Shown: one piece after another, positions 1 through 62,924 of the stretch
Numbering within the stretch: position 1 is the stretch's first letter
Layout of the letters: each line of letters begins with the position of its first letter
Virus record (IMG/VR): IMGVR_UViG_3300042691_033363
Coordinates: 1-62,924 of that record
Source: a virus
Reading direction: 5' to 3' (one strand)
DNA length: 62,924 bases
Notes under the pieces: generated by a model
The model's input: only the letters and a program-made list of their open reading frames with translations
The model's database searches: none
Told to the model about the DNA's origin: nothing
Position numbers and translations under genes: made by a program

Positions 1-69
1 AGAATACTGGCGAGTACGAGATACCAAGGTTATACGATATCAGCGGCAGTCATCACTTCGCCAATGTTG
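1..69. repeat. Terminal direct repeat, left copy
   Basis: These 69 bases are identical to 62856-62924. The primase-helicase frame that leaves the right end continues in phase through this copy to the stop at 306-308. This is best explained as the overlap left when a circular or circularly permuted genome is assembled; a true short terminal repeat of a linear virion genome is the alternative. Confidence 0.9.
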
Positions 70-308
70 CTGACAACGGATTCGTTGTACATCGTGACTT
101 TAAAACTGGACTAGTGGATATCTATGTGCAAAAGATTAAGCATTACTTCATGGGGAAAGTTGGTTTTGTGACTATGGAATTCGATCCCTTCACAGGTCGA
201 TACAAAGAACAAAACCAATTGTGGGAGAGCGAGTTGGAGCAGAGCCAAAGCCTAGACATATTCGACAACGCAAACGAAGTAGATTGGTCACAATTCAAAC
301 ATTCATGA
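1..308 (+). CDS. Primase-helicase, C-terminal end (continues from 62924)
   Basis: This is the C-terminal part of the gene that starts at 61433. Joined across the 69-bp overlap the product is about 576 residues. The segment holds the last part of the RecA-like helicase core, including the H3-type stretch 'DISGSHHFANVADNG', where the conserved G-S and A-D-N residues of DnaB/T7 gp4 helicases contact DNA and sense nucleotide. It ends in an acidic tail. The stop overlaps the start of the DNA polymerase gene (ATGA, 305-308), so helicase and polymerase are probably translationally coupled. Confidence 0.9.
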   Translation, partial: NTGEYEIPRLYDISGSHHFANVADNGFVVHRDFKTGLVDIYVQKIKHYFMGKVGFVTMEFDPFTGRYKEQNQLWESELEQSQSLDIFDNANEVDWSQFKHS

Positions 309-2155
309 AAAGAGTAGTTTACGACATTGAAAACTTCCCGAACTTCATCAGTTACTATGATGTTGATATCGACACGGGCCAGGAAACTGAATTCGTTATC
401 CATGAGTCACGCAATGACTTGGACGCATTCTACGAGTATATTTCTCAGCCGATGATAAGTATTGGCTTCAACAATGCTTACTATGACCGGGAAGTGAAGG
501 ACAAAATCCGAATGAATCACGGGATGTACAAGCGCATGGAACTCAATCAGTTTCTTGGGCTGTTCTACCGGGAAATGCAGGCATACTTGCAGGAAGAAGT
601 TAGAAACTTTTACACCGGCGAAGATGAAATCGATTTGTACCTGATTAACCACTTCAACAACAAAGCACGCAGCACATCACTGAAAGCTTTGCAAGTGTCA
701 ATCTTCTGGGAGAATGTGCAAGACATGCCAATACCGCACGATTCTCAGATAACCGAGGACATGATACCGATGATTCTGGACTACAACCGAAACGATGTAC
801 TGAGCACAAAGGCTTTCTATGAATTGTGTATTCCGCAAATCGAATTCCGCAAAGAGCAAGGTAAGTTGTACAAGAAGAACCTCATCAACAAACCCGATAC
901 TGCAATCGGCGAGGAAATCTTCATGAATTACTTGTTCCAGGAAGCCGGCCTGACAAAAGCAAAGCTTCGCGATATGATTAAGGAAGACCACAACATCGAA
1001 TTGATTAAGTGCGTGTTTCCTTATGTGAAGTTCCGGAGCCATGAATTCAACAAGTTGCTTGAGCAAATCCGGTGGACCGTGGTTACTCAGAACCAAAAAC
1101 TGCTGTACACGGTCAATTACCGGGGCTTCAAATATGACTACGGCGTTGGCGGAATTCATGGTTGTGTAGTACCCGGCATCTACGATTCGAATAAGGAAAA
1201 AGTCATCATCGATTTCGATGTGAAAAGCTACTACCCAAACCTAGCTATTCAGAACGGGTTGCACCCGAAGCACATCCCAAAGGATACCTTCATCAAAACC
1301 TACAATCGAATCTACGAAGAGCGCGTTAAGGCTCAGGAAGAAAAAGACAAAGTGAAGGATGCCGGTTTGAAACTTGCACTCAATGGAGTTTTTGGGAAAA
1401 CCGGAGAACAAACGAGTGCATTTTATGACCGATATTACTTCTATTCAATTACACTCAATGGCCAATTACTCTTGTCCATGCTCGGAGAAAGATACTCCGA
1501 TGAAATAGAAGGCTTGGAGATTCTTCAAATCAATACCGATGGTATCACAGTCCGAGTCCCCAGGCGACAAGTTTCTAGAGTATTGGAAATCAATGACAGA
1601 TGGATGAAACTAACTAAGTTAGTATTGGAATCTCAAGAGTACAAACGCATAGTAATTATGAATGTAAACAATTATTTAGCGGTTGGAGCCGATGGAAAAC
1701 CAAAGAAAAAGGGTATCTTTGAAACCGAAAAGCAGTACCACAAAGACAATAGTTTTCTTGTCGTTTCAAAGGCTCTTGAGAACTATTATGTCCATGGTAT
1801 TCCCGTCGAAAAAACTATTGCAGAAAACAAGAACATATATGATTTTTGTGGCAGATATAAAGCGTATAAAGGCTGGCATGCCCAGTTCAACTCTTCGAAA
1901 GATGGGCAAGTGTTTTATGAAAATCACGGGCGCATCCTACGCTTTTATCCGGTCACCCAAGGTGGCGGAATATCCCTCAAAATCAATCAAGACGGTCGGG
2001 TAAGAAATCTATTGGCAGGGCAAAAAACGGTGAACTTTAACAGATTCTTTGCTGTCGATGACTTTGAAGACTACAATATCAACTATGACTTCTTCGTTGA
2101 AGAATGTCGCAAAATTCAAGATTTAATCGAACCGAAACAACTTAAACTATTTTAA
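305..2155 (+). CDS. Family B DNA polymerase with 3'-5' exonuclease domain
   Basis: The replicative polymerase, 616 residues from the ATG at 305, chosen because it overlaps the helicase stop and puts the ExoI motif at the N-terminus. An in-frame ATG further upstream would only add basic residues encoded inside the helicase gene. The exonuclease domain shows 'YDIENF' (Asp7, Glu9), 'GFNNAYYD' (ExoII) and 'YNRND' (ExoIII). Polymerase motif A is 'DFDVKSYYPN' (about 303-312), motif B 'LALNGVFGKTG' (about 355-365), and motif C 'INTDG' (about 409-413), with NTD replacing the usual DTD. It is short for the family. No terminal-protein gene is seen, and a primase lies next door, so primer-RNA initiation is more likely than protein priming. 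Confidence 0.92.
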   Translation: MKRVVYDIENFPNFISYYDVDIDTGQETEFVIHESRNDLDAFYEYISQPMISIGFNNAYYDREVKDKIRMNHGMYKRMELNQFLGLFYREMQAYLQEEVRNFYTGEDEIDLYLINHFNNKARSTSLKALQVSIFWENVQDMPIPHDSQITEDMIPMILDYNRNDVLSTKAFYELCIPQIEFRKEQGKLYKKNLINKPDTAIGEEIFMNYLFQEAGLTKAKLRDMIKEDHNIELIKCVFPYVKFRSHEFNKLLEQIRWTVVTQNQKLLYTVNYRGFKYDYGVGGIHGCVVPGIYDSNKEKVIIDFDVKSYYPNLAIQNGLHPKHIPKDTFIKTYNRIYEERVKAQEEKDKVKDAGLKLALNGVFGKTGEQTSAFYDRYYFYSITLNGQLLLSMLGERYSDEIEGLEILQINTDGITVRVPRRQVSRVLEINDRWMKLTKLVLESQEYKRIVIMNVNNYLAVGADGKPKKKGIFETEKQYHKDNSFLVVSKALENYYVHGIPVEKTIAENKNIYDFCGRYKAYKGWHAQFNSSKDGQVFYENHGRILRFYPVTQGGGISLKINQDGRVRNLLAGQKTVNFNRFFAVDDFEDYNINYDFFVEECRKIQDLIEPKQLKLF

Positions 2156-2160
2156 TCAAA

Positions 2161-2679
2161 ATGATCACACTCAAACAATACACAGAAAACATTCTCGAAA
2201 GTGTAAGCAAAACACTAAATTTAAACTCACTGCAACGAGAAGCAATCACAAAACAAGTAAGAAAATATAGTGGGTATCGAGAGTACCGAGATACCTATCT
2301 GGGCAACAAAAGATACAAAAAGCCACAGAGGACGAAACGCCAATCAAAACCAATCGATTTGTACAAGCTAGACGAATTGCAACGCCGTACCATTGAAATA
2401 GCACTTAAAGTCAATAGAATTGATGTGGTAAAGTTCTGCCAAAATACGAACAAGCGCGAGCATGTTGACTGTAGAAGACAGCTACTGTACATATTCAGAT
2501 ACTACCAGGATTATACCTTAGAGTTGGCAGCTAGCGTTTTCAATAAGGATCATTCGACAGTCATACATGCTCTGAGAAAGCATTACGACTTCATAGCTAC
2601 TGACCGGTTTTACTCTCGGTCGTTCAATCAGTTGGTCGAAGAATTAAAATCAAACAATATCATAAAAGAATTGTTATGA
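2161..2679 (+). CDS. DnaA domain IV-like DNA-binding protein
   Basis: 172 residues, starting five bases after the polymerase stop. The C-terminal third (about 98-140) has the layout of the DnaA origin-binding domain: a basic helix 'REHVDCRRQLLYIFRYY', then 'LELAASVFNKDHSTVIHALR', which carries the DHSTVIHA signature (130-137) that reads the DnaA box in host DnaA. There is no AAA+ ATPase domain. The N-terminal half is basic and unrecognised. Its place at the end of the replication cluster suggests origin recognition or interference with host DnaA; both are inference. It is the last early-arm gene before the converging late arm. Confidence 0.8.
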   Translation: MITLKQYTENILESVSKTLNLNSLQREAITKQVRKYSGYREYRDTYLGNKRYKKPQRTKRQSKPIDLYKLDELQRRTIEIALKVNRIDVVKFCQNTNKREHVDCRRQLLYIFRYYQDYTLELAASVFNKDHSTVIHALRKHYDFIATDRFYSRSFNQLVEELKSNNIIKELL

Positions 2680-2687
2680 TTAGTATA

Positions 2688-2784
2688 GCTAACGTTTTGC
2701 GTATATGTGCAGTACGCAGGAACGAAACCTTAAATTAACAACAAATGCTTATTAGCGTATTGCACATATACGCTGTTAGGTGCT
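2688..2784 (+). repeat. attC-like palindromic site, upstream copy
   Basis: A long imperfect palindrome bounded by GCTAAC (2688-2693) and GTTAGG (2775-2780), matching the integron core-site consensus RYYYAAC...GTTRRRY. Inside, 2699-2717 and 2755-2773 are inverted copies of 19 bases with one mismatch. The roughly 37-base centre is AT-rich. The site starts 8 bases after the DnaA-like gene. It could also act as a bidirectional terminator between converging transcripts, but it lacks a U-tract. Confidence 0.6.
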
Positions 2785-2799
2785 GTAAAAAATAATTAT

Positions 2800-2979
2800 A
2801 TGACAATATTTAAATTTAAAAACAAAACAAGAGAATTAAGGGTGTGTTTAAAAAGCCGAAAACACACTAACCATAATTGGTATAAAAGAACTGAAATTGG
2901 TGGCACTTTTGCACCTAAAACAATCGCACATTCTTTCGGCTTTTTGTGGTTAGGACGAATTATTTTTTATTGCACCTAA
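2800..2979 (+). CDS. Small hypothetical protein in a cassette-like unit
   Basis: A 59-codon frame starting at an ATG 23 bases after the upstream GTTAGG core site and ending in a TAA that lies inside the downstream core site (2977-2979), the arrangement typical of integron cassette genes. The protein is basic at the N-terminus (MTIFKFKNKTRELR), then 'NWYKRTEIGGTFAPKTIAH' and a hydrophobic-aromatic end 'GFLWLGRIIFY'. I do not recognise the family. Base composition is AT-rich compared with the polymerase gene. No promoter is seen, so expression would depend on readthrough from the replication genes. Confidence 0.5.
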   Translation: MTIFKFKNKTRELRVCLKSRKHTNHNWYKRTEIGGTFAPKTIAHSFGFLWLGRIIFYCT

Positions 2980-3044
2980 CAGTCGTGTAGGCGCAGTTGA
3001 TACGGTTGGATCTGTTTAAAATTGCGCCTACGCTTTGTTAGCGG
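2972..3044 (+). repeat. attC-like palindromic site, downstream copy
   Basis: The second core-site pair: GCACCTAAC (2972-2980) and GTTAGCGG (3037-3044), with an inner stem GTAGGCGCA (2987-2995) pairing with TGCGCCTAC (3023-3031) and an AT-rich centre. The left core is the exact complement of the right core of the upstream site (CTGTTAGGTGC at 2772-2782 against GCACCTAACAG at 2972-2982, 11 bp), as expected for the two ends of one mobile gene cassette. It ends 20 bases before the terminase stop. Confidence 0.6.
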
Positions 3045-3063
3045 TTTGGTAATTACATTGTGA

Positions 3064-4902
3064 TTACTTCTCTAGCCTGACTTCTTTCCAAACTCGAACA
3101 GACTTTCCATCTATGAGTTCAATCATAGGTATTTTCTTGGTCACGAATTCTGCGGTATTCGTTTCTCGTTTGGATTTCTCAATGATCTGCCGGTGGTAAA
3201 TCTCGCACGATACCATGGCATCCACGATGTCAGTGTTATCGGCCAGATAGTTCTTGGCCTCTTCGATTATTTCGATGAAGTAAACGCCTTCGTAAAACTT
3301 ACGAAAGTAGTCAATGATATATGCGTTTGCTCTTTCGCCGGTATGGTCATTCTTGTACCAACCATACGATCGTTCCCCGGATATGAATGTTTTGCCTAGC
3401 AGTGTAGGCCGGGGTGCCAGCAAATCCAAACGGTTGTGATTCTTGTAACTATCGACAATCACACCGCCTCGGTTTACTTCTATCATTACTTTGGCATGGC
3501 CGTAGTAATCTTGAAGTAAGATATTGTTCCGCATGATGATATCTGGATCCAATGCTCTCTCTTTGTAAAAAGCCACATATCGGTTTGTGTCGATATTCTT
3601 TATAACGATACAGTTGTCCGAGCCGTCGTTCAGCTTTGAAGATACGAAGGGTATTGGATCCATTCCGGCAATGTATTTGTGCAATGGATTGTATCTCTCT
3701 AAGATAATAATCTTTCCTTTGTTGATTGGCACTACATCGACTCTCTCTTCGTGCATGTCTCTTACTAGTTCGCACTTTTCTATTGGAGGCGGATTCCCCA
3801 GGATAATTCTTTCCTGATGCTGCAGTTTGCTCATCACATCTGCCGGCATCGCCCCTTTGGCATTCGCTGCAAACACTTCCTGGATATCCAACGGATACTG
3901 TTTGATGAATGACTCTAGGTGCGACTTGTCATCCAGCTTGTCCAGGTTCTCCCTGGTTTTGTGAATCCACTCAGTAGCCAACTTCTCATCGCTATGGCCG
4001 TTGGGGCAGAAGTTCAATATCCTGCCGGTTTCCCTTCCCTTGTCGTCGAGTTCCGGGGCCGACATAATGCCCATCCACCCCGGCAAGAACACAGTCAGCA
4101 TTTTGATGGTTTCTGCATTCTTCCAGAGTTCAGCACCTTTCTTCTGACCAATGACTGAAGATTCACCGGCACTTCCCCCCATTACGATAGGAGCCACTTT
4201 GGTAAAACCAGACTTTGTTGAAGCTTGGGCGGACCGGTGTACCACATCGGCTTTGGGGTGCAAGAAGAATTCGTCTAGAAAAATGTGCATTGCACGAAAT
4301 GCTTCGAGCGAAAATGGAGAGTCCACAGTATCCCTGGTGATGATTTTTGAATCCAGTCCTGAGATTGCACCGGTTTTGTTGTCCAAGATACCCATGTGCA
4401 GATATCCACTTTGGCGTGTGGATATGATGGCCGGACGAATAAATTCATCTAGCCCGTCAAAGATTACACGAGTCTTGTCCTTGTACATTTCCTCTAACCT
4501 TGTTTTGTCGGCAGAGGTCAGTAGCGAAGTGGAGCCGGGGTTTGTCAGAGCAATCCATACCGGTATCACGCCGCCGAATGTCAATGACAAACCGGCTTCT
4601 CGTCGCTTTGTTACCATCAAGTCCCAGTATGTTTTCCGGGCGTTGTCGTAGGCTCCGTAAATCAAATCGTCCAAGTCACGCCAAACCGGCCTTATCCTGC
4701 GGCCAGTTGCTTCTTTGATTGTGGCCTGAGTCAGAAAGAAGTACTGAGCCCCCGTCAAACCAAACCTTCCATCTATCCAATACTCGTTCGTTTCCTTCCC
4801 CCACCAGAGTTCTTTTTCTTTTCTAGTGGCGTTTGGATTGAGCGCATGCTTTGCGGCCCATTTATCGTAAACGAATTTGGAAGATTGCGGTTTGATTATC
4901 AT
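3064..4902 (-). CDS. terL: Terminase large subunit
   Basis: The DNA-packaging motor ATPase and headful or site-specific nuclease, 612 residues. The N-terminal ATPase carries a non-canonical Walker A region 'TKRREAGLS' (98-106) and Walker B 'MHIFLDEFF' (205-213, Asp210-Glu211). The RNase H-like nuclease begins at 'YIAGMDPI' (Asp415) and closes with 'DNTDIVDAMV' near the C-terminus, giving the acidic metal ligands. Unusually it is the last gene of the late arm, about 38 kb from the portal gene on the map. Its start overlaps the stop of the preceding 106-residue gene (ATGA), suggesting translational coupling. Confidence 0.9.
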   Translation of the reverse strand: MIIKPQSSKFVYDKWAAKHALNPNATRKEKELWWGKETNEYWIDGRFGLTGAQYFFLTQATIKEATGRRIRPVWRDLDDLIYGAYDNARKTYWDLMVTKRREAGLSLTFGGVIPVWIALTNPGSTSLLTSADKTRLEEMYKDKTRVIFDGLDEFIRPAIISTRQSGYLHMGILDNKTGAISGLDSKIITRDTVDSPFSLEAFRAMHIFLDEFFLHPKADVVHRSAQASTKSGFTKVAPIVMGGSAGESSVIGQKKGAELWKNAETIKMLTVFLPGWMGIMSAPELDDKGRETGRILNFCPNGHSDEKLATEWIHKTRENLDKLDDKSHLESFIKQYPLDIQEVFAANAKGAMPADVMSKLQHQERIILGNPPPIEKCELVRDMHEERVDVVPINKGKIIILERYNPLHKYIAGMDPIPFVSSKLNDGSDNCIVIKNIDTNRYVAFYKERALDPDIIMRNNILLQDYYGHAKVMIEVNRGGVIVDSYKNHNRLDLLAPRPTLLGKTFISGERSYGWYKNDHTGERANAYIIDYFRKFYEGVYFIEIIEEAKNYLADNTDIVDAMVSCEIYHRQIIEKSKRETNTAEFVTKKIPMIELIDGKSVRVWKEVRLEK

Positions 4903-5219
4903 TTTCTTTTGCCGGCTTGCCTATCCATGAAACTTACATTCCCATCAGTCGTCTCCTCGTCGGGGTACGCTTCGAGCTTTGCGAGCTTCAATGATTTGTT
5001 GATTTTATCTCCAGCCTGGAGTATCTGAAACAGTGCTTTGTAGTACGGATCATCCAAATCAATTTCTTTGGATTTTACGCTGTCCATCAGTTGCTTAGAA
5101 GCAGAAACCAATGTGGCATAGAAATCTTTGGCCGGATCGAATTGCTGTACATCGAGTCGGTCAATCACTTCTTGCTCTGTCAGTTGGTTATCTGACAAAT
5201 ACTTTTTAAGCTTGTCCAT
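4899..5219 (-). CDS. Small acidic protein upstream of terL (possible small terminase)
   Basis: 106 residues, mostly helical and charged, with no motif I can name. It opens 'MDKLKKYLSDNQLTEQEVID', which could be a short helix-turn-helix-like segment, and ends with a basic tail. Immediate overlap with terL and its size would fit a small terminase subunit, but nothing in the sequence proves it. Its ATG lies within the last codons of the preceding 54-residue gene, so the three genes form a tightly overlapped unit. Confidence 0.65.
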   Translation of the reverse strand: MDKLKKYLSDNQLTEQEVIDRLDVQQFDPAKDFYATLVSASKQLMDSVKSKEIDLDDPYYKALFQILQAGDKINKSLKLAKLEAYPDEETTDGNVSFMDRQAGKRK

Positions 5220-5370
5220 TTTTCAGTTCTTTGATGAGCTTCTTTTGTTTCTCGATTTCTTTTTGAACTTTGTTGGCTTCGATGGGGTTGTCCGCATTCT
5301 TGTAGTGCTCGTGCCAACAGATAAGTTTTTCGAGTTTTACGAACTCTTCATCTAGTCTAGTTTTACTCAT
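5206..5370 (-). CDS. Short coiled-coil-like protein
   Basis: A 54-residue frame between two clear genes, overlapping both: its ATG (5368-5370) overlaps the upstream stop by eight bases and its TAA lies inside the next gene. The sequence is almost continuous charged helix (KLEKLICWHEHY, then NKVQKEIEKQKKLIKELK), with heptad-like spacing. It fits the gap exactly and keeps the pattern of overlapping starts and stops in this part of the late arm, which is the main reason to call it. Function unknown. Confidence 0.6.
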   Translation of the reverse strand: MSKTRLDEEFVKLEKLICWHEHYKNADNPIEANKVQKEIEKQKKLIKELKNGQA

Positions 5371-5677
5371 TGCTATTTAGTTTGATTTTCAGTAAGATCA
5401 GGTAGCCAATCAAATCCGTGATTGTGTCTTCGCTGTCATCGTCCTGCATGTTTTGCAGTCTGTTCAGTTTGTCGTCGATTCTCACTTTGATTTGTTCTAC
5501 ACCATCAGCATTGCTGAAGATGCGAATTGGGTTTAAGGCTGAGTCCCCGTACTTACGGTTTTTCTCAAGCAGAAGTTCTTTGATGCCATCGCAAGTGATT
5601 ACGATTTTTTCTTGTGTGGTTAGCGTCGCTTTCCCAACAGTAGTCCGAGCAGCATGCCCAGGAGTAAAAGGATCCAT
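5363..5677 (-). CDS. Nmad1/MazG-like nucleotide-pool protein
   Basis: About 104 residues from the ATG at 5677; a TTG at 5689 is an alternative start, and both lie within the 3' end of the spanin-like gene. The core 'ELLLEKNRKYGDSALNP' followed by 'EQIKVRIDDKLNRLQNM' and 'DSEDTITDLIGYLILLKI' has the helical E/D-rich layout of all-alpha NTP pyrophosphohydrolases, and most resembles the phage nucleotide-modification-associated domain 1 (DUF1599). Such proteins act on free nucleotides or accompany base modification. Its location in the late arm, not among replication genes, is odd. Confidence 0.7.
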   Translation of the reverse strand: MDPFTPGHAARTTVGKATLTTQEKIVITCDGIKELLLEKNRKYGDSALNPIRIFSNADGVEQIKVRIDDKLNRLQNMQDDDSEDTITDLIGYLILLKIKLNSNE

Positions 5678-6042
5678 ATGTAATTCCAATTAGTTTTGTT
5701 TATGTAAACTACTTTTCCAGCAACCGGTACATTCAATCGCAGAGTATCTCTAACGATCAGTGTATCAGCTTTATAAGTGACTTTGAATTTATCTTTATAC
5801 TTCGTAATTACAAATCTCTTTGTTTCAATCACAGTATCCGTTCGGATAATGAAAGAGTCTCTGTATTCTGGGACAATAATTTTTTTTTCGAGAAAGAATG
5901 TATCTCGGTACCACACCGTATCAGTTTCGATAAACTCAGGGTGTTTTTTGATGAATCGTTGAAATCTTTTTTCTGCACTACAGGAAAACAAAATTGTTCC
6001 TAGAAAAATCAGAAGAAAAAGAATAGTTCTTTTTGAAGGCAT
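5620..6042 (-). CDS. Spanin-like lipoprotein with C-terminal membrane anchor
   Basis: 140 residues from the ATG at 6042, which follows a TATATTTG box by three bases. The N-terminus is a lipoprotein signal with lipobox ending in Cys ('FLGTILFSC', Cys about 19). The middle is a beta-rich, charged periplasmic stretch with repeated 'D-T-hydrophobic' units. The C-terminus is a single membrane segment 'IWILLLLGMLLGLLLG' followed by KRR. Outer-membrane lipid anchor plus inner-membrane helix is the topology of unimolecular spanins, which join the two membranes at lysis. Family membership is inferred from topology only. Confidence 0.65.
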   Translation of the reverse strand: MPSKRTILFLLIFLGTILFSCSAEKRFQRFIKKHPEFIETDTVWYRDTFFLEKKIIVPEYRDSFIIRTDTVIETKRFVITKYKDKFKVTYKADTLIVRDTLRLNVPVAGKVVYINKTNWNYIWILLLLGMLLGLLLGKRR

Positions 6043-6045
6043 GGG

Positions 6046-6053
6046 CAAATATA
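6046..6053 (-). promoter_or_regulatory. -7 box TATATTTG before spanin-like gene
   Basis: A Bacteroidota-type TAnnTTTG box ends three bases before the ATG at 6042, so transcription would start at or next to the start codon. Confidence 0.5.
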
Positions 6054-6082
6054 CTGCGAATTGATGAGAGTGAAAAGAGAAT

Positions 6083-6358
6083 TTACTTTTTAGTTGACTT
6101 GCCATTCGAACCCTGACGAGCTCGGTTTTTCGATCTGCTTTCCAAAACCATTTTGCCGGTTTTGGTGTGCGACAAATCTTTGCCGGCACTGTGGCGTTTA
6201 CCATAAATCTTGCGCTTGCGTGCTTCTTTGTTCAATTCTACGCGCCTAGCGATTTCATCTGGTTGGCTGTTAAACTCCTTTTGGTATGAATAGTCACGCC
6301 CTTTTGCTTTTGTTGAGCCTGGGCGTTTGTTTTTTCCGACTATTGTGTTTTTTGCCAT
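6083..6358 (-). CDS. Basic phage protein with GRDYSY motif
   Basis: 91 residues, strongly basic. It carries 'KGRDYSYQKEFNSQPDEIAR' then 'RVELNKEARKRKIYGKR' and 'GKDLSHTKTGKMVLESRSKN'. The GRDYSY...RVELNK...GKD(V/L)SH order recalls a small protein family common in environmental podoviruses, of unknown role (I recall it sitting with structural genes). A TATCTTTG box lies nine bases upstream of the ATG. It opens a run of lysine-rich proteins reaching to 8768. Confidence 0.75.
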   Translation of the reverse strand: MAKNTIVGKNKRPGSTKAKGRDYSYQKEFNSQPDEIARRVELNKEARKRKIYGKRHSAGKDLSHTKTGKMVLESRSKNRARQGSNGKSTKK

Positions 6359-6367
6359 TTGTAATCA

Positions 6368-6375
6368 CAAAGATA
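6368..6375 (-). promoter_or_regulatory. -7 box TATCTTTG
   Basis: TAnnTTTG match nine bases upstream of the ATG at 6358, on the coding strand of the late arm. Confidence 0.45.
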
Positions 6376-6419
6376 ACGCCGAAAATGTACAATATGATGA
6401 ACATTCCGGCCAACTCATA

Positions 6420-6806
6420 CTATTTTCTGAATTTTGCTACTTTCTGGGCAATCTTCTTTGGTTGCGCCACGAACTGTTTGCCTGCTTTATTGCCTGCTGC
6501 CTTGGCCTTATTTGTTGCAGCTTTTTCTGATGCACTCAGTGACTTCCACGCAGCGTCTGGAAGATATCGTTTTTTGCCTTTGCTTGGGGTATTGTCAGAT
6601 GTCCTCCACTTTTCTTTTGTCCATTTGGACAATGATGTTTCAGACTTGGGGCCTTTGTATCCGCCACCTGATTTTTTGTATTTCTGAACCGCCAGTTGTG
6701 CCTTTCTCGCGGACCATTCGCCTGGATCGCCGCCTTTGCTGCTAGCTTTTACCTCAGCAACAATTCGTTTCCATTTTCCAGGATTGGTTTTGGCGGCAGA
6801 TTTCAT
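6420..6806 (-). CDS. Lysine-rich protein, DUF5872-like
   Basis: 128 residues. It contains 'GDPGEWSARKAQLAVQKYKK', then 'LSKWTKEKWRTSDN', 'KRYLPDAAWKSLS' and a C-terminus 'GKQFVAQPKKIAQKVAKFR'. The W-x-EKWRT, RYLP and GKQFVxQPKKIA order matches my memory of the DUF5872 family of large DNA viruses and phages, function unknown. The net charge is strongly positive, so nucleic-acid or membrane association inside the virion is plausible. The ATG overlaps the stop of the 49-residue gene before it. Confidence 0.75.
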   Translation of the reverse strand: MKSAAKTNPGKWKRIVAEVKASSKGGDPGEWSARKAQLAVQKYKKSGGGYKGPKSETSLSKWTKEKWRTSDNTPSKGKKRYLPDAAWKSLSASEKAATNKAKAAGNKAGKQFVAQPKKIAQKVAKFRK

Positions 6807-6952
6807 CGTCCCTGACCTCGATACGCTTTTTTGTAGTTCTTGCTGCTTTTCAAGCCGCTATTTTTCTTTTTAGAAACAACGCCGGGCCTTTTTACTTTGG
6901 CCTTTGGTTTCCACTTTTTAACCTCTTTGGTTGTTTTAGTCTTTGCCGCCAT
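6803..6952 (-). CDS. Very basic 49-residue protein
   Basis: A short frame, almost half lysine or arginine ('KKWKPKAKVKRPGVVSKKK'), filling the space between the holin-like and DUF5872-like genes. Its TGA overlaps the next ATG (ATGA) and its start overlaps the preceding gene by 17 bases. The dense packing and the same Lys-rich composition as its neighbours support it as a real member of this cluster. No known family recognised. Confidence 0.6.
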   Translation of the reverse strand: MAAKTKTTKEVKKWKPKAKVKRPGVVSKKKNSGLKSSKNYKKAYRGQGR

Positions 6953-7127
6953 TGTGCTGTTTTATTTTCTTTGCGTAGTAAACTGTAGCCAGAGTACCAG
7001 ATACAATCGCAATGCATGCGGCAAACATAGAGAATACCGGGAGCCACTTGGTCGCAAAATGTATTATTGCACTGGCTCCCGATATTACTGCTAAGTTGTT
7101 TGCAGCCGTGTCAGACTGGTGTATCAT
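6936..7127 (-). CDS. Holin-like small membrane protein
   Basis: 63 residues from the ATG at 7127, which overlaps the upstream TGA; a longer TTG-started version would intrude into the upstream gene. It has one clear membrane segment 'FSMFAACIAIVSGTLATVYY', an earlier weaker hydrophobic stretch 'NLAVISGASAIIHFATKW', and a short basic C-terminus (KKIKQHNGGKD). This size and topology fit phage holins, which set lysis timing. A second candidate lies at 8749-8946, so which one is the holin is open. Confidence 0.6.
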   Translation of the reverse strand: MIHQSDTAANNLAVISGASAIIHFATKWLPVFSMFAACIAIVSGTLATVYYAKKIKQHNGGKD

Positions 7128-7357
7128 TTCTTTTTGGGAGAAGCTTTCTTCTTCTTGGTTAACGCAATCCACATCTGTTTAGCAGCAGTGGCTTTTCCAA
7201 CTTGTTCTGCTTTCTTAGCAGACATGCCTTTCTTCTTGTAAGAAGCGGCCACTTTAGATGCAACAGTTTTAAACTCTTTGCCTTTACCTTGGAGATCGAC
7301 TCCGGCACGAGCCTTTTTTACGATTGCACTGCGCTGTTTTTTGGTACCGTATGGCAT
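7124..7357 (-). CDS. Lysine-rich small protein
   Basis: 77 residues, opening 'MPYGTKKQRSAIVKKARAG' and closing with a KKKKASPKKK tail. The composition is histone-H1-like: Lys, Ala and Ser, few acidic residues, almost no hydrophobic core. Its start overlaps the preceding stop, and it shares the 'MPY' opening with the next upstream gene. Function unknown; a DNA-associated virion protein is a guess from charge alone. Confidence 0.7.
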   Translation of the reverse strand: MPYGTKKQRSAIVKKARAGVDLQGKGKEFKTVASKVAASYKKKGMSAKKAEQVGKATAAKQMWIALTKKKKASPKKK

Positions 7358-7749
7358 TACTTGAACCGTTTAACTTCTTTGTACTTGCCGATAACGCTAC
7401 CTTTCATGCCCTTACCTTTAACTACAGTTTTCTTGGTAAGACCACCCTTGGTTACAGTTTTGCCTTTCTCTTTGACCATTTGATCTTTTCCATCGACGGT
7501 GCGAGAATAGATACCTTTGTATTTTTCTACACTGCGAGTTGCTTTGGGCGGTTTAACGCTAGCTGTAGATTTCTTTGCTACATTGACAGTTTTACCGGCC
7601 AATGTTTTCATTGTCTCAGTAGGTTTTACCAATGTATTCTCTCGTCTTTTTTTCTCGCGCAAATATTGCGAATTTCCGCCCATAATACTTGACTTGAATG
7701 GCGGCTCGTTCTTTTTTCCAGTTGTCTTTTTCATACTCGAATATGGCAT
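7357..7749 (-). CDS. Lysine-rich protein
   Basis: Up to 130 residues from the ATG at 7749, which shares bases with the preceding stop (TAATG). A second ATG at 7734 (Met6) is preceded by 'CATATTCGAGT', nearly the same string that precedes the 8234 start, so that may be the real start. Low-complexity basic sequence with two 'GxxTKKTVVKGKG'-like stretches. No family recognised. Confidence 0.7.
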   Translation of the reverse strand: MPYSSMKKTTGKKNEPPFKSSIMGGNSQYLREKKRRENTLVKPTETMKTLAGKTVNVAKKSTASVKPPKATRSVEKYKGIYSRTVDGKDQMVKEKGKTVTKGGLTKKTVVKGKGMKGSVIGKYKEVKRFK

Positions 7750-8234
7750 TACTTGTTTCTTTTTTTCGCATATCGATTCATAGCCGAAACCGCTGCTCCA
7801 GCAACCGCTGGGGCAGAAGAGAAAAATGCAGCCACCTTTGCAGCAGTCTTTCTATTTTCTCTTCTCTTCTCTAATTTCTCAGGAGTCATTGGGCCACCCA
7901 TCTTTTTCTTGATTCTTGCAGACACTCTGGCCATTTTATTCGCAGTTTTTACTGCTGCTTTTTTGGTGAGTTTTTGTGATTTTTCAGTTGCCAGTTGGTT
8001 TTTTTCTTTAATCCGCCCTGCTGTACCTTGTCCTTCTAAAGTGCGGCGAGACGATAGAACACTTGCTTTGTATTCATTTCCTTGTGCCTTGGCTTTAGAG
8101 GCTTTATCGGCCAATTTCGCCATTTTGGTATCTGACATTGCTGCTATTTTGCCAATCTTTTTGGCAGTTCTGCCCTCTATCTTGGCAACTTTCTTTGCAG
8201 CTTTTTGATTCGGAGTTGGTTTCATCGATTTCAT
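7749..8234 (-). CDS. Histone-like Lys/Ala-rich protein
   Basis: 161 residues rich in Lys, Ala, Arg and Met, built from repeats such as 'KKVAKIEGRTAKKIGKIAA' and 'KKAAVKTANKMARVSARIKK', closely resembling eukaryotic H1 tails or bacterial Lys/Ala-rich nucleoid proteins. A short hydrophobic stretch 'AAFFSSAPAVAGAAVSAM' lies before the basic end. It is preceded by a TATATTCG box three bases from the ATG. The likely role is nucleic-acid binding or an internal virion protein, inferred from composition. Confidence 0.7.
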   Translation of the reverse strand: MKSMKPTPNQKAAKKVAKIEGRTAKKIGKIAAMSDTKMAKLADKASKAKAQGNEYKASVLSSRRTLEGQGTAGRIKEKNQLATEKSQKLTKKAAVKTANKMARVSARIKKKMGGPMTPEKLEKRRENRKTAAKVAAFFSSAPAVAGAAVSAMNRYAKKRNK

Positions 8235-8237
8235 ACT

Positions 8238-8245
8238 CGAATATA
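8238..8245 (-). promoter_or_regulatory. -7 box variant TATATTCG
   Basis: One mismatch from TAnnTTTG, three bases before the ATG at 8234. The same ATATTCGAGTATGAAA string recurs at 7734-7749. Confidence 0.35.
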
Positions 8246-8248
8246 CGA

Positions 8249-8437
8249 TTATTTTTTCTTTTTCACAACCTTTTTCATGGCAGGCTTGGCTTTGGCGTAC
8301 ATGGATTTTTCTTTCTTTTCCATGGCTTTACCTTCCATCTTCTCATGCTTCATCATGGCCTTTTTGGAGCCATACACTTCCATACCGCCGTATTCAGACA
8401 TCTTCTTACTACCGGCTTTTTTCATTGGCTTTTTCAT
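8249..8437 (-). CDS. Met/Lys-rich small protein
   Basis: 62 residues, about one third Lys and one sixth Met, with the core 'MSEYGGMEVYGSKKAMMKHE'. Similar EYGG...Y.SK.AMMKHE peptides are familiar from environmental phages, where they lie beside structural genes; role unknown. A perfect TATATTTG box ends four bases before the ATG. Confidence 0.7.
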   Translation of the reverse strand: MKKPMKKAGSKKMSEYGGMEVYGSKKAMMKHEKMEGKAMEKKEKSMYAKAKPAMKKVVKKKK

Positions 8438-8441
8438 ATTT

Positions 8442-8449
8442 CAAATATA
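8442..8449 (-). promoter_or_regulatory. -7 box TATATTTG
   Basis: Perfect TAnnTTTG match, four bases before the ATG at 8437. Confidence 0.5.
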
Positions 8450-8456
8450 ATTAATT

Positions 8457-8768
8457 TCAGCTACCTTTTTTCCACTTCTTACTGGGAGAAGCAGTCTTGC
8501 TAGGACTCCACTTTACTTTATCAGCCCAATAAGCAGCACTCAGTTTGCCCTTTGCGATGTTCTTCGCATGTCGGGATTCGAATGCTTTTCTCTGGCCTAC
8601 TGTTTGGTTTGTCTTGACACCTTGTTGGCCGAAGCGAATGGTTTTTACCTGATCCCCTTGCTTTGCCACTACAATGTGACTTTTCTTGGGGTGTCCTGGG
8701 GTGGCCTTGGGTTTGTTGTAGCCGGATACCCCAGCCCGTGTTAATCTACTATCCTTTTTCGGAGCCAT
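8457..8768 (-). CDS. DUF6321-like phage protein
   Basis: 103 residues containing 'AGVSGYNKPKATPGHPKKSH', 'VVAKQGDQVKTIRFGQQGV' and 'FESRHAKNIAKGKLSAAYW' followed by ADKVKW. This ordered set of motifs (NKPK-TP-H-KSH, IRFGQQGV, RHAKNI, SAAYWA-KVKW) matches the conserved protein family I know as DUF6321, found in many marine and gut phages, function unknown. Basic like its neighbours but clearly a folded domain. Its start overlaps the end of the upstream membrane protein gene. Confidence 0.8.
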   Translation of the reverse strand: MAPKKDSRLTRAGVSGYNKPKATPGHPKKSHIVVAKQGDQVKTIRFGQQGVKTNQTVGQRKAFESRHAKNIAKGKLSAAYWADKVKWSPSKTASPSKKWKKGS

Positions 8769-8946
8769 CTTCGTCAGTAAAGAAATTGGTTACAAACTTT
8801 CCAAGCGCACCGCACACGCCACAAACTAACATCAGTCTGGGGTGATCTAGATTCAAACCGGCAATAAACAAGGAAGCAGCAGCAATGCTGTCTCCCAGGA
8901 CGCGAAATCTCTTAGGCGTTGGCGCAAAGTAGTTTTTCAGTTTCAC
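8749..8946 (-). CDS. Small membrane protein, second holin candidate
   Basis: 65 residues: a short N-terminal cytoplasmic part (MKLKNYFAPTPKRFRVLGD), two hydrophobic stretches ('SIAAASLFIAGL' and 'LMLVCGVCGALGKFVTNFF') and a charged tail. I recall similar 'FAPTPK...GD' proteins from Bacteroidota phages as small membrane proteins of holin type. Overlaps both neighbours by a few bases. Membrane location is clear; a lysis role is inferred. Confidence 0.65.
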   Translation of the reverse strand: MKLKNYFAPTPKRFRVLGDSIAAASLFIAGLNLDHPRLMLVCGVCGALGKFVTNFFTDEDGSEKG

Positions 8947-9242
8947 TGTATTACCACAACTGTTCCGGGGCCGGTAGTTTCTTCGATAACTTTGATTGCT
9001 TCGTTGTGAAACAACATAGCTAGTTCTGGTCCGAAGAATTCTTGACTAGTCAACTCAACTTGGGCTAGATTAGGAAGACTCACATTTACTGTTGATTTTC
9101 CTTCTAAATAAGAAGCTTCGTCTTTGTAATAAGAAAGAATTGCTCTTGAGAAGCCATTGTAAAGTTGAATATCTAGAAACACAAAAGGGCGTACAGTAAA
9201 ACCATCCGTGGTCTGTACATCTGCATTTATTTGAAGTGCCAT
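8943..9242 (-). CDS. Hypothetical late protein
   Basis: 99 residues with beta-rich composition and one Cys-free compact domain: 'GFTVRPFVFLDIQLYNGF', then a helical C-terminal half (SQEFFGPELAMLFHNEAIKV). Its position just after the fibre gene suggests a virion or fibre-assembly role. No family recognised. Confidence 0.7.
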   Translation of the reverse strand: MALQINADVQTTDGFTVRPFVFLDIQLYNGFSRAILSYYKDEASYLEGKSTVNVSLPNLAQVELTSQEFFGPELAMLFHNEAIKVIEETTGPGTVVVIQ

Positions 9243-9253
9243 ATCTTTATTGA

Positions 9254-10861
9254 TTAGTATTGTATTTGAGTTCCTCTGAATGTAGCGAGTACACGAATAA
9301 CAGTCGTAGCATCAGCAGTTGTCGGGGGAGTATACTGTATTCTCAAACTTTCGTTCGTGTCATCGTTGTCGATAGTAAATACTCCTGTTGCCATCGAAGC
9401 ATCTGCATTTGTTGTACCTATTTCTTGTACTGTTCCAACAAGAACGGTATTGGTACCAATTCTTTTTATTGTTACCTTGTACGAAGTCGCTTCAACTTCT
9501 CCAACAACAGTGCTGCCTCCTCCTGCATTTGTACAAATTGCAGAAATGTCAACAATACCTTGCCAAATAGAATTGGTTCCGGGAAGAATTGCTCTTACCG
9601 ATGCACCATCGAGGAAAAGTTCTGTCTGAACACTGCCTGTAATTTCTCTGCGCCAAATAAGTTCGTGCGCTTGAGCATCTCCAAAAACGCCTACGCCACC
9701 AAATCTCCCTGCGGCAAAAACCTGTTGACCATAAAGCGAAGCACTTGCTAAAACACCTCCTTTTACAGTTGAATATTGAGCAGTGGCTCTACTTGCCCAA
9801 CCTCCTGATATAGTGCTATATGTCCCACTTGCGATGTGGTCTCCTCCTCCGGGAATAACTGAGTTTTGACCTGAAGCAGTATTCCTGTCTCCTCCTCCAA
9901 TAGCAGAGTTAACAGCAGTTGCTAAGTTTTGAAATCCTCCAACGGATACAGCATAGTTTGCTGTGGCTTGGTTCTGAGTCCCTCCGACAACAATAGCCCA
10001 TTGGCCACTCACCAAATTCGATTGACCTCCACCTAAAAACCCATACGACCCACTTGAGGTATTAGTATACCCTCCTCCTAAAACACCCCCGGACCCCCCA
10101 AGATTGTTTCCATTGCCTCCACCCAAAACACAAGCAGTACCGCCAACTCCATTGTTTCTGCCGCCAACTAAAACAGAGTCTTGAACAAAACTAAAAATAG
10201 TATTTAAAATACCACCGCCCAAGAAGTGCGGCCCATTTCCTGATAGTATACTATTGGCAAGTCCACCTACAATTACATCATTTCCCCCGGTAGGGTTTGC
10301 TGTAATAGTATGTTGGCCTCCACCGCCAATAAATGCTCCGGGAGATGCGTTCCTACTTTGATATGCGTTAAATATTCCACTAGCATTCGCACTTGCGACT
10401 TGATTGGCATTTGTCCTACTCCTTTGAAAATCAACAGCAAATTGACCTCTTGCATCCCCTCCAACAGTTGTGCCATCAGGAATTTGTGCAACAATAGAAC
10501 CGTTCCCTTTGGGGGTAATAGCAGCATTTACATTTGCAGCAGCATTATTTGGAGTCCATTGACTTGTTGCCTGAGTAGCAGAGGAGAATGTCTCTGACCA
10601 ATTGACTGCTCCGGCAGCTACTGTCCAACTGCGATCAGCAGATAAATCATATGATACTCCGTTGATTGTCAGTGTTCTGGTTGTCGGAACTCCTCCGCCA
10701 CCGCCTGCGAGCGAAACCTTTAAAGCACGGCCACCGGCAGGATCGCTGATGGTCATGTAGTTTTCTGGATCATCAACACCGCCAGTTGTAGATACTTTCA
10801 GTAATCTACCGCCGGCAGGATCGCTCACTGTGTATATGGCAAGAAATTCCTGGAGTGTCAT
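9254..10861 (-). CDS. Tail-fibre/adhesin with trimeric-autotransporter-like repeats
   Basis: 535 residues, probably receptor-binding. The N-terminus has two copies of 'SDPAGGRxLKVS', then the fibre signature 'LTINGVSYDLSADRSWTV'. The middle (about 180-375) is a run of roughly 14-residue units with paired glycines and S/N/A, such as 'GFLGGGQSNLVSG' and 'SAIGGGDRNTASGQNSV', the pattern of YadA-type head repeats that coil into a left-handed beta-roll. The C-terminus is beta-rich with several T/V strands. A TATATTTG box lies four bases before the ATG. Confidence 0.8.
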   Translation of the reverse strand: MTLQEFLAIYTVSDPAGGRLLKVSTTGGVDDPENYMTISDPAGGRALKVSLAGGGGGVPTTRTLTINGVSYDLSADRSWTVAAGAVNWSETFSSATQATSQWTPNNAAANVNAAITPKGNGSIVAQIPDGTTVGGDARGQFAVDFQRSRTNANQVASANASGIFNAYQSRNASPGAFIGGGGQHTITANPTGGNDVIVGGLANSILSGNGPHFLGGGILNTIFSFVQDSVLVGGRNNGVGGTACVLGGGNGNNLGGSGGVLGGGYTNTSSGSYGFLGGGQSNLVSGQWAIVVGGTQNQATANYAVSVGGFQNLATAVNSAIGGGDRNTASGQNSVIPGGGDHIASGTYSTISGGWASRATAQYSTVKGGVLASASLYGQQVFAAGRFGGVGVFGDAQAHELIWRREITGSVQTELFLDGASVRAILPGTNSIWQGIVDISAICTNAGGGSTVVGEVEATSYKVTIKRIGTNTVLVGTVQEIGTTNADASMATGVFTIDNDDTNESLRIQYTPPTTADATTVIRVLATFRGTQIQY

Positions 10862-10865
10862 AGTT

Positions 10866-10873
10866 CAAATATA
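10866..10873 (-). promoter_or_regulatory. -7 box TATATTTG before fibre gene
   Basis: Perfect TAnnTTTG, four bases from the ATG at 10861, in a 53-bp gap with no other feature. Confidence 0.5.
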
Positions 10874-10914
10874 CAACAAAAATTAATATGAAACATTTTT
10901 ATTTTTACTGCAAA

Positions 10915-11685
10915 TCAGACCAAAGTCGCTGTTACTATGACAGATGGAGATGCTGGTATTGTTCCAATTCCCGGCGTAATTGCTTCCAATTGAATGCTTG
11001 CTAAATCTGCAGTCCATTTCAATTCGATATTATCTCCAGGAGCCAGTACATCTACAAATAAATTCATGGCAAATATGTAATGTCCATTGTTCCCACCATG
11101 AGTACTAGGTATTGTTGCGATTGATGCAGAATCCGCAATTGCAACCCCGTTGTAAGCAAACCACAGATAAAACAATTGGGCTTGGTTGTAGGTATTTGTG
11201 ACTTGCAGTGAAACTTGAATGTTGTACATTCCGACCGTTGCAAAGTACAACCGATTCATTGCCAGTGTCACATCATTCGAATAGGCTGTCGTGTTGATTG
11301 CGACTGTTTTCTCTTCGAATGGAGCAGCTATTGTCTGTATGGTGTTGTCATAAAACGAGCCGTACTTTATAGAAGTTGCGGTTAGGTATGTATTGGAATC
11401 CACACTGCCGTCGGCTTTTAGAAATTGGCTCGATGTACCGCCGGTTTTGATAAACGCATTGGCTTCAATGGAATTCGTAGTAACGGAACCTTCGTCGGTA
11501 ACTTCTTGTAAATCTGGCACCCCAGTCACTGCCTGAGCAGAAAACTGAGTAAAACTCACAGCTAACCTACGCAAATAAACTTCCCTCTGTTTGTATATCA
11601 TTTCCTTGGTATTGGCGTACAACTTTCCGTTGTCAATGGCCAAATCCAAAAGAGCAGCAACGATATTTTCAGTAGGGGATGCCAT
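10915..11685 (-). CDS. Probable fibre or C1q/TNF-like virion protein
   Basis: 256 residues from the ATG at 11685, which shares a base with the endolysin stop (TAATG). After a helical N-terminus, residues about 70-110 read 'IEANAFIKTGGTSSQFLKAD', a pattern frequent in fibre shafts that precede a knob. The C-terminal 140 residues are beta-rich with alternating hydrophobics ('LYFATVGMYNIQVSLQV', 'GDNIELKWTAD'), resembling C1q/TNF-type jelly-roll ends of phage fibres. A host-surface binding role is inferred. Confidence 0.7.
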   Translation of the reverse strand: MASPTENIVAALLDLAIDNGKLYANTKEMIYKQREVYLRRLAVSFTQFSAQAVTGVPDLQEVTDEGSVTTNSIEANAFIKTGGTSSQFLKADGSVDSNTYLTATSIKYGSFYDNTIQTIAAPFEEKTVAINTTAYSNDVTLAMNRLYFATVGMYNIQVSLQVTNTYNQAQLFYLWFAYNGVAIADSASIATIPSTHGGNNGHYIFAMNLFVDVLAPGDNIELKWTADLASIQLEAITPGIGTIPASPSVIVTATLV

Positions 11686-12284
11686 TACCACTTGAACCGC
11701 TTGACAATCATGGCGTAGAATGCTTTCATGCGATTCAGCCAACCTTGCCTAAACATCGGATATGCTTTGGTGCCGAGAACATCGAGGAAGTTGTAACGGA
11801 TTTTGTACAAGTCCTCGAATACTTTTTTTTCGCCAATCTTCATGATTTCGTTATTCAGCGAAGCCAATGTGATCGGGCCAAAGTTTGTCGTTACTCTGGG
11901 GAATTCGTAGCCTTTGGAAATCAGGTATCTCTGTACATGTGGTACTGACACCCCAGGCCCACTTCCCCAGGTCCAGTCCACAATCAGTTCGGCCACTGAC
12001 TGCGACACGATTTTGTCGGCTTGAACCACATCCCAAAATGTAACTTTGAAAATCTTAGTCCATGTCTCGTCTGACATTTCGTAAAATACTTCGGGAGTTG
12101 CTGGGTAGCCGGCTTTGGGTGCGGTCGAGACAAATGTCTGCCAGGTCACGCCTTTGTTGGTGTGATATCCGGAGCCATCGGGTACAGGGTAAGCTGATGC
12201 TGCGTCTCTTTTGTCTTTTGATAATCCGCCTTCCCATTGCTTTACATAAGCGATGAAGGCCGGTGCGTCATAGATATTTGCCAT
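11685..12284 (-). CDS. Endolysin, glycoside hydrolase family 108
   Basis: 199 residues. The N-terminal GH108 muramidase shows the catalytic 'EGG' (Glu18) followed by an insert and 'HTNKGVTWQTF', then 'VSQSVAELIVDWTWGSGPG', a hallmark of the family. The C-terminal part has the usual peptidoglycan-binding helices ending 'GWLNRMKAFYAM'. It cleaves the N-acetylmuramic acid to N-acetylglucosamine bond of peptidoglycan in the periplasm. There is no signal peptide, so release depends on a holin. Confidence 0.9.
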   Translation of the reverse strand: MANIYDAPAFIAYVKQWEGGLSKDKRDAASAYPVPDGSGYHTNKGVTWQTFVSTAPKAGYPATPEVFYEMSDETWTKIFKVTFWDVVQADKIVSQSVAELIVDWTWGSGPGVSVPHVQRYLISKGYEFPRVTTNFGPITLASLNNEIMKIGEKKVFEDLYKIRYNFLDVLGTKAYPMFRQGWLNRMKAFYAMIVKRFKW

Positions 12285-12287
12285 ATG

Positions 12288-12494
12288 TTATTGATTACTG
12301 AATTGGTCGCAAAAATACTCATAAATTTGGTTGACTTGTGCTTGTGCTTCCTCTCCCATTTCTTCGTGTTTCCATTTCGATCTGAGAAAGTTACGAAAAC
12401 TGTCAACTTTGTAAGCCGTATCGACTGCCTTTGAATAGATTTCAAAGTCTTCTTGATCGTCAGGCAAATTGAATTCAAATGTTACTTTTGTCAT
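12288..12494 (-). CDS. Small conserved phage protein
   Basis: 68 residues from the ATG at 12494, overlapping the phosphoesterase stop (ATGA). The sequence 'VTFEFNLPDDQEDFEIYSKA' followed by 'FRNFLRSKWKHEE' and 'IYEYFCDQF' resembles a small acidic family seen in many phages, where a FNLPDD start leads into a helical body. Role unknown. A longer frame begins further upstream but would lie inside the phosphoesterase gene. Confidence 0.7.
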   Translation of the reverse strand: MTKVTFEFNLPDDQEDFEIYSKAVDTAYKVDSFRNFLRSKWKHEEMGEEAQAQVNQIYEYFCDQFSNQ

Positions 12495-13363
12495 GTCGTT
12501 CTGTGTGTATATGCTGTTATTTTTGCTACCTCTTTTTCTTGTCCATTTACTATTTTTGTCGCTCTCGTGCATTCGAGTTCTAACCACCTACCGCCTAATG
12601 GCTTTGGTGACGCTCCTCTTTCTACATGCCAGCCTTCGGCACCATTGTTGTATTCCTCTTTGTATGTAGATGTTCTAACCATCAGTATATCAGCAAGTTG
12701 CACTCTATTTGCATTGTTCAATCTTTCGATGGTGTACACTACTTCGTTGTCTTCATGCACATGGCCCATCCAAATCATGTCTGCTCCTTCCACAAAGGTA
12801 GCCATTCTGTTGAATTGTATCACGCCTTTTGTCACGGGGCCTCCGCCGCCACTGCCATGAAAATACTTGATTTTGAACGATCGAACTGTTTTAATCAAAT
12901 CGCCGGCATTGCGTACAAATGAATATATCACCCAACCGCCGTACCCTCCGGCTTGAATGTTGGTGCCGCATTCTCGATTCAAACCAAACACAAATCTCTC
13001 GATTAAATCTGTTTCCTGGTATTTTAGAATGGCTGTTTCATGGTTTCCGTAGCCTACCACTTTGATGTGGGCTGCGTAGGGTTTGAACCAGTCTATTGCT
13101 GTGTTTACAATGGTATCAAAATAGTTTTCTCTCTGATGCTCCGGCCTAATGTTTGATTTCGAACTACGGCGATCTGCCTTTCCATTCATCACACAAAACA
13201 AATCACCGTTTATCAGAATATCAGCATTTCTTTCAACTGCTTGATCCAAATGTTTCTTGAGTAATTCTCTGTCGCAATGTGGATTATCCCAGTGGAGGTC
13301 ACTTAAAAGCAACACTGTTTTTTTCCCAATTGGGACATCGATTGCACATACATTATTTTTCAT
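12491..13363 (-). CDS. Calcineurin-like metallophosphoesterase
   Basis: 290 residues with the full metal-binding set of the family: 'LLSDLHWDN' (Asp22, His24), 'INGDLF' (Asp54), 'GYGNHE' (Asn107, His108), 'YFHG' (His169) and 'MGHVH' (His201, His203). It should hydrolyse a phosphodiester or phosphomonoester using two metals; nuclease or nucleotide substrates are both possible. Its position among late genes next to the endolysin is unusual for a DNA-repair enzyme and leaves open a role in the virion or in host takeover. Confidence 0.85.
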   Translation of the reverse strand: MKNNVCAIDVPIGKKTVLLLSDLHWDNPHCDRELLKKHLDQAVERNADILINGDLFCVMNGKADRRSSKSNIRPEHQRENYFDTIVNTAIDWFKPYAAHIKVVGYGNHETAILKYQETDLIERFVFGLNRECGTNIQAGGYGGWVIYSFVRNAGDLIKTVRSFKIKYFHGSGGGGPVTKGVIQFNRMATFVEGADMIWMGHVHEDNEVVYTIERLNNANRVQLADILMVRTSTYKEEYNNGAEGWHVERGASPKPLGGRWLELECTRATKIVNGQEKEVAKITAYTHRTT

Positions 13364-13372
13364 ATCTAATTG

Positions 13373-13729
13373 TTATACAACAACTTCGACGATATCCGGT
13401 ATACCGTCTCCATCAGCATCTACTAAGAATTTCTGACCGGCTTCACTGTATATGAATGCCAATCGCTCCACCTCAGTTACGACATAATTTGTACCACAAA
13501 CCGTAGCAGCTTTTCCGAGCAGTTCGTTTACCTGGTCCGAAGATAAATAGCCAACATTCTGTATGGCGAAAAGATATTGTATAGCAAGTTTCTGATTCCC
13601 CAGCTTTCCCTCACAAGGAACATCGTATTTCGACGCAGTGGTAATTTCATTTCCGCTCACTGACAAAAATCTGCGTAACGCAATGTAATTGTCAATAAGT
13701 TTGGTTAACTGAAATGTAGTCAGTGCCAT
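13373..13729 (-). CDS. Hypothetical late protein with Asp-rich loop
   Basis: 118 residues from the ATG at 13729, which shares a base with the preceding stop (TAATG). The C-terminus has 'DADGDGIPDI', the calcium-binding loop pattern of thrombospondin type-3 or dockerin-like repeats. The rest is helical with two cysteines (about Cys39 and Cys78). Possibly a fibre-assembly or virion surface protein; not recognised. Confidence 0.7.
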   Translation of the reverse strand: MALTTFQLTKLIDNYIALRRFLSVSGNEITTASKYDVPCEGKLGNQKLAIQYLFAIQNVGYLSSDQVNELLGKAATVCGTNYVVTEVERLAFIYSEAGQKFLVDADGDGIPDIVEVVV

Positions 13730-14268
13730 TAGCAGCCGCAACCTCCACTCAAACCGGTGGGACCGCAGCCGTTTACAAGATTGTTGAAGTCGGTGAGTAA
13801 CTCTTGTGCTAGAGTGTAGTTCTCTGCTTCCTCTGCGTACACCATTTTGTCAAAAATGAACTTGGCTTCTTCGAACAATCCGCTGTTTTGAAGAGCCAAC
13901 CCGGTCAAGGTTTTCTTTGCGTTCTCGTATCTCAGGAAGTAGAATGTGTCAACGAACTGACCGCCTCCTGGGTTGAATGTCATGACAACTGTGTACAGCC
14001 CATCTATTACAGAAGGGAGCTGTGTGAAGATGTCAACTTGGCGGTAAGCAGCGGTCCAAAAGGTAGATGTGTACAAACCGGTAATGTTATCTGCTACCGT
14101 TTGTGACGGTCTCAGCACTGTGCAGTTTATAGCTGTTACGGACGCTCTTGTTGTGTTCGGAGCACCCCAGCCTTCGGGGTTCGTTGTCGCGTTGTAGTCC
14201 CCAGTGAAATCAGACAGTAGCATCTGAAACTGATTATTTACAACATCCAACTTGAGTACGAGTGCCAT
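13729..14268 (-). CDS. Hypothetical late beta-rich protein
   Basis: 179 residues. The first 110 are beta-rich ('LVLKLDVVNNQFQMLLSD', then 'GLYTVVMTFNPGGGQFVDTF'), the last 60 helical, ending in a Cys/Gly cluster 'NGCGPTGLSGGCGC' that could bind metal. A TATCTTTG box is four bases from the ATG, with TTTG 19 bases further upstream, giving a complete promoter. I recall similar proteins from Bacteroidota phages near fibre genes; function unknown. Confidence 0.7.
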   Translation of the reverse strand: MALVLKLDVVNNQFQMLLSDFTGDYNATTNPEGWGAPNTTRASVTAINCTVLRPSQTVADNITGLYTSTFWTAAYRQVDIFTQLPSVIDGLYTVVMTFNPGGGQFVDTFYFLRYENAKKTLTGLALQNSGLFEEAKFIFDKMVYAEEAENYTLAQELLTDFNNLVNGCGPTGLSGGCGC

Positions 14269-14272
14269 AGTT

Positions 14273-14296
14273 CAAAGATAATTAATTTTTTTGGTT
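14273..14296 (-). promoter_or_regulatory. Promoter with TATCTTTG and upstream TTTG
   Basis: On the minus strand TTTG, a 19-base spacer and TATCTTTG (14273-14280) precede the ATG at 14268 by four bases. This is the most complete promoter in the set of near-leaderless late promoters. Confidence 0.55.
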
Positions 14297-14313
14297 TGGC
14301 AAATAGAAATTAT

Positions 14314-17300
14314 TTACTCGAATTGTAAGCCCTTCAATACATCACCTTTTTGTTCTACCTTTTTTTCTGTTGGCTTTGCAGTCGGCTTTGCTTGAACTTG
14401 CGGTGTAGTTTGCGTTTGCTTGCCGCCTTCGAATTCCAAGTTAGAGATAGAACTTTCGAGATTTTGTTTATTGGTTGTAGCATCCCCACCAACAGTTTTG
14501 GTACTTACATTTCCATTGTATTGTTTTAAGTCTTCAATTACTCCAGTAGCAAAGTTTTTAAAGTACAAAGGATCGCTGAAAACTTTAGATGTCAATGATC
14601 TGTCGGCTGCGTAAGGCTGCATTTTTTCTATTTCTGTTGGCTTGTACACGATCGTTTCGGTATCGAGCGTTTGACCGCCATATGTTTTCCCTGGCAAACT
14701 GGCCAGCAGACTTTTGCGTTCTGTTTCGATTAGTTGATCGTATTTTCGACGGTCAGTTTGGTACAATTTCATGCGCTCATCGTCAATCATTGTCCATTCG
14801 GCTAACATTGTCATGCTGTCGGCTGCTCGGTAAAGGTCGTTAAGTATATTTCCAAGCACTTCATATCCTAACAGTGTGCCAGGTTTTTTGCCGTACTTTG
14901 GCCCGTTTGTATCAAAATCGTAATTATATTTTGACTCCAAATCTATTAATTCTTTGTACAGACCATTATTGATGAGGTTTTCTTGTATCAGTTTTCTTCT
15001 AGTATTGGCGTTGAATACCAACAAGTTATTATATTGTTCATTGCTCAACTTATACTTATTCCCCATATTATCCATGAGTTGTTTGGGCATTTGCGAAGGA
15101 ATTGCACCCCAAACATCTCCTTTTTTACAAGCCAAATATACAAGCGATTCCCAGTCTGGGGTTTCATATCCTGCTACACCTCTTGTTGCCTTTGTAACAT
15201 CAAATGTGTTGTACAGAATGTGTCCGAGCGATGCGCCTTCTGGTGTCTGAAGCACCGGCTTACCAAATGCATCTACTTTTACCGGCATGTTAGTCAACTC
15301 AGACTCAATGAAAGGCAAATCGACTAGTTTATCTGTTGCTCCAATTGGCCAGCGTTCTGACATCTTAATAGCCAACTTTGTGAAGAAAGTTGTGAGGAAC
15401 GGATCTTCTACTTTTATTCCGAATGCTTTGAATGCTGGAGCATCTTTGGCATCGTAATCCACCAGATATTTGCGATTCATTTTGTCAATCCAAGCAGTAG
15501 AGTTTGGTACCAACGCCGCAGATAATGTCAATACAACATCTCCCAGACCATTGGCAAGCTTGTTGTCATCTTCGCTGTCTGCAATTGTTTTTGCAACATT
15601 GCTTACACCTCTCAAGAATGTTTGATCGGCGATGTAACTGCCGGCAGCACTGTAGTTGCCAAACATAGAAGAGAAGAAATCTTCCGATGCAGCTTCAACA
15701 ATTCCACGGTTTGCAAATTTGGCTTTTTCTGGCTCTCTTCCTTTACCTTCTTTGAATTGTGTATAGATTGCAGCACCAAATATACCAAAGCCACGGTAAT
15801 CGATAATCAAGTCATTCTTCATGTCCCACAAGCCGGATGCTCTAGACTTGTCGCCTCTCAGTGCGGCCCGAAGCAATGTAACATTTATGCTATACGGTCT
15901 TTCTAAAGAATAGGTATAGGTCATAGACTTTTGCTTGTCTTCCTCGTTTTCGTCCTGGGGAGAACCAGATACTGCTCCTGATTCGAAGAATAACCTTGCT
16001 ATGTACTGAACCCCCATCCCAACGAGAGCCCTAGCTAATATCCTATCCACATCTCTTGCGTCGCTGATTTCCTTTTCGTGCGAAACTTCTCCCTGTTTGG
16101 TTTTCTTTTTGATTTTTCTATAGCCAACCCGACCTATTTTCAGAAGGGCATATTCCGGAATCAAAAACTCAATAAGTTCGATAGCGTAGTTCGTTGGAAT
16201 TTTTGTAAATGGAATAACGCCCACACCAACGAGACGAGCAACCTTGGATATAAATTTACCATTGACTTCCTCAGATGTGTATTGCCTTCTTGTTTTGTCT
16301 ATCAACTCAGTTATTTTGTTCTCATTTGAATACACAAATCGCAATGCTTCGGCGTTTGCTGGAGCATTCCCGTAGTCAGAGTTGATGACAATGTAGGCTT
16401 CTCTCATTTTATTGAGTTGCTCTTGCAAATCCTTTTTCTTAGAGCCAGAAGCGGTTTTAATCTCCGCGGTGAGCTTCTTATATGTTTCTGAAAACTTGAA
16501 TTGCTCTGAAACTGCATAATAGTATGCGAAATCACGGAAAATAGCGTCACCGGCACCCAGTGTTCTAAACATAATATCCGCCGTTATACCAAATGTTCCC
16601 TGCAGTGCAGTAATTAACTGTTGTTTTTTACTGATTTTTCCAACTTCGTTGAGACGAAATCCAAATTTCGATGCAATTTCTTCGTTAGTCAAATCGTTTT
16701 TACCTATTGCTCTAGCAGCAAGTGTAGTCCACAGTTTAACAGTTTTGCCTAGGGATTTGAAAGAACTCCAGCCCAAGATGAATGCCGTGGGGTTGTCGTA
16801 CGATTGTACCACGGTTCCATTCTTAATGATTCTCCATGCTTTTCCAACGCCTTTTGGCATGCCATATGAAACTCCGGACCACCAATCTTTCAGTGATTTT
16901 TTAGTTGTGGCCTCAGTTTTAACGCCAGTAACGATACCTTTGACTTTTGCCGGTATTGCACTTATAATCGAACTGAGCGGATCCACGGCGAGACCAGTTA
17001 TGAATTTCACGAAGTTTGATACGATGTTTACCGAAGTCGACATCGGTGTCATCAAATTGCCTTTTACCAAACTAGCAAATGTGTCAGTAACCGATGTGGG
17101 ATCTTCATATTTTGCACGAAAATTCACTAGGTTTTCGATAGCCTTCTGATAATCGTTGTACATCTTTTGGTTGTACTCCAAATTGGTCATATTCTTATCG
17201 AACTTAGAAATACCATACGGATCAGCCTCTGCGGCCTGTTTGCTTGTTTTGTACTGATCTTTCAGTTTATCCACTTCGATAGCCAGCGTTTCAATCTTTT

Positions 17301-20300
17301 TCTTAGCATCGTCTGGAAGTGTCAGTCCCTTTTTCTCCATTCGTCTGAACATTGCTCTGGCGTTGGTCAAGAAACTGTCTTTGGTCAACATTCTGAAAAG
17401 CTGTAACATATTGCCCACAACACTGCCCATTTTCAATATTCGAGCGTATGCTTCTCGAATTGCCTCCGGATCAGCGTTTGTTTGTTTTGCTTTTATTAAG
17501 TCTTGGATTTCTTTGTACAAAATAACATCGCCGCTTGCCATTGTATCTTCTAATGTCTGAAGCATTACAGGATAGTCCATGGGATCGATATTATCCAGCT
17601 CGTCAATCAGTGCCTTTTGGTCACGAATTGTCCTCATTGCTTCAACTTCGTTTTCAAATACATCAGCCTCTTCTTTGAACAAACCGCCGGCTTGTTGTTT
17701 TTCGATATTGGCTCTTTGGCGAAGTGCGAAGTAATCTTGCAAATCAACCGGATCAAAACCATTTTTGAGAAGTGCTGCGTAAAGTTCTTCGTCAGTTATT
17801 CCTTTGAACTCAGGATTGTTTTTGATTCCATCGATAAATCCTGCAATGTCCATCATAATATCCTGACCTGGTGCAACGCCTGATTTCGGTTGTGCTGTAG
17901 TTTTAGCTTCGCCCAACATCGCGTCGTAAATGCGGCGCATGGGTTCGCTCAGAGTGACATCAATTTCGCTTCCTGCGATTGAGCCGTAAATGTAAAGCAT
18001 CCATTTTTTGAAGTCGTTGAAAATCTTTTGGAGTTTGGAACTCGGTGCCATGCCGGTAGCTAGGTATTTTTCAAAGCCGCGAGCAAAGTGCTCCGATGTC
18101 TGTCTAGTCCAAACATCATGACCAACTGCATCCAGGAACGCTTGCCTTTCGTCGGCAGTTAAAAACTTTTCGCGTACATGCGCCAATTCATGCATAGCTG
18201 TTGAAATGTTCGGGTTGGACAAAGCAAACATGATTGTTTTACCGGTGTCCATATTTACTGTGGCCCCAGCTGCTCCTGCTGCATCTCTTTGGAACATGGC
18301 CATACCTTCGGCAACTTTATTCTTTGCCTCTGTGTTCAGAGCAATAGTCAGAAAATCTGGGTTCGGCACGAAGAATTTCAATCTTTCCTTTGCGTAAAAG
18401 GCATCTTTTATTTTGTCAAATTCTGCTTCTACTTCCTTAACAGATTTTCCTGTAACATCTACATTGGCTTCTTTTTTTATGGCGTTTACTATTGTATCCA
18501 ATCCAACAGCAGAAACATAATCATTAAAATCACCAAGTTGATTCATGTAATTGAAAAGAGGCTGAATCTCCGGATTCAGCTGATCAACTGTGGGCACATA
18601 GCGTGCTAATCTAGTCCTGGTAACTTCAAATCCAAGTTGTTTTTGCAATGCTCCGATTTGCTTAGGAACAATGACATTGTAATAATTATTGATACCAGAC
18701 ACTTTTCCAGAGAACGCAGTATCTAGTTCAGAATCAGTCGGAGTCATCTGCAATACAGACGGGCCGATTAACGCAGGATCAGTGAGTACGATTTTAGATA
18801 CACCTTTGTCTGACGCAACACTCATTAACTGCTTCAATACAGTATTGGTAAATGCGTCAGTAGAAGGAACGGGAGTAGTCTTTCTACTTTCTGCCATGAC
18901 CTTATCTACAACTGCTTTATAATCAGCCTTGATTTGATCGGGTAGAGTCGGAAATAACTTCTTTTCGAAATGGTTAATCACCTCTTCAATCATATTATCA
19001 GGATCATTTGCTAAATCATTATAATAATCCTGTAGTGCATCTATTTCATTCTGTGAAGCTCCGCTATCAATCCGCGCCTGGATTTCTTCATCTGCTATTT
19101 TGTCAAATATTTCACCAATCGTTCTGAATTTACCATATGGTTGCTCTTTGAGAATGAATTCATATTTTGCCTTTCCGCCTCTGTTTCTTAAATCTTGCGT
19201 TTGATCTGATTGTATTTCATGTACATACAATACTGTATCTCCAAATTCGTCAATAGCAATTTCTGTTCTCGCGTGAGCCAATATGTAATTTGGATTGTGA
19301 GTCCAGTGCTTTCTATTGAAATTCTCTTGAATAAAGCTGTTTCTTTGATCTACTAAATCAGATAATTTCGCTTCAATGCTATTGGGATCCATCACTCCAT
19401 ATTCCGTGCGTTGTGGATCGGTAGTTTCGGCTAATTTTTGCAGAAGTTCGTTAATTTTTCCATTAATGTCTTTGATATAAGGATGACTGGAAATTGGGAT
19501 TGTTAATAAATGTTCTTCATATGTATCTGGCAATGCCGCGCCCTGAAGATTGCCGCGGTATTGACCATAATCTTCAGCTTCATCTTTTCTATCTAGTTCG
19601 CCTTTCATTTCGACATATATCTTGACGAAATCTTTGAGAGACGATTTTTGCTCAGCACTCAGTGGAACAAACCCTTTATCTTTTCCGACGATTTGCTGAA
19701 TGTCGCCGATTGTCTTTTTCAGTGCGGCAAATTCTTTGGTACCTATGTACTTTTCATAAATTGCCAGTTCGGTTTCATCCACAGTAGCCAAGTCTACGAA
19801 TTCGAAATTGCCATCTGTAAAGCTTACATAGATTCCGCCGATTTCGGGCAAAGGTTTGCCGGTCAAATCCATAGTTCTCAAATCCTGCCACCAAGCAGCT
19901 TGAACTCCCGATGCCGGTTTCCTTGTTGGGCTGATGTTGTTTACAATGTAAACATTTTCTACGATTCGAGCTTGTCTTTCTGAAAAAGCATCGTATGAAA
20001 TCAATCTCGGTCGACTTGTAGCCCAGTCCATCAATTGTTGTCTGGTAACTTCTTCTCCTTCAATGCTGTTCAAAAATTCATCAATGCCCATGAATTCCAG
20101 TTCAGCCTTACGCGCTTCAAATCTGTCTTTTGCTAATTTTTGTTTGACATCCGATTTCTTTTCTTTTGGTTCTAACTGCGCGATGGCTACAGTAACATTG
20201 TTGTAAAATGCTGTTCCGATATTTCTGTGGTAAGCATTTCGCAACTCCATCATTTTCATTTGCTTTAGTTTGTCGTCAGCTATTTCCTTTGTACCTTTAC

Positions 20301-23300
20301 CTTTTGTCCCTACTGTTGGATCCGCAAAAACTGAGGCCGCAGAACCTTTGAATAGTTCCGGAGCTTCTTGATACTTTTGGTACTTGAAATTAAATTCTCC
20401 CTCTGTCATCAAGCCACTATCCACAAGGTTTTTGCGGAGTTGTTCTTTGGTGAATTCGGAAACAGGCTTGTACGCATCGAAAATACCGTCCATGTAAGCA
20501 TCGATGCCGGGGAACATTTGATAGTACATCTGCCTATTTGTAGTATCATCTGCAACGACATCCTCTTCGATTATCTCTCCTACTTTTCTACTGTCTAGTT
20601 CTCGGATAGTATCAACTTCATTGGCTATCCAATCCAACAATTGTCCTGCAGATTCTGCGTCGAAAGTCAAAGTTTCTGGGTTGCGACGAAGCGAGTAGAA
20701 CTGACCATCTTCTGTAAAACCCTCATCTGTGCCATAATTCAATGCATCTTCAATAGATTCAATTATCCTGTTTATTTTCGAAAATTCTGAAATGAAACTA
20801 GTATAATTGAATGTACCACCATAGTATCTGCCTGCCTCAATAGTTGATTTCAATTCTTGTAAGCTTTCAACAACTTCCTTTGCCATCTTTTTCTCTTTCG
20901 CTGTAAAGTTGTTGTCTTGCTGATATGCTTCAAGTGCAGCAATGGCTGCATCAAAACTATTCATTATGTCTGTTTGATTGTCTTTGACATAATCTGTTGC
21001 CTCTGTAATTTGAGCCGGACCGGCAAATGCGCGAGCTACATTTGGATCAAACTCATACGCAAATTGTTCATCCATAATTTGCGAATCAGTAAGTTCTGCC
21101 AACCTTAAAGCAACATTCAAAAACGCATTCATGTCTTCGCCACTTTCCCTCATTTTCGTAAGGTGGTCAGACACTTTGTTTTTGAATTCTACTACTTCCT
21201 GATTCGAAAGACCATATGCAATAGCCAATCTATCAATCGCTGTGCTCTTGGTCAGATTTGTCACATTGCTGTGATACAGAATTTTTGCAATGTCTGAAAA
21301 CAAACTACGGTACTGAGAGAATTGGAAAATTGCCTTGTCTGTATAGAAATCCAAAATGTCAGTAACCATGTTGGCCTGGGCAGCTGTCAATTTGTTATTG
21401 GCCTGTAATTCTTTGGCTGCAGTTCTGATTGCTGTGGGCGATACAAAGCGACTCGAAGGCGGAGGAGTGTACTCGTTTTCGAGGAACTGTGCACCTTTAC
21501 GCATTGCGCGAGTAATACCGGCTTGCAGCTCGTTGGGGTTCTTCATTGTAGCCAAATTGATAACTACATCGCCTGGACGCTTTCCTTCCTTGCCCGGTTG
21601 TGTTGACGAATAAGCGTAGTTGGGAACAAATCTGAAAGCTGGGGTTCCAGGTTCATCCACAAATCTTACAGTGGCCAACTGCATATCAGGATAGGTCCTG
21701 TAGAAATCTTCATCCTGCATCAACTCTGACAAACTGAATATCAATTTCTCAGTCTTGAATTCTTCGGAACGAGGGGTTCTACCGAGTATGCGAGAATAGA
21801 CACGCTTGACTTTCTGATTGAAAGTCATTTCTGTTTCTCTGCGAGACTTAACCGCTTCGTATACAGCTTCAATGATATCTGTAAATTTCTGTGTGTACTC
21901 GTCTCCCTTACCCATGACGCTTCCGGTGTAAACCGGATTACCATCGACATCGAAAGAAACGCCAGTCATAAGCTGAATGCGTGCAGGATCCATGTTCTTG
22001 TCACGCAGTTCCATTGCTTTGTTGACATCAGCTGCGATTTGTTCTGGAGACAAGTTGTTCTGGAAGAACGGTACCAAACCTGGGTTCGTGTTGAGCCACT
22101 TGTTGAACTCTTCTTGAGTCATCTTCTTGACTTCAATCATGTTCTTCATGTACTCGTCCAGAGTCATTCCAATTCGCTGTGCGTTTGACTCGAACATTCT
22201 TACCGCTAAATCGGCGTATGCTTTGCGCTGAGTTTTGAGCCAGCGTTGTTTAAATGGGTTTTTGGTTTTGAGGCCCCAGATGTTTGACGCTTGTCTGTTC
22301 AGTTCCTTCTTCCACTTTGTCCTTACTGCATCATTGAGTTTTCTTCTTTCAACTGCTTCGTTGAATTTGGGTGCATCCACAGAAGATTCAGCCTTTTGTT
22401 TGGCTTCGTTTTGAATCTGGTCTGGAGTTTTGTTTTCAGTATCAATTCCTAAATTCTTCAGATAATCTTCAGCAGTGATTTCATTTCCGAGAAAACGGAT
22501 TCCATCCACTTGCTCTACATCTACACCTTGTCCTGTATCCGCCAGCAGTCCAGCAATTTCGTTTCTTCTCGTTTGCTCTTTTGCTACATCAGCAGCCTGC
22601 TTGTCCATGTCGGTTTTTCTCATCTTGGTTGTGATGGTAGCCATCGGAGTAACAAGAGAGAATTTTTCAGTTTGGTTAAATGATGAGGCCCCAGTATATT
22701 TTACAGCAACAAAATTGTTGAAATCTTTTCTTAAATCTTGGAAAGATTGTATCGCTTGTGTGTCATTTCCAAACAATTCCTTGATTTTGCTTGTTTTATT
22801 CAACAAAAGGTTAGCCACTAGGTTATCTACAGCATCCTCTTGCGTCAATGTTCCATCGTCCACAAACTTCTTGTATGTATCCGCGAACAAGCGCGAACGA
22901 CTCACCGCTGCTCTGAATTTGTCCAAGTTATTGGGCTTTCTTTGCATAATGTCGGTGCCGGTATTCGGATCAACACCGGTTTTTGTGAACAGTGTGCTAT
23001 CGAAATCGTACAACAAAGGCGCGATGTAGTCGGCTACCTTGGCATACTTCTTACGCACATTGTTGGTTATCATTGCTTTGCCGCCAGAAATGAATGACGA
23101 CAAGTTGACTTTTATTTTGGAACCAATTCCCTTGGATAGCGCAGTGATTACTTTTTTGGCCGGCGCGGAACCTTCGTCCACATTGTCTGCTTTGCCGGTA
23201 AACAATGCGATTGTCTGCTTTGCGTTTTGTGCAAACTTGCTTTGATATTCTGTGCTTGCAGAAGCCGATGCTTTGTCAGTTCGCTCCTTCTTTCTGCGTC

Positions 23301-26300
23301 CACTCTCATTCTGCGTTGTTTGATAAAGAACTTTTCCTTCTGCGTCGTTTTTCTTTTCTTGGACTTCGCTGATGCCTAAGTTTTTACGGGCTATGGTCTC
23401 AGCCTTGTCTCTTGCTACTATGCCGTTCTCTTGAGATTTGGTCTCTACAAAGTCTCTGGTTTTGTCGTTTAGAACTACGAATTCGTCGGTCGTAGATGTG
23501 AGGCCCCGTGCTTCAAGTTTGCCGGTTTCCGCGTTGTATCGGTAAACTACTTTGTTGTCTACAACTCCATCTTTTCCAGCCACATAAAACTCTTCCCCGA
23601 TATTTCCGGTACGCTTCTCAACAACGACTTCATTGTTACCAACAGAACCACTCGCACCATCGGTGGTACTCGCACGAAGGTTGTTCGGTACATCCGGTTC
23701 TGTCATGTTCACAGTATAATCAACCGGAATAGTGTTCGGTGAAGTAGTCTGATTGATGTTAATGGGAGCAGCTGCTGCAGTTATACCTGATGGCATATTT
23801 TCATCCCAATTGCTGTTCTTGATGGTTCTGTCGAGCAAATCCAGAATTTCCTGGTCGGTCTCAGATGGTTCGCCGCCATAAACATTGTCTATGTGCTGCT
23901 GGAATGCCTGTCTAGTACCAAATACAATTTTTAAGTTTTCAAGGTTTGCAGCGGAAAATGTAAAACACATGATAGCCGTTGCTCTCAGGTTAAGTAGCCT
24001 TTCGTCTTCGGTAGTTCCAAATGCATTCTTGGCCGCATCAACAAAATCAAATCCGTTTTGCTTTGCGTACTGCCAGGTGTTAGAAAATGCTTCTTCTGTG
24101 AACGCTGCTGCTCCACCGGAAACAATTCTTCCTGCGGTGTAAAACAACTGCGCTATTTTGCTAGTGCCAATTATTTTTCCAACTGGCAAAATTCCTGTAG
24201 TTTTATCGTATAGACCAGATCCAATAGCTTCGGCAACACCCATTCCCCCTTCTTGTCCTGCTACTTCGTATGAAAAAAATGGTACACCTACTTTGGTGAC
24301 TGCTTTTTCAACGGCATTAAATACACCGATTCCAGTTTTACCATAACGATCACCCATGTACGAACGGATGAGCATTGCATTTTGACCTGTGAAAATGTCT
24401 TTTGCTGCCTTTGTTACTCCTTTGGTAGATAGTGCAATCAGTGCCGCGGCTTTTAGTGACTCCAATATCCCTTCTCCGATCATTGCGCTTTCTTGTGCCT
24501 GTTCTACTCTATCTCTCACGCTTTGTGGAACATACATACCATTGTTAGTAAAGAAGTTAACTGCAGATTGCAATTCCTCGTGGGGAGTCAAAAATGTTTC
24601 TTCTGATATGGCACTCTTAATTTGTTTTGCAGCAGCAGAAGTAAAATTGCCAAATATTCCTTGAGTGTCGTTTTTGAAAGTATCTACATTCAAGTAGATT
24701 ATTTTATTAATTGCTTTAAGTTGTGCTTCGGTTTCAGCAATCATTTTATTTCTTTGAATTTCTCGGTACAATTGTGCCTTAGAAACAATCTTTCCGTCTC
24801 GTATTTCATCTTCAATTGAAATGGCAAACATTCGCGCTGCTTTGTTCAAAAATGACCTGTTCGCTTCAATTTCTGAATCAACTTGTTCCTCAGACAAATT
24901 CAACGGAACTTTAGAATCTACTGGCATTTTCTTATACCAATCTAAAAGTGCATACAATGTATTACGCTTGTCTTTCAATGTACCTAAGTCAGTCTTTTTC
25001 TCCTTTGCTAAAGTTTTATCGTAAGTGGTTTTGGCCAATGTTTGAGCTTCGCCGTCGAGTCTACTTCCTGTTTCGCTGAAAAACTCTACAGGTTGCAAAT
25101 CCAAACGCTTTTTTATTTCTGCAATTTGCAACTGCAACTTTTGTACTTTCTGGAGTTGGTCTGGCTTCAGTCTCGGTAAAGGAGCTTTGAAGTCTCTATC
25201 TGCTGTTGCGTAAATTTCACGAACTTGGTCGTACAAATCAGCGATTGTTCTTTCATCCGGTGTCAAATCGCTTAATGCACGATTTTCCATTTCAACATCG
25301 TAGTTGAAAATTGTCTTGCCGGTTTCCGGATCCACATAGGAACCTTTGTTTAACTTGTCGCCTTGGTATTGCTTTTGGACTATTGAGTTGATATACTTCT
25401 TCTTGTAGTAATCAAGTCTCTCGTCAAGCATACCTCTATCGCCCAACCCTGTAGCAGCCAGTCGCTTTTCGAGTTCGGTGTAGTTCAAATCAAGTTTGCT
25501 CCCTGCAAAATCGGGATCATTTATCGTGTAGCTGAAAGCATTTCCTAATTCGTTTTCGTACACAATTCTGCCCAAGTCTTCCTCGGTAAGTCCTGCGACT
25601 GTTGTTTTGCTTCCGTCATTTACTGTGGCGTTCTGGCCGAGGAAGTTTTTGGCCACGGTGTCATCGGCTTTTGCTTCGACTAGTCGCTTGTTTTCTTCTA
25701 GGTTTGCAACTACTGCGCCGAACTGAGCGAAGTCGCTCACAAATACATTACTACCTTCTAGTATTTTTTGTGCGCTCTCGAAGCCGCCATTCTTGATTTG
25801 TGCTTTGTACTTGATACCATACGCATCGCGGTTAATTGGATCCATAAGGTATTTGTAGTAGTCTTCGTAATTGTCAATTGTGTCTCCGTTAGCAGTTTTG
25901 TTCAGTCCCTTTTCTACAACTAGGTCGAACTGCTGTTTGGCCTGGTACTGTCTCTGCAGTATGTTGTTTTGAACTGCAGCGTCGCTTGGGAGCATTGGAT
26001 TAAACTCAGGGCGGTAGCCAAGTTCTCCAGGGGCTATGGGTTTCCTTCCGAATAGCGGATCGAAAATAGTTCCTACCCCTAGACCAGTGAATGCACTATA
26101 CGATGTTTTGAATTTCTCTTTGTCGGAAGATGAGAGGCCCCCGGCCAAAACATTTCTGAAATCATCTTCGGTTCGAATCGACTTGCCAAAATATTGGTCG
26201 ATTTGAGAGCCAAAAGTCATGTAAAAATTGTGTATGTTGTTTTTATCTGACAGGTATGTATCAAGTTCTTCAGCAGACTTGATTGTACTACCCATGCCCA

Positions 26301-26808
26301 AATCAATTACATTGTTTTTGTTCTTCAGCGTTGTGAACAAATTTTCAATGTTCATGTAGGGATTCGACTTAGCTATTTCATCGAGTTCTTTTTTTCTGTC
26401 TTCTATCGCTTTGTCTTCTGCCTCCTGTTCTTTTGTCGCTTTTGCTAAACCAGCTTTGAGTTCGGTTTCTAAGGTTTTGAATTTCTCTTGAACTTTTTTT
26501 ACTGTTGCCTCGTCAAATTTTGCTCCTGTTTCGGGTGCTTTTTTTATGAAGGTTTCTCCTTCTTTAAATTTTATTGTTGGCGCAATTCCAGTTTGAACTT
26601 TAGCTGCTTCTGTCCAATCGACTCCCCCAGTTGTAGGTGTTACTTTTGGTTTCACAGGACCACCATTGCCGGTAGGCGTTTCGTATGATTTTTTTAACTG
26701 TGCAACGACACCCCAATCTTCGTTTTCTTTTGCTTTTCCTAAGAAACCTGTATTGATTTTAGCCTCTTCCTTTTTAGGCTGGGAACTCAGTTTTTTATCT
26801 TCTGGCAT
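14314..26808 (-). CDS. Giant polyvalent virion protein (4164 residues)
   Basis: One frame of 12.5 kb, a fifth of the genome. The N-terminus (1-800) is charged and helical. Hydrophobic segments lie near 780-890 ('SLKAAALIALSTKGVTKAA'). About 2499-2530 reads 'HWTHNPNYILAHART'...'HEIQSDQ', the HW-N-HxR/E-QSD signature of a large polyvalent-protein domain, continued near 2706 by 'NNYYNVIVPKQIGAL'. A zincin-type site 'HELAHVREKF' lies near 2873 with 'SEHFARGFEKY' about 30 residues on. Around 3255-3700 come membrane-like and 'DAIFRDFAYYYAVS', 'PFTKIPTNYAIEL' segments typical of the C-terminal half of such proteins. Polyvalent proteins are thought to be packaged and ejected with DNA. No RNA polymerase motif is visible. 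Confidence 0.85.
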   Translation of the reverse strand: MPEDKKLSSQPKKEEAKINTGFLGKAKENEDWGVVAQLKKSYETPTGNGGPVKPKVTPTTGGVDWTEAAKVQTGIAPTIKFKEGETFIKKAPETGAKFDEATVKKVQEKFKTLETELKAGLAKATKEQEAEDKAIEDRKKELDEIAKSNPYMNIENLFTTLKNKNNVIDLGMGSTIKSAEELDTYLSDKNNIHNFYMTFGSQIDQYFGKSIRTEDDFRNVLAGGLSSSDKEKFKTSYSAFTGLGVGTIFDPLFGRKPIAPGELGYRPEFNPMLPSDAAVQNNILQRQYQAKQQFDLVVEKGLNKTANGDTIDNYEDYYKYLMDPINRDAYGIKYKAQIKNGGFESAQKILEGSNVFVSDFAQFGAVVANLEENKRLVEAKADDTVAKNFLGQNATVNDGSKTTVAGLTEEDLGRIVYENELGNAFSYTINDPDFAGSKLDLNYTELEKRLAATGLGDRGMLDERLDYYKKKYINSIVQKQYQGDKLNKGSYVDPETGKTIFNYDVEMENRALSDLTPDERTIADLYDQVREIYATADRDFKAPLPRLKPDQLQKVQKLQLQIAEIKKRLDLQPVEFFSETGSRLDGEAQTLAKTTYDKTLAKEKKTDLGTLKDKRNTLYALLDWYKKMPVDSKVPLNLSEEQVDSEIEANRSFLNKAARMFAISIEDEIRDGKIVSKAQLYREIQRNKMIAETEAQLKAINKIIYLNVDTFKNDTQGIFGNFTSAAAKQIKSAISEETFLTPHEELQSAVNFFTNNGMYVPQSVRDRVEQAQESAMIGEGILESLKAAALIALSTKGVTKAAKDIFTGQNAMLIRSYMGDRYGKTGIGVFNAVEKAVTKVGVPFFSYEVAGQEGGMGVAEAIGSGLYDKTTGILPVGKIIGTSKIAQLFYTAGRIVSGGAAAFTEEAFSNTWQYAKQNGFDFVDAAKNAFGTTEDERLLNLRATAIMCFTFSAANLENLKIVFGTRQAFQQHIDNVYGGEPSETDQEILDLLDRTIKNSNWDENMPSGITAAAAPININQTTSPNTIPVDYTVNMTEPDVPNNLRASTTDGASGSVGNNEVVVEKRTGNIGEEFYVAGKDGVVDNKVVYRYNAETGKLEARGLTSTTDEFVVLNDKTRDFVETKSQENGIVARDKAETIARKNLGISEVQEKKNDAEGKVLYQTTQNESGRRKKERTDKASASASTEYQSKFAQNAKQTIALFTGKADNVDEGSAPAKKVITALSKGIGSKIKVNLSSFISGGKAMITNNVRKKYAKVADYIAPLLYDFDSTLFTKTGVDPNTGTDIMQRKPNNLDKFRAAVSRSRLFADTYKKFVDDGTLTQEDAVDNLVANLLLNKTSKIKELFGNDTQAIQSFQDLRKDFNNFVAVKYTGASSFNQTEKFSLVTPMATITTKMRKTDMDKQAADVAKEQTRRNEIAGLLADTGQGVDVEQVDGIRFLGNEITAEDYLKNLGIDTENKTPDQIQNEAKQKAESSVDAPKFNEAVERRKLNDAVRTKWKKELNRQASNIWGLKTKNPFKQRWLKTQRKAYADLAVRMFESNAQRIGMTLDEYMKNMIEVKKMTQEEFNKWLNTNPGLVPFFQNNLSPEQIAADVNKAMELRDKNMDPARIQLMTGVSFDVDGNPVYTGSVMGKGDEYTQKFTDIIEAVYEAVKSRRETEMTFNQKVKRVYSRILGRTPRSEEFKTEKLIFSLSELMQDEDFYRTYPDMQLATVRFVDEPGTPAFRFVPNYAYSSTQPGKEGKRPGDVVINLATMKNPNELQAGITRAMRKGAQFLENEYTPPPSSRFVSPTAIRTAAKELQANNKLTAAQANMVTDILDFYTDKAIFQFSQYRSLFSDIAKILYHSNVTNLTKSTAIDRLAIAYGLSNQEVVEFKNKVSDHLTKMRESGEDMNAFLNVALRLAELTDSQIMDEQFAYEFDPNVARAFAGPAQITEATDYVKDNQTDIMNSFDAAIAALEAYQQDNNFTAKEKKMAKEVVESLQELKSTIEAGRYYGGTFNYTSFISEFSKINRIIESIEDALNYGTDEGFTEDGQFYSLRRNPETLTFDAESAGQLLDWIANEVDTIRELDSRKVGEIIEEDVVADDTTNRQMYYQMFPGIDAYMDGIFDAYKPVSEFTKEQLRKNLVDSGLMTEGEFNFKYQKYQEAPELFKGSAASVFADPTVGTKGKGTKEIADDKLKQMKMMELRNAYHRNIGTAFYNNVTVAIAQLEPKEKKSDVKQKLAKDRFEARKAELEFMGIDEFLNSIEGEEVTRQQLMDWATSRPRLISYDAFSERQARIVENVYIVNNISPTRKPASGVQAAWWQDLRTMDLTGKPLPEIGGIYVSFTDGNFEFVDLATVDETELAIYEKYIGTKEFAALKKTIGDIQQIVGKDKGFVPLSAEQKSSLKDFVKIYVEMKGELDRKDEAEDYGQYRGNLQGAALPDTYEEHLLTIPISSHPYIKDINGKINELLQKLAETTDPQRTEYGVMDPNSIEAKLSDLVDQRNSFIQENFNRKHWTHNPNYILAHARTEIAIDEFGDTVLYVHEIQSDQTQDLRNRGGKAKYEFILKEQPYGKFRTIGEIFDKIADEEIQARIDSGASQNEIDALQDYYNDLANDPDNMIEEVINHFEKKLFPTLPDQIKADYKAVVDKVMAESRKTTPVPSTDAFTNTVLKQLMSVASDKGVSKIVLTDPALIGPSVLQMTPTDSELDTAFSGKVSGINNYYNVIVPKQIGALQKQLGFEVTRTRLARYVPTVDQLNPEIQPLFNYMNQLGDFNDYVSAVGLDTIVNAIKKEANVDVTGKSVKEVEAEFDKIKDAFYAKERLKFFVPNPDFLTIALNTEAKNKVAEGMAMFQRDAAGAAGATVNMDTGKTIMFALSNPNISTAMHELAHVREKFLTADERQAFLDAVGHDVWTRQTSEHFARGFEKYLATGMAPSSKLQKIFNDFKKWMLYIYGSIAGSEIDVTLSEPMRRIYDAMLGEAKTTAQPKSGVAPGQDIMMDIAGFIDGIKNNPEFKGITDEELYAALLKNGFDPVDLQDYFALRQRANIEKQQAGGLFKEEADVFENEVEAMRTIRDQKALIDELDNIDPMDYPVMLQTLEDTMASGDVILYKEIQDLIKAKQTNADPEAIREAYARILKMGSVVGNMLQLFRMLTKDSFLTNARAMFRRMEKKGLTLPDDAKKKIETLAIEVDKLKDQYKTSKQAAEADPYGISKFDKNMTNLEYNQKMYNDYQKAIENLVNFRAKYEDPTSVTDTFASLVKGNLMTPMSTSVNIVSNFVKFITGLAVDPLSSIISAIPAKVKGIVTGVKTEATTKKSLKDWWSGVSYGMPKGVGKAWRIIKNGTVVQSYDNPTAFILGWSSFKSLGKTVKLWTTLAARAIGKNDLTNEEIASKFGFRLNEVGKISKKQQLITALQGTFGITADIMFRTLGAGDAIFRDFAYYYAVSEQFKFSETYKKLTAEIKTASGSKKKDLQEQLNKMREAYIVINSDYGNAPANAEALRFVYSNENKITELIDKTRRQYTSEEVNGKFISKVARLVGVGVIPFTKIPTNYAIELIEFLIPEYALLKIGRVGYRKIKKKTKQGEVSHEKEISDARDVDRILARALVGMGVQYIARLFFESGAVSGSPQDENEEDKQKSMTYTYSLERPYSINVTLLRAALRGDKSRASGLWDMKNDLIIDYRGFGIFGAAIYTQFKEGKGREPEKAKFANRGIVEAASEDFFSSMFGNYSAAGSYIADQTFLRGVSNVAKTIADSEDDNKLANGLGDVVLTLSAALVPNSTAWIDKMNRKYLVDYDAKDAPAFKAFGIKVEDPFLTTFFTKLAIKMSERWPIGATDKLVDLPFIESELTNMPVKVDAFGKPVLQTPEGASLGHILYNTFDVTKATRGVAGYETPDWESLVYLACKKGDVWGAIPSQMPKQLMDNMGNKYKLSNEQYNNLLVFNANTRRKLIQENLINNGLYKELIDLESKYNYDFDTNGPKYGKKPGTLLGYEVLGNILNDLYRAADSMTMLAEWTMIDDERMKLYQTDRRKYDQLIETERKSLLASLPGKTYGGQTLDTETIVYKPTEIEKMQPYAADRSLTSKVFSDPLYFKNFATGVIEDLKQYNGNVSTKTVGGDATTNKQNLESSISNLEFEGGKQTQTTPQVQAKPTAKPTEKKVEQKGDVLKGLQFE

Positions 26809-26812
26809 AGTA

Positions 26813-26820
26813 CAAATATA
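26813..26820 (-). promoter_or_regulatory. -7 box TATATTTG before the giant gene
   Basis: Perfect TAnnTTTG with TACT between it and the ATG at 26808. Confidence 0.5.
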
Positions 26821-26852
26821 CTACGCAAAAAGATAAATTCATAAATCGGGTT

Positions 26853-28406
26853 TTACTTCTTAATGTCGTTTGAATCCACCACTCGCTTCATCAAATTCTG
26901 ATAGGTTTGCGTCCAACTTGCTTTTTCAGTTGGATCTAATTTTTGATTTAAGAATAAAGCATTCAAAATATTAGAACCTTCTAGATTATTTCCTTGTCTT
27001 TGTTGTGGGGTGATTATCATTCTAGTTTTTCCATCCACAACTGTTGGGTTGAATACCGGTATCCAGTAAGATTCTTGCCCAACAGATGCATATCCTGCCA
27101 TTGCTACATCTGGGTAAGCACTTGCCGATGCCCATGGTAAATACATTGGCTTGTTACCAGCAGCGATGGCTGCATCTAATTGTGTTTTATTCAGTGGTCT
27201 ATACGCACCAATATCTGTATCGTAACCACTCGGCAAAACATACAATCGTGACACTTTCAATTTCAATGCTCCAGATTGAGTAGGACCGAAGGCTCCTTTC
27301 AAGTTGTTTTGTCTTATTACGCCGATGTTTTTGCTATAATCTATGTCTGTTCCATCGGGATCTTTAGACAATACTGCGGATGCCTTTGCTACATTTGATG
27401 TACCTCCGTAGTTAATAGGTTCGTTTTGTGCAATCTGAAACTTAGTCGGCGCAACCTGGGCTCCTCCGCCAACATACACTGATGTTCTCAAACCAACATA
27501 GGTTTGTTTTGATTCGTCATAATTGGGGATATTAGGAACAACATAATCTTTGTAAAACCCATCATACAATTGCTGTGGTGATTGGTTCATTACTGTGTCA
27601 TCGCCTTGATCAAATTTCAATGCACGATACTGTTTCTGTGCAGTAGGGTTATTGCTAAAATACTTCCAACCCAAATCATAGGCCGTTTCGATTTCGCCTG
27701 GATCCGAGCCGACAAGTTGGCGCATCGTTCCTTTCATTTTGGCCAGTTCCGCTTTATCCGCCGGTATAGTGTACCGCTTGTATTCTCTAGCGATATTTCC
27801 TTCTGTTGTTTTTTCCAGATTCAAAACATTCGCTTTGTCTTTAGTCAAAATCGTTTTTTGCATCACTTGGTCAAAGGGTATTGCATCTTCTTGAAATGCT
27901 GTAATCATACCCGTTGTTGGATCGGCGGTAACATAGCCCGTCAAGAATATATCTTTGTTTTCTTGGATTTTATTTAGAAGATCCTCTTCATTTTTAGCTT
28001 GATTTATCAGATTTCTTGCCTTTATTACTGAGTTAGGTACGAATTTACCAACAGTTCTTCCCAAATCGGCGTAGTTTTCTAAGGCTTTAAGTGACTCACT
28101 CCTAGCAACATACTTGTTTGTTTCAGCGTCCCAATTCGCATATCTCTCAAACGCACTATTCATCGCACCAGGATCTCTACTCAAAATATCTCTCGATGCG
28201 TTGTTGTAAAAATCAATGGTCATGTCTTTCACTGGATCTTCGTAAATCCTGTGATACTTCTTTTTATCGACTGATACTCTGTTGCGAAGATTGCGAAGTT
28301 CTTCTTGAGCCTCTTTGGCATACTCGTCCTTTTGTGGTGTTGGAGCGGTATACCTTGGAAATCTGCCTGTTGCTCCTATTGCTGCGCCTAATGAAAATTC
28401 TGCCAT
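26853..28406 (-). CDS. Probable internal virion (cargo) protein
   Basis: 517 residues lying between the giant protein and a pair of paralogous internal proteins. The N-terminal 200 residues are helical and charged after a small hydrophobic start (MAEFSLGAAIGATG), and the C-terminal half is beta-rich ('SGALKLKVSRLYVLPSG', 'ESYWIPVFNPTVVDGKTRM'). I do not recognise the family. Context and size suggest a protein loaded in the capsid or the tail barrel and released with the DNA. Confidence 0.7.
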   Translation of the reverse strand: MAEFSLGAAIGATGRFPRYTAPTPQKDEYAKEAQEELRNLRNRVSVDKKKYHRIYEDPVKDMTIDFYNNASRDILSRDPGAMNSAFERYANWDAETNKYVARSESLKALENYADLGRTVGKFVPNSVIKARNLINQAKNEEDLLNKIQENKDIFLTGYVTADPTTGMITAFQEDAIPFDQVMQKTILTKDKANVLNLEKTTEGNIAREYKRYTIPADKAELAKMKGTMRQLVGSDPGEIETAYDLGWKYFSNNPTAQKQYRALKFDQGDDTVMNQSPQQLYDGFYKDYVVPNIPNYDESKQTYVGLRTSVYVGGGAQVAPTKFQIAQNEPINYGGTSNVAKASAVLSKDPDGTDIDYSKNIGVIRQNNLKGAFGPTQSGALKLKVSRLYVLPSGYDTDIGAYRPLNKTQLDAAIAAGNKPMYLPWASASAYPDVAMAGYASVGQESYWIPVFNPTVVDGKTRMIITPQQRQGNNLEGSNILNALFLNQKLDPTEKASWTQTYQNLMKRVVDSNDIKK

Positions 28407-28407
28407 G

Positions 28408-29073
28408 TTATGCTACTTGTTGTGCTCCGCCAAAGAGCAATGCACCTCTGGCGATGTTTTCTGTTCCTGTCTTTATCGCCTGACCAGCAGCTTGTTCTGC
28501 TAACATGCGATACTCACGCTCTGATGCTATTTGTCTGAGGCCCAAGGCACTGAGTGCTGAGTTTACTCTTTCCATGCCGGCTAGCGCACCTTGACGAGCC
28601 TGGATATCAGCCTGTGTAATTCCTTGCTCTGCTTGTATATTACTCAAACTCGCAACTCGTCCGGCGAATTGCGATGCCTGGGGCGAACCCTGAGAAATAT
28701 TTCTCATGGCCGATGCCTGCTGTGCTGCCAAGTTACTGCGATAGATATTTTCTCTTTCGGTACCTAGTCCTCTTTCATACATCTGTTGGTACAGATTCCT
28801 AGACTCCACCAACGGTGCTGCAGCTTGTCTAAAACTTGGAAACGGTAATCTCTTTGCCTTTCGTGCTTGATTTAATCCGACGGCCAATTGTACCAGTCCC
28901 ATTCCTGCTGCCGTAACTCCGCCAACAGTAGCCAGCGGATCCATAGAATCTTTAGGGGTATCATAATAAATCGGCTGAAACTGAGGACCGGTAAGAGTCA
29001 TGCCTTGTAACGGCGGCTGCATGCTAGTGATTGGTTTAGCTATTCCAAATGGTTTTATATCTTCGTTTGCCAT
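28408..29073 (-). CDS. Internal virion protein, paralogue A
   Basis: 221 residues. From about residue 58 it aligns by eye with the next upstream gene: 'VQLAVGLNQARKAKRLPFPS' against 'VQLATGLGQLRKARQLPFPS', then GLG-ER, a shared R-N-x-x-AQ, RNI, and near the C-terminus 'EQAAGQAIKTGTENIARGA' against 'EQAAGAAIKTGSENLMAGA'. Ala/Gln-rich, predicted all-helical with a Gly/Ala hydrophobic start, as in ejection proteins that line a trans-envelope channel. Starts one base after the paralogue's stop. Confidence 0.75.
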   Translation of the reverse strand: MANEDIKPFGIAKPITSMQPPLQGMTLTGPQFQPIYYDTPKDSMDPLATVGGVTAAGMGLVQLAVGLNQARKAKRLPFPSFRQAAAPLVESRNLYQQMYERGLGTERENIYRSNLAAQQASAMRNISQGSPQASQFAGRVASLSNIQAEQGITQADIQARQGALAGMERVNSALSALGLRQIASEREYRMLAEQAAGQAIKTGTENIARGALLFGGAQQVA

Positions 29074-29074
29074 G

Positions 29075-29641
29075 TTATCCTCCGTATGTTCCTCCTGATA
29101 AAATCTGAGCCCCTGCCATCAAATTTTCCGAACCGGTTTTGATTGCAGCTCCTGCTGCCTGTTCAGCTGCCATTTTATACTGACGCTGTGCAGCAATATC
29201 CTGTTGCATGATTCCTGAGATTTCGGCTTTTGCTCTTACGATTCCCGGAACCTGTGCTTCTTTAAATGATTGATTCATTAGAGCTAGTTCTCTTTCAGCA
29301 TTTGCTTTTTCCAGTCCCATGACACGACCATAGTATGAACCCATTTGGGGTGCGTTTTCCACAATGTTTCGATAATTCTTAATTGTCTGTGCTCCGATGT
29401 TAGCGCGAAACTGATCCATTCTTTCTTGGCCCAAACCCTTTTGAAAGTTTTCTTGATACAGTCGTGCGTTTTCTGAAGCATATTGTAATCCTTCACGAAA
29501 ACTTGGAAACGGCAACTGTCTTGCTTTTCTGAGTTGTCCTAGTCCGGTTGCCAACTGAACAATGCCGCCAATCGTAGCAGTGGCACCGCCTACAGCTTTG
29601 CCGCCAATCTGGCTTAACATCGTCATTGTAATTGGATCCAT
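29075..29641 (-). CDS. Internal virion protein, paralogue B
   Basis: 188 residues, the shorter member of the tandem pair described under the next downstream gene. It starts directly in the hydrophobic Gly/Ala segment ('MLSQIGGKAVGGATATIGG') and lacks the 50-residue extension of its partner. A TAACTTTG box lies seven bases before the ATG. The pair probably arose by duplication and could assemble as a mixed complex. Confidence 0.75.
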   Translation of the reverse strand: MDPITMTMLSQIGGKAVGGATATIGGIVQLATGLGQLRKARQLPFPSFREGLQYASENARLYQENFQKGLGQERMDQFRANIGAQTIKNYRNIVENAPQMGSYYGRVMGLEKANAERELALMNQSFKEAQVPGIVRAKAEISGIMQQDIAAQRQYKMAAEQAAGAAIKTGSENLMAGAQILSGGTYGG

Positions 29642-29648
29642 ACTTCTA

Positions 29649-29656
29649 CAAAGTTA
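29649..29656 (-). promoter_or_regulatory. -7 box TAACTTTG
   Basis: TAnnTTTG match seven bases upstream of the ATG at 29641. Confidence 0.4.
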
Positions 29657-29664
29657 ACTGATTA

Positions 29665-32600
29665 TCACTTATTATACAATCGAGGATTAGCTCGAAACTT
29701 CACCACATAATTGAGTAGTTTCTGAAACACCCCAGCCTCAAATTTCAGCTTGATTTTCAGATACTTGCCCCACAAGCGACTTGTATCTCCACTATTCGAA
29801 CCGGTAGATGTAGAATCGTTCTTCACCGGCGCGTAGTAGAAATCTTCAAGTTCTTCAAATTCAACATCATCCAAATACGAAATATGATCACGAGTTCCAA
29901 AATCCATTCGTTTTGGAGTAGTGTGTGTCACTGCCTGTACTGCTTCGTATGTCTTGGATAAATTGGGATCGTAATTTACAACACCTTCAATAAATCCATC
30001 ATACCCAGCACCATAAAAAGTATTGTACTGACCAGTATTTTGAACATATATCTTATTCTGTTCGTTTGGTTTTGTCGTGTAAAATGTATTGGTACGACTT
30101 GTCAATATATTCGGCCACATACTCAACTTTGAGATAAAGCCATTCTTTACTTCATCGTACACCAATGTAAAGTAGCTGTAGTATTGAGGGTGACTTTCCG
30201 GTGTCAACTGCTCCCAGTATGTTTGCCACAACGGGCCGATTCCGGGTATGTCGTTACCACTCGATATATGTGAAAACTTGCATCTGTATACATAGCTCAT
30301 GCCATTGACATGTCTTGGTGCTATGCCGGTGTTGCCAGGGTAGATAGTACTGTCTTTATCCCCTAAGAAATTGTTGATAACCAAGTTGCCTACAATGTAA
30401 GAAGTGCTCAGAGTGTGCTGTTGCAAAGTCGGATCAATTCCTTTGAATGTAAATAAAGCCTCGTAGAATTGTCCGTTGAACCCTGCTGCTATCCCGTATC
30501 CGGTTATGGCCTGAGCCCCCAGGTTAACCCACTTTGCGTTGTTTAGCAAAAACGAAATCATGCCCTTGTCGGATATCACTCGCACACCATCGCCAGACAG
30601 TCGAACTACTTTTCTTACTTCTGCGTTGTACCAGTAAAGGCTTTCATCTCCACTGAATGTTTGGCCCTTGACAACCGCAAACTTGTCCGTTGCGCCGAAC
30701 TGACTTAGCTGCGGTCCAGGAATCTTCAAAACATCTCCACTACCCAGAACGATGTCCACTCCGCCGGACGCTGTAAATAACTGTCCTTCATTGATAAACT
30801 GACGACGAATAGAATAAGGCTGAAGTGTATACAAACTTCCATTGATGACTTCCATCTCATTGATGGCACCTTGGTTTGTGTCTAAGTCAACAACATCTAT
30901 CGGCTTGAAGACACGGTAATTGTCTTTCTGGGAACCCGTCGTCTTGACCTGAGACCACCGGATAGATGCCGGCCTCTTTCCGTCCCAATCATTATCCGGA
31001 TCATAACCGTTTTCAAGAATTGTGTTGTCAATGAGATTGTATTGAGAATCATAGTTGTTCTGATTGTCGATTTCGGGCCATTGTTCGAGCCAGTTGAATA
31101 GTCCTGTTGCAATGTTTCCGACTGGGTATATCACACTTGCCGGCGTTGACCAGTCTCGGATGACGGTGTTTCCAAGATATGTTCCTTTTGAAAATTTGTC
31201 TAGGTATTGGGGGTAAATGTATCCTGTTCCAGCCTGTGCTCCATCGTAATCAATCTTGTAAAACATTTGACTATTGACAGTATTTTGCGAATAAAAAGAA
31301 TACCCTTGACCGAATCCTTCTACCTCTAAAGGAGATGTGGTAACTTCGTGGTATGTAGTCGATCTAGCTTTTATATGAGTCTTTTGTGTAAATACATCTC
31401 CGCCAAAAATGTCATCTATTAAAATACCTCTATCAGAACTACTAAGGACACGCATGTGTCCTGTTGATTCGTAGATGGTTTCATTTTTATTTTTGCTGTA
31501 CTTTTGGTTTGCTCCTTTGTCTCTGAAGATTTGAGCATATACGCACCCTTCTTTCGCAAATGTGCCAGAACCGGTTGGAAATAATCCAACAGCTCCTAGA
31601 ATCGTACTCAGTTTAGTGGATAATTTGAAAACATGGCACTCTTTACCGTTGCTGAAAAAGGGGTTTACACCGGCTACAACAGTTCCTTCTGGTGGAACAC
31701 TCAAGCCGTTTTTTACTTTATTGACACCGCTCCATCCCTGAGTAACTTCTCCTGTTGTGAATTTTCTGGATTCTTCAATTGTAAAATCGGTATACGACAA
31801 CAATGTCGAACTAAAATAGCCCGTAAACTCTTGTTGTACCGATTCGTAGTCTCCTCTGTTGAAGCCTTGTATAGTGTACTCGTCATATGGTACCGGTACA
31901 CTTAAAACTTTAATTTTATCTCCTGATGTATAAGTATAGTCAGTATTGTTAAAATAATAGTCCGGGGAATAAAAATATCCATATTCCGATTTATCTTGAT
32001 CAGAAAGCACCACGCTCGTAGGGCCTCCACTTAATAAATTCTTACGACAAAAAGAAGCAGGATATGTAGAAAATGTAAAAGCAGCGAACGGCAAATCTTT
32101 ATGATAAGGAATGATATTCGTTGTTGTATTTAATTCTCTGACTCCAGAAATCATCAAACCCGTTGCTAGTACCTCCGGAACACGATCGGCTCGCACAATT
32201 CGATATGCCTTGATGAGTTTCCACAATGGAGTTCCATTGACAGAGTAAGAAAGATCGATGTTTCCAAACTTTGGGTGCAAAATGTTTACATTGTTTGAGT
32301 CCAAGTCTGTAAAATTCGTCGTCGTGATGTTATTGGCTGTTCTCCTATTCGGCAGCGTCACATTGTTTGATTGCAAGTCAAAACGAATGTCATCGAGCCA
32401 ATAAGCGTTACTCCATTTGCCGGTGTTTCTCCATTGTACCTGTATACCGAAACGGTATGTGTCGTTCATCATGTAGCCAGCGTATCGATTGACATTGTTT
32501 GGATCCTGATATTCTCCAAATCTATATGTGGGATAAGAGTTTTTCATATCCAACACGCCAAATCTGTTTCCTCTCCATACGCTTGGTATCTGCTTGATTT

Positions 32601-34353
32601 CTAGCGTGTGTGTGATTGATGATGCCCATGTTGTCAAATCACGATCGACTTGCTCATCAAAGTTCGAAATGAAAAGACGATTCGACACGATTTTCATGTT
32701 CTTCGCCTTTGTCACTTTTGCGGTTAAAGCCAGAAGCTCGCCTGGAGAAATCTGGATATTATCCTCGCCGTTTCCTGTATGGTATACTTCAAGTTCACTT
32801 TCGTCTCCTATGTTATATCTACGAATGAGTTTTGCACTGTAAGTTTCCCCGTCATATTCAATAGCCACAAGTTCGAAATAAGCAAACTGGCCGCTGGGGA
32901 TATTTGATAATTTCAGTTTGACTGCCCGGTTCGTAATAGTACCTGGCGCGTCTCCTAGTATTTCGCTTGGCGTTGATGTTTCGGCTGAGTAAATGTTTAC
33001 TGGATTTGTCGGATACATGTAGTCGGTGCCAACGAAATCATCTGTTAAGAATCGGCCACTGTACCTTTTGTTTCCGCAAGTCAATGCACCACCGCCTTGA
33101 ATAACTTCAACGAATTCCAACTTGGCCGCTGGATTCTCTACGAACAATGAGGTTTCAGAATCAACATCGCTGTAATCAATCGTTCCGCCGTTTATTGTGA
33201 GAACATTGTCCTGAGAGTACGGATAAGGTATGCTCAGAGTTCTTGGCTTGTTGAAGTCATCTGTCCAATAGACATTTACATCCTGGCCGCGCTTTTCTAT
33301 TGTAGCCTGGATACGATGTGACTTGTCGAAACCTAATAACTTAGATCGCAGAATCCGAGTGTAAGTATAAGCATTTGTGCTATCGTTGTACTCTACTACT
33401 CCAATTTCGCTTATGCTTCTTGTCGGAGTCCCCGAAACAATTCTTCCGGTACACGAAAAGACAATCGTATCGGTTCCAACACTTTCCATCCCGACAATCT
33501 GCAGTGGCTGAGTGTCATCGATAAATTCTGATACTTGAACGATCTTTTCGATGATATCTCGACTTCCTACTGTTGTAAGGTAGTTGCCGCTAGAATAAAC
33601 AACGAAGTCATCATCAAGAGCTGTTGCTGGAGTTTTGATGATTTCAAAGTATCCCGTGAGAGCCGATGTACGAAACAATGCGCTAATTGTGAAGTTAGCA
33701 CTGAGTATTCCGAACATAGCGATAACTGTGTTGTATAGTCCAACCAAGGTGACAGCTGATAACAACTGTGTTCCAGAGCCGCCCGATGTTAAATTTACTT
33801 TGTCTGCGACATTAAATGTAACAGAAGGCGAAGGACTCGTTACATAAGTTACTTTGGTATACAGTTCTACTATCGTGGGGGAAATAACTCGGATATAATA
33901 AAAGTTTGTATTTACCAATCCACCTATTACTGTAGCTGAAGATGAATACGAAACATATTCGCCATCGGTAAAGTTATGCGGAAATGTAGTTGTAATCCTG
34001 TCATTGACGACATCGACTGATGCTACTACTCCAACAGGGCCCAATGTTGACAAAGAAGCACTGTGTTGTGTAATGGTCGAAAAGCTTTGAAGATATACTG
34101 TGCCACTGTAATCTGCGCTGTTCGTATTGGGGCATTCAAGATACACTCTGAATTTCGCAACAGATGTAGTCGGATTCGGAATTGTAACTTTCAAATCGTT
34201 TCCAGTTACTGGCGTGATAGCCATCATATTCGAACCAGTGCTGTCTCGATGTCTGATATTCAGCGCATCTATGTAATTACCCTGGCTTACTACTTGTAAG
34301 TCAGAATCTGTGTCAAGTACGCCGTTCTGTAAAAGTCTTACCGATTGTGCCAT
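29665..34353 (-). CDS. Large tail nozzle/stabilisation-type protein
   Basis: 1562 residues, opening with 'LLQNGVLDTDSDLQVVSQGN' then 'YIDALNIRH', the (N)G-x-L-x-D-D...G-x-Y-x-DALN start that I associate with the large stabilisation or muzzle proteins of crAss-like phages. Most of the length is beta-rich with many aromatic and Asn residues, as expected for propeller or barrel tail proteins. It directly follows three connector-type genes, so a role in closing the portal and forming the short tail is likely. Could also carry host-binding regions. Confidence 0.75.
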   Translation of the reverse strand: MAQSVRLLQNGVLDTDSDLQVVSQGNYIDALNIRHRDSTGSNMMAITPVTGNDLKVTIPNPTTSVAKFRVYLECPNTNSADYSGTVYLQSFSTITQHSASLSTLGPVGVVASVDVVNDRITTTFPHNFTDGEYVSYSSSATVIGGLVNTNFYYIRVISPTIVELYTKVTYVTSPSPSVTFNVADKVNLTSGGSGTQLLSAVTLVGLYNTVIAMFGILSANFTISALFRTSALTGYFEIIKTPATALDDDFVVYSSGNYLTTVGSRDIIEKIVQVSEFIDDTQPLQIVGMESVGTDTIVFSCTGRIVSGTPTRSISEIGVVEYNDSTNAYTYTRILRSKLLGFDKSHRIQATIEKRGQDVNVYWTDDFNKPRTLSIPYPYSQDNVLTINGGTIDYSDVDSETSLFVENPAAKLEFVEVIQGGGALTCGNKRYSGRFLTDDFVGTDYMYPTNPVNIYSAETSTPSEILGDAPGTITNRAVKLKLSNIPSGQFAYFELVAIEYDGETYSAKLIRRYNIGDESELEVYHTGNGEDNIQISPGELLALTAKVTKAKNMKIVSNRLFISNFDEQVDRDLTTWASSITHTLEIKQIPSVWRGNRFGVLDMKNSYPTYRFGEYQDPNNVNRYAGYMMNDTYRFGIQVQWRNTGKWSNAYWLDDIRFDLQSNNVTLPNRRTANNITTTNFTDLDSNNVNILHPKFGNIDLSYSVNGTPLWKLIKAYRIVRADRVPEVLATGLMISGVRELNTTTNIIPYHKDLPFAAFTFSTYPASFCRKNLLSGGPTSVVLSDQDKSEYGYFYSPDYYFNNTDYTYTSGDKIKVLSVPVPYDEYTIQGFNRGDYESVQQEFTGYFSSTLLSYTDFTIEESRKFTTGEVTQGWSGVNKVKNGLSVPPEGTVVAGVNPFFSNGKECHVFKLSTKLSTILGAVGLFPTGSGTFAKEGCVYAQIFRDKGANQKYSKNKNETIYESTGHMRVLSSSDRGILIDDIFGGDVFTQKTHIKARSTTYHEVTTSPLEVEGFGQGYSFYSQNTVNSQMFYKIDYDGAQAGTGYIYPQYLDKFSKGTYLGNTVIRDWSTPASVIYPVGNIATGLFNWLEQWPEIDNQNNYDSQYNLIDNTILENGYDPDNDWDGKRPASIRWSQVKTTGSQKDNYRVFKPIDVVDLDTNQGAINEMEVINGSLYTLQPYSIRRQFINEGQLFTASGGVDIVLGSGDVLKIPGPQLSQFGATDKFAVVKGQTFSGDESLYWYNAEVRKVVRLSGDGVRVISDKGMISFLLNNAKWVNLGAQAITGYGIAAGFNGQFYEALFTFKGIDPTLQQHTLSTSYIVGNLVINNFLGDKDSTIYPGNTGIAPRHVNGMSYVYRCKFSHISSGNDIPGIGPLWQTYWEQLTPESHPQYYSYFTLVYDEVKNGFISKLSMWPNILTSRTNTFYTTKPNEQNKIYVQNTGQYNTFYGAGYDGFIEGVVNYDPNLSKTYEAVQAVTHTTPKRMDFGTRDHISYLDDVEFEELEDFYYAPVKNDSTSTGSNSGDTSRLWGKYLKIKLKFEAGVFQKLLNYVVKFRANPRLYNK

Positions 34354-34355
34354 AG

Positions 34356-34847
34356 TTAGAAGTTAGCAGCCCTCTGCAGCTGAAATTCGCGACGATAACT
34401 TTCCATAACTGAACCGTATCGGTCGAAGTGCCTACGGCTGTATTTCCAACCAATGTATGCCACTAACATTCTTTCCCATTCGGGTTTCAGATGCACTCTT
34501 CCTTCATTGTCGATAGGGAAGCCCTTGTATTCTACTTCGAATCTGGCTCCATCTGCAATGTTCAGTATGCTTTTGAAAATAATGTATTCGTTCTGAATTG
34601 CGAAATCGATGTCTTCGCAGTAGTATCCACCATCACAAAGTTTTACTCTCTTTACGCTCATTACACCTTCCGGTAGTTTAAGGCGTGAGTCCTCAGCTTC
34701 TAAAACCACATTGTAAAATCGTTGTACGCTCGCTGCTCTGAATGTCTTGAGAGCCTGATTGATGAGAACCTTGAACCACAGTGCATTTTCGCCGTAGTTC
34801 ACTTGGAGTTCCTCTGAGGCCGCAGCTATTACATCTTCAATCTTCAT
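34356..34847 (-). CDS. Head-tail connector (ring-type) protein
   Basis: 163 residues, ending two bases before the large tail protein start. A helical N-terminus ('IEDVIAAASEELQVNYGEN', 'KVLINQALKTFRAA') followed by a small beta barrel and a C-terminal helix 'MLVAYIGWKYSRRHFDRY' fits the adaptor or ring fold of podovirus connectors. Grouped with the two genes upstream as a connector cassette. No specific family confirmed. Confidence 0.65.
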   Translation of the reverse strand: MKIEDVIAAASEELQVNYGENALWFKVLINQALKTFRAASVQRFYNVVLEAEDSRLKLPEGVMSVKRVKLCDGGYYCEDIDFAIQNEYIIFKSILNIADGARFEVEYKGFPIDNEGRVHLKPEWERMLVAYIGWKYSRRHFDRYGSVMESYRREFQLQRAANF

Positions 34848-34850
34848 TTA

Positions 34851-35507
34851 TTACTGTGGTTTATTGGGAATTGTGTCTTGCGAATCAGAAATGTTATCAG
34901 GTACTCTGACCATTTTCCGCATTAAATCTGTACTGATTGCTTCAACGATGTCATTTTCCATGGCCGCGTCAATCGGATACTGATCGACATCTATCCGGTA
35001 GTTTGGTACTTTGGTAGGATCGTTAAATATTGCTCGTACCAAAAGATTTCTCAGTTTGGTATTTTTGTAAATGTTAATGTAACTGCTTCCGTCGTAATCT
35101 GCAATGTAATCCCAAACAATATCTTTCTCTTGCTGGAAAATCGAATGCATTGAAAGCGCACTGAAGTTAGTACGCAAACGAATGAAAGGCTTTTGTTGAT
35201 TTATGTGGCCTACATAGATAAACCCGTCGTGTCTGTCATCCAATCGGATAACCGAAGGGCATGGGAAGCGAACCACATCGCAATCCACTTGTACATCGTC
35301 ATCCATAAGTTCAACATTAAAAGCTTGCACACAAGCCTCGTTTATTCTGTCGGACATGGGTTGTTTCGAAGACAACGAAATGATCGATGCTCTGGCAGTA
35401 TGTATTTTGCTTTCGATGTACGCATCATCATAGCGCACTTCATCAGTAGTGATACCGCCGTTTACATTTGAAATTATTCGCTGAGTTATTTCACGAAGAG
35501 TACTCAT
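34851..35507 (-). CDS. Head-tail connector (ring-type) protein
   Basis: 218 residues. It opens with 'ITQRIISNVNGGITTDEVRY' and 'YIESKIHTARASIISL', the helix-turn start seen in ring proteins of crAss-like and related phages, followed by a beta-rich body. Its ATG shares bases with the stop of the 275-residue gene, so the connector genes are tightly coupled. Assignment rests on gene order and fold-like features, not on a decisive motif. Confidence 0.65.
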   Translation of the reverse strand: MSTLREITQRIISNVNGGITTDEVRYDDAYIESKIHTARASIISLSSKQPMSDRINEACVQAFNVELMDDDVQVDCDVVRFPCPSVIRLDDRHDGFIYVGHINQQKPFIRLRTNFSALSMHSIFQQEKDIVWDYIADYDGSSYINIYKNTKLRNLLVRAIFNDPTKVPNYRIDVDQYPIDAAMENDIVEAISTDLMRKMVRVPDNISDSQDTIPNKPQ

Positions 35508-36334
35508 TAGGGATTCAATACAATATCTTGAGCGGAACTCGAACGCAATTCAGCGTCACGCACTTGGCCGGCATATGTAAACACACACTCGTCTACCAAA
35601 CGATACAAGAACTTTTCAGTGTATGCTGTTATCTGTGTTCCTCCCGTAGCGGTAAAGATTTGCCCGTTGGCTACTGTTGGCTCTGCCATATAATCAACTT
35701 TGATTGATTGGGGTATCGGAAACAAAAATAGAGCCTTCGTATTTGCTGCACCTAGAACTCTGTTTTGAATTTGATACTTGGGGCTGTAGATTGTAGGAGT
35801 ATGATATGTGTCAATTTTGCGATCCGATACATATGGTTTTGCTTCTCTTTCGATTACAATACGAACCGGTTCGCCGGTGTTAAATGCCAAGTTACTTGAA
35901 ACAGTGAATGTGGTGCGTGTAACTTTTGTACAGGTACCCGTTGTTCCGGTAAAGTCTGAAATCGTATCTCCCTTTCTCACTGTGTGTCCTGGCGCAACGA
36001 ATACATATACGAACGGGCCGGTTCCAGTAAATGTAACAGATGTAAATGACTGCAACTTGTGGAATGTCATTGCCAGCCTAAACAAATGCATGTAAGTTCT
36101 ATTCAACCCCACTAAATCGTAGTACGGATTGCTTACTGGCTTTACTTCTTCCTTAATGATTAAGCTCCAAAGTTCATCGTAATCTTTTTGAATATCCAGA
36201 TCACGATATACTTTTTCACAAAGCCTAAAGATCGTTTCTTCAATGATTCGATTGGCTTTGCCCGGATCGATATACGCGCTATATGCTTTATCGATTTTCT
36301 GCTGAAGAAGTGTATAAAACTGAGCCCCTGTCAT
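35507..36334 (-). CDS. Connector or ring protein with beta insertion
   Basis: 275 residues. Helical N-terminus with 'RIIEETIFRLCEKVYRDL', then at about 93-165 an inserted Thr/Gly-rich beta domain ('VTFTGTGPFVYVFVAPG', 'TRTTFTVSSNLAFNTGEP'), then a C-terminal region with 'YRLVDECVFTYAGQVRD'. The outer parts resemble a ring protein, the insertion may project outward. A TATATTTG box is six bases before the ATG. Confidence 0.65.
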   Translation of the reverse strand: MTGAQFYTLLQQKIDKAYSAYIDPGKANRIIEETIFRLCEKVYRDLDIQKDYDELWSLIIKEEVKPVSNPYYDLVGLNRTYMHLFRLAMTFHKLQSFTSVTFTGTGPFVYVFVAPGHTVRKGDTISDFTGTTGTCTKVTRTTFTVSSNLAFNTGEPVRIVIEREAKPYVSDRKIDTYHTPTIYSPKYQIQNRVLGAANTKALFLFPIPQSIKVDYMAEPTVANGQIFTATGGTQITAYTEKFLYRLVDECVFTYAGQVRDAELRSSSAQDIVLNP

Positions 36335-36340
36335 TTAGTA

Positions 36341-36348
36341 CAAATATA
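36341..36348 (-). promoter_or_regulatory. -7 box TATATTTG before connector genes
   Basis: Perfect TAnnTTTG, six bases upstream of the ATG at 36334; probably drives the connector-tail block. Confidence 0.5.
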
Positions 36349-36369
36349 CAAAATAACTACCAATAGCCG

Positions 36370-36960
36370 TTAATCCCAGATATTTTTACTTAGTCGCAAC
36401 GATTTTACTGCTTCTTCTGTTCGCTCAATCAATTCGACAAGTTCATCTGCTGTGAACTTTTTTACCTGACGCGACAAAAAAACGATTTCGTCAGCTGTGC
36501 CTGGGCCATAGTTTTTATCTATGCGTTTGCCGTATTCGTACTGCATTCCGCTCATTCCGACATTGCATGCGTAGCACTGAGGAGCACAATTAGCCAAATG
36601 AAATCTTGTTGACATGAAACGCCGGCTTTGAAAGTGCCCATTTTGTATTTTTCTCCATGGCTCTACTCGATCGCAAGTAAAACAACGAACCATGCCGCGA
36701 TTATCACAATGCAACAGTCTTACATACACCGAAAAAACAGTGTCTAACTTTTTAGTCAAAGTGGAAATACTGTATTTCTTTTTCTCTCGAACTTTGGCCT
36801 TTTGATCTTTTTTCTTTTGAATCTGTTGCTTTTTTAAACAAGTTATACACAACTTCTTAGTTTTGTTTGCATAAGGTCGTTTTTTATCGCAAGACGAGCA
36901 AATTGTTTCCTTAATAGGCAACTTTTCTTTTGGTGCTGTGAATCTTCTTCTTATTGTCAT
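36370..36960 (-). CDS. ninG: NinG/Rap-type Holliday-junction nuclease
   Basis: 196 residues from the ATG at 36960; a longer frame would begin inside the terminator hairpin. An N-terminal Cys pair set (CSSCDKKRP, CITCLKK) looks like a zinc finger. The core 'LDTVFSVYVRLLHCDNRG', 'VRCFTCDRVEPWRKIQNGHF', 'NCAPQCYACNVGMSGMQYEY' is a textbook match to lambda NinG (Rap), which cuts recombination junctions and branched DNA. Placement among capsid genes suggests it debranches DNA before or during packaging. Confidence 0.9.
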   Translation of the reverse strand: MTIRRRFTAPKEKLPIKETICSSCDKKRPYANKTKKLCITCLKKQQIQKKKDQKAKVREKKKYSISTLTKKLDTVFSVYVRLLHCDNRGMVRCFTCDRVEPWRKIQNGHFQSRRFMSTRFHLANCAPQCYACNVGMSGMQYEYGKRIDKNYGPGTADEIVFLSRQVKKFTADELVELIERTEEAVKSLRLSKNIWD

Positions 36961-36968
36961 AGTACAAA

Positions 36969-37000
36969 TTAAAAAACCCCTCCGAATCTCTCCGGAGGGG
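36969..37000 (-). terminator. Intrinsic terminator after the 287-residue gene
   Basis: On the minus strand CCCCTCCG (37000-36993), an 8-base loop and CGGAGGGG (36984-36977) are followed by a run of six T (36976-36971). The T-tract overlaps the weak -7 element (36965-36972) of the NinG gene. Confidence 0.85.
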
Positions 37001-37014
37001 CAAACCATGAATTA

Positions 37015-37878
37015 TCAACCAATCACTTGATCGACCAGTTCTTTTTTCCTTGCACGCTTTTCGGTCACGCTTCTCAGCTTGTCTTTTACCGTAGTGGTAA
37101 TGTCTTTTGAACCGAAATCGTTAAGTTCCTTTGCCGGATCGCTGATGTGCTTGTCAGTTTCCGGTACAATGAAGCCATAGAAGAATTCTTTGTCGCTGTT
37201 GCACATGTCCACGACATCTCTTTCTTGAGAGCCGAGTGTGCGACCGCCGACACGGTAGTAGCCGTTTTCCAATGTGATGATTCCAAGCGAAATGGCTTTG
37301 TTTACATACACTTTCACTTTGCGATCGCTGTCAATCGCATTGTAGTAATGCTCAAATACATTTTTACGAGAAACAGCATCACCTGTCAGATTGGGGCCAA
37401 TCAAACGACTCACGAGTTCTTTGTGAGTCATTCCTCTTGCGTCGATACCGAGTGCGAAAGCAAGGTCATGCTTTTCTTCGAATGAAAGACTCAGGCACTT
37501 CAAAGCCACATCCAAATTCTCATTCATCAGTTCGATTTCGTTTTCGACTACTTGATGTTGCAGAACCATTGTAAACAATGGGTTGATTGAGTTGGGGTTT
37601 TTATGGCCGGCACAAAATACAAGAGGGTGATTTGCGTAGAAGTCAACTACTGCCAACTCGTGTTTGTTTTCATCATCGTATTCCAAGGTGAATGTAGCAC
37701 CATCAGAAAACAAAATGTCAAATTGACGCTGGCCGTCGAGTTCATCGAAATCGCTGATAACACGCTTACCATTTTCTACTATGTGGAGCTGTTTTCTGCT
37801 CACTTTATCATAGTAACCACCCTGGAGCGTGTAAGTTCCTTTGGGGGATTTTGCGGATAACAAGATTTTACGAATCAT
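37015..37878 (-). CDS. Hypothetical structural-region protein
   Basis: 287 residues between two strong terminators. N-terminal half beta-rich ('GTYTLQGGYYDKVSRKQLHI'), C-terminal half helical and charged with a basic end. It lies directly after the abundant-looking 246-residue protein and may be a head decoration or completion factor. A TATATTCG box lies 11 bases before the start codon. The flanking terminators suggest expression independent of its neighbours. Confidence 0.7.
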   Translation of the reverse strand: MIRKILLSAKSPKGTYTLQGGYYDKVSRKQLHIVENGKRVISDFDELDGQRQFDILFSDGATFTLEYDDENKHELAVVDFYANHPLVFCAGHKNPNSINPLFTMVLQHQVVENEIELMNENLDVALKCLSLSFEEKHDLAFALGIDARGMTHKELVSRLIGPNLTGDAVSRKNVFEHYYNAIDSDRKVKVYVNKAISLGIITLENGYYRVGGRTLGSQERDVVDMCNSDKEFFYGFIVPETDKHISDPAKELNDFGSKDITTTVKDKLRSVTEKRARKKELVDQVIG

Positions 37879-37913
37879 ATTTTATTTGGCGAATATAGGT
37901 TGCATTGTTTGAA

Positions 37914-37942
37914 TAAAAAAGGGGAGAGACGAATCTCTCCCC
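37914..37942 (-). terminator. Intrinsic terminator with UUCG loop after capsid operon
   Basis: Minus-strand RNA would fold as GGGGAGAGA-UUCG-UCUCUCCCC (37942-37921), nine GC-rich pairs closed by a stable UUCG tetraloop, followed by UUUUUU (37920-37915). It ends transcripts from the capsid genes. Confidence 0.9.
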
Positions 37943-37955
37943 TTTAAGAACCAGA

Positions 37956-38696
37956 TTACAGATTGTAAGCAGCTGGCGAAGTGAACGGAGCAGCGATGAA
38001 TGCGTCAATTGCGCTAATCAAAGCAGTCTGAGTTGTGTTAACCCAAACGGTTTGCTCGAACAGATTCGAACCAGCACCAGCGAAACCTGAGTTTGCGCTT
38101 TGCTTTACTTTGAATACATACTGAGTGTACAAGTTTCCAGCGATAGCTGAAGTGTAACCCAGAGCAGTCAGGTAAGAAGCCAAACCGTAAGGTTTGGTGA
38201 ATGCTACAGTCTGAGCAATAGCCACAGTTCCAGCACCGCTGTTTACGATGTTGATGTTCTGAGGAATTGCAGTGTTTGAAGTCACAGTTACCAAGGTAGT
38301 TCCATCGGTCGCAACTACACCAAAGGCAGCTCCAATAGCGTTAATTGATGCGGTCAGACCGGCAGTAATCTCAGCTACAGTAGCAGTTCCATCTGATGTG
38401 AAAGATGCGGTGAAGGTTACCAGCTGAGGGCCGAAGTAGCCCCAATCAGACTCCTTGAACACGCTAATTGTTACACTGTAAACAGTGTTGTTAGCGGCAG
38501 TAGGAGTGATGGTCATGCTACGACTTGCACCAGCGGCACCGGCCTGCTTGGTTACAGTGTAAATAGCAGGAATTTCCATAGGTACATACCTAAGCGCGTC
38601 GATTGCGGTGATATCTACACCAACTTTGGTGAAGAACAGTTTACCCTGGTCAACAGCGAGGGTAGAAGCACCATTAAATACAGCAGTGTTTTGCAT
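37956..38696 (-). CDS. Abundant structural protein next to MCP
   Basis: 246 residues, Ala/Thr/Val-rich and beta-rich, no cysteine, with repeats of the 'TVTSNTAIPQNINIVNSGAG' type. Codon choice and composition match the major capsid gene, as in highly expressed virion proteins. It has the clearest Shine-Dalgarno of the window (AAAAGGAG, about nine bases before the ATG at 38696) and a strong terminator after it. A head fibre, decoration or tail-tube-like protein are all possible. Confidence 0.75.
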   Translation of the reverse strand: MQNTAVFNGASTLAVDQGKLFFTKVGVDITAIDALRYVPMEIPAIYTVTKQAGAAGASRSMTITPTAANNTVYSVTISVFKESDWGYFGPQLVTFTASFTSDGTATVAEITAGLTASINAIGAAFGVVATDGTTLVTVTSNTAIPQNINIVNSGAGTVAIAQTVAFTKPYGLASYLTALGYTSAIAGNLYTQYVFKVKQSANSGFAGAGSNLFEQTVWVNTTQTALISAIDAFIAAPFTSPAAYNL

Positions 38697-38716
38697 TGTT
38701 TGAATCTCCTTTTAAA

Positions 38717-40078
38717 TTAAGCGATAAGTTCGATCAAGCCCATACGCTCAGAAGCGCAGTACAGACCGCAGTCAGACAAGATGTGGAAATCCACGCCGTC
38801 AACATCACTTGATGCAAGTGAACCGCTGAGACCATTTGCTAAAGCTTGCTTCACGCTTGAAGGATTGCTGTCCTGCAGACCGATAAGGCCGGGGACATAA
38901 GCAGCCAACAATTCGTCGCTGTTGAAGTGATACTTCTGCAAGGGAGAAAGGTTTCCGCTACCGTCAGCAGCAGGGATTGCAGTCAAATCAACAACATAGA
39001 TAGAGTGAGACATGCGAGGCTTACCGGTTACGCTTGAAAGATCGCCTTTGAAAGCGTCGTCGTCCAACAGAGCCCAACGAACGAAATCGATCTTCATACC
39101 AGCATAGCTGTAAGTCATAACATTCAAACCTTCTACGCTAACGCCGCCCAAGGTGTTCTGGCTACCTCCGTACTGGATGTAAGGAGAAAGCAGAGTCTGC
39201 AGACGAGCCATAGCAGCAGTACCCATCAAGGCTACCAGGTTACGGCCATTTTCAGCACTCTTGCGAACCAGAGTTTCCAGGAAGTCGTTGAACTGAGCTT
39301 GAGTGAATTCGGTAGTCATGGGGAGGTAAGTACCACCATTGTTGATGATAGACCAACGCAGACCGCCGGTAGTGTAAGCTTCGCCTTGAGGACCAGCTAC
39401 AACAGCACGCTCAGAGAAAGCGTATTTGAATTCCAGGCTCTTAGAGAACTTGCGGAGAGCCAGATCATCATAACTGCGGTACCAGAAGTCACCCTGCCAC
39501 TTCACGAATGAAGCGTTACGGTCACGACGGGCTTGGCTTGAGCTTTCACGAGTGATTGCAGTGTAGGTGTAGTCAGTCTGAGGAACGATGCTCAGAGGAC
39601 TTTTGCCGTTGCTGTAACGGTTGGCAGAAGAGTCAAACAGAACCTTTGCAATGCTTCCACTCAAGAAGTGAGTAGCAGTGCTCAAGGTAGTGCTTACACG
39701 CTTGATAACTACCAACTGTCCACCACCTGAAGGTTTGTCAACAACGATACCCTGTACCAAGTTAGCATCAGCAATGATGTCACCGATACGGAAGTTGCTG
39801 GCATCATCAAGAGTCAACAACAGGGCTTCGCCAGTAGCATAACCGGTAGGAACGGTAGGAGCAGCAGCAATACGAGAATATACGCTGAAGTTTCCAAGAG
39901 CACTGATTTCAATCTTAGGCTGATTGCTTGAGATTGAAGGAGCGAGCTTGGAAGTCAACTGCGTCAAAACATTGTACCCATAATCCTGGGCATAAACCAT
40001 GGCCATTTTGTTTGGCAGGCTCAACCCCCGAAGGAGGAGCGATTGGCTTAAATCGAGATTGGTAATTGGACTTGCCAT
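38717..40078 (-). CDS. Major capsid protein (HK97-type, probable)
   Basis: 453 residues, between the scaffold candidate and the abundant 246-residue protein. Order portal-scaffold-MCP and composition (few cysteines, many Ala/Ser/Tyr, mixed alpha-beta) fit an HK97-fold capsid. An N-terminal helix-rich arm is followed by a beta insertion (about 75-160) with 'IGDIIADANLVQGIVVDKP', and a core with 'RDRNASFVKWQGDFWYRSYD' and the spine-like 'FLETLVRKSAENGRNLVALM'. I see no protease gene, so maturation cleavage is uncertain. Confidence 0.8.
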   Translation of the reverse strand: MASPITNLDLSQSLLLRGLSLPNKMAMVYAQDYGYNVLTQLTSKLAPSISSNQPKIEISALGNFSVYSRIAAAPTVPTGYATGEALLLTLDDASNFRIGDIIADANLVQGIVVDKPSGGGQLVVIKRVSTTLSTATHFLSGSIAKVLFDSSANRYSNGKSPLSIVPQTDYTYTAITRESSSQARRDRNASFVKWQGDFWYRSYDDLALRKFSKSLEFKYAFSERAVVAGPQGEAYTTGGLRWSIINNGGTYLPMTTEFTQAQFNDFLETLVRKSAENGRNLVALMGTAAMARLQTLLSPYIQYGGSQNTLGGVSVEGLNVMTYSYAGMKIDFVRWALLDDDAFKGDLSSVTGKPRMSHSIYVVDLTAIPAADGSGNLSPLQKYHFNSDELLAAYVPGLIGLQDSNPSSVKQALANGLSGSLASSDVDGVDFHILSDCGLYCASERMGLIELIA

Positions 40079-40089
40079 TTCTTATTTCA

Positions 40090-41061
40090 TTATCGTTTTT
40101 TGGCGTTGAGGTAGTTCGAGAACGCATCACCAACATTCACACCATTCATTCCGGTGCTTATATTAGAAGGTCCTCGTCCATCAGACGGATTGGTTGTCGC
40201 CTCCAACACTTCTCTCCGTCCGCTATTTTTGGCCTTTGTCACATTTGTTCGGACTATATCTTTGCCATACAGTCTCCACAAAGCAAAATCGGCCAAGAGT
40301 TCGGCATCGATGGATCCGTCTTTTCGATTCAAGTTGATTTCCTTTGTCAAGAAGTTTTTGATTTTGGAGGACATTTCGTCCGTTACCGTAATACCATACA
40401 TTTCTTTACCGGTCAACTCTTTCGACAGCGTTTCCACTTCTGTCTGGAACCTCGTCAGAGTTTGTTTCGCCTGGTCATTTGCCACTGCACTCTGCGTCGT
40501 CAGTCGTTTCAACTTGTCTTCGTTTTGTGCAATGAGCTGAGTGCGATACTCTGCGATGAGTTTTCTTTTTTGGAATATGCTCATGTTGTTGAACTCTTCA
40601 ACGGCGTTGTTGTATTCGTCGCCATCAAATCCTTCAAGTTGTTTGAGCCCTATTTCTACAATTGCAGCATCGTCCAAAGCGGCATAATCTGGAACATCCA
40701 GATCCTTAACGAAATCTTTCAGCGACTTTCCAGACTTTTTGTATTCTCTGAGAAGTTTGATGTCTTCGTCTTCCTCTTCGGGCGCAACTGCTTTTGTTTC
40801 TTCTGGTTTTTGTTCTGCTGCCGGTGCATCGTCCATTTCATACCATGCTTTCGGCTCGTTTGGATTTAGATTTTCTTCATTTGATTTGTTTTCTTGAGTT
40901 TGAACTTCGGGTTTGTTTTCTGTTGGTGTTTCAACTTTGGGTGTTTCTTCTGTCGTAACGACTTTAGTTTCAGCCGGGGTTTCAACAACCGGTTGTGCTG
41001 ATGCCGCAGGCTTATTTTCTTCAGTCTGCTTTTTCAGCTGTTCTTCGATTTGTTCGTACAT
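40090..41061 (-). CDS. Scaffold-like protein
   Basis: 323 residues from the ATG at 41061 (a TTG nine bases upstream is less likely). The first 110 residues are Glu/Pro/Thr-rich and disordered-looking, then long charged helices ('LLREYKKSGKSLKDFVKDL', 'FQTEVETLSKELTGKEMYG'), ending in 'GVNVGDAFSNYLNAKKR'. An acidic, coiled-coil protein between portal and capsid genes is the usual place and build of a scaffolding protein. A TAACTTTG box is six bases before the ATG. Confidence 0.75.
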   Translation of the reverse strand: MYEQIEEQLKKQTEENKPAASAQPVVETPAETKVVTTEETPKVETPTENKPEVQTQENKSNEENLNPNEPKAWYEMDDAPAAEQKPEETKAVAPEEEDEDIKLLREYKKSGKSLKDFVKDLDVPDYAALDDAAIVEIGLKQLEGFDGDEYNNAVEEFNNMSIFQKRKLIAEYRTQLIAQNEDKLKRLTTQSAVANDQAKQTLTRFQTEVETLSKELTGKEMYGITVTDEMSSKIKNFLTKEINLNRKDGSIDAELLADFALWRLYGKDIVRTNVTKAKNSGRREVLEATTNPSDGRGPSNISTGMNGVNVGDAFSNYLNAKKR

Positions 41062-41067
41062 ATTTTG

Positions 41068-41075
41068 CAAAGTTA
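41068..41075 (-). promoter_or_regulatory. -7 box TAACTTTG before scaffold/MCP
   Basis: TAnnTTTG match six bases upstream of the ATG at 41061; likely source of the highly expressed scaffold-MCP transcript that ends at 37914-37942. Confidence 0.5.
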
Positions 41076-41091
41076 ATGTTTTTATTCGATA

Positions 41092-43341
41092 TTATACTGG
41101 GGCTTCAGCTCCGGCCATTGGTACCATGGTTCCTTCTTCTCCGGTTGGAGGTGCTGGCTGGTTCAATGCTTCTCCTTCTGGAGAGGGAGGAGCCGGCGCG
41201 GCTTCTGCCGCTCCGGGAGAAGATTTCACTACATCAGATGCTGTTTTCAGTTCTTGTCTGTAGTTGTTTCCTTCTTGTGCAATTTGTGCCTGTTGGATTT
41301 GTGCTTGCATCATTGCCTCTTGCTGAGCAGCCTGCATGATCTGCTGTCTTCTCATTTCTTCCTGACGCTGCATATCTTTCTTATCCATAGCGTACTCCAA
41401 CTCATTGAGCAATTCGGTGTATGTTTTACTCGTTTCAATTTTGATGTAGTCGCGCATGTCGATAAGCTGATTCTGCATAGCGGCTTGGGCAATAGCAAGA
41501 AGTCTCTCTTTGGCCTGTTCGTCCAAGAAGTCTTTTACTTTGATGTAAACGCCAAAATCCTCAAACTTCACATCTTCAGTGATTTTTAGGAACTCGTATC
41601 CATTATCATCAAGCAAACCAACCTCTTCGTCTTTCAGAGCCAAAAGGGATATCTTATACTGATTGAGTGCGTATTGTAAATCCTTTTCAATGAACCGAAT
41701 AAAGCCCTGATACAAATACGCTGTGCCAAGGTTTGACTGTGCAATTGAGCCGGCTTGAGTTTTGGCTCCGAGATAACCTTGCTGCTGCCCCATGGCGATT
41801 TTAGGAACATTGACAATCTCTTCCATGATACGCTCTTCCTCGTTTTTGAGATTTATAAGTTCGCGTACATTCGGATCCAAAGTCATATCTACTACCTCAA
41901 CGATTCGGTTGGAATCATTGGGTTGGTAATCTTCACCAGTAGCATTTCCGTCGGTGATGTGTATTCCTATTCTTTCAAAATCATTTAATACTTCTTGTGA
42001 AGTTGCACTTCCAAGTTTGTGCTTGTTGAGAATGAATACTTTTCCTTTTGCTCTGTCAGTTGCTTTGGTGATTTCGTAATTCAGATAGTCGATTCTATCC
42101 TGGTGCTTGTGAAGCCTGGAAGCAATCGATCTGGTTTCCCCCATAACCATGTTTGGAAGGAACACAGTAATTGGCAACTCGACTTCGTTTTTATCGTCAA
42201 AATTCCGTACAATGTTATTGGTCTCACCCCAGTCTACAATGTACTTGTTGGCAATCAATGTTCCTTTGTAAACGGTTTTTGTCCAGTATGGCTGATTCTT
42301 TTTCTTTTTGCTTTTCGCAAAATGCTCATTTCCATACTGGTCCTTTGTTCTATCGTAAGGCAGTTCTTTGTAGCCAATCCAATAACCGGTTACGCATGCC
42401 ATCTTGGGCACACCGTTGAAGTTGTACCACCAGCGCAATTGGTTTGATGAGATGTACTCTTCACCAAGCATTTTATCAATTGTCTGAGTATTAACGGTTT
42501 GTATCTCTTGGATTTCTTCTTCGGAAAGATATTGTATGAAATCTGGGTTTGAAAGAATTTCGCCGGGGGTTAACCAGTCTACTTTTCCAACGAATTGTGC
42601 GCGACTGTTGTAATCATCATCTACTGTATTGTCCCAAATCAAATTGTAGGGCAAAATGATTTCTTTGATCTGTCGGCCCTTTTTGATGTAGTTTTCGATT
42701 CCGATTACACCACCTAACAGGAGATACAAGAAAGCCTGTTTATATTTTTCGATGAACTTATTTCTGTAGAGAATATCCTGAGCTAGTCGTTGTGCAATTT
42801 CTTCCGAGTATTCCCGGTAATCGTATTGCATCCATCTTTGCAAATCTTCTTTTGATTCGAGTTGTTCGGTACCAGTTGGTGTGAATTCAACTCCTTTTTC
42901 GGACATGAGATCAGATACTTCCTTAAAGATAATTTTGGCCATAGCCAATTGATACATTTTGTTCTTCTTGGAAATCAAGGCTCTGGACATACCACGAACA
43001 GAAGGCTCAATGTTTTCAATCATTTTGATTGCACTACCAAGCATGAAGTCAACCATTGAGGTCAACTTTTGGCCATTGATCCATACATGGGGAAGTTTGC
43101 AGTTGTCTGCATCCTGAGTTACATAGTAGTAATCTCTGTTTTCTTGCTTACCAAGATAGTAGGTAAACATCCGGATCATTTCGTCAACTGGTTTATCTAG
43201 TTGTTGGGGTGTCCGATACCCCAGCTGATTCTGTTGTGTATTATATTTTTCCGCGATATACTGAATGTTCTCTTTGAACCACTGAGCATTTTTGGCACTC
43301 TCCGGTACAAACTGTTTCGGTTGGTCTTTAAGCGATATCAT
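41092..43341 (-). CDS. Portal protein
   Basis: 749 residues. The body has portal-like segments: 'YKQAFLYLLLGGVIGIENYI', 'VELPITVFLPNMVMGETRSI', 'HKHQDRIDYLNYEITKATDR' and 'VPKIAMGQQQGYLGAKTQAG', matching the conserved clip-stem region of crAss-like and related podovirus portals. The last 120 residues are Gln/Met-rich then Ala/Pro/Glu-rich and probably extend into the head as a barrel. It is the first large gene of the late arm and has its own promoter (43365-43396). Confidence 0.85.
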   Translation of the reverse strand: MISLKDQPKQFVPESAKNAQWFKENIQYIAEKYNTQQNQLGYRTPQQLDKPVDEMIRMFTYYLGKQENRDYYYVTQDADNCKLPHVWINGQKLTSMVDFMLGSAIKMIENIEPSVRGMSRALISKKNKMYQLAMAKIIFKEVSDLMSEKGVEFTPTGTEQLESKEDLQRWMQYDYREYSEEIAQRLAQDILYRNKFIEKYKQAFLYLLLGGVIGIENYIKKGRQIKEIILPYNLIWDNTVDDDYNSRAQFVGKVDWLTPGEILSNPDFIQYLSEEEIQEIQTVNTQTIDKMLGEEYISSNQLRWWYNFNGVPKMACVTGYWIGYKELPYDRTKDQYGNEHFAKSKKKKNQPYWTKTVYKGTLIANKYIVDWGETNNIVRNFDDKNEVELPITVFLPNMVMGETRSIASRLHKHQDRIDYLNYEITKATDRAKGKVFILNKHKLGSATSQEVLNDFERIGIHITDGNATGEDYQPNDSNRIVEVVDMTLDPNVRELINLKNEEERIMEEIVNVPKIAMGQQQGYLGAKTQAGSIAQSNLGTAYLYQGFIRFIEKDLQYALNQYKISLLALKDEEVGLLDDNGYEFLKITEDVKFEDFGVYIKVKDFLDEQAKERLLAIAQAAMQNQLIDMRDYIKIETSKTYTELLNELEYAMDKKDMQRQEEMRRQQIMQAAQQEAMMQAQIQQAQIAQEGNNYRQELKTASDVVKSSPGAAEAAPAPPSPEGEALNQPAPPTGEEGTMVPMAGAEAPV

Positions 43342-43364
43342 TTCAGCCAGATAGTAATTTGATA

Positions 43365-43396
43365 CAAAGATATGAAATTGTTTCTATAATCCACAA
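43365..43396 (-). promoter_or_regulatory. Promoter of portal gene
   Basis: Minus strand: TTG (43396-43394), 21-base spacer, TATCTTTG (43372-43365), then 23 bases to the ATG at 43341. Fits the Bacteroidota -33/-7 arrangement. Confidence 0.55.
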
Positions 43397-43400
43397 CCCC

Positions 43401-43667
43401 TCATCTGCACTCTTCAATTTTAGCCTTCAATTGAGTTTTGCTTATTTTGGTCATGTAGCATTCGCCCGAAGAGTAAAGAAGAGTAATTGGTTTTCCTGGG
43501 CGACTTCTGTAGTCTGGAAAGATGTGGTCAATCACATAAAAATCAGCCATGAAAGTAGGGCAATCGTAAATGTCGGTCAACCCTAAGTCTTCTAAAAATT
43601 CTTGATCTGCCTCACTTCTTTCTGGAGGGAGGGCAAAAACTTCTAAACTCAATGGTTTTCTCAACAT
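43401..43667 (-). CDS. Hypothetical protein
   Basis: 88 residues: 'LRKPLSLEVFALPPERSEAD', a central 'YDCPTFMADFYVIDHIFPD' and a basic C-terminus. It may be a small enzyme subunit or a regulator, but nothing is recognisable. Its start codon follows the poly-T of a terminator hairpin by a few bases, so its expression needs either readthrough or a promoter inside that repeat region. Confidence 0.65.
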   Translation of the reverse strand: MLRKPLSLEVFALPPERSEADQEFLEDLGLTDIYDCPTFMADFYVIDHIFPDYRSRPGKPITLLYSSGECYMTKISKTQLKAKIEECR

Positions 43668-43670
43668 TAA

Positions 43671-43698
43671 TAAAAAAAAAGTTACTTCTTAGTAACTT
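43671..43698 (-). terminator. Intrinsic terminator before the 88-residue gene
   Basis: Minus strand AAGTTACT-AAGA-AGTAACTT (43698-43679) runs into a tract of T down to 43672. The left arm is also the last unit of the 15-bp tandem repeat. Confidence 0.7.
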
Positions 43699-43741
43699 AC
43701 TATTTAGTTAGTTACTCGTTAGCTAATTACTCGTTAGCTAA
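43682..43741. repeat. Four 15-bp tandem repeats (iteron-like)
   Basis: On the plus strand: TTACTTCTTAGTAAC, TTACTATTTAGTTAG, TTACTCGTTAGCTAA, TTACTCGTTAGCTAA. The last two are identical and the other two match TTACTnnTTAG. Every unit begins TTACT. The period is a multiple of three and each unit carries an in-frame stop on the minus strand. Iterons for an initiator protein, or duplications of the end of a lost gene, are both possible. Confidence 0.75.
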
Positions 43742-44059
43742 TCTTTCGATAATATCTGTTTGATGGGTATCCGGCATATGGTGCACTATCCCAGTTTTCA
43801 CTGAGGTAGTCACCAAATGTCTAATGGAGGGAGGGTTCTGTTTGTCTGGGCCCCACCGACATATATCAATGCGTCGTGCTTGACCATTGACCGGGAATCC
43901 ACTGTACGGAATATTGCACTTCCGCTTCAGTCCTACGGCTCATTCCTTTGTGCCACCGTTGCGCTTTGCTGAAATCCCGTGGTAACGCATTACATCGGAA
44001 CGCCACCGTTATTTTTCCGTCCATTCCGACTCTGCAAATCTACAGCAAGAATTCAAAAA
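43742..44059 (-). other. 318-bp gap with possible decayed gene
   Basis: No complete gene. The minus strand has a 52-codon frame (43866-44024) opening with 'MDGKITVAFRCNALPRDFSK', and in another frame an open stretch (43727-43939) with protein-like segments 'NIPYSGFPVNGQARRIDICR' and 'DKQNPPSIRHLV'. A third protein-like piece, 'NWDSAPYAGYPSNRYYRK', lies after two stops of the first frame. This looks like coding sequence broken by frameshifts, or a frame I cannot resolve; structured non-coding RNA is the alternative. Confidence 0.35.
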
Positions 44060-44479
44060 TCAAAACGGAGACAACAAATTTTTTTTCTCCAGGTAGTCAA
44101 TTTTGTAAAGTAAAATGTCTAAGTAGTTGATATTGAATGTAAAACCGAGCAGCATAGCATAACGAAAAATATTTCTGTCGCCATAATCTTCCGGGTTTTG
44201 GAATTTGAACTGAGCCAGTTGATAATCGAAGACACCGGTTTTTTCGTAAATAGCATTGGTCAGTGTCGCATTGTTCAATTTGTGTTTACGAACTAGGTAC
44301 TCGTAATTGTAATGGACATTTTCCGCCAGTTTCAAAAGTCTCTTGTTCTGGCAAGTTTTGAAGTAGGCTTTCTTTAACCGATTGATTTTGATGTTCTCGG
44401 CACCGGAAAATGTCTCAGTGGCCTTGATCTCAGCAACCATTTTATCAATTTCTTCTTCGGAAATTTGTTTGTTTAACAT
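44060..44479 (-). CDS. Hypothetical protein at the head of the late arm
   Basis: 139 residues, helical and charged ('ISEEEIDKMVAEIKATETF', 'INRLKKAYFKTCQNKRLL'), with a C-terminal 'YGDRNIFRYAMLLGFTFN' segment. First gene transcribed leftwards from the divergent control region. Possibly regulatory given its position, but no DNA-binding motif is evident. A TACCTTTG box is 28 bases before the ATG. Confidence 0.7.
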   Translation of the reverse strand: MLNKQISEEEIDKMVAEIKATETFSGAENIKINRLKKAYFKTCQNKRLLKLAENVHYNYEYLVRKHKLNNATLTNAIYEKTGVFDYQLAQFKFQNPEDYGDRNIFRYAMLLGFTFNINYLDILLYKIDYLEKKNLLSPF

Positions 44480-44515
44480 TTTTGCTTTTATATTTGCAGT
44501 CTACTTGCAAAGGTA
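44464..44515. promoter_or_regulatory. Overlapping promoters of the early and late arms
   Basis: Rightward: TTTG (44468-44471), 17-base spacer, TATATTTG (44489-44496), leading to the SSB gene with a leader of about 50 nt. Leftward: TACCTTTG read on the minus strand (44515-44508), leading to the 139-residue gene; its -33 element is not clear. The two -7 boxes point at each other, and both predicted start points fall near 44502, so simultaneous occupancy is unlikely. Confidence 0.6.
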
Positions 44516-44553
44516 AGGATACTCAAAAAACTAACCACTAAAAATCAATATAA

Positions 44554-45207
44554 ATGGCACTCGGTAACAATTCGTCCGCTCTCTATGTGGACATTCGTAA
44601 CGGAAAAATCTTCCGTTATTCGAAAACAGAAGAAAAAGGAACAACTCCAGTTCTCAACACAAAAGGTGAAAAGAAGTTTTACTACATCTATGACTACATT
44701 GAAGGTCATGTGATTAACTTTAGTACTAGGGAAGAAGAAATCCAAAACACAAAGAAGATGATTTTCCAGATTCATATGCAAGATGGAAATGATAACTATG
44801 TGGTAAAGATGGGCTTGGATACTACTTACTTCAGAATGTTCTGCAGTGTAATACCAAACATCGATTGGACAAAGAAAGTTCGTCTGATTCCCCGTATCAA
44901 GGAAGAAAACGGCGTAAAGAAATCCAGCCTGATTGTTGTAAACAACGGTATTCCAATGAAGTTTGCTTTCACTAGAGAGAATCTCAATGGAAAACCCGAC
45001 ATCACAATCACCAAAAACAAAAAAGGTGAAGTGATTGATGTTGATCGCGAAGAGGAAACGCAGTTCTTTCTTGACTTGGTTGGCAAGACACTTCCCAAAT
45101 TGGTACACCCTGCACTGGCCGGCTCGTATGAAAAGCCAGAAGTAGTGAAAGAAACTCATGTTGAGTACGATAATCCCGATACCCCCGAATCAGACTTGCC
45201 CTTTTAA
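44554..45207 (+). CDS. ssb: Single-stranded DNA-binding protein
   Basis: 217 residues, first gene of the early arm. A beta-rich OB-like body ('KFYYIYDYIEGHVINFSTRE', 'KVRLIPRIKEENGVKKSSLIV') and an acidic tail ending 'TPESDLPF', the conserved C-terminal tip with which SSBs recruit partner replication proteins. It protects single strands during replication and recombination. The fold is inferred; the tail is diagnostic. A TATATTTG promoter lies about 60 bases upstream. Confidence 0.8.
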   Translation: MALGNNSSALYVDIRNGKIFRYSKTEEKGTTPVLNTKGEKKFYYIYDYIEGHVINFSTREEEIQNTKKMIFQIHMQDGNDNYVVKMGLDTTYFRMFCSVIPNIDWTKKVRLIPRIKEENGVKKSSLIVVNNGIPMKFAFTRENLNGKPDITITKNKKGEVIDVDREEETQFFLDLVGKTLPKLVHPALAGSYEKPEVVKETHVEYDNPDTPESDLPF

Positions 45208-45227
45208 TCAACAACTTATTAACAATT

Positions 45228-45509
45228 ATGGCAAAAAGCATTGCTAACCCGGCTTTGGCTTCAGAAATAGCGGATACCATTCGCAATAAAGCGGAAGAAG
45301 TGATCGCAAAGAAGAAGCAAGTGGCTCAGACCGTGGTGTATGAACACATGCAGCACCAATATGACAAAGAAGAAAAGATCATTCGTCAGAGTTGTATGAA
45401 GGCCGCGGCCTCAGCGTACAATTCACCCGTTGGGGAAAAACCGGAAGTAACTGCTTCTAATGTAATTAAGATTTCAAAATTGTTGATGAAATGGGTGAGT
45501 TCAAAGTAA
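45228..45509 (+). CDS. Hypothetical early protein
   Basis: 93 residues, all-helical and charged ('IADTIRNKAEEVIAKKKQVA'), ending 'IKISKLLMKWVSSK'. It overlaps the start of the exonuclease gene by 19 bases and sits between SSB and the exonuclease, so it may be part of the recombination set, perhaps an annealing or accessory factor; no motif supports this. Confidence 0.7.
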   Translation: MAKSIANPALASEIADTIRNKAEEVIAKKKQVAQTVVYEHMQHQYDKEEKIIRQSCMKAAASAYNSPVGEKPEVTASNVIKISKLLMKWVSSK

Positions 45510-46498
45510 TATCAATCGACAAAGAATCAGACTACCAAAACTGGTTAAACTTTCGTTTAAATGGAATCGGGGCTTCAGAGGTGGGAACACTTCTGGGCCT
45601 CAATCCCTACAAATCGAAAATAGAACTCTTCTATCAGAAGCTTGGAGTAATACCGCTGATGACCGAAGAGAATGTGGTTATGTTTTATGGGAACCGACTT
45701 GAGGACTTTGTAGCCTCTATGTGGGAGTACTACGAGAACACACCAGAGTCAATTGTACAGAATTACAACGCTGGTCGGAAAATCCGACACGCCAAATCTG
45801 TCAATGGCTACATATTAAACAGCGATTATCCAAATTTGTTTTTCTCGCCGGATCGGTTAATCGTAGAAAGCGAAACAGATCGAGTTGTCCATAAAGGCAA
45901 CATTGTTCGCAAGAATGTAAAGGGCGTACTGGAAATCAAAACCATTTCCGGTTTTGCATCAAAGCAGTGGGACGGCGGCATCCCTCCAAGCTATGTAGTC
46001 CAGGTCATGACATATTTGATTGGCATGGAACAGGAATATGCAGAAATCGCATTGTTCGAAGATGGCCGGAAGTTCAATGTTCTGCCGATATTCAGAAACG
46101 ATGCACTGATTACTAAGATTCTGACCGAAGTCGATGACTTCTCGGATAGAGTCAAAGTAGCCAAAGGAGATATGGAGAACATTCACCTGTACGAGCCGGA
46201 ACCGGATGGTACCCAGGCATTCGAGCAGTTCTTGAATAAGAAGTACGCCAACTCCGAGCAAAAGACGATTATGGGAACCAAGGAAGTATTGGAGATTGCT
46301 GTTCGCCATAAGATCGCGGCTGAAGAATTGAAAGAAAAAGAAACTGAACTCCGGGAATACACGAACCAAATCAAGAACTACATGCAGGAATTTGAAGCCA
46401 TTGATTTCGGGGATAGTGGTAAAATCATATGGAAAACTGATTCCAGGGGTATCAGATCACTGAGAAATAACATATCTTTGACACCAAAACAAAAATAA
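45491..46498 (+). CDS. YqaJ/lambda-exonuclease-type recombination nuclease
   Basis: 335 residues. 'WLNFRLNGIGASEVGTLLGL' followed by 'NPYKSKIELFYQKLG' is the classical YqaJ start, and the PD-(D/E)xK active site is visible as 'FFSPDRLIV' then 'VKGVLEIKTISG'. Such 5'-3' exonucleases resect double-strand ends and work with an annealing protein and SSB; SSB is two genes upstream. The C-terminal 100 residues are helical and charged ('HKIAAEELKEKETELREYTN'). Confidence 0.88.
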   Translation: MGEFKVISIDKESDYQNWLNFRLNGIGASEVGTLLGLNPYKSKIELFYQKLGVIPLMTEENVVMFYGNRLEDFVASMWEYYENTPESIVQNYNAGRKIRHAKSVNGYILNSDYPNLFFSPDRLIVESETDRVVHKGNIVRKNVKGVLEIKTISGFASKQWDGGIPPSYVVQVMTYLIGMEQEYAEIALFEDGRKFNVLPIFRNDALITKILTEVDDFSDRVKVAKGDMENIHLYEPEPDGTQAFEQFLNKKYANSEQKTIMGTKEVLEIAVRHKIAAEELKEKETELREYTNQIKNYMQEFEAIDFGDSGKIIWKTDSRGIRSLRNNISLTPKQK

Positions 46499-46502
46499 AC
46501 AC

Positions 46503-46904
46503 ATGATAACCAAACAACTAAAAGGCTTTCTGTACGAAACAGAATCAGGATGGCACATCGAACACATGGTATCCAATGAAACCCCAGAAGGAAATGAAAT
46601 GTCTTGGAAGCAACATCGCATTCTTCCTAGCCAACAGAGTATTCTTCCGATGTTTTTCAATCCCAACGGAGTAGCAGATGTTCTCTTTGAACTTGTTACA
46701 CAGACTAACGGGAACACTTCAGTTCAATTTGCAGTGATTGACTCATTTGAGTTTACTGAAGCAATCGAATCCAGAATGGTTTCGTGGGATGATGTACACG
46801 ACAGATGGAATAGACACAGCAGTTGGTTTGATGGCTTTTGGGAATACAAGAAGTGGATCAAACAAAATTACATTGCTCTTCGTCCATTCAGAAAATCAAA
46901 GTAA
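46503..46904 (+). CDS. Hypothetical protein
   Basis: 133 residues, mixed fold, with 'GFLYETESGWHIEHMVSN', 'SILPMFFNPNGVADVLFEL' and aromatic-rich C-terminus 'WNRHSSWFDGFWEYKKWIK'. Stop overlaps the next start (TAATG). Not recognised; probably part of the early recombination-replication transcript. Confidence 0.65.
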   Translation: MITKQLKGFLYETESGWHIEHMVSNETPEGNEMSWKQHRILPSQQSILPMFFNPNGVADVLFELVTQTNGNTSVQFAVIDSFEFTEAIESRMVSWDDVHDRWNRHSSWFDGFWEYKKWIKQNYIALRPFRKSK

Positions 46905-47443
46905 TGAAACACATAAAGACTGAATCATATCATCTGTACAAGAAAGCCAACGACTACTTTTACAGAACACTCGGTGAGATTCCATTTGGCAATGACATCA
47001 TGATTATACGCAACGCCACATCAGCAGACAGCACGATGGTTGACACAATTATACTTCCGGACATTTTCTCGGAAGACGATGCTAAGGTATTTGTCGGCCA
47101 GTGTGCGTCGTACCGCAGTGAAAACCATTGCTTGGTACCGGGCATGTACGATTACAGGTTGGCTAAAATGTACGGAGCAGTTTTCGGAATGCAAGTTGGG
47201 CCGGTATTTGTCCACGATGGTACTAAGGGCATGACTGACGGTGATCACTTCAGTCAGAAGTTGGCCGGCATGAATATTCTGTTCAATCCGATCCACCGAT
47301 TTTTGAAGCCGGGGACTCCGATCAGCAAGTGCAGCCCAGGCTCTATAACAGTAGAAAGAAACATCTACCCCACGGTATTCCGCAACTGGGAGAACAATGC
47401 CTGTCGTTTCAGATTATTCATCGGCCACAGTCATGAGTTCTAA
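46904..47443 (+). CDS. Hypothetical protein
   Basis: 179 residues from the ATG at 46904, sharing a base with the preceding stop. Contains 'NHCLVPGMYDYRLAKMYGAV', 'MTDGDHFSQKLAGMNILFNP' and a Cys/Gly loop 'TPISKCSPGSI'. Several conserved-looking His, Asp and Gly residues suggest an enzyme, but I cannot assign a family. Confidence 0.65.
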   Translation: MKHIKTESYHLYKKANDYFYRTLGEIPFGNDIMIIRNATSADSTMVDTIILPDIFSEDDAKVFVGQCASYRSENHCLVPGMYDYRLAKMYGAVFGMQVGPVFVHDGTKGMTDGDHFSQKLAGMNILFNPIHRFLKPGTPISKCSPGSITVERNIYPTVFRNWENNACRFRLFIGHSHEF

Positions 47444-47699
47444 TTCGAACAATTTACCAAAGGATAGCAATATGACAGCAGTACAGTGGGTACATGCACT
47501 ATCTAAAGAAAGAGAACTGGATATGTTTGATTGGGCTGAGGCCGAAGCACTAGAAAGGCAACAACGGAAAAGAGCCCAGATTGACTTGTTCATCTTTATG
47601 AATGAACTTCCCAATAATCTGCCATACGAAGTCAAACGCGACACTGTAATGAAATTCATCAGAAAATATGAAGGACCGGCAAAAGAAACTAATCATTGA
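47433..47699 (+). CDS. Hypothetical small early protein
   Basis: 88 residues from the ATG at 47433, which overlaps the previous gene by 11 bases; the ATG at 47472 (MTAVQWVHALSKE) is an alternative with an AAAGGA-like sequence upstream. The body is a charged helix 'ALERQQRKRAQIDLFIFMNE'. A 'TAVQW' opening is also found in the next gene as 'TAVEW', so the two may be distant relatives. Function unknown. Confidence 0.6.
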   Translation: MSSNSNNLPKDSNMTAVQWVHALSKERELDMFDWAEAEALERQQRKRAQIDLFIFMNELPNNLPYEVKRDTVMKFIRKYEGPAKETNH

Positions 47700-47703
47700 G
47701 ATT

Positions 47704-48195
47704 ATGAACGACGACGCAAAAGACGGATTGTATAAACAGCAAACAGCAGTTGAATGGCTTGAAAACAAACTTGCAGAAAACCTTGCAAAAATCATTATCG
47801 ATAAAGACCATATTCTAATTGAGAAGTTATTTGAGCAAGCCAAAGAAATGGAAAAGGAGCAGATTATTGATGCACATAATGCAGGAAAAAATATTTTACC
47901 ACCAAATGAATCAGGACAACAATACTACAACGAAACTTATGGAAGTAAGGAAAGTGATGGAAACTTTAAGCAGTTCAGTTTATATGAGCATAAAGAAACT
48001 ATTGCTACAGCTGACACTCCTACATCTTTCCAAACAGAAATAACAGATAAGGAGTTGGAGCAAGAGATTCTTAATTTTTTGTATTGCTTTGAATATGAAG
48101 AAATTCCACATTCAGCATCTTACAAATTCGATTATGAGGCTTGTGCAAAAGCATTAACTCAAAGATTTAAAGAAATACTAAAAAACAAACAATGA
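47704..48195 (+). CDS. Conserved Bacteroidota-type hypothetical protein
   Basis: 163 residues from the ATG at 47704. It contains 'KQQTAVEWLENKLAENLAK' and 'FEQAKEMEKEQIIDAHNAGK' with 'GQQYYNETYG', a string of motifs common in small proteins of Bacteroidota phages and elements, role unknown. The codon use is notably AT-rich compared with the exonuclease gene, which may mark a more recent acquisition. The stop overlaps the next ATG. Confidence 0.75.
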   Translation: MNDDAKDGLYKQQTAVEWLENKLAENLAKIIIDKDHILIEKLFEQAKEMEKEQIIDAHNAGKNILPPNESGQQYYNETYGSKESDGNFKQFSLYEHKETIATADTPTSFQTEITDKELEQEILNFLYCFEYEEIPHSASYKFDYEACAKALTQRFKEILKNKQ

Positions 48196-48407
48196 GATCA
48201 ACATCAGTTCAAATGCTAATTGACTACTTCGAAGAGAACTTTCATCTTACCGAAGAAGCACGAATGGAAATGAAGATGGCCCAGGCGGCAAACGAAGAAG
48301 AAATCAAAGAAGCATACGATGCCGGTTTGTTTGATGGATCCATGGAACTCACCCAGGACCGGTTGCATTCAAACGCGAATGATTACTTTAGACAAAACCA
48401 CAAATGA
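48192..48407 (+). CDS. Small acidic protein related to its upstream neighbour
   Basis: 71 residues, acidic. 'MLIDYFEENFHLTEEARMEM' and 'AANEEEIKEAYDAGLFDGS' echo the AKEMEKEQIIDAHNAG layout of the upstream gene, suggesting a shared ancestry or partner. Overlaps both neighbours by 4 bases (ATGA). Function unknown. Confidence 0.7.
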   Translation: MRSTSVQMLIDYFEENFHLTEEARMEMKMAQAANEEEIKEAYDAGLFDGSMELTQDRLHSNANDYFRQNHK

Positions 48408-48544
48408 AAATACAACGACAGAACAAAGCCAACAAGCGTAAGAACTGGGGCCTCAGAAAAGAAAACAAATTCACTTTTCTTTGGGCTCGTCTTGTCAACT
48501 CTCGTATCAACGAACTGTACATAGAGATAAAGAAGTTACAGTAA
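48404..48544 (+). CDS. Short basic protein
   Basis: A 46-codon frame whose ATG overlaps the previous stop (ATGA). 'MKIQRQNKANKRKNWGLRKE' then 'FTFLWARLVNSRINELYIEI'. A strongly basic N-terminus and a helical C-terminus suggest nucleic-acid binding. The end of the gene lies in an imperfect palindrome (TTACAGTAAC / GTTAACTGTAA). Supported by overlap geometry rather than homology. Confidence 0.55.
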   Translation: MKIQRQNKANKRKNWGLRKENKFTFLWARLVNSRINELYIEIKKLQ

Positions 48545-48619
48545 CCAGTTAACTGTAAAGTAAACTCTTGCATTGACAAGTAACTCAGGCAAGTAAATAC
48601 AAAAGTTGACATTCGTTCT

Positions 48620-48627
48620 TATATTTG
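48620..48627 (+). promoter_or_regulatory. -7 box TATATTTG before tRNA-like element
   Basis: Perfect TAnnTTTG followed by C. A TTGACA lies 11 bases upstream, too close for the usual -33 spacing, so the upstream element is uncertain. The first transcribed stretch downstream is non-coding. Confidence 0.5.
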
Positions 48628-48653
48628 CACCAACAGTACCATAGTGGGTACAC

Positions 48654-48715
48654 GGGGAGATGGCGAAAGGGTAAACGCACTTTAACAGCAACAGGTTCGA
48701 GTCCTGTTCTCCTCA
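48654..48715 (+). tRNA. tRNA-like element 1, lacking an anticodon arm
   Basis: GGGGAGA (48654-48660) pairs with TCTCCTC (48708-48714) over seven positions (one G-T). TG follows, then a D-like hairpin GCG/CGC with a GG-containing loop, then a 12-base linker where an anticodon arm of 17 bases plus variable loop should be, then a canonical T arm ACAGG-TTCGAGT-CCTGT. A is at the discriminator position, CCA not encoded. At 62 nt it cannot decode normally. A decayed tRNA or a purposeful tRNA mimic are the two readings. Confidence 0.5.
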
Positions 48716-48831
48716 CGCAAAAAACAAAGGCAGTGTTTCCTTACCTCGCAAGAGATGGGTTTTATAAGCCACTCATAGTTCGCCAAAACTATCCATAAGC
48801 ATGGGTTTTGGCGGTTTTCATAGTGTTTAAA

Positions 48832-48854
48832 GGGGCCTAATCCGCCCCTTTTTT
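48832..48854 (+). terminator. Intrinsic terminator
   Basis: GGGGC (48832-48836), 7-base loop, GCCCC (48844-48848), then six T. Ends rightward transcription after the tRNA-like element and therefore separates the SSB-exonuclease block from the genes beyond 50.4 kb. Confidence 0.75.
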
Positions 48855-48890
48855 ACATCCTGGGGGTTCCACTCTATTGCGCTTTCCCGT

Positions 48891-49059
48891 TTTATACCCT
48901 ATTGCGTACAATTCTAGCCATTTCTCTCTATTTATACCCGATCGCATACACTCTTACACAAAATCCTCCAGTTTGTTTAACTTTTGTTGTCTCCGCCCGG
49001 TATATTTTGATACCCCCTCACTTAAATCTTACACAAAATATCTGTTTTGTTTAACTTTT
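48891..49059. repeat. Two pairs of direct repeats in the gene-free region
   Basis: TTTATACCCTATTGCGTACA (48891-48910) recurs 40 bases on as TTTATACCCGATCGCATACA (48931-48950). CTTACACAAAAT...TTTGTTTAACTTTT (48953-48985) recurs 75 bases on (49028-49059). They precede the small membrane peptide gene and may be binding sites for a regulator or initiator. Confidence 0.6.
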
Positions 49060-49133
49060 TATCAATATCGCTACACGAAAATTACATAGATGCACCCTTT
49101 TTACCCTGCTCAAATTGCTTTATTTTTGTAGCC

Positions 49134-49235
49134 ATGTATAATTCATCCTGCTGCCAGTCACTTTTACTCTTTATTGGCTATCTCCTACTGATGATACTCA
49201 TTGGAATCTACCTCAAGGAACCCAAGGACAAGTAA
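49134..49235 (+). CDS. Tiny membrane peptide
   Basis: A 33-codon frame: 'MYNSSCCQSLLLFIGYLLLM' then ILIGIYL and a charged tail KEPKDK. One clear membrane segment. A TATTTTTG box (49121-49128) ends five bases before the ATG, similar to the near-leaderless late genes, which is the main argument that this isolated frame is expressed. A longer frame from a TTG at 49047 is less likely. Confidence 0.45.
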   Translation: MYNSSCCQSLLLFIGYLLLMILIGIYLKEPKDK

Positions 49236-49708
49236 ATACCCCCCGGCTCATTGATCCCCCCACCCCCTGTAACCCAGAGGGCCGCTCCTTACGGGGTGGT
49301 TTCCTGGGAATAATATTCGTGCAGGGGATGGTGCTTAACGCTAGTAAAATTGAGAGCCGCGCGCGCGAAAAAATACCCCCGTGGGCATGCGAGGGGGTGC
49401 GCCTACAAAAGCCCTTTGGGCTTCACGCCTGTAAACGCCACACAAAAATAAATTCGGAATTGCCCTAAAGGGCAAACTAGCCTTTATGAGGGCTTCACCA
49501 ACAAATGTTCGTGTAGTTGAGCCGCTTTTTACGAATTAAAATTCGTAACTTGCTGATTTTCAGCCACAAAATTCACCCCTTTGATGAAATCAAACTACTC
49601 CAAAACCCCTTTCAACTTTGTAGAATTTCGATGACATTTTGCACATTAATTCTAAAGAATTAATACTCAACAAGTTGACTTTCAACCCCGTTCGCCACGC
49701 GCTTAGGG
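49236..49708. other. Gene-free region rich in perfect palindromes
   Basis: No gene seen. It contains C-tracts (near 49241-49275), a CG-alternating run (about 49358-49368), and a string of perfect hairpins: AAGCCC-TTT-GGGCTT (49409-49423), TTGCCC-TAAA-GGGCAA (49460-49475), TTACGAATT/AATTCGTAA (49529-49548), GCTGA-TTT-TCAGC (49552-49564), TTTGAT-GAA-ATCAAA (49580-49594), ATTAATTCT/AGAATTAAT (49645-49664). Confidence 0.6.
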
Positions 49709-49840
49709 GTGTGCACACACACGCACACATGCACGCACGCCCACACGCCTACGCACACATGCCTGCACACATATACGCATACACGGGTACACGCGCACGC
49801 ACATAGGCGCACATGTACACGCACATACGCACGGGCGCGA
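49709..49840. repeat. Alternating purine-pyrimidine tract (Z-DNA-prone)
   Basis: About 130 bases of nearly unbroken GT/AC and GC alternation, for example gtgcacacacacgcacacat at 49711-49730, with few phase breaks. The frames read through it on both strands are low-complexity artefacts. Such tracts flip to left-handed DNA under negative supercoiling. It lies immediately before a large palindrome and AT-rich DNA. Confidence 0.85.
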
Positions 49841-49842
49841 AC

Positions 49843-49892
49843 TGGCATATTTATTTTTATAAATACGAAGTATTTTAAAAAAAAATATGCCA
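49843..49892. repeat. 50-bp palindrome next to AT-rich DNA (origin candidate)
   Basis: TGGCATATTT (49843-49852) mirrors AAATATGCCA (49883-49892); inside, TTTTT/AAAAA and AAATAC-GAA-GTATTT (49861-49875) also pair, so the whole unit can extrude as a cruciform. The next 35 bases are almost pure A/T. Palindrome, Z-prone tract and easily melted DNA in a large gene-free region near the early genes suggest a replication origin; no DnaA-box cluster was seen. Confidence 0.45.
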
Positions 49893-50286
49893 AAATATTT
49901 TTCTTGACAAAATTTTTTTTTCGCTGTAATGTTGCATCATCGAAACGGCAAAACGCCACACGGCACAACCCCGTTTCACTCGTTCTAATCATACACCACG
50001 CTACAAAGGTCACGACAAGCTTGATGTGAATCATGCGACCGAATAACCCTTGTCAGGGTTACATTGTAAACGGCGGTGCGTTCTTTGGCATACCTTTCCT
50101 ATCGGAACAAAGGAAAGTTGGGGCTCTCCCTCAAGGCTTGCGTAATCCATGCAGCATGGCAAAGTGTGGCGACGAATTACATTCGTTAGTCGGTCTACTA
50201 TTTCATAGTAGTTGTAAGCAGTGAGGTGAACCAAACAAAGTTTGAAATCGAGTTTAGTCTGAAACCCCAGGCTATTCATAGCCTAC
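49893..50286. other. Gene-free stretch before tRNA-like element 2
   Basis: No convincing gene. After an AT-rich segment come more perfect hairpins: TAACCCT-TGTC-AGGGTTA (50044-50061), CCATG-CAG-CATGG (50147-50159), ACGAAT-TAC-ATTCGT (50172-50186), CTACTAT-TTC-ATAGTAG (50195-50211), CAAAC-AAA-GTTTG (50232-50244), GGCTAT-TC-ATAGCC (50270-50283). May be a structured leader RNA or part of the origin region. Confidence 0.5.
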
Positions 50287-50376
50287 GGTCGAGCCAATGG
50301 TGGCTGAGCGTGTTGTCTATCGCTTGAAATTCGGGACGGCTCCCGAAGGGAGAGGGTTCGATACCCTCCTCGACCG
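50287..50376 (+). tRNA. tRNA-like element 2, type II-like cloverleaf
   Basis: GGTCGAG (50287-50293) pairs perfectly with CTCGACC (50369-50375) and the T arm is GAGGG-TTCGATA-CCCTC. Between them lie a hairpin GAGCG...CGCTT with a 10-base loop, then TTCGGGA-CGGC-TCCCGAA, a seven-pair arm with a four-base loop. The phrase GGTGGCTGAGCG and CTTGAAA recall tRNA-Ser(UGA), but no proper anticodon stem supports that loop. 90 nt long, G discriminator, no CCA. It lies 25 bases upstream of a gene start and would offer RNase P a cleavage site. Confidence 0.45.
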
Positions 50377-50400
50377 CAAACCATTAACTAAAGTTAAACC

Positions 50401-51099
50401 ATGAAAAACCAAATTCAGTCCTACGAACAAATCCTTGCTTCTTTAGAAGCATCAGACATGACCAAAACAGCCCGTAAAACTTGGCTCACAAAGGCTCTAA
50501 AAGAGCACGAAAAGTATTGCAAGTCAATCGAAACGAAGTTTTACCGCTATGGCTGGACTCACTACTACGGCAATCCTCTTAACGAGGATATAATCGCTGC
50601 AGAATTCGACCAACTCGAAGAGTTGAAAATTGCAAGAGACATGCTGGATGAGCCGTGGAAAAAAGCCACAAAGTCTAGCAAAGCTAGTAAGCCCACAAAA
50701 GTTGAAAAGCCTTCGGCTTCAGATACCGCAATTGTCGAATTGACAAAGTCAATGGCTAACCTTACTTCACAACTCACTGAGTTGACAAAGGTTGTGGCTC
50801 AAAATAGCAAGGATATTGCTGTAATACAGCAAAGTGTCGCCAAGCTTAATGAGCCAGCTCCTAAGCGTGAGGCAAAGCCTAAGCGTGTGAAAACAACTGC
50901 AAAGGTTGTCGAAGACAAAGTCGCAGTCAAAAAGTCTTCGACTTCATTCCTTCGTGACTTGTTCGGCGGTACTTTTGTACCGGTCAAGGCTGAAACCTCA
51001 GCCAAAAGTAAAAAGTCTACTAAAGTAGACCGCAAAGAGTACAACCCACACGGAAACGGCTTCACAGCACGCAAAAAAGCGTACATGGAAGTGCGTTAA
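50401..51099 (+). CDS. Hypothetical early protein, Lys/Ser/Thr-rich
   Basis: 232 residues. An N-terminal folded part with 'RKTWLTKALKEHEKYCKSIE' and 'YGWTHYYGNPLNEDIIAAE', then a low-complexity basic linker, a coiled coil ('LTKSMANLTSQLTELTKVVA'), and a basic C-terminus 'KEYNPHGNGFTARKKAYMEV'. The gene is full of perfect hairpins, and its stop runs straight into ATTCGGT-AAA-ACCGAAT. Its leader has TTAAC-TAAA-GTTAA before the ATG. Not recognised. Confidence 0.7.
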   Translation: MKNQIQSYEQILASLEASDMTKTARKTWLTKALKEHEKYCKSIETKFYRYGWTHYYGNPLNEDIIAAEFDQLEELKIARDMLDEPWKKATKSSKASKPTKVEKPSASDTAIVELTKSMANLTSQLTELTKVVAQNSKDIAVIQQSVAKLNEPAPKREAKPKRVKTTAKVVEDKVAVKKSSTSFLRDLFGGTFVPVKAETSAKSKKSTKVDRKEYNPHGNGFTARKKAYMEVR

Positions 51100-51115
51100 T
51101 TCGGTAAAACCGAAT

Positions 51116-51162
51116 GACCTAGGCAGGCTTGCATATGAGGGTTCGATTCCCTCACTAGGTTC
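51116..51162 (+). tRNA. tRNA-like element 3, acceptor-T-arm minihelix
   Basis: GACCTAG (51116-51122) pairs with CTAGGTT (51155-51161, one G-T). The T arm is TGAGGG-TTCGATT-CCCTCA. Only 13 bases lie between them, forming GCA-GGCT-TGC. Thus a 47-nt structure with tRNA-like acceptor and T arm, a three-pair D-like hairpin and no anticodon arm. It sits in the 87-bp gap between two genes right after a perfect hairpin. Probably a processing signal or a shrunken tRNA. Confidence 0.45.
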
Positions 51163-51186
51163 TAAACACTAAACAAAGTTTAAACC

Positions 51187-51300
51187 ATGCAAAATTTAGA
51201 ATTCGCAATCACTTTCAGCGTAGCTTCATGCACATGTATGCTTGCGCTTTGCCTCGTCGCTTTTTTCCTTGAAAAACCAAACAAAAATCTAGACAAATAA
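51187..51300 (+). CDS. Small membrane protein
   Basis: 37 residues with one membrane segment ('ITFSVASCTCMLALCLVAFF') and a short Lys-rich tail. The leader carries TAAAC-AAA-GTTTA directly before the start, a hairpin found again before the 51516 gene. Four bases separate it from the next membrane protein gene, so the two probably act together. Role unknown. Confidence 0.6.
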   Translation: MQNLEFAITFSVASCTCMLALCLVAFFLEKPNKNLDK

Positions 51301-51304
51301 AACC

Positions 51305-51493
51305 ATGAAAACACTAACATTCGTTCTGGCACTTTTAAGTGCCGTAGGTATCGGCTTGTGCTTTGCACAAATCGAAAAAGATTCAAGCCGTGCAAATTTC
51401 TACATGGCGATGACTACCATGCTAAGCATGACCTTCGTTGCCTACACTTACGGCTTTTTCAAAGCACTCGGCGAAGATAAAAATCACAACTAA
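51305..51493 (+). CDS. Small membrane protein
   Basis: 62 residues, two membrane segments: 'LTFVLALLSAVGIGLCFA' (possibly a cleavable signal) and 'MAMTTMLSMTFVAYTYGFF'. Follows another tiny membrane protein. Superinfection exclusion or takeover functions are common for such early pairs, but this is only context. Contains hairpin GGCACTT/AAGTGCC. Confidence 0.65.
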   Translation: MKTLTFVLALLSAVGIGLCFAQIEKDSSRANFYMAMTTMLSMTFVAYTYGFFKALGEDKNHN

Positions 51494-51515
51494 ACAAAGT
51501 TTAAAATCAAAAATC

Positions 51516-51836
51516 ATGTCATCTATTCAAATTAAAATCGTTAACCCTGAGCTATTTAGCTCAAAGCTCGAAGATGTAAATATCGACGAGGTTGTAACTT
51601 GTTACAAAGATTACAAATATGAAAACTCCACCAAAACATTCCTCGAAGTCAACGGTGAAATAGAATTTCACTATGTCGGCGGTGAATCTGAGACAATATC
51701 GACCGAAGAATGTGGTACTTTGTACCATGATTCGTTCCTCGAAGAATTCGGATTTATCATACAGGTAAAACCTGGCATCACAATAACCGAGCCGCGCGAT
51801 ATTCGTCGTTCGCTTTTCAATCCAATAAACGATTAA
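51516..51836 (+). CDS. Hypothetical acidic protein
   Basis: 106 residues from the ATG at 51516, which follows the leader 'AAATCAAAAATC' and a TAAAC-AAA-GTTTA hairpin. Beta-rich and acidic ('VNGEIEFHYVGGESETISTE'), ending 'TEPRDIRRSLFNPIND'. An acidic early protein could be a DNA mimic or inhibitor, but nothing specific supports this. Confidence 0.65.
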   Translation: MSSIQIKIVNPELFSSKLEDVNIDEVVTCYKDYKYENSTKTFLEVNGEIEFHYVGGESETISTEECGTLYHDSFLEEFGFIIQVKPGITITEPRDIRRSLFNPIND

Positions 51837-51860
51837 TTAAAAATTAAACAATCAAAAATC

Positions 51861-52580
51861 ATGATCAAAAAATTCGTATTCAGGCAGGGCGATACAATCA
51901 CCTTGCTTACCTTCGGTAAAACTAGCAATGCAAAAATCGCTGAGCCACACGAACGCATTGTACAATCGTTTCACTTCAGCCGTGAGCAATTCGAAGTTGC
52001 CATTGGTAAAACCAATATGCGTGAATTCTTTTCACATGACGCAAAAGTATGTTTCGATTGTCCGTTTGCTGTAAGCAATGGGGCTAAATTGCAAGCTTGC
52101 TATACTCACAAAGTGATGCAATACACGGGGTTTCTATCGTCTCTCCGTTCTATCGGCAAAGCATATGCAGATTTTAATCTGATACCCCAGCTTAGCTTCG
52201 ACATGTGCGACGATATTGCAGCCGCTTGTGAAGGGTTGTATGTACGATTCGGCAGCTATGGTGAGCCGACATTATTACCAATACAATTGGTAAGTCGTAT
52301 CTGTGCCGTTGCCAAATCATGGACAGGCTATACCCACCAATGGGCAACACGCCCCGAATTCGCCCCGTATTACATGGCATCCGTACATACTGCAGGGCAA
52401 GAGCTTTTAGCTCGTCAACTCGGCTGGCGTTCGTTCGTCGCATCAGCCAATCTAATCGAAGGGCTTGTAAATTGTCCTGCATCTGAAGAGCAAGGCTATC
52501 GCAGTAACTGCAGCAAGTGCGGACTATGCAGCGGCACCGAAGGTAAGGGCAAAAAATCAGTAGTAATTCTCGAACACTAA
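51861..52580 (+). CDS. Conserved phage protein with Cys clusters (DUF7227-like)
   Basis: 239 residues. Motifs in order: 'CFDCPFAVSNGAKLQACYTH', 'YVRFGSYGEPTLLPIQLVS', 'WTGYTHQWATRPEFAPYYMA', 'LGWRSFVAS', 'NCPASEEQGYRSNCSKCGL' and a GKKSVVI end. I recall this family (CPxA, RxGSYGDP, GYTHQW, CPAS, C-x2-C) from many actinobacterial and other phages, where it remains uncharacterised. The six to eight cysteines could bind zinc or an iron-sulfur cluster. The leader is CAATCAAAAATCATG. Confidence 0.8.
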   Translation: MIKKFVFRQGDTITLLTFGKTSNAKIAEPHERIVQSFHFSREQFEVAIGKTNMREFFSHDAKVCFDCPFAVSNGAKLQACYTHKVMQYTGFLSSLRSIGKAYADFNLIPQLSFDMCDDIAAACEGLYVRFGSYGEPTLLPIQLVSRICAVAKSWTGYTHQWATRPEFAPYYMASVHTAGQELLARQLGWRSFVASANLIEGLVNCPASEEQGYRSNCSKCGLCSGTEGKGKKSVVILEH

Positions 52581-52633
52581 GCAATCACAAAAATCACAAT
52601 CAACTAAAAATCAAACAATTAAAAATCAGAATC

Positions 52634-52933
52634 ATGACAAAAACAGAAGTATTAAAACACATTGACAGCGGCAAGTTTTTCTCTTGCGAATTTGTAAAAC
52701 AAAATGGCGAGGTTAGATACCTTCGCGGCAGGGCTGGCGTTCGTAAGTTCGTCGGAACTGATGGCGAACTTCACGAAGTGAAGGGCGTAGGCATGAAGTA
52801 CAAGCCCAAAGATATGGGCTACAGAGTAGTGCTCGACCTCGACAAAAAAGAATATCGTATGGTAAATACCATAACGATTGTTAAGTTCAACAACCAATCA
52901 GTAGGCGAATTCTTTATCGGACAAACAAAGTAA
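52634..52933 (+). CDS. Small SH3-like phage protein
   Basis: 99 residues. 'GKFFSCEFVKQNGEVRYLRG' then 'RAGVRKFVGTDGE' and 'YRVVLDLDKKEYRMVNTITI' follow the pattern of a small beta-barrel family seen in phages (FxVxFxKKDGxxRxmxxRxGV...YRxxNLxxV). Role unknown, perhaps protein-protein contact during host takeover. Standard AATCA-rich leader. Confidence 0.7.
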   Translation: MTKTEVLKHIDSGKFFSCEFVKQNGEVRYLRGRAGVRKFVGTDGELHEVKGVGMKYKPKDMGYRVVLDLDKKEYRMVNTITIVKFNNQSVGEFFIGQTK

Positions 52934-52961
52934 TCAATCAAAAATCAAACAATCAAAAATC

Positions 52962-53549
52962 ATGACAAAAATTAGTTTCGACACTTGGTGTCCATTGTTT
53001 CCAGGATTTTACGGGACATTCTTTGAATGCGACGAAGAAAATGAAATTTACAATCACAATTCAGAACACGGCACGGATTTATCGTATGACGATTTTGAAT
53101 TCGATTATGACGATTATCATGACCGCGTTGCAAGCGCATTCTGTGATGGCTTTGAACGAGCATTCTCGGATATCTTACCCATTAGGGTAACGATGCAAAA
53201 AGTTTCAAGCCCGAAGTATTACAATTTTCACAACGACACAATCGATATCGAAGTCGAACTAGACTTCGACGAACTTATGCGAAAAGTCGTTGAGCAAAAG
53301 GATATACTTAAAAAGTATATTGCTGAGACTTACACTAGTCGTGATGGCTTCATTAGTCATCACAGCAATGATATCGAAGACTGGTGTACACCGGCGTACA
53401 TTCTTGAAAAGTCGGCGCATCGCATCGGTGCATTACTCGAAGGACTTGCTTTCGCAAACATTGACGATGTAAAATCTGAAGTGTATGAATGGGCAGCAAA
53501 TGAAACTTGCTGGGTTAATTACAAAGTAAAATCTGAAACCACAAACTAA
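52962..53549 (+). CDS. Hypothetical acidic early protein
   Basis: 195 residues, rich in Asp, Glu and Tyr ('DDFEFDYDDYHDRVASAFCD'). Middle part 'HNDTIDIEVELDFDELMRKV'. Charge and size would fit an inhibitor or DNA mimic, but it is unrecognised. Carries some of the strongest hairpins of the region (53175-53190, 53248-53269, 53302-53320). Leader 'CAATCAAAAATC'. Confidence 0.65.
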   Translation: MTKISFDTWCPLFPGFYGTFFECDEENEIYNHNSEHGTDLSYDDFEFDYDDYHDRVASAFCDGFERAFSDILPIRVTMQKVSSPKYYNFHNDTIDIEVELDFDELMRKVVEQKDILKKYIAETYTSRDGFISHHSNDIEDWCTPAYILEKSAHRIGALLEGLAFANIDDVKSEVYEWAANETCWVNYKVKSETTN

Positions 53550-53569
53550 AAACCAAACAAACAAAAATC

Positions 53570-54145
53570 ATGGCTAATCATTGTTGGAACTGGGCTAGTA
53601 TCGAGGGCTCAAAAGAAAATCTCGATAGGTTTGAAGCGGCTTTGATTTCTGCCAAGGGTGACACTGGTCACCTTTGGTATGAATCGTACTTTACTGCACT
53701 CTCATCTCCTTTGCCTAGCAAAGAAGGGGATGCTTATGCTGACTTTGGCACAAGGTGGTTTGATGCGGAATTCGAACGAGTATCTGAAACCTCAGCCAAT
53801 CTTTGTGGCAGTAGTGCGTGGTCGCCACCGCTAGAATTCTTCCGCAGGGTATCAGAAGTGTACGACCTTTCGGTTACCGCTGAATACGAGGAATCTGGAG
53901 ACGACTTCGGCGGATTCTATGAATGTACCAATGGCGAAGTACACCGAGACGATTGCTACACATATTGGCAGTATCGCTTCGTTGCCGATAGACACCATGC
54001 AGTTGATTCGCTTTGCGAAGATATCCGTAGTAATTGCTTCGAGTCTCTCGAAGATTTACAATCTACCATGGGCGATACATTCGATTCGCTAAGCAAAACA
54101 GAAATCGAGGAAATTAACGAAGCATTTGAATCAGTTACAAAGTAA
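53570..54145 (+). CDS. YubB/DUF1281-like protein
   Basis: 191 residues. It begins 'MANHCWNWASIEGSKENLDR' and contains 'NLCGSSAWSPPLEFFRRVSE' with 'YEESGDDFGGFYECTNGEV', the layout of the plasmid and phage YubB-type ferredoxin-like family (MANxCxNxLxIxG, TAWSPP, YxExGxxFxG). The molecular role is unknown; members are common on mobile elements and sometimes discussed as anti-defence. Leader 'AACAAACAAAAATC'. Confidence 0.75.
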   Translation: MANHCWNWASIEGSKENLDRFEAALISAKGDTGHLWYESYFTALSSPLPSKEGDAYADFGTRWFDAEFERVSETSANLCGSSAWSPPLEFFRRVSEVYDLSVTAEYEESGDDFGGFYECTNGEVHRDDCYTYWQYRFVADRHHAVDSLCEDIRSNCFESLEDLQSTMGDTFDSLSKTEIEEINEAFESVTK

Positions 54146-54166
54146 AACAACCAAAAAATAAAACAC

Positions 54167-54358
54167 ATGAGCAACACTATCGAAGAAACAGAAATGGCAC
54201 TCGCTAACTTACAAGCAGTTGCGTGGTATGAAAAACACGACATCGAAGCACGCATTGTAAATGGTGCAGTCTACATTGGAGTAGACGATTTTGAAATCGA
54301 AGTCAGCACTGGCGAAGTGCTGTATCGTAGTGAATTATTCAAAGAAGAAAACAATTAA
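54167..54358 (+). CDS. Small hypothetical protein
   Basis: 63 residues, acidic. 'AWYEKHDIEARIVNGAVYI' and 'DDFEIEVSTGEVLYRSELF' look like a small beta-sheet domain. Nine bases separate it from the next gene's leader. Contains the seven-pair hairpin CAGCACT/AGTGCTG. Not recognised. Confidence 0.6.
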   Translation: MSNTIEETEMALANLQAVAWYEKHDIEARIVNGAVYIGVDDFEIEVSTGEVLYRSELFKEENN

Positions 54359-54369
54359 AACCAAAAAAC

Positions 54370-54597
54370 ATGACAACCACACAATTCGATGTGCTGAGCC
54401 CTGATGGGTTCAGCATTCATCACTCCGACACTTATCCTACTAGGGATGCTGCAGTAGACGCACTCAAACAATGGGTTAAACGCTATGAATTCCAAGGTTA
54501 CTATAGTAGCATGAATTATGGCAGAATTCCATTGGAAGATGTGCATGAGTATTGCAACATCATCGAAGTTAGTACCGTAAACGAAGACGAAGATTAA
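54370..54597 (+). CDS. Conserved small early protein
   Basis: 75 residues: 'FDVLSPDGFSIHHSDTYPTR' then 'QWVKRYEFQGYYSSMNYGRI' and PLEDVHEYC. The SPDGF...RYxxQGYYSS...RIP order is familiar from small proteins of Bacteroidota phages and conjugative elements, of unknown function. A nine-pair hairpin (54393-54414) lies over the SPDG codons. Confidence 0.7.
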   Translation: MTTTQFDVLSPDGFSIHHSDTYPTRDAAVDALKQWVKRYEFQGYYSSMNYGRIPLEDVHEYCNIIEVSTVNEDED

Positions 54598-54598
54598 T

Positions 54599-54742
54599 AT
54601 GAAAATCAATTACACTCGCTGGGGCAAAGAAACATTCAAAACCCCTCACTTCTCAATTATTCGCAATGAAGACTACACACAAATTTCATTTGTGGTGTGG
54701 AACTTTCACTGGTGGATTATCCTCAATCGCAAAAACAAGTAA
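54599..54742 (+). CDS. Short aromatic-rich protein
   Basis: A 47-codon frame whose ATG follows the previous stop by one base. 'MKINYTRWGKETFKTPHFSI' and 'FVVWNFHWWIILNRKNK', so one possible membrane-associated aromatic stretch near the C-terminus. The start geometry and position in an otherwise continuous gene string support it. Function unknown. Confidence 0.5.
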   Translation: MKINYTRWGKETFKTPHFSIIRNEDYTQISFVVWNFHWWIILNRKNK

Positions 54743-54752
54743 AACAAAAACC

Positions 54753-55205
54753 ATGACTTACACAATCAAATCGAATCAGTACATCCCCCATAAGGGGGAA
54801 ACATCACCGAACGGGGTTAGACTTGCAAAAACTTACTATTACATAGTAAATGACCAAGGCAAAACAATCAGCCACAAAACAGGCAAGCCGTATCGAGGTA
54901 AGGACTTAGCACACTATAAATTCGACACACACGAAGAAGCAAATGACTTTATGCGTAGACTTTACATGCAAAGCATGAACAGCCTAGAAGTATTGGCGGC
55001 AAGAGATGTGCTTGAAAAGCATGGCTACTTCACCGAGAATCTTTGGCATGTCAACGATGTACAAAGTCGATTTGACTGCAGTGCAGAAACTGCTCAGAAT
55101 GTTCTTTCGGATGCATTGACGAACGAATACTCTATGCAAAGTATATTCGAATGTATTCAGATTTCAGCTACAGAAAATCACAACCTAGAATCACTAGACT
55201 ATTAA
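54753..55205 (+). CDS. Hypothetical early protein
   Basis: 150 residues from the ATG at 54753, just after an A-rich leader. Opens with a beta-rich basic part ('SNQYIPHKGETSPNGVRLAK') and ends with a helical part ('FDCSAETAQNVLSDALTNEY') that resembles a small helix-turn-helix. The gene carries perfect hairpins TCCCCC-ATAA-GGGGGA and TTACTAT-TAC-ATAGTAA. Confidence 0.65.
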   Translation: MTYTIKSNQYIPHKGETSPNGVRLAKTYYYIVNDQGKTISHKTGKPYRGKDLAHYKFDTHEEANDFMRRLYMQSMNSLEVLAARDVLEKHGYFTENLWHVNDVQSRFDCSAETAQNVLSDALTNEYSMQSIFECIQISATENHNLESLDY

Positions 55206-55228
55206 TCAAAAATCAAAAATCAAAAACC

Positions 55229-55462
55229 ATGACAACAAGTTATTTTCTTTTCGGCAAACAAGCAACTGAATGTCTTCTTAACGAAGGCATCGACAGCCTT
55301 TGTAATCAACTCGATGACTTCGAGTATCAACTCTTCGTCTATGACGAGACAAAAACTCCGGCTGACTTGCTCTATGCATACGATGGCTGGAGCGGTTACT
55401 CGTACCTGACGAAAAAAGAGTATGACAAAATCATCGACACTGAAAATTCATTAACCCTATGA
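55229..55462 (+). CDS. Hypothetical small early protein
   Basis: 77 residues, acidic ('CNQLDDFEYQLFVYDETKTP', 'AYDGWSGYSYLTKKEYDKI'), preceded by the repeated leader AATCAAAAATCAAAAACC. The stop overlaps the next ATG. Not recognised. Confidence 0.65.
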   Translation: MTTSYFLFGKQATECLLNEGIDSLCNQLDDFEYQLFVYDETKTPADLLYAYDGWSGYSYLTKKEYDKIIDTENSLTL

Positions 55463-55878
55463 GCCAATTCAAAATCTATCGTAACCTTCACAAGAACTGC
55501 TTCAGCGTGCTGAAGTACAACCCTGCGAAGAAAGGCTATCGTCTGCATGCACATGTAGACGAAGCCATTCTCGTGGGTGTCAAAACAAAAGTCATGCAGA
55601 ACGGAAGAAAGCGAGTGATCCAGGAACGCCAAAAGAATGTACATGCATTTATCATGGCGAAAGAAATCATTCCATTTCCGGCTGGCACTTTGCGTCTGAC
55701 ACCCCAAACCTATTCGGATGAACTTTACTACAACCCCTACCAAACGGAAGAATTTATCAACCGACGAACTAGGGAGTATGTGTTCTCTCATCCCCATGTC
55801 CTACTCAAGAACTGCAAAGCCTATCTGTTTGACAAACACCAAGGTATGCAGTACGAAATCGAACCAAACGAAAAATAA
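55459..55878 (+). CDS. Conserved phage protein (NLH...VHAF type)
   Basis: 139 residues. 'FKIYRNLHKNCFSVLKYNPA', 'GRKRVIQERQKNVHAFIMA' and 'YYNPYQTEEFINRRTREYV' match the order of a phage family I know only as uncharacterised (YRNLxxxxxSV, RVxxExxKNVHA, YNPYxxxxF). Likely a small folded early protein. Its last codons contain one promoter box (TAAATTTG at 55876). Confidence 0.75.
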   Translation: MSQFKIYRNLHKNCFSVLKYNPAKKGYRLHAHVDEAILVGVKTKVMQNGRKRVIQERQKNVHAFIMAKEIIPFPAGTLRLTPQTYSDELYYNPYQTEEFINRRTREYVFSHPHVLLKNCKAYLFDKHQGMQYEIEPNEK

Positions 55879-55880
55879 AT

Positions 55881-55912
55881 TTGCACAAATCAAAACAATT
55901 CCATTACATTTG
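55881..55912 (+). promoter_or_regulatory. Promoter for DUF932-type gene
   Basis: TTG (55881-55883), 21-base spacer, TACATTTG (55905-55912), then C. The start point would lie near 55918, giving a leader of about 50 nt before the ATG at 55968. A second box TAAATTTG overlaps at 55876-55883. Confidence 0.6.
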
Positions 55913-55967
55913 CAATTCACCAAACACAAACATCAACAAAAAATCAACACTCAAAAATCACTAAATC

Positions 55968-56924
55968 ATGAAAAATCAGACACTTAACAACAACACATCA
56001 ACAATGTCAACAGAACTGACCATCGAAAACTTCGAGCGCACAATGAATCTGCTCGAATCAACTGGCCTCAATTGGGAGGTTAAGAAAGAACAATTCGTTC
56101 ACCCTTCGGGGCTCATCACTGACCACTACGGGGTATTCAAGTACAACCCAGGCGAGAACACGCCCGTGGGTTGCCTTGGCTCTGTCAAAGGTCGCTACAC
56201 TCCGTTCCAAAATTGGGAACTTGCTGACACCGTAGTTCGTGCTACCGAGAGCATCGGCATTCAAACCAATCGCGGTGGACAATTTCACGGCGGTCGCAAG
56301 GTGTATCTGCAAGCGCAATTAGGTGACGAATTTGTAGGCAAGTCCGGTGTGAAACGCTGGGTTACTTGCGTGAATTCACACGATGGCTCGTCGTCGATTG
56401 CCTTTGGCTCGACCAACACGGTAATCGTATGTCAGAACACATTCTATCGGGCTTACAAGGAGACGCAGAGATTCCGCCACACGGCAACTGCCAAGGCTCG
56501 TATCGAACTAGCCATTGAGCAATTCCAAGAGACAATTCAAGCCGACAAGAATCTCTTCGATTCCTTCAAGCGCATGAGTGAGACTGCTCCAAAGGAGAAC
56601 CTAGTGCAAGCCGTACTCAAGTCCATGTTCGAAGTAGATACTGCTAAGACAAGTGCGGATGACATCAGCACACGCAAAATGAATCAGATGCGCCAGTTTG
56701 CCCATGCCTACAACATCGAGCGTGACCTAGAAGGTGACACGGTTTGGGGGCTGTTCAACGCAGTTACAAGGTACACCAATCACATGGCTGCGCCAAGTAA
56801 CGCTGAAAGCAAAAGCAACTACATCATGAATGGTGGCGGTTATGACATCAACAACGCTGCTTATGATGTAATCATGTCTTGGATTGATGAGAACACCGCA
56901 TCTAAAATCTATTCGTTCGCTTAA
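55968..56924 (+). CDS. DUF932-type phage/plasmid-like protein
   Basis: 318 residues from the ATG at 55968; the ATG at 56004 (MSTELTIENFERTMNLLE) is an alternative. 'YGVFKYNPGENTPVGCLGSV', 'RYTPFQNWELADTVV', 'GGRKVYLQAQLGDEF' and 'VNSHDGSSSIAFGSTNTVIV' are the characteristic blocks of the DUF932 family, widespread in phages and plasmids and of unknown function, often near replication or recombination genes. It has its own promoter and probably its own terminator-like hairpin downstream. Confidence 0.85.
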   Translation: MKNQTLNNNTSTMSTELTIENFERTMNLLESTGLNWEVKKEQFVHPSGLITDHYGVFKYNPGENTPVGCLGSVKGRYTPFQNWELADTVVRATESIGIQTNRGGQFHGGRKVYLQAQLGDEFVGKSGVKRWVTCVNSHDGSSSIAFGSTNTVIVCQNTFYRAYKETQRFRHTATAKARIELAIEQFQETIQADKNLFDSFKRMSETAPKENLVQAVLKSMFEVDTAKTSADDISTRKMNQMRQFAHAYNIERDLEGDTVWGLFNAVTRYTNHMAAPSNAESKSNYIMNGGGYDINNAAYDVIMSWIDENTASKIYSFA

Positions 56925-56938
56925 TACAAAGTCTAATC

Positions 56939-56967
56939 TGATGCCCCGGCCATGTGCTGGGGCATCA
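56939..56967 (+). terminator. Hairpin after DUF932-type gene (possible terminator)
   Basis: TGATGCCCC (56939-56947) and GGGGCATCA (56959-56967) form nine pairs around an 11-base loop. Only a weak U-rich tail (TTC) follows, so it may protect or process the message instead of ending it. Confidence 0.45.
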
Positions 56968-56983
56968 TTCTAAAATCAAAAAC

Positions 56984-57199
56984 ATGAACAACACACTTAC
57001 CGACACCATGACATTCAAACAAATGGATTGCCACGAGCGCAAAGTATTTCTCACTTATGTCTCAGAACACATTCTGCATGACGAAGATAAGTTCGAAGAA
57101 CTCTCTGCTCTTGTTGACCGATGGAACATCGAGTCACCTCTCAAATCAGTAATCAACGACTACGACCACTTAAACCAAACCGAATCAACCGAACTATGA
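56984..57199 (+). CDS. Hypothetical small early protein
   Basis: 71 residues from the ATG at 56984 after the leader 'AAAATCAAAAAC'. Helical and acidic ('MDCHERKVFLTYVSEHILHD'). Overlaps the next gene by ATGA. Not recognised. Confidence 0.65.
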   Translation: MNNTLTDTMTFKQMDCHERKVFLTYVSEHILHDEDKFEELSALVDRWNIESPLKSVINDYDHLNQTESTEL

Positions 57200-57756
57200 A
57201 AACACTTGTAATCCATCCAATGGATCCGACCACGGACTTCCTGACTGAAATCTATCAGGACAAAATCGAAGAGCCCAACACTGAATGGAAAGTCATTCGC
57301 TATGACTTGCCGGACTCAGAACTCAGAAAAGAAATAGACAAGCACGATAGAATCATCATGCTTGGTCACGGCTTTTCTGGTGGGCTGTACGGCCACAACA
57401 AAATCATCATCAACTCAAGCCACGCCAATACCCTTCGTCGCAAAAAACTCGTAGGCATTTGGTGTCATGCTGACCAGTTCTTCAATGTCCATGGTCTCAG
57501 CGGCATCTTCAGTGGCATGATGATAAGCGAACCGGCAGAAGCATACCTCTACGAAGTAGGCTGTCTTCCGGAACACATCGAGAAATCAAACAAGATTTAT
57601 TCTAAGGCCGTGCGCCAGTCAATCTTCGATCCGTTTCCGGTAGATGTTTTCAAAAGTATCTACTACAATACTTCGAATCCGGTGATCGCTTACAACCGCG
57701 AAAGGTTTTACTATGTCTTCGAGTCAAACAAAATTGAAAGGGCAGCTGCATTATGA
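57196..57756 (+). CDS. Conserved Bacteroidota protein with GHG/WCHAD motifs
   Basis: 186 residues. 'LVIHPMDPTTDFLTEIYQDK' opens it, then 'KHDRIIMLGHGFSGGLYG', 'KKLVGIWCHADQFFNVHGLS' and 'GIFSGMMISEPAEAYLY'. I recall close relatives in Bacteroidota conjugative elements and phages,uncharacterised. A His-Gly after a beta strand and a Cys at the end of the next strand match the dyad layout of caspase/CHAT-type peptidases, but I cannot confirm that fold. The start overlaps the previous stop, and the stop overlaps the next start. Confidence 0.7.
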   Translation: MKTLVIHPMDPTTDFLTEIYQDKIEEPNTEWKVIRYDLPDSELRKEIDKHDRIIMLGHGFSGGLYGHNKIIINSSHANTLRRKKLVGIWCHADQFFNVHGLSGIFSGMMISEPAEAYLYEVGCLPEHIEKSNKIYSKAVRQSIFDPFPVDVFKSIYYNTSNPVIAYNRERFYYVFESNKIERAAAL

Positions 57757-58328
57757 AACACGACTTAATTAAAACAGATGACTATCTACTTGTAGTAGAT
57801 GAAAGCGAGATTAAAGAAGGTGATTGGCTTTTATCTAAAGAAGGGACTATTCACAATAATTTTGGATGGAATTTTGGAGATAAAAAAATCATCAGTCACT
57901 TACCACTTAACGACTCACCTATTCTTGAAGGTGTGGACTTGTTACCTCCGTTAGAAGAAGATGATGTTGAGAAGTTGGCTGATAAATATGCTAATCAGTT
58001 TATGGATGGTAGAGATGCTTATTATGGCTATAAAGAGGGCTACAACAAAGCCAAAGAGAAGTACAAGTACACAGAGGAAGATTTGAGAAATGCTTTGTTT
58101 TATGCTTTATACCATCCTAAAGAAGATGGTGTTATATCTATAACAAAAGATTTTATTGTTAGAAAATCTATCCAATCCCTATCACAACCAAAGATACCTA
58201 TTGGGTTTCAATGTGAAATGGAAGATAAAATAGCATTAGATGGTCATACAATCATTGGAATAGAACCTATTACAACCACCACCCCCGAAGGACATACACA
58301 ATGGGTAGGAACTTACATTTTTAATTAA
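57753..58328 (+). CDS. Conserved Bacteroidota-type phage protein
   Basis: 191 residues. 'DDYLLVVDESEIKEGDWLLS', 'KKIISHLPLNDSPILEGVD' and 'EEDDVEKLADKYANQF' are motifs common to a hypothetical family I associate with Bacteroidota phages and prophages. Codons are markedly AT-rich compared with the genes on either side, and the next gene shares this, so both may have been gained together. Function unknown. Confidence 0.75.
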   Translation: MKHDLIKTDDYLLVVDESEIKEGDWLLSKEGTIHNNFGWNFGDKKIISHLPLNDSPILEGVDLLPPLEEDDVEKLADKYANQFMDGRDAYYGYKEGYNKAKEKYKYTEEDLRNALFYALYHPKEDGVISITKDFIVRKSIQSLSQPKIPIGFQCEMEDKIALDGHTIIGIEPITTTTPEGHTQWVGTYIFN

Positions 58329-58335
58329 ACAGAAT

Positions 58336-58569
58336 ATGATAGCAGCACTCATAATAGCCGTTGTTCTAATTGTAGGGATAACACTTATTTACAAACTTGA
58401 TGAAGAAAAAGATTTCGCCGTTGTAGTAATGCTTGGTTTAGTAGCTTTGGTTGTTATAGGGATGGTTATTGGTGAATATTTTCCAAAATCAAGCAAGAAG
58501 AAAATCACACCTAAAGTTAAAGTAGAGTGTGAAAACAACAAGTGTGACACAACTTACATTTACAATTAA
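58336..58569 (+). CDS. Small membrane protein
   Basis: 77 residues with two membrane segments ('AALIIAVVLIVGITLIY' and 'AVVVMLGLVALVVIGMVIG') and a tail 'CENNKCDTTYIYN'; the DTTYIY ending is shared by small proteins of related phages. AT-rich like the preceding gene. Localisation to the inner membrane is likely; role unknown. Confidence 0.65.
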   Translation: MIAALIIAVVLIVGITLIYKLDEEKDFAVVVMLGLVALVVIGMVIGEYFPKSSKKKITPKVKVECENNKCDTTYIYN

Positions 58570-58589
58570 ACAAATCTATAAATAAAATC

Positions 58590-58946
58590 ATGACACAACA
58601 ACTTCAACTCGATCTGTTTGCAGGAATTGCGAACAAAGAATTCATTGAGTATCACAAGACAAACCCACATCTGTACGAAGCATTCAAGCGAATCAGTTTG
58701 CGTGCAATCGAACTAGGCTTCACTCATTATGGAGCCAAAGGAGTATTCGAAATCATCCGGTGGGAACGAGCCGAAAAGAGCAAGAGCGACGATTTCAAAA
58801 TCAATAACAACTATGCTCCGTTGTTCACTAGGGTATTCGAAAATGAGTTTCCTCAGTATGCAGGATTCTTCCGAAAGCGCAAGAGTTTATTCGATTCAGT
58901 CAGTGAAACAAATAAGGCAATCGATACTTGGAAAGCAGAAGATTAA
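58590..58946 (+). CDS. Conserved small phage protein
   Basis: 118 residues. 'FIEYHKTNPHLYEAFKRISL', 'GFTHYGAKGVFEIIRWERA' and 'FKINNNYAPLFTRVFENEFP' with a final 'GFFRKRKS' match an uncharacterised family very common in phages (FxxYHxxNPxxYxxF, IRWE, FKINNNY, FFxxR). Probably a host-takeover or DNA-metabolism factor; no experiment known to me. Confidence 0.8.
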   Translation: MTQQLQLDLFAGIANKEFIEYHKTNPHLYEAFKRISLRAIELGFTHYGAKGVFEIIRWERAEKSKSDDFKINNNYAPLFTRVFENEFPQYAGFFRKRKSLFDSVSETNKAIDTWKAED

Positions 58947-58965
58947 TCGTATATTCGCCTTACCA

Positions 58966-59127
58966 ATGATTGATTTCTACGATATAATCGAAGTCGAAAC
59001 TGACCAGGGGATTAAATTCTTTGTGTTTCACGGAGAATTCGTTGTGGCTATCTGTAATTCATTGGCAGAAGCGGATGACAAAGTATTAAAACACCAACAA
59101 GAAAAACTCAAAATACAATTAAACTGA
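58966..59127 (+). CDS. Small hypothetical protein
   Basis: 53 residues from the ATG at 58966. 'YDIIEVETDQGIKFFVFHGE' then a short acidic helix. Its stop overlaps the next ATG. Not recognised. Confidence 0.55.
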   Translation: MIDFYDIIEVETDQGIKFFVFHGEFVVAICNSLAEADDKVLKHQQEKLKIQLN

Positions 59128-59222
59128 TGATAGCAAGATTCATTATCGTTAACTGCGGAATCGTTTACCACGGCAACGCAACTCTTCCTCGTTCAATAAC
59201 TTATGTTTATTGTTATGAATAG
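59127..59222 (+). CDS. Tiny hypothetical peptide
   Basis: A 31-codon frame (MIARFIIVNCGIVYHGNATL...) that starts on the last base of the previous stop and ends in a TAG overlapping the next start. It is supported only by this tight overlap at both ends. Confidence 0.4.
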   Translation: MIARFIIVNCGIVYHGNATLPRSITYVYCYE

Positions 59223-59340
59223 GATAACGAACGGAAACCCCGAACAAAAAAATTACAGATTCACACTTTTTATCGGCTCCATTTACCTCTGTGTGTGGGC
59301 ACTGATAATGTGGATTGGCCACATCCTGAGAAATCTATGA
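59215..59340 (+). CDS. Small membrane protein
   Basis: 41 residues with one membrane segment ('FTLFIGSIYLCVWALIMWIG'). Start and stop overlap the flanking frames (eight and four bases). Role unknown. Confidence 0.5.
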   Translation: MNRITNGNPEQKNYRFTLFIGSIYLCVWALIMWIGHILRNL

Positions 59341-59693
59341 ACCCCAGGCCAAAGGAAAAAGTCAAACATCTATACATCAAGGTCAGCGGTCGTCAGAGAG
59401 AAGTTCTGAGGATCATGGCCGAGATGTATGGATATGGCTCGTACAACATTCTCATAGATGATTTGATTCACGCCCACCTCAACAAGAGCCGGCAGATGAT
59501 GATTGATACCGTGAGAGAATTGGAAGAAGGGCACACCGAAGTTCCGGTACATATCGCAGAGAACAACTACAAAGCATTCATCAAGTACTGCAATGCTCTG
59601 CATATCAACCCAAATACTTTGTTGATTCTCCTTCTTCGTCAGGCATCCGGGAAACTTGAGAAAATTAAAAACATCGAAAAACAAAAACTGTAA
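59337..59693 (+). CDS. Possible ribbon-helix-helix-type protein
   Basis: 118 residues from the ATG at 59337. 'KVKHLYIKVSGRQREVLRIM' and 'VPVHIAENNYKAFIKYCNAL' each resemble a beta strand followed by two helices, with 'NPNTLLILLLRQ' at the turn, as in ribbon-helix-helix DNA-binding proteins. It lies directly before the serine recombinase, so it could be its regulator or directionality factor. This is inference from shape. Confidence 0.6.
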   Translation: MNPRPKEKVKHLYIKVSGRQREVLRIMAEMYGYGSYNILIDDLIHAHLNKSRQMMIDTVRELEEGHTEVPVHIAENNYKAFIKYCNALHINPNTLLILLLRQASGKLEKIKNIEKQKL

Positions 59694-59694
59694 C

Positions 59695-60405
59695 ATGTAT
59701 CACCAACCAACCAAGATTAAACGGGCTGTGTATTACACCCGTGTATCACACGAAAACCAAGTCGACGATGGCTCATCGTTGGATAACCAACAAGACCGCA
59801 TCGAAGCATTCTGTAAACTGAACAACTACGAAATCGCAAAATCATTTTCGGATCCTGGGGTATCAGGTCGCAAGTTCGAAAACCGACCTCAATTCATGGA
59901 GATGATGGAACTCGTCAAACGCCGCGAGGTAGATGTCGTAGTTGTTTACTCTCTCTCTCGTTTTGGTAGAAATACCAAAGACACCTTGAAGTGGATAGCG
60001 TTTCTCGAATCCCATGGCGTGGCCTTTTACACTCTGGATTTTCAATTCGACACCACTACTTCGCACGGAAAACTCATGCTCCAAATGATAGCGGCCTTTG
60101 CTGAATTCGAAAGCAACCAGCGTGGCGAAATGATTTCATCTGTGATGAAGTATCTCAAGAAAGAAAAGAAAGTGTACTGCGGCCCGGTTCCCTTGGGCTT
60201 CGATAAAGTCGATGGCCAACTGATAGAAAACCCACAAGAGATGAACCTAGTCCGCAAGATATTCCTTTGGAACAAAGAAGTCGGTCCATTCAAAGCAGCA
60301 ATGTACGCTAATGAGAGTGGCTACCAAACAAAAAAGAATAAGAAATTTTGGACAACGACAATACAAAAAATTGTCAACAATGACCTTTACCAATCCTATC
60401 TTTGA
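59695..60405 (+). CDS. Serine site-specific recombinase
   Basis: 236 residues from the ATG at 59695. The catalytic domain begins 'RAVYYTRVSHENQ' (nucleophile Ser18 expected), then 'DPGVSGRKFENRP', 'VVVYSLSRFGRN' and 'GKLMLQMIAAFAEFESNQRG', all typical of the resolvase/invertase fold. A short second domain 'VPLGFDKVDGQLIENPQEMN'...'WTTTIQKIVNN' is the start of the Recombinase domain of large serine recombinases, but the zinc ribbon and coiled coil are missing. It could resolve multimers, invert a segment or integrate DNA. Confidence 0.88.
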   Translation: MYHQPTKIKRAVYYTRVSHENQVDDGSSLDNQQDRIEAFCKLNNYEIAKSFSDPGVSGRKFENRPQFMEMMELVKRREVDVVVVYSLSRFGRNTKDTLKWIAFLESHGVAFYTLDFQFDTTTSHGKLMLQMIAAFAEFESNQRGEMISSVMKYLKKEKKVYCGPVPLGFDKVDGQLIENPQEMNLVRKIFLWNKEVGPFKAAMYANESGYQTKKNKKFWTTTIQKIVNNDLYQSYL

Positions 60406-60423
60406 AACCTTTAATAACAACAT

Positions 60424-60720
60424 ATGTCAAAACAAACTGAACAACCCGAAAGTCTCACAATTGAGCAAAAACTGGATTACATGGCAATGGCTTTGAGCCT
60501 TCTTGGAATCAAATTCGACTATCCCACACTGTATGCTATTCTTCGAATGTATGACGAAGCATGCACAACCGATGGCGATATAAGCTTCAAGAAAGTTCGT
60601 GCGATCTTAGATGAAGTCGCAGAAAAGTATCCTGCACAGCCACAACCCGAAGCAAACGCTGAGCAAGTCGCTCCACCCAAAAAGTTTGTACCAATGAAGC
60701 CAGTGAAAAAGAAAAAGTAA
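60424..60720 (+). CDS. Hypothetical protein
   Basis: 98 residues: a helical domain ('KLDYMAMALSLLGIKFDYPT', 'ISFKKVRAILDEVAEKYPAQ') with a Pro/Ala linker and a basic KKKK end. Lies just upstream of the replication genes and may be a small accessory factor. Not recognised. Confidence 0.65.
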   Translation: MSKQTEQPESLTIEQKLDYMAMALSLLGIKFDYPTLYAILRMYDEACTTDGDISFKKVRAILDEVAEKYPAQPQPEANAEQVAPPKKFVPMKPVKKKK

Positions 60721-60721
60721 A

Positions 60722-61093
60722 ATGGCCAATCACACCATTAGAATCTATACGCAATCTAATTACATCTTCGATATTTCACTTCGGTGGCTTGTAGCGAAGA
60801 TGAAAGGTGTGGATGAATCAAAACTTCATCCTAACATCAACGGATTACAGCGTACAGAAGCTATCGAATATCTGAAGAGCCTATCGTGGTCAGAAGTTGA
60901 GCACAAACTCCAATTCGTTGGAATCATTGACAGCCCACACAATGACTTGTTATGCTCTTCAGTATTCGATGTGGTGGATCATCCCTTACTGGGCTACAAA
61001 CAAAAACACCTAAGAGCAAAAAGAGCAATCACAAAACTGGACATTGATGATAATGAAACAAACCATGAACAAATTACTGATAACACTGACTGA
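60722..61093 (+). CDS. Hypothetical protein
   Basis: 123 residues. 'RIYTQSNYIFDISLRWLVAK', 'INGLQRTEAIEYLKSLSWSE' and an acidic Asn-rich tail. The start is one base after the preceding stop. Overlaps the next gene by 29 bases. Possibly a primosomal accessory protein by location only. Confidence 0.65.
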   Translation: MANHTIRIYTQSNYIFDISLRWLVAKMKGVDESKLHPNINGLQRTEAIEYLKSLSWSEVEHKLQFVGIIDSPHNDLLCSSVFDVVDHPLLGYKQKHLRAKRAITKLDIDDNETNHEQITDNTD

Positions 61094-61436
61094 AGCTGTG
61101 CTTCAACTAGAAGATTTACCCTTACTTACTAGGGACAAAATTCTCCAAGCATTGGAAGAACACAAAGAGTTTGAAAAGAATATCTTGAATCAACTCGAAG
61201 AATTCAAACAAGACAATCTGAAAAAACGATTCGTTGAACCGACTATCGAAGAAGTGACAGAAGAATTCAAAAAGCTTGATTGTCTGAACCCCCAAGACAT
61301 TGCTGCAAGATTTGTGTCATTTTATGGCAGCAAGGGTTGGATGGTCGGCAAGAACAAAATGAAGTCTTGGAAACTAGCGGCTGCAAGGTGGGCCATGGAT
61401 GCACCCAAAGTTGCAGCGCGAATGCCAATCGTATGA
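61065..61436 (+). CDS. Replication-accessory-like protein
   Basis: 123 residues from the ATG at 61065 (an ATG at 61053 adds four residues). The C-terminal segment 'IAARFVSFYGSKGWMVGKNK' then 'MKSWKLAAARWAMD' is the F-x2-YY-x-S-x-GW-x-VGK-x-PM-K-W-x-A-x3-W pattern often found at the end of phage replication or helicase-loader proteins. Its stop overlaps the primase-helicase start, supporting a role in loading or regulating that enzyme. Confidence 0.7.
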   Translation: MNKLLITLTEAVLQLEDLPLLTRDKILQALEEHKEFEKNILNQLEEFKQDNLKKRFVEPTIEEVTEEFKKLDCLNPQDIAARFVSFYGSKGWMVGKNKMKSWKLAAARWAMDAPKVAARMPIV

Positions 61437-62924
61437 GTTTTCAAAGCGAGTTAGCGCGACTTGGTATTGATACCAAAGGGCATTTTACTGGATTGCATAA
61501 ACTGAATTGCCCTAGATGTTCGCATTCAAGAAAGAAGAAAAACGATCCTTGTCTTTCTGTCAACATTGATACCGGCGAATACAAATGCCATCATTGTCAA
61601 TGGAAAGGTAATGTGCGGAATGAGAAAAAGTACACTCGGCCCCAGCCGGCAGGACTCGACTTGGATGACAGCGTACTGGCTCATTTCGAAAGCCGGGGCA
61701 TCAGAAGAGAGACCGTTCAACACTTCCGTGTAACACAGAGCATTGAAACAATGCCCCAGGATGGCAAGAAGCACAAAACAATCAACTTCAATTACTTCCG
61801 GGGCGGAGAACTTATCAATGTCAAATTCAAGACAAGAGAGAAGTTTTTCAAAATGGTTTCAGATGCCGAGAAAATTCCGTACAATTACAACGGAATCCTC
61901 ACCGCTGACCAGATTATTATCTGTGAAGGCGAAGAGGAAACGATGTGTTGGTATCAGGCCGGCTACCCCTTCGCAGTTTCGTGCCCAAGCGGAGCCAGCA
62001 CGGGGAACAATAATCTGGAATGGCTCGATAACTCCTATCATCTCTTCGAGAACAAAAAGATTTTCCTTGCAACGGACAATGACCAACCAGGAAAGAAACT
62101 CGCAGAAGATATCGCTAGGCGTTTTGAACCTGAGAATCTGTTTCGCATCAACTTCGGAGACGAAAAGGATGCCAACGATATCCTCAAGAAGTACGGCGAA
62201 GCAAAGCTTGTCGAATTATTCAATGAAGCTAAGCCGTTGCCTATTCCGGAAATATCGTCTGTTGACGATTTCGAAGACCAACTACTCGACATTTACAATA
62301 GCCAGTACCCAAAGGGCGATGTTGTCGGATACCCCGAACTGGACAATCTAATTTCATGGCGCAGAGGGCAGTTCGTTGTCGGCTCCGGAATACCCGGCCA
62401 TGGCAAAACAACTTGGGTAGACCAAATATGTGTACGATTGGCCTTTCGTAAGAATTGGAAATTCGCCGTATTTTCTCCAGAAAACGACAATGTACTGAAA
62501 TCAATTCGCATGGCTGAGCAAATCTCAGGCAGACCGGTACACGGAGCCAACAGAATGTCAATCGACCAGTACCGTAAGGCTTTGAGCATGCTGAACCATC
62601 ACTTTAGCTTCTACGATACGGAGAGTCTAAACGACTATAAAATAGACAATCTTCTGCGAATAGGCAAAAGTCTAATTCGCCAAAAAGGTGTCGATTGTAT
62701 CGTGTTGGATCCATTCAATTACATCGACATCGACAGTGAGTCTGATTCTGGGAATGACAGAATTGGCAAGATGCTGGTAAAACTGAAGAAGTTTGCCAAG
62801 GTCAACAATGTTCTTATCATTCTGATAGCACATCCCAGAAAGATGCAGCGAGACAAGAATACTGGCGAGTACGAGATACCAAGGTTATACGATATCAGCG
62901 GCAGTCATCACTTCGCCAATGTTG
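61433..62924 (+). CDS. T7 gp4-like primase-helicase (continues at 1-308)
   Basis: The N-terminal 497 codons of a 576-residue protein. A CHC2-like zinc finger has 'CPRC' (Cys26, Cys29) and 'CHHC' (Cys52, Cys55). The TOPRIM primase part shows 'IIICEGEEE' (161-169) and 'LATDNDQPG' (212-220). The helicase has Walker A 'GSGIPGHGKTTW' (317-328) and Walker B 'VDCIVLDPFNYI'. It unwinds the fork 5' to 3' and makes primers for the neighbouring family B polymerase. The gene crosses the map origin in frame. ATGA overlap with the preceding gene. Confidence 0.93.
   Translation, partial: MSFQSELARLGIDTKGHFTGLHKLNCPRCSHSRKKKNDPCLSVNIDTGEYKCHHCQWKGNVRNEKKYTRPQPAGLDLDDSVLAHFESRGIRRETVQHFRVTQSIETMPQDGKKHKTINFNYFRGGELINVKFKTREKFFKMVSDAEKIPYNYNGILTADQIIICEGEEETMCWYQAGYPFAVSCPSGASTGNNNLEWLDNSYHLFENKKIFLATDNDQPGKKLAEDIARRFEPENLFRINFGDEKDANDILKKYGEAKLVELFNEAKPLPIPEISSVDDFEDQLLDIYNSQYPKGDVVGYPELDNLISWRRGQFVVGSGIPGHGKTTWVDQICVRLAFRKNWKFAVFSPENDNVLKSIRMAEQISGRPVHGANRMSIDQYRKALSMLNHHFSFYDTESLNDYKIDNLLRIGKSLIRQKGVDCIVLDPFNYIDIDSESDSGNDRIGKMLVKLKKFAKVNNVLIILIAHPRKMQRDKNTGEYEIPRLYDISGSHHFANV
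62856..62924. repeat. Terminal direct repeat, right copy
   Basis: Exact copy of 1-69. Removing one copy gives a circle of 62,855 bp with an intact helicase frame. Confidence 0.9.

Follow-up and report, generated by a model that had tools for sequence, protein, structure and literature searches.

A 262-bp unit at positions 2776-3037 (+ strand) of the window, the whole 62,924-nt stretch of viral DNA analysed here, is very probably a genuine integron gene cassette in a crAss-like phage, where it forms a two-site CALIN, defined as at least two attC sites and no integrase. Integron gene cassettes are movable one-gene units that are shuffled by bacteria. A first-pass annotation of the window had proposed an integron-cassette-like unit in a phage at this place, a proposal that would be undermined by the lack of any match to an attC model or by the presence of the block as a fixed terminator in all relatives. 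Both points were tested with outcomes in its favour, and the proposal is supported.

The record (IMGVR_UViG_3300042691_033363; 62,924 bases) carries a 69-bp direct repeat at its two ends (1-69 and 62856-62924), from which it follows that the genome is complete and circular, with a length of about 62,855 bp; distances between genes are therefore read around the circle. The sequence over the end join is collinear with that of a relative, G001. The portal protein matches PHROG 6547 and is distantly like those of the crAss-like phages cr60_1 and cr4_1 (21-24% identity), and a 453-aa protein gives a weak match to a crAss capsid model (E 0.02); on the strength of these two proteins we assign the phage, putatively, to the crAss-like phages from the environment, and a Bacteroidota host is likely. 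A single 4164-codon frame at 14314-26808 occupies 12.5 kb, one fifth of the genome, and has no PHROG match.

The unit sits at the convergence of two genome arms, as had been noticed at first pass. The left arm ends in a DnaA-C-like gene (2161-2679, +; PF08299, E 4e-8) that stops 7 nt before the left attC site, and the converging right arm ends in the gene for a conserved 612-aa protein (3064-4902, −); 384 nt separate the two gene ends (2679 and 3064) and contain two palindromes. The 612-aa protein has no family match in Pfam or PHROG, and a protein scan found at least 49 viral relatives of it, up to 87% identical; a terminase label for this gene was rejected, a supporting family match being absent. 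The fastest-changing gene beside the insertion is the DnaA-C-like gene, which is only 34-41% identical to its counterparts in near relatives, as against 61-75% for the polymerase and 81-87% for the 612-aa protein, and which may be a replacement hot spot.

Two adjacent sites in the same orientation (+) account for the palindromes. The left site, attC1 (2687-2781), comprises R'' AGCTAAC (2687-2693), a GTTTT spacer, L'' (2699-2717), a terminal loop, L' (2755-2773) and R' GTTAGGT (2775-2781), with the cut between 2775 and 2776; its palindrome arms (2699-2717 and 2755-2773) are complementary at 95% over 19 nt. The right site, attC2 (2974-3043), is the cassette's own and comprises R'' ACCTAAC (2974-2980), L'' (about 2984-2998), L' (about 3020-3033) and R' GTTAGCG (3037-3043), of which TTAGCG belongs to the downstream DNA; here the palindrome arms (2987-2998 and 3020-3031) span 12 nt and are 92% complementary. 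RYYYAAC and GTTRRRY ends had been ascribed to both palindromes. This is exact for the inner cores of the two sites and partly true of the outer ones: R'' of attC1 departs from RYYYAAC once, outside the invariant AAC, and R' of attC2 departs from GTTRRRY twice, outside the invariant GTT. A match between the outer cores (GCTAAC...GTTAGC), considered as proof of a once-intact attC1, was dropped, as five of its six letters are generic core.

With the G^TT cut the cassette runs from 2776 to 3037, and both the coordinates and the anatomy first read from it proved right. A predicted 59-codon frame (P0001, 2800-2979, +), co-directional with the polymerase/DnaA-like arm, starts after a short leader of 24 bases, its ATG at 2800 being the 25th base of the cassette, and its stop codon TAA (2977-2979) falls within R'' of the downstream site. 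The cassette's own ends are exact complements over an unbroken 11 nt (CTGTTAGGTGC / GCACCTAACAG), again as first described. The published range for such complementarity is 9-11 (PMC2727003), and the roughly 50 cassettes that we compared, all from Bacteroidota with IntI, mostly have 8-14 nt. The G+C content of the cassette is 0.34, and 0.29 up to the second R''; that of the phage is 0.41-0.44 (4-kb steps).

The suggestion that the bottom strand be folded gave a canonical attC structure for attC2 and a less regular one for attC1. In the attC2 fold (z -1.92), a 6-bp R stem (8 bp if the circle is closed) is followed by an unpaired central spacer of about 3 and 2 nt, 3 bp, a 2-nt bulge and 7 bp; the bulge lies on the R''-L'' side, the expected place for extrahelical bases. 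The class 1 attC sites aadA2 and cmlA, folded side by side with it, show the same order of elements. In attC1 (z -3.95) the stem is long and has no extrahelical base; one G.T pair of the top strand becomes an A.C mismatch in the bottom strand, and the unpaired central spacer is lopsided, with 5 nt on one side and 1 on the other. The missing extrahelical base and the lopsided spacer make attC1 atypical. In attC sites without extrahelical bases the choice of strand is weaker, and recombination is not abolished (PMC2727003). The bottom strand is less stable than the top strand in both window sites, which we do not hold against them because 43 of the 62 sites collected next to IntI in Bacteroidota behave likewise. 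The L''/L' arms of attC1 and attC2 share the motif CGTRTA(N)2YGCAGT...ATTGCRC, which fits membership of both sites in one attC family.

To gauge chance, the window was scanned for R''-stem-R' arrangements. The two top-scoring hits were attC1 and attC2, at 21.5 and 15.0 and both on the + strand; the best score in 30 dinucleotide shuffles was 15.5. We then imposed a pair rule: the two sites had to share a strand, and the unit's own ends had to be complementary over 8 nt or more. One pair in the window qualified, as against none from 300 shuffled strands and none from 1.46 Mb of viral DNA at other loci; we take the arrangement to exceed chance. In a positive control the scanner missed most genuine attC arrays, as it favours bulge-free stems, and it therefore serves as a chance control rather than a detector. 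An Rfam search gave no match above threshold. Copies of the attC were also sought by pattern: the L''/L' motif returned 7 stretches, all of them chance, and the R-core pattern CACCTAAC...GTTAGGTG returned 120 viral stretches, nearly all of them chance; a stricter version of the latter found 4 stretches in the genome collection. Neither a matching attC sequence nor a matching cassette was present in the bacteria or phages searched. Two other viral contigs carry almost perfect palindromes with CACCTAAC/GTTAGGTG or GCCTAAC/GTTAGGT at their ends (L066, 17-94; L069, 5458-5522).

An independent model of the site was built from Bacteroidota integrons. Matches to TIGR02249 (IntI) over the curated cut-off were found in 105 of 395 genomes, about a quarter of a phylum-wide sample whose identity as Bacteroidota is supported by the T9SS sorting-tail family in all 12 genomes checked. 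The sole complete integron named in Bacteroidetes proper in a 2022 survey of complete genomes is that of Salinibacter ruber M1 (PMC9024848). Arrays of attC adjoin IntI genes of our sample (L207-L226), and more attC sites lie on other contigs (G154, G198, G037). From 62 attC sites gathered around the IntI genes, 34 were aligned to give the covariance model R1, which thus holds IntI-adjacent Bacteroidota sites only and excludes the window sequence. The stem of the alignment has 98.5% paired cells, and its covariation is 0.235, against 0.008-0.096 with the partners slid. A mixed model of class 1, Bacteroidota and TJE1 sites was dropped because MAFFT failed to line up the L arms of both groups. 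With filters off, the highest R1 score anywhere in the 63 kb fell to attC1 (2687-2781, +), at 20.3 bits (E 0.0066); second place went to a hit of 11.2 bits. The attC model match on which the first-pass reading depended was thus obtained for the left site. The R1 score for attC2, 6.6 bits, is the best of that site's 521-bp stretch and is not significant alone. Among known sites, R1 picked out one from the CALIN region of TJE1 (1462-1519; 24.7 bits) and the site of the arr-3 cassette of a class 1 integron (26.3 bits), and it missed most other class 1 sites.

The body of the cassette is less ordinary. An inverted repeat at its 5' end (2773-2797, +), which includes the R core, pairs at 92% over 25 nt with a partner (2958-2982, −) that lies upstream of R'' and includes it. 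Over this longer stretch the end complementarity reaches 20/22, exceeding all of the about 50 real cassettes (best 18). Inverted repeats are nested within the unit (2776-2797/2958-2979, 2850-2861/2934-2945 and 2867-2876/2944-2953), a direct repeat, TTGCACCTAA, occurs at 2909 and 2970, and the body folds better than its shuffles (z about -4). An ordinary cassette does not need a nested-palindrome body, and this body, like the overlong end complementarity, counts against one. The self-complementary body may be an AT-rich accident, or it may reflect a structured element rather than a protein gene. The 20/22-nt end repeat, inner inverted repeats and strong fold would also suit a MITE, or another small transposable element of that sort, comprising 2776-2979, with 22-nt inverted ends around a nested palindromic body. 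We consider this very unlikely: inspection of the sequence beside the outer cores shows no target duplication, the second palindrome falls beyond the limits of this supposed element and yet has the same R core, no second copy was found by the R-core pattern (in viral contigs and the genome collection) or by P0001, and the attC features would be left unexplained.

Searches for relatives of the 59-aa predicted product found none in contigs of viruses or genomes, in phages or plasmids, or in Pfam, PHROGs and NCBIfam. The proposed search for the protein or the site in Bacteroidota yielded weak matches in 395 genomes (best E 0.008 per genome), which we regard as background. The most attractive of these, L245, was rejected, the frame there being antisense to an apparently real gene. 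Our best guess is that the product is most likely dispensable cargo.

The comparison with related phages, also proposed at first pass, found the cassette absent from all ten nearest relatives that keep both flanking genes. The flanking stops lie -38 to +51 nt apart in these ten and in one more relative, L013, and R1 recovered no site in 405 kb from 49 relatives, where its best score was 12 bits (E 4.1). The short gaps, and the lack of a site there by R1, lead us to read the block as an insertion that, among the relatives seen, is private to this phage. These data bear on the idea that the two palindromes are transcription terminators, a terminator block between converging operons that resembles attC sites by chance. 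Converging genes often share terminators, so the position fits; attC hairpins may act as weak terminators (PMC9892861); and in relative L002, whose 612-aa protein is 87% and polymerase 75% identical, the 27-nt gap holds a terminator-like hairpin, a stem-loop followed by T-rich sequence (TGGAGAGGTTGGTTACCTCTCCATTTTTATTT). Terminators are nevertheless a highly improbable account of the window. A terminator scan calls none at 2687-3043, and neither stem is followed by a T run; in most relatives the gap is too short for such a block; the block is missing from all ten nearest relatives and is thus not a fixed terminator of the group; and the 262-bp unit, the complementarity of its own ends, the G^TT boundaries, the stop within the core and the attC model match would all go unexplained.

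As the first-pass annotation had stated, no IntI-type integrase is visible. TIGR02249 and PF00589 (tyrosine recombinase) have no match in the complete circular genome or in the tested relatives, and the phage thus lacks the intI gene of a complete integron. A serine recombinase of 249 aa (59656-60405), with a resolvase domain and the start of a Recombinase domain, had been placed 57 kb away; that distance is an artefact of reading the record as linear, and on the circle it is about 5 kb from the cassette. It is present in 6/6 relatives searched (60-81% identity), among them L002, L003 and L006, which have no cassette, and for this reason we class it among the core genes rather than as a partner of the cassette. 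That the unit is a segment inverted by this nearby enzyme is scarcely credible: 25-nt inverted repeats do flank 160 bp and the enzyme does carry a resolvase domain, but its occurrence in relatives without the unit points to another job, and the G^TT cores of the attC pair lie at the middle of the repeats.

A genuine gene cassette, probably acquired by the phage from a host bacterium, could have arrived in two steps; their order is inferred, no relative with attC1 alone having been found. In the first, an attC-bearing piece with no definable left edge would have entered the convergent junction, by off-target action of IntI, one proposed route to CALINs (PMC8618304), or by illegitimate recombination, the other candidate for first entry (PMC9892861). 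In the second, to which the exact boundaries point, a circular cassette consisting of the small frame and its own attC would have been inserted by IntI into the R' box of attC1 at the G/TT cut, giving the order attC1-cassette-attC2. As the phage has neither IntI nor a tyrosine recombinase, the simplest source of the integrase would be an infected, integron-bearing host, probably one of the Bacteroidota, acting in trans. IntI recognises attC by its bottom strand in folded form, and phage DNA can expose this strand as it replicates. Once in place, the 59-codon frame would be read through from the polymerase/DnaA-like arm, and the phage can take the cassette into other hosts, where it could be cut out by the IntI of those hosts. 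A bolder and doubtful extension is that attC1 is a landing pad in a crAss-like lineage, at which host integrons would repeatedly load and swap cassettes at a neutral convergent junction during infection; were this so, phages would move cassettes into and out of the Bacteroidota pool.

Phage CALINs were described in 2023 by Qi et al., who found 17 among 10,705 phage genomes and tested those of the virulent phages Polaribacter P12002L, Tetrasphaera TJE1 and Pseudoalteromonas H101; IntI1 integrated five of six tested phage attC sites, two of them in TJE1 (PMC9892861). Like the window, these phages lack IntI and have paired attC sites whose cassettes are small or unknown; the host of one is a member of the Bacteroidota (PMC9892861). 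Our case differs in that the phage is seemingly crAss-like, that relatives show the uninterrupted junction, and that it is known from sequence alone; its attC sequences differ from those of TJE1 and P12002L. The chromosomal integron arrays of Bacteroidota (IntI-adjacent, L207-L224) have the R''-spacer-GCG...CGC-spacer-R' layout and own-end complementarity seen in the window, and the model built from such sites matches the left window site; unlike them, the window sites have no GACCC spacer and no GCGTTTAA/GCGCATAA stem, and the phage has no IntI. Class 1 attC sites (aadA2, cmlA, gcuF and others) share the fold plan, with attC2 showing 3 bp, bulge and 7 bp after the spacer, whereas the window sites are AT-richer, have another stem sequence and come with no resistance gene. 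A further parallel is IMGVR_UViG_3300020048_000285 (L080; whole contig L253, L254), a 39.9-kb phage of G+C 0.35 with an attC-like array and no IntI. Its attC-like sites lie within 1-1631 (110-173, about 520-582 and about 1243-1301; R1 at most 9.4 bits), and one of them shares the window's R core (CACCTAAC...GTTAGGTG) and its CTTTGTTAG end; it is, however, an unrelated phage, with a cytosine DNA methyltransferase (PF00145) and a protein of 105 aa as the products of its cassettes.

We found no paper in the literature searched linking attC sites to crAss-like phages; epsilon crAss-like phages have been searched for integrases with IntegronFinder, and none was found. Phage CALINs are already known, though from few phages, and to them the window adds a crAss-like, presumably Bacteroidota-infecting, environmental case, in the form of a concrete attC pair at a junction that relatives show uninterrupted. 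Together with the presence of IntI in about a quarter of the sampled Bacteroidota, it suggests that integrons and phages exchange cassettes outside the Proteobacteria as well.
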